This document shows positions 1-23,160 of a stretch of DNA of 23,160 nt, piece by piece. Every line of letters begins with the position of its first letter. Position 1 is the first letter of the stretch. The DNA lies in the IMG/VR virus record IMGVR_UViG_3300017782_000235, positions 1 to 23,160 of that record. One strand, given 5' to 3'. A model generated the notes under the pieces. That model saw only the letters and a program-made list of their open reading frames with translations, was not told the origin of the DNA and did not search any database. This DNA is from a virus. The position numbers were made by a program, and so were the translations under genes.

Positions 1-47
1 GTAACTGGGTTTGCAGCAAAATCTTTAAAATCTATTGGTGATTTCAT
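1..47 (-). CDS. Partial CDS, N-terminus only, unknown
   Basis: The ATG at 45-47 opens a reading frame that leaves the window after 15 codons (MKSPIDFKDFAANPV...). It begins 14 bp after the stop of the holin-like gene and follows the same leftward direction, so it is probably the next late gene. Too little is visible to name it. Confidence 0.5.
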   Translation of the reverse strand, partial: MKSPIDFKDFAANPV

Positions 48-61
48 CAACTATATTGATG

Positions 62-226
62 TTACTTGTTTTTACTTTTCCAATTGTAAAGTTTGAAAAG
101 TGAAATCGATATTGCAAGGACTAAAGATATAAAAGTAAGATACTCATTACAATCAGTTATGGATAAGCCTATAGCTCCAGCATTAGGTATTATTACCTCG
201 AGTGTGTCTTTTATGTCGCTATCCAT
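62..226 (-). CDS. Small membrane protein, holin-like (54 aa)
   Basis: A 54-aa frame starting MDSDIKDTLEVIIPNAG. It has a hydrophilic N-terminal half, one predicted membrane segment at about residues 29-46 (YLTFISLVLAISISLFKL) and a short basic tail (YNWKSKNK). This size and layout (single membrane span, charged C-terminus, next to virion genes) suits a phage holin or another small lysis or membrane protein. That role is inferred; no enzymatic or family motif proves it. It ends 14 bp before the next late gene and starts 6 bp after the stop of the structural protein gene, so it is very probably co-transcribed with both. Confidence 0.62.
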   Translation of the reverse strand: MDSDIKDTLEVIIPNAGAIGLSITDCNEYLTFISLVLAISISLFKLYNWKSKNK

Positions 227-232
227 TTTCAA

Positions 233-1048
233 TTAAAAGATTGCAATAGGTTTAACATCAGCATCTGTTCCAGTTGCCCACACTTTAACACACTGTACTG
301 GCAAATACTGTCCTACTGGAAAATTTTCAAATGTAATGTCTTGATTGTTTGCAGTGGTTACTTTAATATTTACAAACTGTTCTCCAAATGAAGATATAGT
401 ACCACCCCCACCTACATATATTAAAGCTGCACTATTAGCACTATTAACACTTAATGCTGCTGCATCTTGTGAATATATTTGATAAACATCATTTGCCGCC
501 ATTATACTTCCTCCAACACTTAACTGAGCATCATTAGTTACTGCTGTAACAAAATTTTGCGTTAAATCAGTTAAGTTATAAACTAAATAACCAACATTAA
601 TATCTAATCTGTTTATAAATCCGTTTTGTCTTAATATATAAGGCACATTATTACCAGCACCAACAGTATTATCTAAAGTAAGAGTGGTTGCGCTATCAAC
701 TGTAACTACGTGACCTGTAGTATTACCAGATGTTTCTTCTACTTGATTACCTACTTGAATAGCAAATACTTGTTGAGCTACCCCTGTTTGAGAATCGGCA
801 TCTAAAATGTAACTGTTTTTTTGAAAGTCTAGTCCAGTTCTTGAGTCTACTAAAAGATTCCCACCTCCTGCAGAGGTTGTTTGACTTGTAAAAGAGTTAG
901 AACAAGCAGATGTGTCTACTATAACTCCAGTTGCAGCTGAAGAATCTGTTCCTTGAAAAACTAATCTTCCTGGATTAGGGATATTATATGTGTCTGATTT
1001 TACAACTGGTATTGCAGACGGTGTATTTACTTGAATTTTTGAATACAT
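233..1048 (-). CDS. Probable virion structural protein (271 aa)
   Basis: The 271-aa product is rich in Thr, Val, Asn, Gly and Ala, poor in Lys, and has alternating hydrophobic residues typical of beta-rich phage capsid, decoration or tail proteins. There is no signal peptide or catalytic motif. The last ~45 residues (VNIKVTTANNQDITFENFPVG..., then VQCVKVWATGTDAD) look like the conserved C-terminal block of small structural proteins in many tailed phages, where a beta domain ends in a short hydrophobic strand. It lies between a holin-like gene and a set of tiny basic genes, consistent with the virion module. The exact role (decoration, head fibre or tail component) cannot be decided by eye. 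The composition contrasts sharply with its lysine-rich neighbours upstream. Confidence 0.7.
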   Translation of the reverse strand: MYSKIQVNTPSAIPVVKSDTYNIPNPGRLVFQGTDSSAATGVIVDTSACSNSFTSQTTSAGGGNLLVDSRTGLDFQKNSYILDADSQTGVAQQVFAIQVGNQVEETSGNTTGHVVTVDSATTLTLDNTVGAGNNVPYILRQNGFINRLDINVGYLVYNLTDLTQNFVTAVTNDAQLSVGGSIMAANDVYQIYSQDAAALSVNSANSAALIYVGGGGTISSFGEQFVNIKVTTANNQDITFENFPVGQYLPVQCVKVWATGTDADVKPIAIF

Positions 1049-1053
1049 ATTAT

Positions 1054-1230
1054 TTATTTATTATATGGAAACAATCTATTAAGTGTGTCTCTTCGTTCTG
1101 AACACCCACAGTCTTTTCCAGTTACTTTATTTACTTTATCAACTACGGCTTTTATTCCAGTAGCTTGAGTTATTTTGTGGATTGAATCTCCCAATCCTCT
1201 AGACTGAATATTTTTTCTATTTAGCTTCAT
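1054..1230 (-). CDS. Small conserved-looking phage protein, GLGD...DCGCSERR type (58 aa)
   Basis: I chose the ATG at 1228-1230; the longer frame to 1278 needs a TTG start and lies inside the neighbouring gene. The 58-aa product has a basic N-terminus (MKLNRKNIQSRGLGDS), a middle amphipathic stretch (ITQATGIKAVVDKVNKVTG) and a Cys pair in KDCGCSERRDTLNRLFPY. Similar short proteins with a GLGDxI...TGIK...CGC...LNxLFPY pattern are, from memory, common in marine phage late regions, without assigned function. It overlaps the end of the 51-aa gene upstream by 14 bp and ends 5 bp before the structural protein gene, suggesting translational coupling. Confidence 0.65.
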   Translation of the reverse strand: MKLNRKNIQSRGLGDSIHKITQATGIKAVVDKVNKVTGKDCGCSERRDTLNRLFPYNK

Positions 1231-1372
1231 CGATTTTATAACACTCACATACTTTATATGGGCAACTAGAAACCTCAAACATTAGTTTTGACATTAACCA
1301 GTTCCAAGCGCACATAAGTTTAGACCAATACTTTTGAATTATCATTCCTAAATTTACTAAAAACTTTCCCAT
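1217..1372 (-). CDS. Small Trp/Cys-containing amphipathic protein (51 aa)
   Basis: ATG at 1370-1372, TAG at 1217-1219. The product starts MGKFLVNLGMIIQKYWSKL. The first ~32 residues are hydrophobic/amphipathic with three Trp (QKYWSK, CAWNWL) and several Met. The tail SSCPYKVCECYKIDEAK has three Cys spaced CxxxxCxC. It fills an otherwise empty gap, ends 14 bp inside the next gene and begins 1 bp before the stop of the gene upstream. This tight packing is the main evidence that it is real. It may associate with membranes; function is unknown. Confidence 0.6.
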   Translation of the reverse strand: MGKFLVNLGMIIQKYWSKLMCAWNWLMSKLMFEVSSCPYKVCECYKIDEAK

Positions 1373-1573
1373 TTATTTTCTTATTAAAGAACCTAAGTGA
1401 GCGTGTACGTTTTTGTGATACTCCATTCCGTGGTTTCCACTATAAGCACGACCAGTCATTTTCTTTGCCATACCCTTACTTTCATCTCTACGTGCTTTCA
1501 TTGATTGAGATTTTTTTCCGTGCTTAGCACCTAAAGACTCATCTAAACGTGAATTATATCCTTGCTTTTTCAT
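1373..1573 (-). CDS. Small basic phage protein, unknown (66 aa)
   Basis: Very basic, hydrophilic 66-aa protein starting MKKQGYNSRLDESLGAKHGKK. It has repeated Lys/Arg-Ser-Met elements (SMKARRDESKGMAKKM) and a His-rich end (GMEYHKNVHAHLGSLIRK). It has no membrane segment or known catalytic motif. The stretch RLDESLGxKxGKKxQSMKxRRxES resembles short proteins I recall from many aquatic phage late regions; none has a known role to my knowledge. The charge suggests nucleic-acid contact, perhaps packaging or a minor virion component, but that is inference. Confidence 0.65.
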   Translation of the reverse strand: MKKQGYNSRLDESLGAKHGKKSQSMKARRDESKGMAKKMTGRAYSGNHGMEYHKNVHAHLGSLIRK

Positions 1574-1579
1574 AACTAT

Positions 1580-1744
1580 TTATTTTTTTTTATTTATTTT
1601 TCTCATATTCTTGGCGAAATTATATTTCTTCGACCCTTTAGGACAAGACTTGCTACCAAATTTTTTACCTGTGCAGTCACCTAAAGTTCCTTTTCGCTTT
1701 GCATTTGCAAAAACTTTTTGAATAAATTTTTTATCTTTCGCCAT
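1580..1744 (-). CDS. Small lysine-rich protein (54 aa)
   Basis: ATG at 1742-1744, TAA at 1580-1582. The 54-aa product starts MAKDKKFIQKVFANAKRKGT and contains two Cys (DCTGKKFGSKSC) and a C-terminal lysine run. It begins 24 bp downstream of a promoter-like TATCTTTG box (minus strand), so it is probably the first gene of a transcript. The MxKDKKFIQK start resembles other small phage proteins. Function unknown; nucleic-acid binding is plausible from charge alone. Confidence 0.62.
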   Translation of the reverse strand: MAKDKKFIQKVFANAKRKGTLGDCTGKKFGSKSCPKGSKKYNFAKNMRKINKKK

Positions 1745-1767
1745 AAATATCTAAATTATTTATTTGA

Positions 1768-1794
1768 CAAAGATAGTAATATTTTATTTTGCAA
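1768..1794 (-). promoter_or_regulatory. Minus-strand promoter, TTGCA-N14-TATCTTTG
   Basis: On the minus strand TTGCA (1790-1794) is followed after exactly 14 nt by TATCTTTG (1768-1775), matching the Bacteroidota -33/-7 pattern (TTG ... TAnnTTTG). The same boxes with the same spacing occur at 3023-3049. The box lies 24 bp before the start of the 54-aa gene and overlaps the 3' end of the 93-aa gene, so it gives an internal start in the late block. Confidence 0.6.
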
Positions 1795-1796
1795 TT

Positions 1797-2078
1797 TTAA
1801 CACTTCCAACGTCTCCTTGCTTGCCTAATTCTAGAGTTAGGGTCGTTTCTTGTAGCAGCACTACTTCTTTTAAGTTGACCTAAACTTCTAGCGCAATAAG
1901 ACTTTCTTCTTTTAGCAGCTTTACTGCCAGGCTTAACTTTTCCAGTAACAGCAGTTTTTAATTTACTACCAGGATTAGCTTTTCTATAAGCAGCTACACC
2001 TTTCTTAGTCATACCAGCGCCTTTTTTTGTAGGACGATAGTTTGCGTTTTTTCCTTTAGTAGTTTTTCTTATAGCCAT
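1797..2078 (-). CDS. Basic phage protein, AAYRKANPGSKLKTAVTG type (93 aa)
   Basis: A 93-aa strongly basic protein. It has a disordered Lys/Gly N-terminus, a central element TKKGVAAYRKANPGSKLKTA and VTGKVKPGSKAAKRRKSYCAR, and an end PNSRIRQARRRWKC. This order of segments (GMTKKGVAAYRKxNPGSKLKTAVTG ... RRKSxCAR ... RxARRRWKC) is one I recognise as widespread in tailed phages of marine bacteria, encoded near virion genes and usually annotated hypothetical. DNA contact or virion assembly is a reasonable guess from the charge. Its ATG overlaps the stop of the upstream gene by one base (TAATG), indicating coupled translation. Confidence 0.72.
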   Translation of the reverse strand: MAIRKTTKGKNANYRPTKKGAGMTKKGVAAYRKANPGSKLKTAVTGKVKPGSKAAKRRKSYCARSLGQLKRSSAATRNDPNSRIRQARRRWKC

Positions 2079-2308
2079 TACCTTACACCTTTAACATTTC
2101 TAACAAATTGTTTTCCTTTAGCTCCTTCTCTTTTCTTTTTCTTTGCCGTAGAGGCTAACTTACTTTTCGATAGTCTTCTAGCTTTAGCTAATGGTAGACA
2201 TCTGTCTGGGTTTTTTTTATTTTTACTTGTACCACAAGGACCTTTGATTTTACCATCAGTTCCAATACGTACCCATTTCTGGTCTCGCCATTTTTTTAAC
2301 TCACCCAT
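2078..2308 (-). CDS. Basic phage protein, KWVRIGTDGKIKGPCGTSK type (76 aa)
   Basis: The 76-aa product starts MGELKKWRDQKWVRIGTDG. It has a short ordered-looking segment with two Cys (GPCGTSKNKKNPDRCLP) followed by a Lys/Arg/Ala-rich helical tail (AKARRLSKSKLASTAKKKK). The segment WVRIxTDGKIxGPCGTSKxKKxPDRCLP recurs, from memory, in many phage proteins alone or in longer polypeptides. The paired Cys might bind metal or form a disulfide. It sits in the coupled small-gene run: its start overlaps the preceding stop by one base and its stop overlaps the next start. Function unknown. Confidence 0.72.
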   Translation of the reverse strand: MGELKKWRDQKWVRIGTDGKIKGPCGTSKNKKNPDRCLPLAKARRLSKSKLASTAKKKKREGAKGKQFVRNVKGVR

Positions 2309-2430
2309 TACTTCTTTTTGCCTTTCTTTTGTTTTTTCATTTTTAGAACTTTAAAATCAGCTCCTGTAATTTTATCAAAAGGCATAGCCATTCGTGCAAT
2401 CTTTCTTTGTCCTTTACTTAATTTACTCAT
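2308..2430 (-). CDS. Tiny basic protein (40 aa)
   Basis: ATG at 2428-2430, TAA at 2308-2310. The product starts MSKLSKGQRKIARMAMPFDK, continues ITGADFKVLKM and ends in KKQKKGKKK. The pattern SKLSKxQxxIAxxAxPxDKITGxDFxxL resembles a short phage protein seen in many late regions. Its TAA overlaps the following ATG by one base, and its ATG overlaps the preceding TGA (ATGA). That double coupling is strong evidence that so short a frame is real. Confidence 0.68.
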   Translation of the reverse strand: MSKLSKGQRKIARMAMPFDKITGADFKVLKMKKQKKGKKK

Positions 2431-2549
2431 TTCTTTTTCTTTTTAGGCATAGACTTAATCATCTTTTCAATTTTTGCAGCTTGTGCAGCGTGCATTTTAG
2501 AAGCACCTTTAAGCTGTTTTACAATTTCTTTCATTTTCATTACATTCAT
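2427..2549 (-). CDS. Tiny Lys/Met-rich helical protein (40 aa)
   Basis: ATG at 2547-2549, TGA at 2427-2429, with a 4-bp ATGA overlap to the next gene. The product starts MNVMKMKEIVKQLKGASKMH. Heptad-like spacing of hydrophobics through AAQAAKIEKMIKSM suggests a single amphipathic helix with a polylysine tail (PKKKKK). It uses TGA as a true stop, which matters for interpreting the TGA at 8969-8971. Function unknown. Confidence 0.66.
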   Translation of the reverse strand: MNVMKMKEIVKQLKGASKMHAAQAAKIEKMIKSMPKKKKK

Positions 2550-2551
2550 AT

Positions 2552-2710
2552 CTATTTCTTTTTTGAGCCTTTGGCGTAGTTAGGGTCTTTACAATATTTA
2601 CTGGCAGCCATATTTGCGTATGCAGAAGGGTATTTATCAAAAGTTCTTTTCGCCCAAGCAATTCCTGCTGGACAAATTTTATTACTTTTTTTAGTTCTAC
2701 CTTTAGCCAT
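2552..2710 (-). CDS. Small basic protein, KICPxG...FDxYPSAYA type (52 aa)
   Basis: ATG at 2708-2710, TAG at 2552-2554. The product starts MAKGRTKKSNKICPAGIAWA and continues KRTFDKYPSAYANMAASKYC. The pattern KICPxGxxxAKRxFDxxPSAYAxxxAxxxC is familiar from many phage hypothetical proteins, where the two Cys and the aromatic FDxYPSAYA core are the conserved part. It probably forms a small folded unit. It is coupled to the upstream gene by a TAATG overlap. Function unknown. Confidence 0.7.
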   Translation of the reverse strand: MAKGRTKKSNKICPAGIAWAKRTFDKYPSAYANMAASKYCKDPNYAKGSKKK

Positions 2711-2820
2711 TAGTATTTTTTACTTTTTCTTACTTTTAATCCTTTTTTCTTTGCTGCTTTTTTAGCTGCTGCTTTTCCTTTTTTAGTATAAGCGTATGTT
2801 TTTTTTCCTACTTTAGGCAT
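2710..2820 (-). CDS. Tiny Lys/Ala-rich protein (36 aa)
   Basis: ATG at 2818-2820, TAA at 2710-2712. The product begins MPKVGKKTYAYTKKGK, continues with an AAAKKAAKKKG helix and ends KVRKSKKY; about 40% of residues are lysine. It overlaps the upstream gene by 8 bp and its stop shares a base with the next start (TAATG). The composition resembles histone-tail or protamine-like DNA-binding peptides; packaging or condensation of phage DNA is a speculative role. Confidence 0.62.
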   Translation of the reverse strand: MPKVGKKTYAYTKKGKAAAKKAAKKKGLKVRKSKKY

Positions 2821-3007
2821 AATTTGGTTTTTTAGTTATGGGTTTCTTTTTATATTTCTGAGCAAAAGAATTTAATCCTTTCAACTTTCCTAAACCGTGA
2901 ATAATATTTTTCTTTGGTTTAGTTTTTTGTTTAGTACTTTTCTTTTTTTTAGCTACTTGAGCCTTGTAAGTTTCTAAATAGTTTAATGAATTATTTTCTG
3001 TCGCCAT
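2813..3007 (-). CDS. Lysine-rich small protein, first gene of the small-gene run (64 aa)
   Basis: The 64-aa product has an acidic/neutral start (MATENNSLNYLETYKAQ) and then a long lysine-rich segment (KKKKSTKQKTKPKKN, later KYKKKPITKKP) around a short GLGKLKGLNSFAQ motif. It is probably largely disordered. It starts 16 bp downstream of a TATCTTTG promoter box and leads the coupled run that continues to 1797. Function unknown; nucleic-acid binding is likely from composition. Confidence 0.66.
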   Translation of the reverse strand: MATENNSLNYLETYKAQVAKKKKSTKQKTKPKKNIIHGLGKLKGLNSFAQKYKKKPITKKPNYA

Positions 3008-3022
3008 TTTTTATTATTTTTA

Positions 3023-3049
3023 CAAAGATACAAATTAAATAAAATGCAA
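3023..3049 (-). promoter_or_regulatory. Late-type minus-strand promoter TTGCA-N14-TATCTTTG, overlapping a divergent start codon
   Basis: On the minus strand TTGCA (3045-3049) and TATCTTTG (3023-3030) are 14 nt apart, identical in boxes and spacing to 1768-1794. The -33 box overlaps the plus-strand ATG at 3044-3046 of the winged-helix-like gene. It probably drives the small-gene run. Confidence 0.62.
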
Positions 3050-3475
3050 ACAGACTATTTAAAATACTGGCGAGTAATACGCTATTACGTTAAGGCTAAG
3101 TACAATATAAGCACTGGAGAGTTAGATATGTTGTTATTTCTTTACTCAGAAGATTATTTTAGTAAAGATAAATTTAACGAGTTTGATGAGCTACTAAGTT
3201 GGAACGTGAATAGATTTGATAAGCTTTTAAGAGATGGATGGATAGAAGTGTTTCGTAAACGTGCTGGCAAAACAAAAGGACTATACGAATTATCATACAA
3301 ATCTAAAAGAATGATTAACTCTATTTATAAAAAATTAAATGGAGAAGAAATACCTAGTTCAGAACACAACCCTATTTTTCATAGAAATGTAAAATACACC
3401 GATAAGGTTTATAGAAACTTTATAAAAGAAATGAATAAAACTATAAAACTACAACAACGTCTCTCTCAGAAATAA
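3044..3475 (+). CDS. Winged-helix-like DNA-binding protein, putative regulator (143 aa)
   Basis: The product looks mainly helical with a likely wing. LKYWRVIRYYVKAKYNISTGELDMLLFLYSEDYFS resembles the first helices of MarR/PadR-like winged-helix proteins. It is followed by a probable recognition segment (FDELLSWNVNRFDKLLRDGWIEVFRKR) and the strand-turn-strand expected for a wing (GKTKGLYELSYKSKRMINSIYKKL). The C-terminal ~40 residues are basic and helical. The family assignment is by pattern only. It is the only plus-strand gene among the left-end minus-strand genes. Its start codon lies within the -33 box of the opposing promoter, so binding near its own gene could control the late small-gene run. 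It converges with groES, overlapping its 3' end by 35 bp. Confidence 0.6.
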   Translation: MQTDYLKYWRVIRYYVKAKYNISTGELDMLLFLYSEDYFSKDKFNEFDELLSWNVNRFDKLLRDGWIEVFRKRAGKTKGLYELSYKSKRMINSIYKKLNGEEIPSSEHNPIFHRNVKYTDKVYRNFIKEMNKTIKLQQRLSQK

Positions 3476-3698
3476 TGGTGCAAGGCTTGTTGTCAATTAA
3501 CATTGTATAGCCAGTTCGTGAATCAAAATATATAGTATCTCCTTTGTTTATATTTTTAACCTCAGTGCCTGGTGCAATAACTATTGCTTTTCTATATCTT
3601 AGTTCATCAACATCTTTATCAGATAAAATTAATCCAGAGTCTGTTACTATTTCTTCCTCAACAATATTTATTGCTATATATTTATTTATTGGCTTCAT
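3441..3698 (-). CDS. groES: GroES-like co-chaperonin (Cpn10), phage-encoded
   Basis: The 85-aa product has Cpn10 features in order: N-terminal strand MKPINKYIAINIVEEE, a mobile-loop region carrying the GroEL-contact-like hydrophobic triplet (VTDSGLILSDK, LIL in place of the usual IVL), a middle RYRKAIVIAPGTEV (GxVxAvGpG equivalent), NINKGDTIYFDSRTGYTM (vkvGDxVlf equivalent), and the end TIISERDVVVVL (yliv.e.DILaiv equivalent). E. coli GroES is 97 aa; the roof-loop region is short here. I chose the ATG at 3696-3698; the longer frame to 3707 begins with TTG. It overlaps the groEL 3' end by 17 bp, so both are translated from one leftward message. The product should cap the GroEL ring while a phage or host protein folds. 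Confidence 0.88.
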   Translation of the reverse strand: MKPINKYIAINIVEEEIVTDSGLILSDKDVDELRYRKAIVIAPGTEVKNINKGDTIYFDSRTGYTMLIDNKPCTIISERDVVVVL

Positions 3699-5331
3699 CA
3701 GATTCAAATGTTCTTGCCATAGTGATTATAGCATTAGTACTTAGTATAGTTGTAGCCACAGATACTGCGTTTTGTAATGCGTGCTTTGTAACTTTCATAG
3801 GGTCAATAACCCCCATATCTAATAAGTCACCATACAATTCATTTTTCACATCATAACCGTGTGCAGGATTTACAATATCTTTATATATTTCATCATATTG
3901 TAGACCTGCGTTTCTTAAGATTTGATTTATAGGAGCTGTTAATGCTTGTCCTAAAATTGCGTAAGCAATTTTTTTTGAATTTTCAAGTGGTTTATAATCC
4001 TCGTCTTTATTATTTTCAGCTATAGCCCTATATGCTTTAGCGATATTGTTTAAGGCAGTTCCACCCCCAGGCAGTATCCCCTCTAATAAAGCAGAGCGAA
4101 CAGCACATACAGCATCGTCTACTCTATCATAAAGTTCTTTTTGTTCAATTTCAGTTTGACCCCCTACATTAATAACACCTATTCCACCTGTCAAAGATGC
4201 GATTCGTGTAGATATAAAGTCTTTATCTGTTTTAGAAGTAGCATTTTTATGAGCATCCCATAGCTCCTCTACTCTTTTATTAACCACATCTTCATCCACA
4301 TCTTTATCTTTTATTATGACTGTTGAGTCACGTCCAACTATCACCTTGGCTGCGTGACCCAAATCATTAAAGTTTATTAAACTTAAATCATCACCAGTCT
4401 TTTCTGAAAAGTATGTAGCGCCAACTGATATTGCAATATCTTGCATTAACTCGTGCTGCTTATATCCAAACTGTGGGGGATTAATATTACATAACTTAAG
4501 TCCGTTCTTAACTACGTTAGCAGCTAATGTATTAATTACATTATCACTACAAGGACAAATAAGTAATAGTTTTTTTCTTTCTTGAATTATTGGTTTTAAA
4601 ATATTCTCAATGTTTAATATATTATCAACCGATGCGTCAGACACTAATATATAAGTATCTTCAAGAACACACTCATCTTTTTTCTGGTCATTAATAAATA
4701 ATGGAGAATTGTATCCTCTTTCAACTTTAATACCGTTAGTAATATCACTATACGTCTCGCTAGTCTGTGAACGTTCTACAGTTACTATTCCTGTTTTACC
4801 AACTGTGTTGTATGTTTTAGCAATAGTATTACCAATCTCTTTGTCTCCGTTAGCAGAAATTATAGCAACATCCTTAAGCCTTCTTTTAGATATTGGCTTT
4901 GACATACTCTTAAGTTGAGTAATAATTGGATTTACTTCATTATTAATAATCTTTAATATTTCTGTTCTATTGTCTGTATCTTTAATTAAATAATTTCCAG
5001 ACTTAACTAAAGCTTCTGTCAATACAATTGCTGTTGTGGTTCCATCTCCAGCCGATGTAGCTGTTTTGTCTGCAGCCTCTTTCATCATACGTACTGCTAA
5101 ATTTTCTACAGGATGCATTAGGTCTACAGCTTTTGCAACCGTAACTCCATCTTTCGTTATAGTAATTCCTTGTGTGTGATTTGGTGATTCAATAAGAACA
5201 GTATGTCCTCTTGGACCCAATGTACTTTTTACAGCATCAGCAATTTTACTTATTCCATTTATTAATGAGTTTCTGCCTTGAGTTCCAAACTTAAGGTCTT
5301 TGGGAGAGTAACCTCCAACTGGTGGATTCAT
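3682..5331 (-). CDS. groEL: GroEL-type chaperonin (Cpn60), phage-encoded (549 aa)
   Basis: Full-length group I chaperonin, 549 aa against 548 in E. coli, in the cytosolic folding-chamber family. Nucleotide-binding motifs are intact: LGPRG (38-42), KDGVTVAKAV (60-69), GDGTTTA (95-101) and the hydrolysis-site Asp in RVDDAV (Asp406, matching GroEL Asp398), followed by EGILPGGGTAL. The apical domain is recognisable (CVLEDTYILVSD...PPQFGYKQHELMQDIA), as is the C-terminal DPMKVTKHALQNAVSVA. The Gly-Gly-Met tail is missing; the protein ends TFESDEANK. Asn/Lys/Ile-rich composition matches the window. groES follows and overlaps it, the reverse of the usual bacterial groES-groEL order. It has its own promoter (5356-5385). 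It probably folds capsid or other virion proteins, as phage chaperonins are known or presumed to do. Confidence 0.93.
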   Translation of the reverse strand: MNPPVGGYSPKDLKFGTQGRNSLINGISKIADAVKSTLGPRGHTVLIESPNHTQGITITKDGVTVAKAVDLMHPVENLAVRMMKEAADKTATSAGDGTTTAIVLTEALVKSGNYLIKDTDNRTEILKIINNEVNPIITQLKSMSKPISKRRLKDVAIISANGDKEIGNTIAKTYNTVGKTGIVTVERSQTSETYSDITNGIKVERGYNSPLFINDQKKDECVLEDTYILVSDASVDNILNIENILKPIIQERKKLLLICPCSDNVINTLAANVVKNGLKLCNINPPQFGYKQHELMQDIAISVGATYFSEKTGDDLSLINFNDLGHAAKVIVGRDSTVIIKDKDVDEDVVNKRVEELWDAHKNATSKTDKDFISTRIASLTGGIGVINVGGQTEIEQKELYDRVDDAVCAVRSALLEGILPGGGTALNNIAKAYRAIAENNKDEDYKPLENSKKIAYAILGQALTAPINQILRNAGLQYDEIYKDIVNPAHGYDVKNELYGDLLDMGVIDPMKVTKHALQNAVSVATTILSTNAIITMARTFESDEANK

Positions 5332-5355
5332 ATTATATTAAATTTAATTTGAAAA

Positions 5356-5385
5356 CAAATATACAATATTAAACTTAATGTCAAA
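5356..5385 (-). promoter_or_regulatory. Promoter for groEL-groES, TTTG-N18-TATATTTG
   Basis: On the minus strand TTTG (5382-5385) precedes TATATTTG (5356-5363) by 18 nt, fitting the Bacteroidota TTTG/TAnnTTTG pattern. The -7 box is 24 bp before the groEL ATG. No heat-shock CIRCE inverted repeat is visible. Confidence 0.6.
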
Positions 5386-5462
5386 TTTTTGTTTCTCTAT
5401 TATATATATATATTTATTAATACACTTATAAAAAATATTTCACTACAGTTTGGTGACAAAAT

Positions 5463-5562
5463 CGACATAATCGACATAAGTATTTAAAATCAATTAGTTA
5501 GCTTTTTATAATCGACATAATATTAACATAGTCTTGACATAAATATTTAAAAACCGACATAA
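5463..5562. repeat. Cluster of CGACATAA repeats (left locus)
   Basis: The 8-mer CGACATAA occurs at 5463-5470, 5472-5479, 5513-5520 and 5555-5562, with the variant TGACATAA at 5535-5542, all in the same orientation. Gaps of 9, 22 and 20 bp between neighbouring copies suggest helical phasing. The same motif clusters upstream of the primase-helicase at 14921-15105. It lies between groEL and the terminator of the 69-aa gene, where no gene is present. Likely protein-binding iterons or an operator; the protein is unknown. Confidence 0.7.
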
Positions 5563-5587
5563 AAAAAAGGAGAACCTAAGCTCTCCT
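5561..5587 (-). terminator. Rho-independent terminator for the 69-aa gene
   Basis: Read on the minus strand, AGGAGA (5582-5587) and TCTCCT (5568-5573) form a 6-bp stem with an 8-nt loop, followed by a run of eight T (5560-5567). It lies 28 bp past the stop of the small leftward gene at 5616. Confidence 0.75.
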
Positions 5588-5615
5588 AATTTCACAAACA
5601 AACAAACAAACACTT

Positions 5616-5825
5616 TTACATACTTCTATATTTCTTTCGCATCTCTGCTCTTTCAATTCCGTCAGCTATCATTTTAATCTTTCTGTCTTCATCAATTATT
5701 CTTTTCATATTAGCAGCTCTTTCAATTCCCATCATACCATCTGGTCTGTTGTTAATCAATCTGCCTTTATACATATCGAGTCCAGCCATATCGTCTAACA
5801 CTCTATTAAGATTTACTTTTGCCAT
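5616..5825 (-). CDS. Small charged helical protein, unknown (69 aa)
   Basis: I use the ATG at 5823-5825 (MAKVNLNRVLDDMAGLDMYKG). The frame stays open to 5954, but that extension covers the GC-rich island and poly-T tracts and lacks coding character. The product is strongly charged (many Arg, Lys, Asp, Glu) with helix-favouring ends (ANMKRIIDEDRKIKMIADGIERAEMRKKYRSM). It has no membrane segment or known motif. It has its own promoter-like box upstream and a terminator downstream, so it is a single-gene transcript next to the CGACATAA cluster. It could bind nucleic acid or another protein; nothing in the sequence decides this. Confidence 0.6.
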   Translation of the reverse strand: MAKVNLNRVLDDMAGLDMYKGRLINNRPDGMMGIERAANMKRIIDEDRKIKMIADGIERAEMRKKYRSM

Positions 5826-5837
5826 TTCTTTTTTTTG

Positions 5838-5864
5838 TAAAGATACAAAATTTTTTGAGACAAA
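5838..5864 (-). promoter_or_regulatory. Promoter-like TTTGT-N14-TATCTTTA
   Basis: On the minus strand TATCTTTA (5838-5845) with TTTGT (5860-5864) 14 nt upstream resembles the two TTGCA-N14-TATCTTTG promoters, with one change in the -7 box. It sits 13 bp before the start of the 69-aa gene. Confidence 0.42.
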
Positions 5865-6210
5865 TAGAAGTAGGAGGCTCCCTACCGCCACGCGCGCACT
5901 GCTCCGCACAGAAAACGATTTTTTTTTTGAGGGGTGGGGTCTGTTTTTTTGCAATTTGTATCAGACTTTTTTAGGTTTTTTTATGGGGATATCTTAACCG
6001 CTTAATATTAAATCATCTCTAAATTTTACGATAATTATTTCACGTATTTACACTAGATAAGAACTAATATAGGGGATATAACTAATATAAATTGAAGTTA
6101 ATAGTAACTATTAGCGCTCTTATACGTAGATAAGAGGTAACATATAACCGCAATAAATAGCCCTAAACAAAACTAATAGAATAACAAACAGATATACATC
6201 TAGAAATCAA

Positions 6211-6226
6211 TGGTCGTATACGACCA
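6211..6226. repeat. Perfect palindrome TGGTCGTATACGACCA
   Basis: This 16-bp perfect inverted repeat shares the 12-bp core GTCGTATACGAC with 7937-7948 and 10532-10543. It lies in the non-coding region upstream of the amidoligase operon. The likely role is an operator for a dimeric regulator or a methylase/nuclease target. Confidence 0.65.
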
Positions 6227-6372
6227 ATAACACAAAGCAAATAATATCTTTTTTTTATGCTGATTAATCAAATATAATTACTTATATTAGACTATGATTA
6301 AACGAAGAATATACAAAGCATACACAAATCTAGATTTTTATCTAGTAAATTGTAAATTTTCGCTAAATCTTA

Positions 6373-6386
6373 GGTCAATATTGACC
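6373..6386. promoter_or_regulatory. Perfect palindrome GGTCAATATTGACC, possible operator
   Basis: A 14-bp perfect palindrome that ends 28 bp before the ATG of the 215-aa gene. Its position close to the start of an operon fits a repressor-binding site; no matching regulator is identified. Confidence 0.45.
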
Positions 6387-6414
6387 GCATAATCTCATAA
6401 AAAAAACTAAAAAA

Positions 6415-7062
6415 ATGAGAAATTTATTAAACAATGAAAACGAAATGCTACAAAGTAGTAGTATTTCAACACTATTTTCAGAAGTACAAAACATAACAAA
6501 TCTTTTGGAAAATGCTTATAAATCAAAATTAACTACAAAAATTGAACTAGGTAAAAAAGCAATTTTATTCAAAAAATGGTTGAAATCTGATGAAGCTACA
6601 AACTTATTTGAAGATAATATGCTCGAAAAATGGTCCATCGATGAAATGAGTTTAAAGATATTTTCGGTAAAGCAAAGCCAATTAAATCGAATGATTAAAG
6701 CTAGCAAATCAGAATCAAAACTAGATTTATATTTAACTAGCTGCGAAGAATCTGAAGCTAATGGTAAAAATGTTATTCGTTCAGTAGATAACTTTAACAA
6801 ATTTGTTAAGTCACTAGAGGTAACTGAAGAAGCGGAAGCGGAAGCAACAATACCAACAGTTTTTACTCTAGCTTTTAAGATTAAAGAATTTGATTTTGGA
6901 GCGAATGCGGAGCGCAATATTTCGGTTAGAATTAACGAAAATATGGAGTTAATCACAAAAAACTCAGTTGAGGAAATCCAAAAAGCTATCGATTTTTTAA
7001 GCGCAAAACTTGAAAATCCAATAGCTAGTGAAACATTCACTGCACTAGATATAGAATCATAA
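6415..7062 (+). CDS. Hypothetical protein, first gene of amidoligase operon (215 aa)
   Basis: I do not recognise a named family. The N-terminal two-thirds look helical. Residues ~42-96 (KIELGKKAILFKKWLKSDEATNLFED... then WSIDEMSLKIFSVKQSQLNRMIKASK) resemble the arrangement of phage DUF3102-like or other helix-turn-helix proteins, with SIDEMSLKIFSVKQSQLNRM as a possible recognition region. A Glu/Ala-rich linker (EEAEAEATI) leads to a C-terminal domain with predicted beta strands (TVFTLAFKIKEFDF, ERNISVRINENMEL) and a final helix. Its ATG follows an A-rich leader. It ends 27 bp before the amidoligase, and one terminator (8202-8231) follows both, so they form a two-gene operon. A reverse-strand frame over the same DNA is Ser/Phe/Leu-rich and treated as a shadow. 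Confidence 0.65.
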   Translation: MRNLLNNENEMLQSSSISTLFSEVQNITNLLENAYKSKLTTKIELGKKAILFKKWLKSDEATNLFEDNMLEKWSIDEMSLKIFSVKQSQLNRMIKASKSESKLDLYLTSCEESEANGKNVIRSVDNFNKFVKSLEVTEEAEAEATIPTVFTLAFKIKEFDFGANAERNISVRINENMELITKNSVEEIQKAIDFLSAKLENPIASETFTALDIES

Positions 7063-7089
7063 TAATTAACTAATAAAACAAATAAAAAA

Positions 7090-8181
7090 ATGTCAAAATT
7101 AAACGGTATAAAATATGAGCAGCAAAGCGCAAGCGCTCTTAATCAAAGAGGGGATACAGTGCGCAGAAATATAGTAGCTCATTATCATCAAGGATGTATC
7201 GGTACAAAGTTAAACTTTACTAGATACAAAATTGATTTAAAAGGTCTGAACAAAAAACAAATTCAGACAAACATAACTAGAACTTTAGAAAGCGGAGAAA
7301 ATGTGTATACTAGTAAATTTGCTATCGGTTTTGAGATAGAGAAAAACACACTATCTAGAGAGGTTTTGAGCGGTAACAGAACGTTAATAGGTTTATTCCC
7401 AACACTATTCAGCGCTATCGAAAATGATGGCTCAGTTGCTCACAATGGTTCAGATGGTTATGAAGCAATAACAAACATATTGCCGCTAATACCATCTAGC
7501 AAATGGAGAAACAAAATCTTTAATTTAATGCACGAAAGTAGATATTTTATTGAAGAAGAATTCTCTAGTAGTAATGCTTTTTACAATAATGCATTCAAAT
7601 GCGGTGGTCACGTTTCTATCTCTAGCAATGATTATGGTGACTCAAAACATTTTTTAAATGCAATGAGACCATATCTAGGTATCGTATATGCAATGAACAG
7701 AAAGAGATTAGCTAACAGATATTGTCTAGGAAATATAAATTGTCCAATTAACCCTACCGATGCTATCACTAGGAGAGATAACAAGTATAATGCAATTCAG
7801 TTGAAATCTCATGGAGTAGTAGAGTTTAGATTATGGAGCAGAGTAACTAGCGTAAATCAATTAAAAAACCGATACGCTTTAATGCACGAAATCGCGCAAG
7901 CTAGTAAAACGTTAATATCTAAAAATGCTTTTAATAGTCGTATACGACCAATTGTAATGCGAATGTATAACAATGATGCTGCAAAAGTAGATATGCTTTT
8001 TAAACTAGCTAAATCATTTGATAAGATGTTAACTAAAAATTTAATGGATGAGAATGTAATACCTTTCATATACTCTTATTATAATAACGAATCGAATGGT
8101 ATAGCACAAAGACTATTCACTCAGAAAGCATACAGAATGTGGAAAAGAAGTGAAGTTAAATTCAGCGAAATGGTTGGTTGA
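7090..8181 (+). CDS. Putative COOH-NH2 amidoligase, glutamine-synthetase-like fold (363 aa)
   Basis: The product matches the signature order of the amidoligase (Amidoligase_2-like) family of ATP-dependent carboxylate-amine ligases. FAIGFEIE (77-84) is the usual GxExE metal/ATP strand, here ending in FEIE. ENDGS (111-115) is the DxS motif. CGGHVSIS (171-178) is the CGxHVH-type motif, with Ser in place of the second His. RYC (210-212) and VEFRLWSR (244-251, the ExR motif) follow. These residues are expected to bind ATP/Mg and the carboxylate. The C-terminal ~100 residues are helical. The enzyme should form an amide bond between a carboxylate and an amine. Nearby GAT-II and cyclotransferase domains (8618-9703) fit a combined pathway. 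The substrate is unknown. The palindrome GTCGTATACGAC lies inside the gene. Confidence 0.72.
   Translation: MSKLNGIKYEQQSASALNQRGDTVRRNIVAHYHQGCIGTKLNFTRYKIDLKGLNKKQIQTNITRTLESGENVYTSKFAIGFEIEKNTLSREVLSGNRTLIGLFPTLFSAIENDGSVAHNGSDGYEAITNILPLIPSSKWRNKIFNLMHESRYFIEEEFSSSNAFYNNAFKCGGHVSISSNDYGDSKHFLNAMRPYLGIVYAMNRKRLANRYCLGNINCPINPTDAITRRDNKYNAIQLKSHGVVEFRLWSRVTSVNQLKNRYALMHEIAQASKTLISKNAFNSRIRPIVMRMYNNDAAKVDMLFKLAKSFDKMLTKNLMDENVIPFIYSYYNNESNGIAQRLFTQKAYRMWKRSEVKFSEMVG
7937..7948. repeat. Palindrome GTCGTATACGAC inside amidoligase gene
   Basis: Second copy of the 12-bp core palindrome; followed by CAAT as at the 6211 copy. It encodes residues around SRIRP of the amidoligase, so the sequence is both coding and a possible binding site. 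Confidence 0.55.
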
Positions 8182-8201
8182 TTTATCAGCAAACTAATAT
8201 T

Positions 8202-8231
8202 AAAAGGAGCGCTTATGCGCTCTTTTTTTTT
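8202..8231 (+). terminator. Strong Rho-independent terminator of the amidoligase operon
   Basis: GAGCGC (8207-8212) and GCGCTC (8217-8222) form a perfect 6-bp GC-rich stem with loop TTAT, preceded by AAAAG and followed by nine T. It lies 20 bp past the amidoligase stop and separates it from the glutamine amidotransferase unit. Confidence 0.88.
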
Positions 8232-8290
8232 GCCCTAAATTAAAGTTTTGTGCAGTTATGCTGCATAATCTTAGGTAGATTTAACAGCGA

Positions 8291-8322
8291 CAGCAGACAG
8301 CCAGCAGACACCAGCAGACAGC
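8291..8322. repeat. CAGCAGACA short tandem repeats
   Basis: CAGCAGACA starts at 8291, 8302 and 8312, giving periods of 11 and 10 bp (about one helical turn). The segment lies in the non-coding stretch upstream of the GAT-II promoter. Confidence 0.6.
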
Positions 8323-8323
8323 C

Positions 8324-8357
8324 AGTCAGAAAAGTTGACTAGTCAGAAAAGTTGACT
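8324..8357. repeat. Perfect 17-bp tandem repeat, each unit a small inverted repeat
   Basis: AGTCAGAAAAGTTGACT occurs twice back to back (8324-8340 and 8341-8357) with no mismatch. Each unit has arms AGTCA/TGACT, so the pair could bind two dimers or form paired hairpins. Confidence 0.7.
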
Positions 8358-8427
8358 ACCTGTAACAAAAATAACAGGTAAGCAGGAATGCCCATTTGGG
8401 GTAATCAATACCCAATGCGGGTAATTG

Positions 8428-8454
8428 TTTGATGTTGATGTTTGATGTTTGATG
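8428..8454. repeat. TTTGATG tandem repeats
   Basis: TTTGATG at 8428, a 6-nt variant TTGATG at 8435, and TTTGATG at 8441 and 8448. A simple short tandem repeat of about 7 bp in the non-coding region. Confidence 0.55.
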
Positions 8455-8470
8455 TTTTGAAAAATCAAGG

Positions 8471-8503
8471 TTGGGTACGATGTCGTATCTTTTTGGGTAC
8501 GAT
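8471..8503. promoter_or_regulatory. Direct repeat TTGGGTACGAT x2 with TACGA/TCGTA inverted repeat
   Basis: TTGGGTACGAT at 8471-8481 and 8493-8503 are 22 bp apart (two helical turns). Between them TACGATGTCGTA (8477-8488) repeats the TACGA/TCGTA half-sites of the GTCGTATACGAC palindrome. The position, 28-54 bp upstream of the -33 box at 8531, suggests an operator for the GAT-II promoter. Confidence 0.55.
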
Positions 8504-8530
8504 AGTATATCTAAAATAATGTGTATATCA

Positions 8531-8562
8531 TTTGGCTATGTCTAATTAATGTCTTATCTTTG
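8531..8562 (+). promoter_or_regulatory. Promoter TTTG-N20-TATCTTTG for GAT-II/GGCT
   Basis: TTTG (8531-8534), 20 nt, TATCTTTG (8555-8562). The spacer shares the blocks ATGTCTAA and TAATGT, at the same offsets, with the promoter at 10568-10599, so the two are clearly related copies. The GAT-II ATG is 56 bp downstream of the -7 box. Confidence 0.75.
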
Positions 8563-8617
8563 TGTAATAATCAGAGGTCAGCGGATACAATATCTACTCC
8601 TCACAAACAAAAAAACT

Positions 8618-8971
8618 ATGTGTATAATAATTGTAAAGTCGAAAGACAAGAAAGTATCGCAATCAGTTTTGCGAACATCATCCTTAATAAACCCTCACGG
8701 ACTAGGTGTAATATGGCTAGATACTAACGAGGTTAACTATCATAAATCAAAAGAGTGGTCGGTACTAGATACAGACAGACCATACATCGCTCATTTCAGA
8801 TATGCTACTAAAGGTAAGATTAACAGAGAGAACACCCATCCATTTGAATGCGGTAATAACTCTAATGAACTACTAATGCATAATGGAACTTTGCTAGGCT
8901 ATGGCTCAAAAGATTTATGTGATAGTAAGCAGCTAGCTAATGAACTAGGACACAGACCACGACACCAATGA
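8618..8971 (+). CDS. Class II glutamine amidotransferase (GAT-II), N-terminal part of an interrupted fusion
   Basis: Starting at 8618, the product begins MCIIIV. Cys2 is exposed after Met removal and is the expected Ntn-hydrolase nucleophile, with III replacing the common GI(x). Further GAT-II motifs: NPHGLGVIW (25-33), AHFRYATKG (58-66, the HFRxATxG substrate-binding motif), NTHPF (72-76) and MHNGTL (87-92, the oxyanion-forming HNG). Such domains release ammonia from glutamine. The frame stops at a TGA (8969-8971) after 117 residues, whereas small GAT-II domains usually run to about 150 or more. The expected end (HDSRFVSYN...DGVWYS) is encoded in the same frame after the TGA. An upstream ATG at 8549 lies inside the promoter and is ignored. 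See the findings for the TGA. Confidence 0.8.
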   Translation: MCIIIVKSKDKKVSQSVLRTSSLINPHGLGVIWLDTNEVNYHKSKEWSVLDTDRPYIAHFRYATKGKINRENTHPFECGNNSNELLMHNGTLLGYGSKDLCDSKQLANELGHRPRHQ

Positions 8972-9703
8972 AGAGAAATTCTAGGTCAGCACGATTCTAG
9001 ATTCGTATCTTATAACAAGCGCAATAGACAATATCAAATCTATAACAAAAATCTTTGGACACAAAAAGATGGTGTATGGTATTCAAAGACTAATGTGTTA
9101 CAAGACAATATTGTAGCGGTGTATGGTACTCTTAAAAAAGGTTACTCTAACAATAGTATGTTAAGCGGCTCACGATACGTAGGTAAGGGAACTACTCTTG
9201 ATAAATACCCTTTAGAGGTAAGCGGTCTTCCTTATCTACACGATGTAAAAGGTAGCGGCTACAATGTCGATGTACATATATATAAGGTAAGCGACAACGT
9301 ACTTAAAAATCTTGATTCACTTGAAGGACACCCTTATCACTACAAACGTAAAGAGATAATGATTAAGCGCAAGAAAGGTCAGATTAAATGTTGGGTATAC
9401 TTTATACAGACAAGACCATATTCAAACCATATGAACTGCATACAAAGTTACAAGCAAGAGAGACCAAGCACGAACTATAGAGGCTCCTCTTATCCTTATA
9501 ATTTCTTTCGTAACGAATACTATAAACCAAGCTATACTAAACGTATAACTGATTTTTATTCTTCTGTAGAGGCAGACCAAGAAGAAAGATATTGCAGCAC
9601 TTGTATGGTAGAGGTCAAAACAGATGTACACGAGATTAGTGATTCAAAATATTATTGTGAGATTTGTTGCAACCATTTCACAGAAAGCGAAGTAATGAAA
9701 TAA
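8972..9703 (+). CDS. Gamma-glutamyl-cyclotransferase-like domain plus zinc ribbon, C-terminal part of the same frame
   Basis: This frame is continuous with the GAT-II frame except for the TGA at 8969-8971. It opens with the missing GAT-II end (REILGQHDSRFVSYNKRN, then DGVWYSKTNV). From about 9104 comes an AIG2/GGCT-like domain: NIVAVYGTLKKG (the YGTLxxG motif), LPYL, and LDSLEGHP, whose Glu is the expected acid/base of cyclotransferases. CWVYF closes the barrel. A Tyr/Ser-rich linker leads to a C-terminal zinc ribbon, CSTC...CEICC (9595-9674). The first possible start is a GTG at 9095; there is no in-frame ATG before the YGTL motif. So this part is probably expressed only as a fusion, or is inactive. 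Cyclotransferases act on gamma-glutamyl amines, releasing 5-oxoproline and a free amine. Confidence 0.72.
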   Translation, partial: REILGQHDSRFVSYNKRNRQYQIYNKNLWTQKDGVWYSKTNVLQDNIVAVYGTLKKGYSNNSMLSGSRYVGKGTTLDKYPLEVSGLPYLHDVKGSGYNVDVHIYKVSDNVLKNLDSLEGHPYHYKRKEIMIKRKKGQIKCWVYFIQTRPYSNHMNCIQSYKQERPSTNYRGSSYPYNFFRNEYYKPSYTKRITDFYSSVEADQEERYCSTCMVEVKTDVHEISDSKYYCEICCNHFTESEVMK

Positions 9704-9723
9704 TTGACTAAACGTTACTTTGT

Positions 9724-9776
9724 GGGGAAGTTTATTGACATTTTCTTCCCCTTCTGTTCGGTAGTGTGTACTACCG
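9724..9776 (+). other. Two perfect adjacent hairpins in the 124-bp gap after the GGCT gene
   Basis: GGGGAAG (9724-9730) pairs with CTTCCCC (9745-9751), 7 bp with a 14-nt loop. CGGTAGT (9759-9765) pairs with ACTACCG (9770-9776), 7 bp with loop GTGT. Neither has a good U-tract, so these could be an atypical terminator, an RNA processing or stability structure, or a protein site. Confidence 0.5.
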
Positions 9777-9827
9777 CTGATGATTCGAAAACGATGAAAC
9801 AGATACACAAACTTAAAAACAAATAAT

Positions 9828-10016
9828 ATGGATAACTTAACTCTAATGAAAATGTTTCTTGTTATGGGAGACACAACACAACAAACACTTAAAGAAGAAA
9901 TTGCATATAAAGAACGTATTATATTTGCAACCCAAGGTATCATAAAGCCAAGTAATTGGGAAGAACTAAGTGATGAAGTAAAATTAAATAGATTAACTAA
10001 ACTACAAAAAGTATAA
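9828..10016 (+). CDS. Hypothetical small protein (62 aa)
   Basis: Starts MDNLTLMKMFLVMGDTTQQT and continues with a charged helical region (LKEEIAYKERIIFATQGIIK) and WEELSDEVKLNRLTKLQKV. No family recognised; soluble and helical. Two bases separate its TAA from the next ATG, and an A-rich leader precedes it, as for its neighbours. Confidence 0.55.
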   Translation: MDNLTLMKMFLVMGDTTQQTLKEEIAYKERIIFATQGIIKPSNWEELSDEVKLNRLTKLQKV

Positions 10017-10018
10017 TT

Positions 10019-10330
10019 ATGGAAATAGAAACAACAAACTATATGTCGACAAATGATTTTGTCCACGAAAACAAACTCCAAGAAAAAGCTGAAGAACTCT
10101 TCGGCAAAGATTGGGTAGCTGAAGACGATGTTGAACAAATCGAAAAACTCTTAGACAAAGTAGCGCCCAACAAGTATATGGTAACTTGCTATGGCGCAAT
10201 GTTTAAAAGTGATTATGATATAGAAGTAAGAGAACTAGACTGCACTACTAATTATTCTACTAATGAACTTAAAAAAGAATTAAAGCGCAGAGGTTATGAT
10301 TTAAAATTTTTAAGATATGACCTACGATAA
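10019..10330 (+). CDS. Hypothetical acidic protein (103 aa)
   Basis: An acidic protein with helical segments (ENKLQEKAEELFGKDWVAEDDVEQIEKLLDKV), a middle strand-rich part (PNKYMVTCYGAMFKSDYDIEVRELDC) and a C-terminal basic helix (STNELKKELKRRGYDLKFL). No known motif and no membrane segment. It overlaps the zinc-ribbon gene by 14 bp, suggesting coupling. Possibly an anti-host early protein by position, but this is inference. Confidence 0.6.
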   Translation: MEIETTNYMSTNDFVHENKLQEKAEELFGKDWVAEDDVEQIEKLLDKVAPNKYMVTCYGAMFKSDYDIEVRELDCTTNYSTNELKKELKRRGYDLKFLRYDLR

Positions 10331-10532
10331 TTGGAAATTAGCAACACCAGAATCTGAATCTGGATACCTAGTAAGTAGCTGCTGCGGAGCAGAGTATGAA
10401 GAAGATGATGATGGAAATACTTGTCTTGATTGTGGAGATGAATGTGAGGAGATTGATGAGAGAGAATACAGACAAAGCAGGAAAGATGATTGGGATGAAA
10501 TGCTAGCAGATGACAAGAGGTTAGAAAAATAG
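10317..10532 (+). CDS. Small acidic zinc-ribbon protein (71 aa)
   Basis: Cysteines at 22, 23, 36, 39 and 43 (SSCCGAEYEEDDDG, TCLDCGDEC) form a CC...CxxC zinc-ribbon-like knuckle. The rest is very acidic and ends EMLADDKRLEK. Similar short phage proteins with SxCCGA...CxxCG are common; they are presumed metal-binding and may contact nucleic acid or RNA polymerase. The last base of its TAG is the first base of the palindrome GTCGTATACGAC. Confidence 0.65.
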   Translation: MTYDNWKLATPESESGYLVSSCCGAEYEEDDDGNTCLDCGDECEEIDEREYRQSRKDDWDEMLADDKRLEK

Positions 10533-10543
10533 TCGTATACGAC
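10532..10543. repeat. Palindrome GTCGTATACGAC upstream of promoter
   Basis: Third perfect copy of the 12-bp core. It ends 24 bp before the -33 box at 10568, a suitable position for an operator. Confidence 0.62.
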
Positions 10544-10567
10544 CAACTAATAAAAGGTACAATAATA

Positions 10568-10599
10568 TTTGGAGATGTCTAAATAATGTTGTACCTTTG
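10568..10599 (+). promoter_or_regulatory. Promoter TTTG-N20-TACCTTTG
   Basis: TTTG (10568-10571), 20 nt, TACCTTTG (10592-10599), with the same ATGTCTAA and TAATGT spacer blocks as 8531-8562. The 39-aa membrane protein starts 21 bp downstream of the -7 box. Confidence 0.75.
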
Positions 10600-10620
10600 T
10601 CTATTATAAAACTTATAATT

Positions 10621-10740
10621 ATGAACTTAAAAAACTTTATTAACGAAATCAAAAAAAATCCTACTGAATTCACCCTTGACATAATTGTTCTAATTACCTT
10701 AGGACTAGTGTTTTACGTGGCTATGTGGATATTTTATTAA
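10621..10740 (+). CDS. Tiny single-span membrane protein (39 aa)
   Basis: The product has a charged N-terminus (MNLKNFINEIKKNPTEFTLD) and one membrane helix to the end (IIVLITLGLVFYVAMWIFY). It starts 21 bp after the conserved promoter, making it the first gene of a transcript. Early-expressed tiny membrane proteins in phages can act in superinfection exclusion or membrane targeting; no direct evidence here. Confidence 0.62.
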   Translation: MNLKNFINEIKKNPTEFTLDIIVLITLGLVFYVAMWIFY

Positions 10741-10758
10741 TCCTTAAATTAAATTATT

Positions 10759-10992
10759 ATGCAATATATAAAAATTAACAAAGTAGAACTTGCAACCAAG
10801 TTAGCAAGAATGGAAACTGAGGCTATACTAGATGGTACTAACTTTATTGTAGATGTGGTAAACGATAAAGGTCAAGTGTATGAGACCAAGTATTCTGATG
10901 AAGGTCAAGCGGTCTTCAACCAAGCATACGATATGTATTCTGATATTATAGAATCAACTAAAGAGCAGCTAAAATCAATACCCTTCGGTTAG
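10759..10992 (+). CDS. Hypothetical protein (77 aa)
   Basis: Starts MQYIKINKVELATKLARMET, followed by FIVDVVNDKGQVYETKYSDEG, which looks like a short beta hairpin, and a C-terminal helix. Soluble, no cysteines, no known motif. One base separates its stop from the next ATG. Confidence 0.58.
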   Translation: MQYIKINKVELATKLARMETEAILDGTNFIVDVVNDKGQVYETKYSDEGQAVFNQAYDMYSDIIESTKEQLKSIPFG

Positions 10993-10993
10993 A

Positions 10994-11260
10994 ATGCATC
11001 ACGTAACACTAGAACTCCTGCACGAGAAATGTCTCAAGGAAGAGTATAAAAGAAATGTAATCGAATTTAATAACTACTTCAGATATAGCGGTAAAGAAGA
11101 AAAACTCAACCCTAAAATAGCTTACTTAATAGAAAAAGAAAAACGTTATAAAGAAAAAATGTATAGCTGGGAAAAAACCGATATGTCGGAATATAAACTA
11201 ACTCAAAGATATGTACGCAAAACTAATCGCAGACAAACTAATATTGAAAAGAAGACTTAA
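10994..11260 (+). CDS. Hypothetical basic helical protein (88 aa)
   Basis: Lys/Glu/Tyr-rich 88-aa product beginning MHHVTLELLHEKCLKEEYKR and ending in KTNRRQTNIEKKT; mainly helical, possibly coiled coil. No family recognised. The last 50 bp overlap the following small frame in another phase. Confidence 0.55.
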   Translation: MHHVTLELLHEKCLKEEYKRNVIEFNNYFRYSGKEEKLNPKIAYLIEKEKRYKEKMYSWEKTDMSEYKLTQRYVRKTNRRQTNIEKKT

Positions 11261-11384
11261 AAAAATAGAGTCTGAATTAAAAAAAGAAAAATCAAAATCT
11301 GCCGTCAACTGGACTACTTGCAATAAAAAACTTATTGATGGACACTGGTACATTAAAGGCTCAGATATTTTGATGAGAGACTAA
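11211..11384 (+). CDS. Small hypothetical protein (57 aa)
   Basis: ATG at 11211, TAA at 11382-11384. A basic coiled-coil-like N-terminal half (LILKRRLKKIESELKKEKSK) and a WTTCNKKLIDGHWYIKGSDI tail. It fills the gap before the next gene and overlaps the previous gene by 50 bp. Coding is likely but not certain. Confidence 0.45.
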   Translation: MYAKLIADKLILKRRLKKIESELKKEKSKSAVNWTTCNKKLIDGHWYIKGSDILMRD

Positions 11385-11399
11385 ATTAAACTATATTTA
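11369..11399 (+). promoter_or_regulatory. Weak promoter candidate TTTG-N19-TATATTTA
   Basis: TTTG (11369-11372) and TATATTTA (11392-11399) 19 nt apart, with one mismatch in the -7 box. It is 18 bp before the 130-aa gene. Confidence 0.35.
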
Positions 11400-11417
11400 C
11401 ACTAAAAATAAACTGAT

Positions 11418-11810
11418 ATGAAATTAATACTAGATGAAATTGTCTGGAGAAAATCTTTAAAAACTCCTAATAAAAAAAGAATACAAAAACTACAACAACT
11501 GGCTAACAGAAAAAAAATATCTTATACTGCTTTTAGAAAAACTGGAGAGGTAATGAAAATGCAACATTATATGGAGGAGTACAGACCATTTGATGCATCT
11601 AATATAGATATGGGATTAAGAGTTTTGCCTAATGCACATAGTGTTATAAGGTATGTAGGAGGTTATGTTTTATTTATACTGGAGGAGAAAAACTATGCAT
11701 ATTACTACGATAGAACTTTGGAGGTATCACTAGACTTGAAAGCACTTGAGAAAATGTTGTACAAGACAAAGGTAGAGGACTTTATTGTTAACTACAAAGA
11801 CATAAAATAA
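11418..11810 (+). CDS. Hypothetical protein (130 aa)
   Basis: A basic N-terminal region (TPNKKRIQKLQQLANRKKISYTAFRK) precedes a more ordered part with alternating hydrophobic and aromatic residues (SVIRYVGGYVLFILEEKNYAYYYDR). The end LDLKALEKMLYKTKVEDFIVNYK is helical. No known family or catalytic motif. Its last base overlaps the next ATG (TAATG), indicating coupled translation with the DUF3310-like gene. Confidence 0.6.
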   Translation: MKLILDEIVWRKSLKTPNKKRIQKLQQLANRKKISYTAFRKTGEVMKMQHYMEEYRPFDASNIDMGLRVLPNAHSVIRYVGGYVLFILEEKNYAYYYDRTLEVSLDLKALEKMLYKTKVEDFIVNYKDIK

Positions 11811-12100
11811 TGGGGGAAAAAAACAAATATTACTGGGACACTACAAGAAATAGGTCTACAACCCAAGAAACAGACAACAGAGTACCAACGTATTACATAG
11901 GCAGGACACCAAGAACTGGATACTATCAAGCACGTTATGTAGTAGAGGACTTTGATTGTTCGTACAACGTAGGTACCGCTGTTACCTACTGCTTACGTTC
12001 AAAATTCAAGCACAAAGATGGAGGATTAGAGTGTTTAACAAAGGCAAAAGCACACCTAGAATTTGAAATTGAACGTCTAAAAAATTTGCACAATAAATAA
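11810..12100 (+). CDS. DUF3310-like protein (96 aa)
   Basis: The C-terminal half, VVEDFDCSYNVGTAVTYCLRSKFKHKDGGLECLTKAKAHLEFEIERL, follows the order of phage DUF3310 proteins (FxLxFhxGNAIKYhhRxxxK...EDLxKAxxYLExE). These are sometimes attached to nucleotide kinase domains or occur alone in phages, with no firmly known role. The N-terminal ~45 residues are polar and rich in Thr, Arg and Tyr. The promoter at 12085-12116 overlaps its 3' end. Confidence 0.62.
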   Translation: MGEKNKYYWDTTRNRSTTQETDNRVPTYYIGRTPRTGYYQARYVVEDFDCSYNVGTAVTYCLRSKFKHKDGGLECLTKAKAHLEFEIERLKNLHNK

Positions 12101-12116
12101 ACATTATTTATATTTG
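12085..12116 (+). promoter_or_regulatory. Promoter TTTG-N20-TATATTTG before structured RNA
   Basis: TTTG (12085-12088), 20 nt, TATATTTG (12109-12116), the same architecture as 8531 and 10568 but with a different spacer. Transcription should start near 12122, right before the hairpins at 12132-12250. Confidence 0.7.
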
Positions 12117-12121
12117 TGTGT

Positions 12122-12255
12122 TGTTTTCAAAACGAATGTTCAGTCATATTCATTCGTAATAAAGGGGGAGCAAAACTGCGGTTAATAATAACCAATAACT
12201 TATAGGACTAAGAATCCTTAATTTTAAATGTTTTGTAGATTTGCTCCTCTTTTGT
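12122..12255 (+). ncRNA. Candidate structured leader or small RNA with three-way junction
   Basis: Downstream of the promoter: hairpin ACGAATG (12132-12138) / CATTCGT (12151-12157); then GGGGGAGCAAA (12164-12174) pairs with TTTGCTCCTCT (12240-12250), up to 11 bp with two G-U pairs. This closes a loop containing GGTTA/TAACC with loop ATAA (12180-12193) and AGGA/TCCT with a 7-nt loop (12204-12218). TTTTG follows the closing stem. The region has no reading frame of note. It could be a riboswitch or attenuator for the DnaA-like gene at 12287, or a free small RNA. No known RNA family recognised. Confidence 0.5.
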
Positions 12256-12286
12256 TTCTAAAAACTTAATAATAAAATAAAATAAA

Positions 12287-12589
12287 ATGAAAAGAGAAGT
12301 ATTCAATAAACTAGTAGAAAACATATGTAAAATATGTGAGATAACTAAAGAGCAATTGTTTTCTAAATCTAAAATAAGAAAGAGTGTAGATGCGAGGCAC
12401 TTGTTATATCATACTTGTAAGCAGCGAAATATGAAACTGGTTACAATTCAAGGTTATATGAACGATAATGGTTACACCATAAATCATTCTTCTATTATTC
12501 ACGGAATAAATGTTGTGGAAGAAAACATCAGTCACGACTCTGATTACATTACCATCACAAATCAGATTCAAGAATGCAGCGCACTTTAA
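12287..12589 (+). CDS. DnaA domain IV-like DNA-binding protein (100 aa)
   Basis: Residues ~34-76 (VDARHLLYHTCKQRNMKLVTIQGYM then INHSSIIHGINVV) match the C-terminal helix-turn-helix of DnaA: VxARhhhhYL...shxxIGxxhxxxHSSIhHGI, with the HSSI(I/V)HG signature that binds the DnaA box. The AAA+ ATPase part of DnaA is absent; the whole protein is this domain plus a short helical N-terminus (MKREVFNKLVENICKICEI). It leads the replication/recombination genes and follows the structured leader. It probably binds a specific site in the phage origin or competes with host DnaA. It overlaps the next gene by 16 bp. A second DnaA-like protein is at 19671. Confidence 0.78.
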   Translation: MKREVFNKLVENICKICEITKEQLFSKSKIRKSVDARHLLYHTCKQRNMKLVTIQGYMNDNGYTINHSSIIHGINVVEENISHDSDYITITNQIQECSAL

Positions 12590-12993
12590 AAAAAATTTTT
12601 GAAGAGGCTAAGCAGGACGAATTTTCTGCGGTTCTAGACGGAAAAAATTTTGAGGCTAGATTACTTTACGGCATTCGAATTGAAAAAGATTCAGAAACTC
12701 AGAGCATTATTATACACAACACAACACTAGGAGGAGATTTCTACAAGGAAATAACCCCAGAAGAATACGAAACTTTTTATAAAAAAGGTTGGAGATTAGG
12801 AGTATTTGTCTTATGTTTGTCTAACTATCGTAGAAAATTAAGTATGGTAGAGACAAGCATAAAGAAAGAGGTAAACTCCAGAAAGAATGCTAAGCACATA
12901 CAAACATTAAAAAAATCAAGGGAGAGATTAATGAAGTCTTTCACTAAGATAACAAAGAAAATAAATTTAATAATCAAACAAACAAACCAATGA
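12574..12993 (+). CDS. Hypothetical protein (139 aa)
   Basis: The N-terminal half appears beta-rich (FEARLLYGIRIEKDSETQSIIIHNTT...GGDFYKEITPEEYETFYKKGW); the C-terminal half is a basic helix or coiled coil (YRRKLSMVETSIKKEVNSRKNAKHIQ...KKINLIIK). No catalytic motif. It overlaps its neighbours by 16 bp (upstream) and 4 bp (downstream, ATGA), so it is co-translated with the DnaA-like and annealing-protein-like genes. A recombination-accessory role is possible by position only. Confidence 0.6.
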   Translation: MQRTLKKIFEEAKQDEFSAVLDGKNFEARLLYGIRIEKDSETQSIIIHNTTLGGDFYKEITPEEYETFYKKGWRLGVFVLCLSNYRRKLSMVETSIKKEVNSRKNAKHIQTLKKSRERLMKSFTKITKKINLIIKQTNQ

Positions 12994-13589
12994 CTAAATT
13001 AAAAACAATTAATATTAAGGGAAAGGCTTACGTTGAAGTTAAAGAAAGACTTAAGCACTTTAGAAAAACCTATCAACACGAATACGGATTAATAACAAAC
13101 GTATTGAATCACAATGCAGACAGTATACTAATAAAGGCAGAAATTATAGACAAAAGCAATGGCTTTATTGTAGCTGATGGAATAGCTTTTGAAGAGGCGG
13201 CATCATCTTTTATAAATAAAGGTAATTATGTAGAAAACTGTCAGACATCTGCTTGGGGTAGAGCATTAGGAAACTTTGGGATTGGATTAGATTCTTCGGT
13301 ATCCTCTTATGAAGAGAGCGCTAACTGGAAACTAAACGATGTACCAGTACAACCAGTACAACAATATGAAAAGGATGGTATAACAATGAAACCATATACT
13401 AAACTTAAAGTAGACTTAGACCAAAAGGGTACTAAAGAAGTTGTAGATATAGAAAAAATGCTAAATTATATTGCTGCACAAAAAATCAAAAGTTTAAAAG
13501 GTGCTTTAAAAATGCTAGCCGATAATGATTACATCATTACTAATGAAGTAGAGAAAAATGTTTCTAACCTTTTTAAAACTAAGAAGTAA
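12990..13589 (+). CDS. Probable single-strand annealing / ERF-like recombination protein (199 aa)
   Basis: Residues ~12-105 have the layout of phage recombination-associated proteins: YVEVKERLKHFRKTY, ILIKAEIIDKSNGFIVADGIAFEE, SFINKGNYVENCQTSAWGRALGNFGIGLDSSVSS. The last block (NCxTSAxGRALxxxGIG) is a pattern I associate with ERF/Rad52-type annealing proteins of Bacteroidota phages. The C-terminal ~90 residues are a Gln/Pro linker and a helical, Lys-rich tail. Direct neighbourhood with the PD-(D/E)XK exonuclease (1-bp overlap) is typical of an annealase-exonuclease pair. The family is inferred from pattern and position. Confidence 0.6.
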   Translation: MTKLKTINIKGKAYVEVKERLKHFRKTYQHEYGLITNVLNHNADSILIKAEIIDKSNGFIVADGIAFEEAASSFINKGNYVENCQTSAWGRALGNFGIGLDSSVSSYEESANWKLNDVPVQPVQQYEKDGITMKPYTKLKVDLDQKGTKEVVDIEKMLNYIAAQKIKSLKGALKMLADNDYIITNEVEKNVSNLFKTKK

Positions 13590-14335
13590 TGAATGAATTT
13601 GAAAAGGCAATTGTAAGCAAACTTAAAGATGATAAGGAATATTATAATGGGATAGGTAAAAATTATTTATCTAACTCCGACATAAGTACTCTGTTGAATA
13701 ATCCTAAACAATTTAGAACTCCTCGTCCAGACAACAAGAACTTTGTCTATGGTAGATACTTTCATCAACTTGTATTGGAGCCAGAAAAATCTGATAGCTT
13801 TCCTATTTGTGATGCTGCATCTAGAAGTACGAAAATTTATAAAGAATTTATAACAGAACACAACTTAGAAGTAGCGCTATTAAAAAAAGAGGCAGAAGAA
13901 GTAGTAGGACTAAAAAATGTTTTGGTTAATAATATGGATTTCTGTATGGAGATATTACAGAGAGGTAATACCTACGAAACACCAATGATAAAGGAAATAG
14001 GAGGTGTGTTATGGAAAGGGAAAGCCGATGTTGTAACACCAACTAATGTTATAGACATTAAAACTACAAGTAACTTAGATGCATTTGGATATAATGCTAA
14101 ATGGAAATATTACTATTGCTCACAAGCATATATATATCAGCAACTATTTGGTAAACCTCTTATATTTTTAGTTATAGAAAAAACAACTGGTCAGCTAGGA
14201 TGGTTTGATTGCGGTCAAGAATTTTTAGAACTTGGTAAGAATTTTGTGGAAGAGGCTATTGATGTATACAATACATATTTTGGAGATAATCCTACTAATA
14301 ACATAGATACTTATTATATTAAAAAAACTTTATAA
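13589..14335 (+). CDS. PD-(D/E)XK exonuclease, RecE/Cas4-like (248 aa)
   Basis: The nuclease core is clear: GKADVVTP (144-151) gives the catalytic Asp, VIDIKTT (154-160) gives the D-x-K pair, and SQAYIYQQLFG (178-188) gives the downstream QxxxY helix. Upstream, LSNSDISTLLNNPKQFR and GRYFHQLVLEPEK (55-67) match the N-terminal part of phage RecE/exonuclease VIII-like enzymes, with GxxFHxLvLEP as a signature. It should degrade one strand of double-stranded DNA ends to give single strands for the annealing protein encoded just upstream. The start overlaps the previous stop by one base (TAATG). No obvious truncation. Confidence 0.83.
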   Translation: MNEFEKAIVSKLKDDKEYYNGIGKNYLSNSDISTLLNNPKQFRTPRPDNKNFVYGRYFHQLVLEPEKSDSFPICDAASRSTKIYKEFITEHNLEVALLKKEAEEVVGLKNVLVNNMDFCMEILQRGNTYETPMIKEIGGVLWKGKADVVTPTNVIDIKTTSNLDAFGYNAKWKYYYCSQAYIYQQLFGKPLIFLVIEKTTGQLGWFDCGQEFLELGKNFVEEAIDVYNTYFGDNPTNNIDTYYIKKTL

Positions 14336-14488
14336 ATGAAAAAAAATAAATTAAACAGCAAGAAACCAAAATATAAATCTGGAAGAGGTTACAGTGATAA
14401 AGAAGATGAAAGTGAAAAACAAAAACAAACAAAAATACTAATCAATGAAACAAAAGGTGCTAAAATTTATGCAGTCTATAAGGAATAA
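14336..14488 (+). CDS. Small charged protein (50 aa)
   Basis: ATG at 14336 directly follows the TAA of the exonuclease. Lys/Glu-rich N-terminal half (MKKNKLNSKKPKYKSGRGYS, DKEDESEKQKQ) and a short ordered end (TKILINETKGAKIYAVYKE). Overlaps the next gene by 20 bp. Unknown. Confidence 0.5.
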   Translation: MKKNKLNSKKPKYKSGRGYSDKEDESEKQKQTKILINETKGAKIYAVYKE

Positions 14489-14621
14489 ATTTCCTAGTAG
14501 GACTCCAAAAGGTACTATTATGTGGGTACGTGTTCCAATGACCTGCATAAATAGGCAAGATAAGGATGATATCATTATCTCAACAATTAATCATTTGGAA
14601 CAAACAATTAAAATTAAATAA
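14469..14621 (+). CDS. Small hypothetical protein (50 aa)
   Basis: ATG at 14469, TAA at 14619-14621. The product starts MQSIRNKFPSRTPKGTIMWV and ends in a helix (DDIIISTINHLEQTIKIK). It fills the gap and ends 1 bp before the ATG of the SSB-tail protein. Coding is likely by packing; function unknown. Confidence 0.48.
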   Translation: MQSIRNKFPSRTPKGTIMWVRVPMTCINRQDKDDIIISTINHLEQTIKIK

Positions 14622-14622
14622 T

Positions 14623-14865
14623 ATGTCAGATTACGAACACAAAGCAGGTAACGGAAGTTTATTTAGAAATTCTAATAAAACTCCAGAAAACAATCAGCCA
14701 GATTATTCTGGACAAATTATGTTGCAAGACGGAAAAATGCAACAGATTGCTGGTTGGGTAAAAGAAGGTCAGAAAGGTAAATTCTTTTCTCTTAAGTTAA
14801 GCGACCCTTATGTTAAAGAGGAGGCAAAGCAAGAAGTTAAAGTAGATGAAGATTTACCTTTTTAA
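14623..14865 (+). CDS. Small DUF736-like protein with SSB-type acidic tail (80 aa)
   Basis: Start taken at 14623 (MSDYEHKAGNGSLFRN); an upstream ATG at 14566 lies inside the previous gene. The centre NNQPDYSGQIMLQDGKMQQIAGWVKEGQKGKFFSLKLSDPY resembles the short beta-rich fold of DUF736-like/OB-type phage proteins (GWxKxGxxGKFxSLKxS). The last six residues, DEDLPF, match the acidic hydrophobic tip of bacterial SSB (DDDIPF), which recruits recombination and replication proteins. Together this suggests a small single-strand DNA-binding or SSB-mimicking protein. It lies between the exonuclease module and the primase and is followed by a terminator. Confidence 0.68.
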   Translation: MSDYEHKAGNGSLFRNSNKTPENNQPDYSGQIMLQDGKMQQIAGWVKEGQKGKFFSLKLSDPYVKEEAKQEVKVDEDLPF

Positions 14866-14883
14866 TCTAGAGAATGACTATAA

Positions 14884-14910
14884 AGAGAGAGTCTAATAGG
14901 CTCTTTTTTT
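14884..14910 (+). terminator. Rho-independent terminator
   Basis: AGAGTC (14888-14893) and GGCTCT (14899-14904) form a 6-bp stem (one G-U) with loop TAATA, then seven T in total. It closes the recombination operon before the primase region. Confidence 0.75.
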
Positions 14911-14920
14911 ATGGTTTTTT

Positions 14921-15105
14921 TTATGTCGTTATGACAAAAAAACTATTTTTATACTTTATATAGAAAATAATAATTATATTTATGAACTTATTTTATACTA
15001 AAAAGAGTAATTATATGACATAATCGACATAACAACTGATAATCAAATACTTACAAAAATTAAATCGACACAAAAACGACATACAAACGACATAATATGA
15101 CATAC
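14921..15105. repeat. CGACATAA repeat cluster (right locus), before primase
   Basis: Copies: inverted TTATGTCG at 14921-14928; TGACATAA 15016-15023; CGACATAA 15025-15032; CGACACAA 15066-15073; CGACATAC 15077-15084; CGACATAA 15088-15095; TGACATAC 15098-15105. The last four start at 15066, 15077, 15088 and 15098, i.e. 11, 11 and 10 bp apart, one helical turn, running into the primase start codon at 15097. The rest of this ~185-bp gap is AT-rich with no gene. Typical layout of iterons at an origin, or of an autoregulatory operator for the primase gene. Confidence 0.72.
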
Positions 15106-17511
15106 CCAATAACCATCTTCCAGAACATAAAAGAAACTACAACTCCTTACCACGTAGATGTATCAGTCAGTTTAGACAGGATTAAAACTACAGGAGCATC
15201 TAAAGAACTTGTAAAAAGAATAAGAAAAGAAAAAGATAAAAGTAAACGTAATGAATTAAAAAAAATGTTACCAGCTATTTGTTTTTCTGGAACATTTAAT
15301 AAAAGAGTAGATACAAGTTTAACTGAACATTCTGGACTTATATGTTTAGACTTTGATGGCTATCCTAAAGTAAAAACAATGCTTGATGATAAAGCAGCTA
15401 TCAGTAAAAACCCCTACGTATTTGCAGTATTTATTTCTCCTTCTGGAAATGGACTAAAGGTTTTAGTTAAGATACCTAAAGACAAAGACAATCACGTTAA
15501 TTATTTTCAATCATTACAAAAACATTTTAATTCTGAGTATTTTGATACTACATCAAAAAATTTGTCAAGAGTTTGTTATGAAAGCTATGACCCTTTACTA
15601 TATAGTAATCCAGATAGTAAAGTGTGGGATGAAATATTAGAGATAGAGTATAAAGAAGTTAAAAGACACGTAGACCCTTTAACAATACCTATTACTGATG
15701 AAAATAAAATAGTAGAAATATTAGTAAGGTGGTGGGAAAAGAAATTTCCAATGAGTGAAGGTCAAAGAAATCAAAACACTTATGTATTAGCAGCAGCTTT
15801 TAATGATTATGGTGTACACGAAAGTTTAGCTTCACATATACTCTCACAATATGCTACAAGAGATTTTAATAATGCAGAAATCCAAAGAACAATCAAATCA
15901 GCTTATGCAAACACAACAAACTTTGGAACTAAGTATTATGAAGACAATGAAAAAATTACTGAGGTCAAAAACAAACTAAGGCAAGGAGTCCCAAAAAATG
16001 AGATTCGGTGTCAATTAGAAAATGCTGATATTGATACCGAGATAATAAATTCAGTACTTGAAAGAGCAGATGAGGATAATAAGAATCAAGTGTTTTGGGT
16101 AAAGTCTAATAAAGGTGTTATCAAAATTGTACACATATTATTTAAGCAGTACTTAGAGGATAATGGTTTCTACAAGTATTGTCCAGAAGGTGGTAAAAAT
16201 TATGTTTTCGTTAAGGTAAGTAATAATTTAATTGACCACACATCAGAAAAAGAAATTAAAGATTTTATTTTAAACTCTCTTCTTAAATTAGAAGATTTAA
16301 CTATCTATAATTATTTTGCTGACCATACAAGATTTTTTAAAGAAGAATTTTTATCTCTTCTCTCAACCATAGACATATACTTTATTGAAGATACAAAGCA
16401 CGAGGCATATTTGTATTATAGAAATTGTGCAGTAAAGGTTACTCGCAATGAAATTATTCCTATTGACTATATTGATTTAGGAGGTTACGTTTGGAAAGAG
16501 CAGGTAATAGATAGAATATTTACAATATGTAAGGTGTTAGATTGTGACTACAAACAATTTGTTTCAAACATTTGTGCAAACGATATGGGTAGAGTAGCCA
16601 CGATGGAAAGCACTATAGGGTATTTAATGCACGGATATAAAAATTTATCTAATTCACCAGCAGTAATTCTTAATGATGAAATAATATCAGACAACCCAGA
16701 AGGAGGTACTGGGAAGGGATTGTTTATGAATGCATTACAACAAATGAAAAAGCTAGTATTTATAGATGGTAAATCATTTAACTTTGAAAGGTCGTTCGCA
16801 TATCAAACTGTTTCTGCTGACACACAAATACTTTGTTTTGATGATGTGAAAAAACATTTTGAGTTTGAAAGATTGTTTTCTGTAATTACGGAAGGATTAA
16901 CCCTCGAAAAGAAAAATCGTGATGCTATCTCTATACCATTTAAGAAATCTCCAAAAATAGCTATTACAACTAATTATGCATTAAAAGGTAGTGGTAATTC
17001 GCATTCAAGAAGAAAGTGGGAAATAGAACTAAACCAGCACTACAATAAGAACTTCTCTCCATTAGATGAGTTTAATAAATTAATGTTTGGAGATTGGGAT
17101 GATGGTGAGTGGTGTGTGTTTGATAACTATATGGTGTATTGCTTACAACTACATTTAAACGAAGGATTAATAAAATCAAATTTTGTAAATCTAGCCGTCA
17201 GACATTTATCTGCTGAAACAAGTCACGAATTTATAGAGTGGTGTGGATTGTTAAAAGGACAGACCATTAACTCTAAGCTGATGACAGAAAAAAGAATTTA
17301 CAAAAATTATTTGTATCAAGAGTTTATAGAGGAGAATCCAGATTATGCACCTAAATCTAAGATGACTATTTCAAGAACAAGGTTTAATAAATGGTTATCT
17401 GCATTTGCTCTTTTCTATAGTGGACAAACTCCAGTAGAAGGAAGAGATATGAACGGAAGATGGATTATAATAAAAAATAAACTAGACCCTCAAGAGGAAA
17501 TGGACTTTTAA
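15097..17511 (+). CDS. Primase-helicase (AEP-like primase + SF3-like helicase, 804 aa)
   Basis: Two enzymatic parts are visible. The N-terminal ~180 residues resemble BT4734/VirE-N-type primase-like domains: ICFSGTFNKR, GLICLDFDGY (80-89, DxD metal-binding pair) and SPSGNGLKVLVKI (114-126, the SxSGxGxKhhV motif of AEP primases). Residues ~205-280 resemble a PriCT-type helical region (RWWEKKFPMSEGQRNQNTYVLAAAFNDYGV). The C-terminal half is an SF3-like helicase with Walker A EGGTGKG (535-541), Walker B ILCFDD (578-583), and ITTN (623-626) as motif C/sensor, followed by SRRK (637-640), a likely arginine finger. The enzyme should prime and unwind at the phage fork. The start codon is embedded in the CGACATAA cluster, suggesting autoregulation or origin coupling. 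Confidence 0.83.
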   Translation: MTYPITIFQNIKETTTPYHVDVSVSLDRIKTTGASKELVKRIRKEKDKSKRNELKKMLPAICFSGTFNKRVDTSLTEHSGLICLDFDGYPKVKTMLDDKAAISKNPYVFAVFISPSGNGLKVLVKIPKDKDNHVNYFQSLQKHFNSEYFDTTSKNLSRVCYESYDPLLYSNPDSKVWDEILEIEYKEVKRHVDPLTIPITDENKIVEILVRWWEKKFPMSEGQRNQNTYVLAAAFNDYGVHESLASHILSQYATRDFNNAEIQRTIKSAYANTTNFGTKYYEDNEKITEVKNKLRQGVPKNEIRCQLENADIDTEIINSVLERADEDNKNQVFWVKSNKGVIKIVHILFKQYLEDNGFYKYCPEGGKNYVFVKVSNNLIDHTSEKEIKDFILNSLLKLEDLTIYNYFADHTRFFKEEFLSLLSTIDIYFIEDTKHEAYLYYRNCAVKVTRNEIIPIDYIDLGGYVWKEQVIDRIFTICKVLDCDYKQFVSNICANDMGRVATMESTIGYLMHGYKNLSNSPAVILNDEIISDNPEGGTGKGLFMNALQQMKKLVFIDGKSFNFERSFAYQTVSADTQILCFDDVKKHFEFERLFSVITEGLTLEKKNRDAISIPFKKSPKIAITTNYALKGSGNSHSRRKWEIELNQHYNKNFSPLDEFNKLMFGDWDDGEWCVFDNYMVYCLQLHLNEGLIKSNFVNLAVRHLSAETSHEFIEWCGLLKGQTINSKLMTEKRIYKNYLYQEFIEENPDYAPKSKMTISRTRFNKWLSAFALFYSGQTPVEGRDMNGRWIIIKNKLDPQEEMDF

Positions 17512-17512
17512 T

Positions 17513-17770
17513 ATGAAGAGAACTCCAGAAGAAATCTTTGACATAGCCATAAAAAATTCTTATATGGTTTTGTTTGAAGAGGCTGATGAAGAAAAAATAA
17601 TAAACTCTAAAGAATATTATTTTGCTCACAACCCTTTTTCTCCTTACTCAAAAAAATTAATTCAAACAATGCTGGAACACTTTATTGCTTTAGAAGATTA
17701 TGAAAAGTGTGCAATATTAAAACAAGAACTATCAGAATGGAATATAGACAATATCAGAAGGAGATTATAG
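17513..17770 (+). CDS. Hypothetical protein with UVR-like C-terminus (85 aa)
   Basis: An acidic, helical protein. FEEADEEKIINSKEYYFAHNPFSPYSKKLIQTMLEHF is followed by IALEDYEKCAILKQELSE, which resembles the UVR motif of UvrB/UvrC (a helix with YExAAxLRDxI) used for protein-protein contact. That similarity is weak and short. It starts 1 bp after the primase stop and overlaps the helicase start by 34 bp, so it is tightly coupled to both; an adaptor between primase-helicase and the SF2 helicase is possible. Confidence 0.58.
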   Translation: MKRTPEEIFDIAIKNSYMVLFEEADEEKIINSKEYYFAHNPFSPYSKKLIQTMLEHFIALEDYEKCAILKQELSEWNIDNIRRRL

Positions 17771-18966
17771 AAAAAGGATTAGGTATTTTAAAAACACATA
17801 GGTTTTTGTATTTAGCTATGGAGGTACGAACAGGTAAAACTTTAACAAGTTTAGGATTAGCAGAACGTTTAAATTGTAAAAATGTTTTATTTATTACTAA
17901 AAAAAAAGCAATATCTTCTATTGAAAACGACTATAAGTTACTTCATCCAGGTTATGTTCTCCAGGCAATAAACTATGAGAGTTTACATAAAATTGATTCA
18001 CCTGGCTGGGATATGATTATTTGTGATGAGGCACATTCTATGGGAGCTTTTCCTAAACCAAGTAAAAGAGCTAAGCAGGTAAAGATGCTAATCAAAAAAG
18101 AAAATCCTTATGTAATATTATTATCTGGCACACCTACACCAGAATCTTATAGTCAAATGTATCATCAAGTTTATAGTATACCAAGTAATCCGTTTGCTAA
18201 GTATAAAAATTTTTATCGTTTCAGTGATGATTATGTTAATGTTACTCTTAGACCGATAGGAGGTATGTCGATAAGACAATACAAAGACGGTTCGCAGAAA
18301 ATTTTAGAAAAAATGAAACCTTTTACTATTTCATATACGCAAGCTGAAGCAGGGTTCAAGGTAGAAACAAAAGAAAAAATACTCACGGTTCGTATGTCTG
18401 AAAAAACATATCACCTTATAAAACAATTAAAGAAAAATTTAGTAATCGAAGGAAGAGAAGAAACAATATTAGCAGACACATCGGTAAAACTAATGATGAA
18501 AATTCACCAGCTAAGTTCTGGAACAATAAAATTTGAAAGCGGCAATGGTATGGTGCTTGACCATACAAAAGCCAAATTTATTTATAATCAGTTTGCAAAA
18601 AAAAAGGTAGGTATATTTTATAAGTTTGTAAACGAACTTAAGGCTCTTAAGGATATTTATAAAGATGAGCTGACAACAGAGTTAGATGAATTCAATACCA
18701 CAGACAAATCAATTGCTCTGCAAATCGTTAGTGGTAGAGAAGGAATATCTTTAAGAAAAGCAGAATCATTAATATATTATAATATAGACTTTAGCGCTAC
18801 ATCTTACTGGCAATCAAGAGATAGAATGACGACCAAAGAAAGATTAAAGAATAATATATACTGGGTATTTGCAGAAAAAGGTATAGAAAAAAAAATATAC
18901 AAAGCTGTGTCTAATAAAAAAGATTACACTCTAAATCATTTTAAAAGAGATTTGTTAGATTTGTAG
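17737..18966 (+). CDS. SF2 helicase, SNF2-like (409 aa)
   Basis: I take the ATG at 17737 (MEYRQYQKEIIEKGL), which gives the usual YRxYQxE start region; ten further residues upstream are possible. Motifs in order: I, MEVRTGKT (28-35); Ia, NVLFITKK (49-56); II, DEAH (97-100); III, SGTPTPE (130-136); V, GREGISL (333-339); VI, QSRDRM (359-364), including the arginine finger region. The ~409-aa size is that of the compact phage SNF2-type helicases. The enzyme should translocate on double-stranded DNA, remodelling or unwinding in replication or recombination. It overlaps the upstream gene by 34 bp and ends 1 bp before a small membrane protein gene. Confidence 0.83.
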   Translation: MEYRQYQKEIIEKGLGILKTHRFLYLAMEVRTGKTLTSLGLAERLNCKNVLFITKKKAISSIENDYKLLHPGYVLQAINYESLHKIDSPGWDMIICDEAHSMGAFPKPSKRAKQVKMLIKKENPYVILLSGTPTPESYSQMYHQVYSIPSNPFAKYKNFYRFSDDYVNVTLRPIGGMSIRQYKDGSQKILEKMKPFTISYTQAEAGFKVETKEKILTVRMSEKTYHLIKQLKKNLVIEGREETILADTSVKLMMKIHQLSSGTIKFESGNGMVLDHTKAKFIYNQFAKKKVGIFYKFVNELKALKDIYKDELTTELDEFNTTDKSIALQIVSGREGISLRKAESLIYYNIDFSATSYWQSRDRMTTKERLKNNIYWVFAEKGIEKKIYKAVSNKKDYTLNHFKRDLLDL

Positions 18967-18967
18967 A

Positions 18968-19150
18968 ATGAAGTTCATTAGGTTTTTAGTAATTTGGATA
19001 AGCCAAAACCTAGCTATTCCTTTTTGGATTGTTGGACACATACACTTGTCAATTCATAGCTATCACGATTTAGTAGAGCTGGTGTGTTCCTTAAGTATGA
19101 ATATAATTGTCTTTATAGGATTTCTAGAAGACTACAGAAAGAACGGATGA
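18968..19150 (+). CDS. Small membrane protein (60 aa)
   Basis: Two hydrophobic segments: residues ~2-23 (KFIRFLVIWISQNLAIPFWIV) and ~36-53 (VELVCSLSMNIIVFIGFL), with a His-rich connection and a charged end EDYRKNG, so probably two membrane spans. It ends with TGA overlapping the next ATG (ATGA). Function unknown; unusual between helicase and nuclease genes. Confidence 0.6.
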   Translation: MKFIRFLVIWISQNLAIPFWIVGHIHLSIHSYHDLVELVCSLSMNIIVFIGFLEDYRKNG

Positions 19151-19389
19151 CAGAGCAACAGATACAAAATAAAAGAATTAAAGAACTTGAAGCTGAAGGT
19201 TATTATGTTATTAAGTTAATTAAAACAAATAAAAATGGTATACCAGATATTATAGCAATACCAGAAGGAAGTGAAGTTTTATTTAGTGAAGTAAAAAAAC
19301 CAAATGGTAGATTAAGTATATTGCAAGAGTATAGACTAAAAGAATTAAACAAGTATGGATTTAAAACAGAAGTATATAGAGGAGACTAA
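19147..19389 (+). CDS. VRR-NUC nuclease (80 aa)
   Basis: Start at 19147 (MTEQQIQNKRIKELEAEGYY), coupled by ATGA overlap. The core is complete: GIPDIIAI (31-38) with the catalytic Asp, LFSEVKKPNGRLSILQ (45-60) with E-x-K and the downstream Gln. This matches the VRR-NUC fold, a PD-(D/E)XK variant found alone in many phages as a structure-specific nuclease, likely for branched replication or recombination intermediates. Stand-alone length of about 80-90 aa is normal. The 3' end overlaps the next gene by 35 bp. Confidence 0.82.
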   Translation: MTEQQIQNKRIKELEAEGYYVIKLIKTNKNGIPDIIAIPEGSEVLFSEVKKPNGRLSILQEYRLKELNKYGFKTEVYRGD

Positions 19390-19702
19390 ACCCTACGAGT
19401 TAGACGAAGAGTTTTTAGACCAGCTTAGAGAAATACCAATTACTCATAGTGTTCCAATTGCAGTATTAATAGATGTAAACGCAGAAAGATTACCAGAATT
19501 AGATGGATGGACACAAGCAGCAGGAGCTGTAATAAGAGGAAACCCATCAACTTTTTATGAAGTAGAATATTTAAAAGAAATAAACGAAAAACCTTTTTAC
19601 ATTGCTATTACAGAAACAGATGCTGATACATATTTAGACCACATACTTACAAACACAATATTTAAAGAAGATGACATTTATAACCGAATCAAATACTCTT
19701 AA
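19355..19702 (+). CDS. Hypothetical acidic protein (115 aa)
   Basis: Acidic protein with a helical start (MDLKQKYIEETKPYELDEEF) and a middle that looks beta-rich (VPIAVLIDVNAERLPELDGWTQAAGAVIRG...YIAITETDADTYLD). No family or catalytic residue set is recognised. It overlaps both neighbours by about 32-35 bp, so it belongs to the same translation unit as the VRR-NUC nuclease and the second DnaA-like protein. Confidence 0.58.
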   Translation: MDLKQKYIEETKPYELDEEFLDQLREIPITHSVPIAVLIDVNAERLPELDGWTQAAGAVIRGNPSTFYEVEYLKEINEKPFYIAITETDADTYLDHILTNTIFKEDDIYNRIKYS

Positions 19703-20093
19703 GTTTAAAAAATTAAGAACAGCCGTTAACACAGTTTTTGGAGTAAACATTTTAAACAAATGCAGGAAAAGAAATTACGTAGATGCACGTATGGTCTATG
19801 CTAAAATCCTGAGAGATGAAAAAGTTTCTTACCAAGTCATAGGGAAATCGCTTTTAAAAAATCACGCATCTATTGTTTACTATGTCAGATGTATAGATTG
19901 GTTGTTAGAACACGACAAGCTCTTAAGAAGAAAATACAGGCATTGTATGAGTATAATTAATGATGATGGAGACACTGCTTTAACTATGGAGCTTAGTAGG
20001 TATTCAAAGCACGAATTAATTTTGTGGGTGAAAAAACTCAAAAAACAAAATAATTTATTATCTTTGGAATTAGAGCGTCTAACAATAGACTAA
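19671..20093 (+). CDS. Second DnaA domain IV-like DNA-binding protein (140 aa)
   Basis: Residues ~37-77 (VDARMVYAKILRDEKVSYQVIGKSLLKNHASIVYYVRCID) match the DnaA domain IV/Trp-repressor-like helix-turn-helix, VxARxhhhxhLxxxxhSxxxIGxxhxxxHAShhyxV, with NHASIVYYV in the box-recognition position. No AAA+ domain is present. The remainder is a basic N-terminus (FKKLRTAVNTVFGVNILNKCRKR) and a helical tail (HELILWVKKLKKQNNLLSLELERL) that may form a coiled coil. Not close in sequence to the 100-aa protein at 12287, so a recent duplication is unlikely. It could recognise an origin or control transcription of the plus block. Confidence 0.74.
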   Translation: MTFITESNTLKFKKLRTAVNTVFGVNILNKCRKRNYVDARMVYAKILRDEKVSYQVIGKSLLKNHASIVYYVRCIDWLLEHDKLLRRKYRHCMSIINDDGDTALTMELSRYSKHELILWVKKLKKQNNLLSLELERLTID

Positions 20094-20116
20094 ACAACGA
20101 CAATATGATAATATAA

Positions 20117-20305
20117 ATGGGAAGTAACGGAGTCGAGAAGGATAAAGTTAAATTCATCAATTACACGATGGACGAAATCCACGACTCTCTCTCCATCATA
20201 TATGAAAGCTTTATCGATAATGAATATCCTAAAGTTACTACAGAGATAAAAAAAACCATATCTATCCTCAACGCTCTCAAAGAATCTACGGAAGACGAAA
20301 TTTAA
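20117..20305 (+). CDS. Hypothetical small helical protein (62 aa)
   Basis: Acidic/neutral protein beginning MGSNGVEKDKVKFINYTMDE and mainly helical (IHDSLSIIYESFID..., EIKKTISILNALKESTEDEI). No motif. Its stop is directly followed by the metallophosphatase ATG, so translation is coupled. Confidence 0.55.
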   Translation: MGSNGVEKDKVKFINYTMDEIHDSLSIIYESFIDNEYPKVTTEIKKTISILNALKESTEDEI

Positions 20306-21403
20306 ATGAGCGACTCTACAAAATATGGTGGAAAAAGAATGAGGCTTTCAGCTGAAGAAGCTGAAATGATAAATGAACATAGAGGAGATAATTTAGATAA
20401 CATAAACGGTAACACCGCTTTAGACATACATCTTAAAGACAGAGGTATAGATAAAAAAGATGTAGTCAGTGTTAAGCACTGGCAAAGTATGAGCGGAGAA
20501 CTAAGGTTTTCTATTGTAACAAAAGAAAACATAGGTCTGGATGAAGACCAAATATTTAAAAAAGTCAATGACTTTATAGCAGAGCATTCCCCAGCATATG
20601 AAATAAAACCTGCACCAGCAGGAGAACACTTATTAGTAATAAACCCTGCCGATATTCATATAGGCAAATATGCTAATGCATTAGAAACTGGAGAGGAATA
20701 TGACTGCGCTATAGCTGTCGAAAGAGTTTTAGAAGGACTAACTGGTCTCATACACAAAGCTAAAGGATTTAAAGTTGACAAGATTTTATTTTGTATTGGT
20801 AATGATATACTTCATATCGACAATGTATATTCAACCACCACCAAAGGGACTTATCAAGACACAGATGGTAAATGGTGGGAACACTACGAAATAGCTTTAA
20901 TGCTATACGTCAAGTGTGTAGAAATATTAAGAGAAATAGCACCAGTAGATGTATTACATAGTATGAGTAATCACGATTATCAATCTGGCTTTCACCTGGC
21001 ACATACTTTAAAAAGTTGGTTCAGAAAAGCTAAAGATGTTAAGTTTGATATTAGTGTAGCATACAGAAAGTATTATATATATGGTACAAACTTAATAGGC
21101 TTGGAACACGGTGACGGTGCAAAAATGGAACAACTTCCATTATTGATGGCTCAAGAAAATCCAAAGGATTGGTCGTGTACGACTCATCGATACTGGTACC
21201 TACACCATATTCATCACAAGGTAAAGCACAAATGGTTAGACGCTAAAGACTATATAGGGGTTACTGTAGAGTATATGAGGTCTCCTTCTTCGGCAGATAG
21301 CTGGCACTCAAGAAAAGGTTATACAGGCGCTCCTAAAGCTTGTGAAGCTTTTATTCACCACAAGACTAGCGGACAAGTTGCTAGGCTTACTCATTACTTT
21401 TAA
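20306..21403 (+). CDS. Calcineurin-like metallophosphatase (365 aa)
   Basis: The metallophosphoesterase motifs appear in order: PADIHIGK (114-121, DxH), GND (165-167, GDxxD/GNxxD type), SNHDY (221-225, GN(H/D)D with Ser for Gly), LEHGDG (266-271, H-GD) and HHIHHK (300-305, GHxH equivalent). The ~100 N-terminal residues (KRMRLSAEEAEMINEHRGDNL, then FSIVTKENIGLDEDQI) are a helix-rich extension found, from memory, in phage members. Such phage enzymes act on phosphodiesters or phosphomonoesters, and a DNA-repair or nuclease (Mre11/SbcD-like) role fits the neighbourhood, but this is inference. It is the last gene of the plus block and overlaps the convergent small gene by 4 bp. Confidence 0.8.
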   Translation: MSDSTKYGGKRMRLSAEEAEMINEHRGDNLDNINGNTALDIHLKDRGIDKKDVVSVKHWQSMSGELRFSIVTKENIGLDEDQIFKKVNDFIAEHSPAYEIKPAPAGEHLLVINPADIHIGKYANALETGEEYDCAIAVERVLEGLTGLIHKAKGFKVDKILFCIGNDILHIDNVYSTTTKGTYQDTDGKWWEHYEIALMLYVKCVEILREIAPVDVLHSMSNHDYQSGFHLAHTLKSWFRKAKDVKFDISVAYRKYYIYGTNLIGLEHGDGAKMEQLPLLMAQENPKDWSCTTHRYWYLHHIHHKVKHKWLDAKDYIGVTVEYMRSPSSADSWHSRKGYTGAPKACEAFIHHKTSGQVARLTHYF

Positions 21404-21540
21404 GATTTTTTGAAACTACCTTTTTTAGGACGTTTGTTTTTAAATCCATCAGTTGCGTAGTATAACTTTACTTGCGCTTCAGTAAACGTTCTTCCACTTG
21501 GACTTTTATATTTATTTTTTCCTATTTTTTTAAAAGGCAT
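21400..21540 (-). CDS. Tiny basic phage protein (46 aa)
   Basis: ATG at 21538-21540, TAA at 21400-21402. The product starts MPFKKIGKNKYKSPSGRTFT, continues EAQVKLYYATDGFKNK and ends in a Lys-rich tail. The KKxGKxxYxSPSGRxFTxxQVKxYYAT pattern resembles other small phage proteins of the late block. It begins on the last base of the large virion-type gene upstream (stop/ATG overlap of 1 bp), so it is coupled to it. Confidence 0.65.
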   Translation of the reverse strand: MPFKKIGKNKYKSPSGRTFTEAQVKLYYATDGFKNKRPKKGSFKKS

Positions 21541-23160
21541 TACCTAGTATTTTGTTTACTCTTACCTCTTCTTTGATTTTGAATTTGCTTGCTTCTTGTA
21601 TTTACGCTAGGAGTACTATTAGTTTTGCTTTTAGTATTCTTTTTTCTAGAAGGTCGCATATCTTTTGGGAATGCTGTTGGCGCTCCTCCAAAAAATAACC
21701 ACATATTATATGCAAAGTACTCTTCACTCGTAGCCATTTCATATGCTGATTCAAACGGAGTAAACTGAACACCAATTAAAAACTGCATTAATTCATATGG
21801 TATAGCTACCGCAGGACTTACATCTCCTAGCGGACCTTTACCAGTTACTGCTTCTCCATAAGACTGAGCAAACTCAGTTAATGGATTAGTTATCGGTGAG
21901 TTTGGATTTTTATATTCTCTGTCATCACGTATATTTTCATAAGTCTGTATAGCCTCCATCAATCCAGGTATTGAATTTAAAATTGCTATCATTCCATAGT
22001 ATTGAGTAATTCTTCTTATAAACTCATCTTCATCTTTTTCGTTACCAAATAATAACATAATGTTACCTATTACTGCAAAGAAAATAGAAGCTATAGCTCC
22101 ATTAAAAGGCGCTCCTCTTACGTCTTTCATATCTGGAGTTTTGTTTTGAGCTATATCTTTTGCAATATTGGATACGTGAAAATAAAAATTACTAGTATAC
22201 TGCATAGGTGAGCTTGTAAATGCAGTAAATGTTCTAGCTAAACCACTTTTAGCAGTTTGAATACCTGCTTTATCAATACCTCTTCTACTTTGATTAGTTA
22301 AGTTATAATCATTAAATACTCTTAACGCATCTTCGTGAGAAAACCCTTGAGCAATTAATTCGTCATACACCACTAAGTAACCAGTAACACCAGCTATATC
22401 ACCTACGCTTGTAAAGTAACCAAATGCCGATTGTAATATTTGAAAAGAATTACTAAATTTTTTAAAACTTTCTGGTAATCCTACGTCTTCACGACCACTG
22501 TATAAAGAGTATATATTACCTTCTTTTTGCTCAAGTATTCTAGATTTTAAAGTAGCTGATATCCTTTCCATCTTAGCAACTGTTTCTTTAGCGTTAAGTG
22601 GATTTAAATATTTTGCAGCTTTTAAATTAAACTCTGCAAATGTAGCAGCTTCACTTGGAACATTACTAAGAATTTGACCTATCAGTTCTGGTATTTGAGA
22701 AATAACGCTTCTATCTTTTTCAAATATAGGGTCTCCTTTTTTTCTTTTTTGATAAATAGAATATTTACCAGCAGTATATAAAGGATATGCCAGTATGTAT
22801 GAAGACGCTTGTTTTGGTATCTGCATAGCTTTTAACCCTAAATAATAACTAGTCATTAGTTGGGTCGCTTGACTAACCCATTTTGCTTTGTCTTCACCTC
22901 TTGTAACACCTCTTGGGTCTAGTCCTACATTAATATTATAAGTTAAAATATTTTTCATACCAGATGCTTCAAGTAATGCCTTAACAGATGGTATTCTTAA
23001 TAGTTGTTCGATTATTTTAGCTGGTTCTGCAAAAGCCTCATATCTGGAAACCTCATCCATATAATTATCTAGCACTTCAAAAAAGTCTAATCCCAACAAC
23101 ATTCTTAAGTCTTCTTCTTGTTTTGTTCTTTCAGCAAAACTATTAGGAGAGAAAGCATTA
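21540..23160 (-). CDS. C-terminal part of a very large virion-associated protein (partial, 539 aa visible)
   Basis: The frame is open to the window edge at 23160, so the true start lies outside. An ATG occurs at 23100-23102 but the reading frame continues upstream (...AERTKQEEDLR), so it is internal. The visible part is long, mostly helical, without catalytic motifs. Residues ~335-352 counted from that ATG (GAIASIFFAVIGNIMLLF) and ~369-385 (YGMIAILNSIPGLMEAI) are hydrophobic, possible membrane-inserting helices. The end is a basic, Ser/Thr/Asn-rich disordered tail (RKKNTKSKTNSTP...). This matches the C-terminal part of the giant phage internal-virion or polyvalent proteins that follow DNA into the host. 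The assignment is by architecture only. Confidence 0.6.
   Translation of the reverse strand, partial: NAFSPNSFAERTKQEEDLRMLLGLDFFEVLDNYMDEVSRYEAFAEPAKIIEQLLRIPSVKALLEASGMKNILTYNINVGLDPRGVTRGEDKAKWVSQATQLMTSYYLGLKAMQIPKQASSYILAYPLYTAGKYSIYQKRKKGDPIFEKDRSVISQIPELIGQILSNVPSEAATFAEFNLKAAKYLNPLNAKETVAKMERISATLKSRILEQKEGNIYSLYSGREDVGLPESFKKFSNSFQILQSAFGYFTSVGDIAGVTGYLVVYDELIAQGFSHEDALRVFNDYNLTNQSRRGIDKAGIQTAKSGLARTFTAFTSSPMQYTSNFYFHVSNIAKDIAQNKTPDMKDVRGAPFNGAIASIFFAVIGNIMLLFGNEKDEDEFIRRITQYYGMIAILNSIPGLMEAIQTYENIRDDREYKNPNSPITNPLTEFAQSYGEAVTGKGPLGDVSPAVAIPYELMQFLIGVQFTPFESAYEMATSEEYFAYNMWLFFGGAPTAFPKDMRPSRKKNTKSKTNSTPSVNTRSKQIQNQRRGKSKQNTR

Follow-up and report, generated by a model that had tools for sequence, protein, structure and literature searches.

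The 23,160-nt stretch of viral DNA analysed here (the window; positions 1 to 23,160 of IMG/VR record IMGVR_UViG_3300017782_000235) carries, adjoining its replication genes, a compact, divergent, and reduced variant of a phage cassette that is already known, in which a glutamine-synthetase-fold ligase is paired with a second enzyme predicted to join a class-II glutaminase to a gamma-glutamylamine cyclotransferase (GGACT). The carrier is a virus of marine bacteria. We tentatively read the module as serving gamma-glutamyl amide chemistry, as a reduced relative of the podophage amidoligase cassette whose likeliest target is the cell wall, and rate this reading a little short of probable. More surprising than the enzyme module are two further features, a conserved in-frame TGA and a hammerhead ribozyme; all features described below lie on the plus strand.

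The first enzyme is a divergent amidoligase, or glutamine-synthetase-fold carboxylate-amine ligase, of 363 aa encoded at 7090-8181. The motifs from which an earlier note on this DNA had recognized it, FEIE (residue 81), ENDGS (111), CGGH (171), and EFRL (245), all fall in conserved columns, and E111, D113, S115, E125, C171-H174, and R206 are invariant in the ligase family alignment. The same note had made its proposal dependent on a glutamine-synthetase-like fold, and this fold is present in the AF2 model (pTM 0.83): all 13 PDB matches of the model at E<=0.001 are glutamine synthetases or gamma-glutamylmethylamide synthetase, YbdK is matched at Z 9.1, and structure matches in BFVD include phage amidoligases. 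Direct sequence searches with the ligase gave no match in Pfam, NCBIfam, or PDB; PF12224 matched none of 20 ligase family members, with nothing above the Pfam gathering cut-off, and nothing in nine related virus genomes or MW202828, and one of the 20 matched a PHROG amidoligase (8e-4). Profile-profile comparison with PF12224 proteins gave E=3.3e-6 (prob 88), and the motif order GxExE, DxS, GxHhh, EFR is common to the ligase and the Amidoligase_2 proteins of phages C75C1 (WJE88166) and UFV-P2 (AFU62950), with which ligases of the window type share their fold, yet from beyond the reach of the Pfam model. Genomic context also ties the divergent ligase to this known family, since C75C1 has the same fusion gene as the window, and there it follows a genuine PF12224 amidoligase at a distance of ∼0.9 kb. 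The predicted fold and the profile comparison confirm the product of 7090-8181 as a glutamine-synthetase-fold ligase that is too divergent for Pfam Amidoligase_2.

The second enzyme is encoded at 8618-9703 by 361 codons, including one in-frame TGA. The three activities that had been noted together stand as enzyme calls, but they occupy two genes and not three, as glutaminase and cyclotransferase share a single frame, which is one uninterrupted ORF in all of the best 80 relatives and in MW202828. The glutaminase, previously placed from 8549, has its catalytic-Cys start at the ATG-TGT at 8618. Its Ntn N-terminal part (8618-8968) retains conserved Cys2, R61, N89-G90, and D102, and the reported motifs Cys2, HFRYATKG, and HNG are borne out by Pfam GATase_4 (PF13230, E=1.3e-6), a family that resembles EgtC/YafJ-type hydrolases, as well as by a match to 3mdn; Cys2, the Arg of HFRYAT, the Asn-Gly, and the Asp stand in invariant columns of the family alignment. 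The cyclotransferase domain (9113-9418) is likewise real and of the GGACT/AIG2 type (PF06094, E=3.5e-20), with profile matches to human and mouse GGACT (A2LD1; PDB 3jub/3juc/1vkb) at E about 1e-15 to 5e-18; the YGTL loop aligns with theirs, and the catalytic Glu in LEGHP aligns with Glu82, a Gln in 3jud. In contrast to the mammalian proteins, the phage domain sits behind a class-II glutaminase domain and is followed by a Cys-rich C-terminal tail (9593-9670) with a zinc-ribbon-like CxxC ... CxxC arrangement that is found in most aligned relatives and from which we infer possible zinc binding. Computation shows a predicted bifunctional protein, comprising a class-II glutaminase/gamma-glutamyl-amide hydrolase domain and a gamma-glutamylamine cyclotransferase. 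The full fusion has one match in cellular genomes, on a 56-kb Cytophagales MAG contig that probably represents binned phage because it carries the phage primase.

The TGA at 8969-8971 replaces a near-invariant Trp codon of the fusion gene: of the 15 other family members in the alignment, 14 have Trp here. The 117 aa that precede it make up a truncated glutaminase domain, and the Ntn domain, complete in relatives, would be complete in the window only upon readthrough; the first start codon 3' of the TGA is the GTG at 9095. A sequencing error is unlikely, as the TGA is common to seven contigs. Global reassignment of TGA to Trp is rejected because TGA ends the ligase gene, window genes contain 52 TGG codons, coding coverage shows no rise specific to TGA=Trp, and a suppressor tRNA was not found in the search. 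No recoding RNA structure beyond chance was detected (z near 0). The 42.9-kb sister contig has one more in-frame TGA, within a virion gene; it is not conserved, as 97%-identical contigs have TTA there. These observations bear on the view that, in the window lineage, the fusion gene has recently decayed to a pseudogene and the ligase alone still matters: with a stop at the TGA, the glutaminase fold lacks its second half and the GGACT domain is lost entirely, and neither global recoding nor a suppressor tRNA was found that would restore them. Against such decay, the TGA is kept in all seven contigs of the lineage (the window and L001-L006), one of them diverged (88% ligase identity), and dN/dS is low both before and after it. 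The 41 codons that follow the TGA without an ATG, GTG, or TTG start have 4 synonymous changes and 1 nonsynonymous (binomial P=0.005), and the whole part after the TGA has 17 and 6 (P=2e-8), an estimate drawn from few substitutions in two lineages. We regard loss of function as quite unlikely; that post-TGA codons evolve under protein-level constraint although the TGA is kept suggests that it is read through in the window lineage, where UGA would probably be decoded as Trp to give the full-length bifunctional enzyme at a reduced level.

The two enzyme genes are consistently found together. The ligase lies upstream on the same strand in 72 of 80 fusion loci, the contig breaking off first in the remaining 8, and the fusion is present at every ligase locus whose downstream sequence is long enough to show it; the domains named in the earlier note thus co-occur in every testable relative, an association beyond chance, and hundreds of environmental copies of this two-gene form exist. 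A third gene (6415-7062), correctly predicted to encode a 215-aa partner, belongs to a conserved family whose gene immediately precedes that of the ligase throughout almost the whole main clade (72 relatives, 66 of them with no more than 119 nt to the start of the ligase). The AlphaFold model of this protein (pLDDT 88) combines a helical N-part with a small beta-beta-alpha C-part, and the protein has no Pfam or PHROG match and no clear PDB match. Its suspected helix-turn-helix is based on weak structural similarity to P1 ParB (Z=4.5), too weak to use for assigning a ParB-like role. An apparent fusion of the partner to the ligase in MW202828 (a 574-aa CDS) was dismissed, the N-terminal 225 aa having no match to it, and the homologue there is a separate gene. 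The arrangement is probably not one operon, as had been supposed, because a terminator-like hairpin followed by a T run (8205-8231; -15.6 kcal/mol, z=-3.85), also present in L004 with a different loop, separates ligase from fusion gene.

The ligase would use ATP to turn a carboxylate, most likely the gamma-carboxylate of glutamate, into an acyl phosphate, which it would then join to an amine or to ammonia; ammonia could come from the glutaminase domain, or this domain could trim gamma-glutamyl amides, and the GGACT domain could convert surplus or host-made gamma-glutamyl groups to 5-oxoproline. The GGACT-type active site indicates gamma-glutamyl amines as likely substrates. GGACT works on small gamma-glutamyl amines, epsilon-(gamma-glutamyl)lysine among them, and not on intact proteins, and its reaction yields 5-oxoproline. 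The cycle of ligation and decapping sketched in the earlier note is plausible, the more so because the cyclotransferase is GGACT-like; since GGACT and EgtC-type activities are catabolic, the fusion may also be purely degradative. Protein modification, in which carboxylates on proteins of the host or the virion would receive glutamate or an amine from the ligase and lose it again through the fusion, could draw on the epsilon-(gamma-glutamyl)lysine activity and on the tightly linked 215-aa partner as substrate or adaptor, but it sits poorly with the preference of GGACT for small amines, and neither a tag protein nor a protease was recognized in the neighbourhood; we think it improbable. A better candidate, though still rather unlikely, is a small-molecule capping cycle like that of PuuA/PuuD or of isopropylamine IpuC/IpuF, in which the ligase would cap an amine with glutamate and the fusion uncap it, which would let the phage neutralize an amine or polyamine of its host or turn it to its own use. 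The nearest solved folds of the ligase (glutamine synthetase, gamma-glutamylmethylamide synthetase, and YbdK), the GATase_4 match, and the GGACT-like active site are all consistent with it, as is the proposal of glutathione-like peptide metabolites for ligases adjoining GAT or Aig2 genes (Iyer 2008; PMC2588565), but such a futile cycle would require control by compartment or timing, and neither an amine oxidase nor a transporter nor any further catabolic gene was recognized beside the module, where most of the conserved neighbour families are functionally unassigned. By analogy with the podophage cassette, the favoured target remains a cell-wall peptide or wall precursor, which may be altered early in infection.

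Downstream of the fusion gene, positions 9754-9802 match a type III hammerhead ribozyme (54 bits, E=2.3e-14, covariance model R1) with U-U at pair 10.1-11.1 and a GUU cleavage triplet. The model has three stems, a conserved core, and covariation; the core of the window copy is intact, and the element, a probable self-cutting RNA, is identical in L004 and L001. Relatives contain about 130-150 hammerheads, all on the sense strand and mostly just 3' of the ligase or fusion gene. A bolder and doubtful extension is that a group of Bacteroidota phages runs a dedicated gamma-glutamyl amide cycle on a host target, with the dose of the two genes set at the RNA level by fast hammerheads 3' of the ligase, mostly slower U-U/A-A variants 3' of the fusion, and UGA readthrough in one lineage. 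Both the TGA kept in the fusion gene and the ribozymes 3' of the module's genes bear, each separately, on post-transcriptional tuning of phage enzyme amounts. Amidoligase cassettes are widespread in phages, and the version with ligase and one fusion enzyme, as the smallest set among those compared, should be the easiest to reconstitute and assay, its GGACT-type active site narrowing the substrate search to gamma-glutamyl amines.

Such phage modules, unfamiliar to the earlier note, have been published as the podophage 'peptidoglycan modification cassette', which PMC5498523, PMC11945000, PMC6256558, and PMC10580990, with reference to Iyer 2009 and Hardies 2013, describe as an amidoligase, GAT-II, and GGCT, with an ATP-grasp protein and second ligase in addition, in phiRIO-1, PSA-HP1, LUZ24/PaP3/tf/UFV-P2, and phiEco32. 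Peptidoglycan as the target is a prediction in that literature as well. In UFV-P2 and MW202615 the same chemistry is spread over the several genes of the classic cassette, and the window module resembles it in grouping amidoligase, class-II GAT, and GGCT among early or replication genes (PMC5498523, PMC3890496), but differs in joining GAT and GGCT in one protein and in its extra 215-aa partner. Neither the ATP-grasp protein nor the PF14395 ligase was found in phages of the window type: an MW202615 ATP-grasp query matched UFV-P2 as positive control, none of nine related virus records, and not MW202828 (PF13535 was uninformative for this purpose, missing known positives), while COOH-NH2_lig PF14395 was negative in relatives and positive in the UFV-P2 and MW202615 controls. 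The pathway is therefore not identical to the published one. The hammerhead has its own precedent in the type III ribozymes described between phage genes (Perreault et al., 2011; PMC3088659), of which that of PaP3 shares the U10.1-U11.1 variant with the window copy; in contrast to those, the hammerheads here recur just 3' of the amidoligase and fusion genes within one phage group.

The 363-aa protein encoded at 7090-8181 (+), read as an amidoligase in the earlier note, has no sequence match in Pfam, NCBIfam, or the PDB, and this assignment therefore needed testing. In alignment A2 of 20 family members, E111, D113, S115, E125, C171-G172-G173-H174, and R206 are invariant, and E82, E84, E245, and R247 are nearly so. 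Among PDB entries, the AlphaFold model (pTM 0.83) matches glutamine synthetases and gamma-glutamylmethylamide synthetase, with further matches to the YbdK carboxylate-amine ligase (Z 9.1) and to annotated phage amidoligases in BFVD; because TM-scores against the PDB entries are low (0.3), the likeness is one of a common core rather than of close kinship. Profile-profile comparison of the family with bona fide PF12224 proteins aligned the GxExE, DxS, GxHhh, and EFR motifs (E=3.3e-6), and the PF12224 profile itself fails to recognise the family. With this alignment and a glutamine-synthetase-type fold, the amidoligase call holds, and the protein is classified as a carboxylate-amine ligase of the glutamine-synthetase fold that is kin to Pfam Amidoligase_2 but falls outside it.

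The glutaminase and cyclotransferase, previously taken as separate ORFs, proved to be one gene. Both occupy a single frame at 8618-9703 (+), which starts with ATG-TGT at 8618 and is broken only by a TGA at 8969-8971; the fusion is a single ORF in all of the 80 best relatives, and its counterpart in the related phage MW202828 is one 405-aa protein. The N-terminal part, whose best Pfam match is GATase_4, keeps the family-invariant Cys2, the Arg of HFRYAT, Asn-Gly, and one Asp. In the C-terminal part, which gives a profile match to human and mouse gamma-glutamylamine cyclotransferase, an invariant Glu aligns with Glu82, mutated to Gln in 3jud; most members end in a Cys-rich tail after this part.

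The suggested co-occurrence of these genes in related phages was borne out. Among 80 loci found by the fusion alone, 72 have a ligase in the same orientation at 64-4,900 nt upstream, and in the remaining eight the sequence ends within 2.5 kb; as these are the matches nearest the query, the rate holds for this clade. The fusion is likewise found in all ligase loci with sufficient downstream sequence. The partner protein (6415-7062 (+)), from a family of ~215 aa with no database match, is present in 72 loci, at ≤119 nt from the ligase in 66 of them, and was not found beside the most distant ligases (relatives' records L020, L021, L023, L025, and L026). Its confident model (pLDDT 88) is helical with a small beta-beta-alpha end and has no clear structural match, the best being a weak one to P1 ParB (Z 4.5).

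The window is a linear fragment from a virus record, 23,160 bases long with a GC content of 32%, and IMG/VR holds six sister or near-identical contigs (L001-L006). Its primase shares 69% identity with the primase of MW202828.1, a podovirus-like circular genome of 60.85 kb, and has more distant kin in phages of Flavobacterium, Cellulophaga, and Polaribacter; these relationships make a Bacteroidota host likely. Phage GroES and GroEL (3441-3707 and 3682-5331, both (-)) adjoin the module on its left, GroEL (56-67% identity) being upstream in most relatives whose sequence extends that far, and replication genes lie to the right. The window stops within a reading frame (21540-23102 (-)) resembling residues 3351-3806 of a giant 3,859-aa MW202828 protein (L045 744-12320), which is probably injected or part of the virion.

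The TGA of the fusion gene (8969-8971 (+)) is common to the window and L001-L006, seven contigs in all, and occupies a near-invariant Trp column (Trp in 14 of 15 other aligned members). When the window is compared with the L004 lineage (88% identity in the ligase), synonymous vs nonsynonymous changes number 12 vs 1 5' of the TGA, 4 vs 1 in the 41 codons from the TGA to the first possible restart (binomial P=0.005), and 13 vs 5 in the GGACT part; both flanks are still under constraint, with purifying selection extending past the TGA. TGA serves as a normal stop elsewhere in this phage, and neither a suppressor tRNA nor a recoding structure was seen for the fusion-gene TGA. The simplest reading is that UGA is decoded as Trp at a low level, a candidate case of readthrough in a phage enzyme. 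With two lineages compared, the fusion gene of the window lineage could also be a young pseudogene, a less likely alternative to low-level readthrough. Another in-frame TGA lies within a 307-aa virion-type gene of the sister contig IMGVR_UViG_3300025120_000140 (L038:13818-14744 (-)); 97%-identical contigs have TTA at its position, so this TGA is probably an error or confined to one strain.

Many relatives carry a type III hammerhead ribozyme behind the ligase (Rfam Hammerhead_3, up to 49.2 bits). In a covariance model built from 23 copies, gathered by core pattern with stem I/II pairing not required, 100% of cells are paired, with 91 two-sided changes vs 28.6 in shuffles. A search of 80 loci with this model returned 148 copies, every one on the sense strand, and a separate pattern count gave 131 on the sense strand and 0 on the opposite strand. 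The hammerheads of this phage group occupy intergenic gaps, preferentially just behind the amidoligase and GAT/GGACT genes (for example, L058 4413-4462, 5327-5376, 7143-7191, and 7551-7599; L013 8999-9047): by pattern count, 50 of 71 ligase genes have one no more than 110 nt behind them, as do 33 of 79 fusion genes and 9 of 60 partner genes. Behind the window ligase a terminator-like hairpin takes its place, and the window copy (9754-9802 (+), 54 bits), identical in L004 and L001, begins 51 nt behind the fusion gene. Its 10.1-11.1 pair is U-U; hammerheads with this variant are reported to be still active (PMC3088659), and that of phage PaP3 (L295 45467-45419) has it too. Of the copies behind the fusion gene, 24 of 33 have U-U or A-A at this pair, vs 6 of 50 behind the ligase. 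Hammerheads flanking phage genes have been known since 2011 (PMC3088659), and what is new, judged against a limited literature check, is their fixed placement in this phage group.

The observation in the earlier note is confirmed in part, and its interpretation is supported in part. The enzyme folds, active-site residues, gene association, and fusion are shown by computation; the amide-forming and amide-cleaving steps are proposals. The ligase would use ATP to form an amide on a glutamate-type carboxylate, and the fusion would hydrolyse or cyclise gamma-glutamyl amides. We rank a cell-wall peptide first as the predicted target, followed by small amine capping and then protein modification.

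Phage C75C1 carries the same fusion, but behind a true PF12224 amidoligase. A larger cassette in UFV-P2 and MW202615 comprises a COOH-NH2 ligase, an amidoligase, an ATP-grasp protein, and a GGCT in both, with a GAT annotated in UFV-P2, and has been proposed to be a peptidoglycan modification system that blocks superinfection or prepares lysis (PMC5498523, PMC11945000, PMC6256558, PMC10580990). Neither an ATP-grasp nor a PF14395 gene was detected in window-type phages in searches that included positive controls. With these two published parts looked for and not detected, the window module, which resembles the larger cassette in chemistry, is a reduced variant of it.
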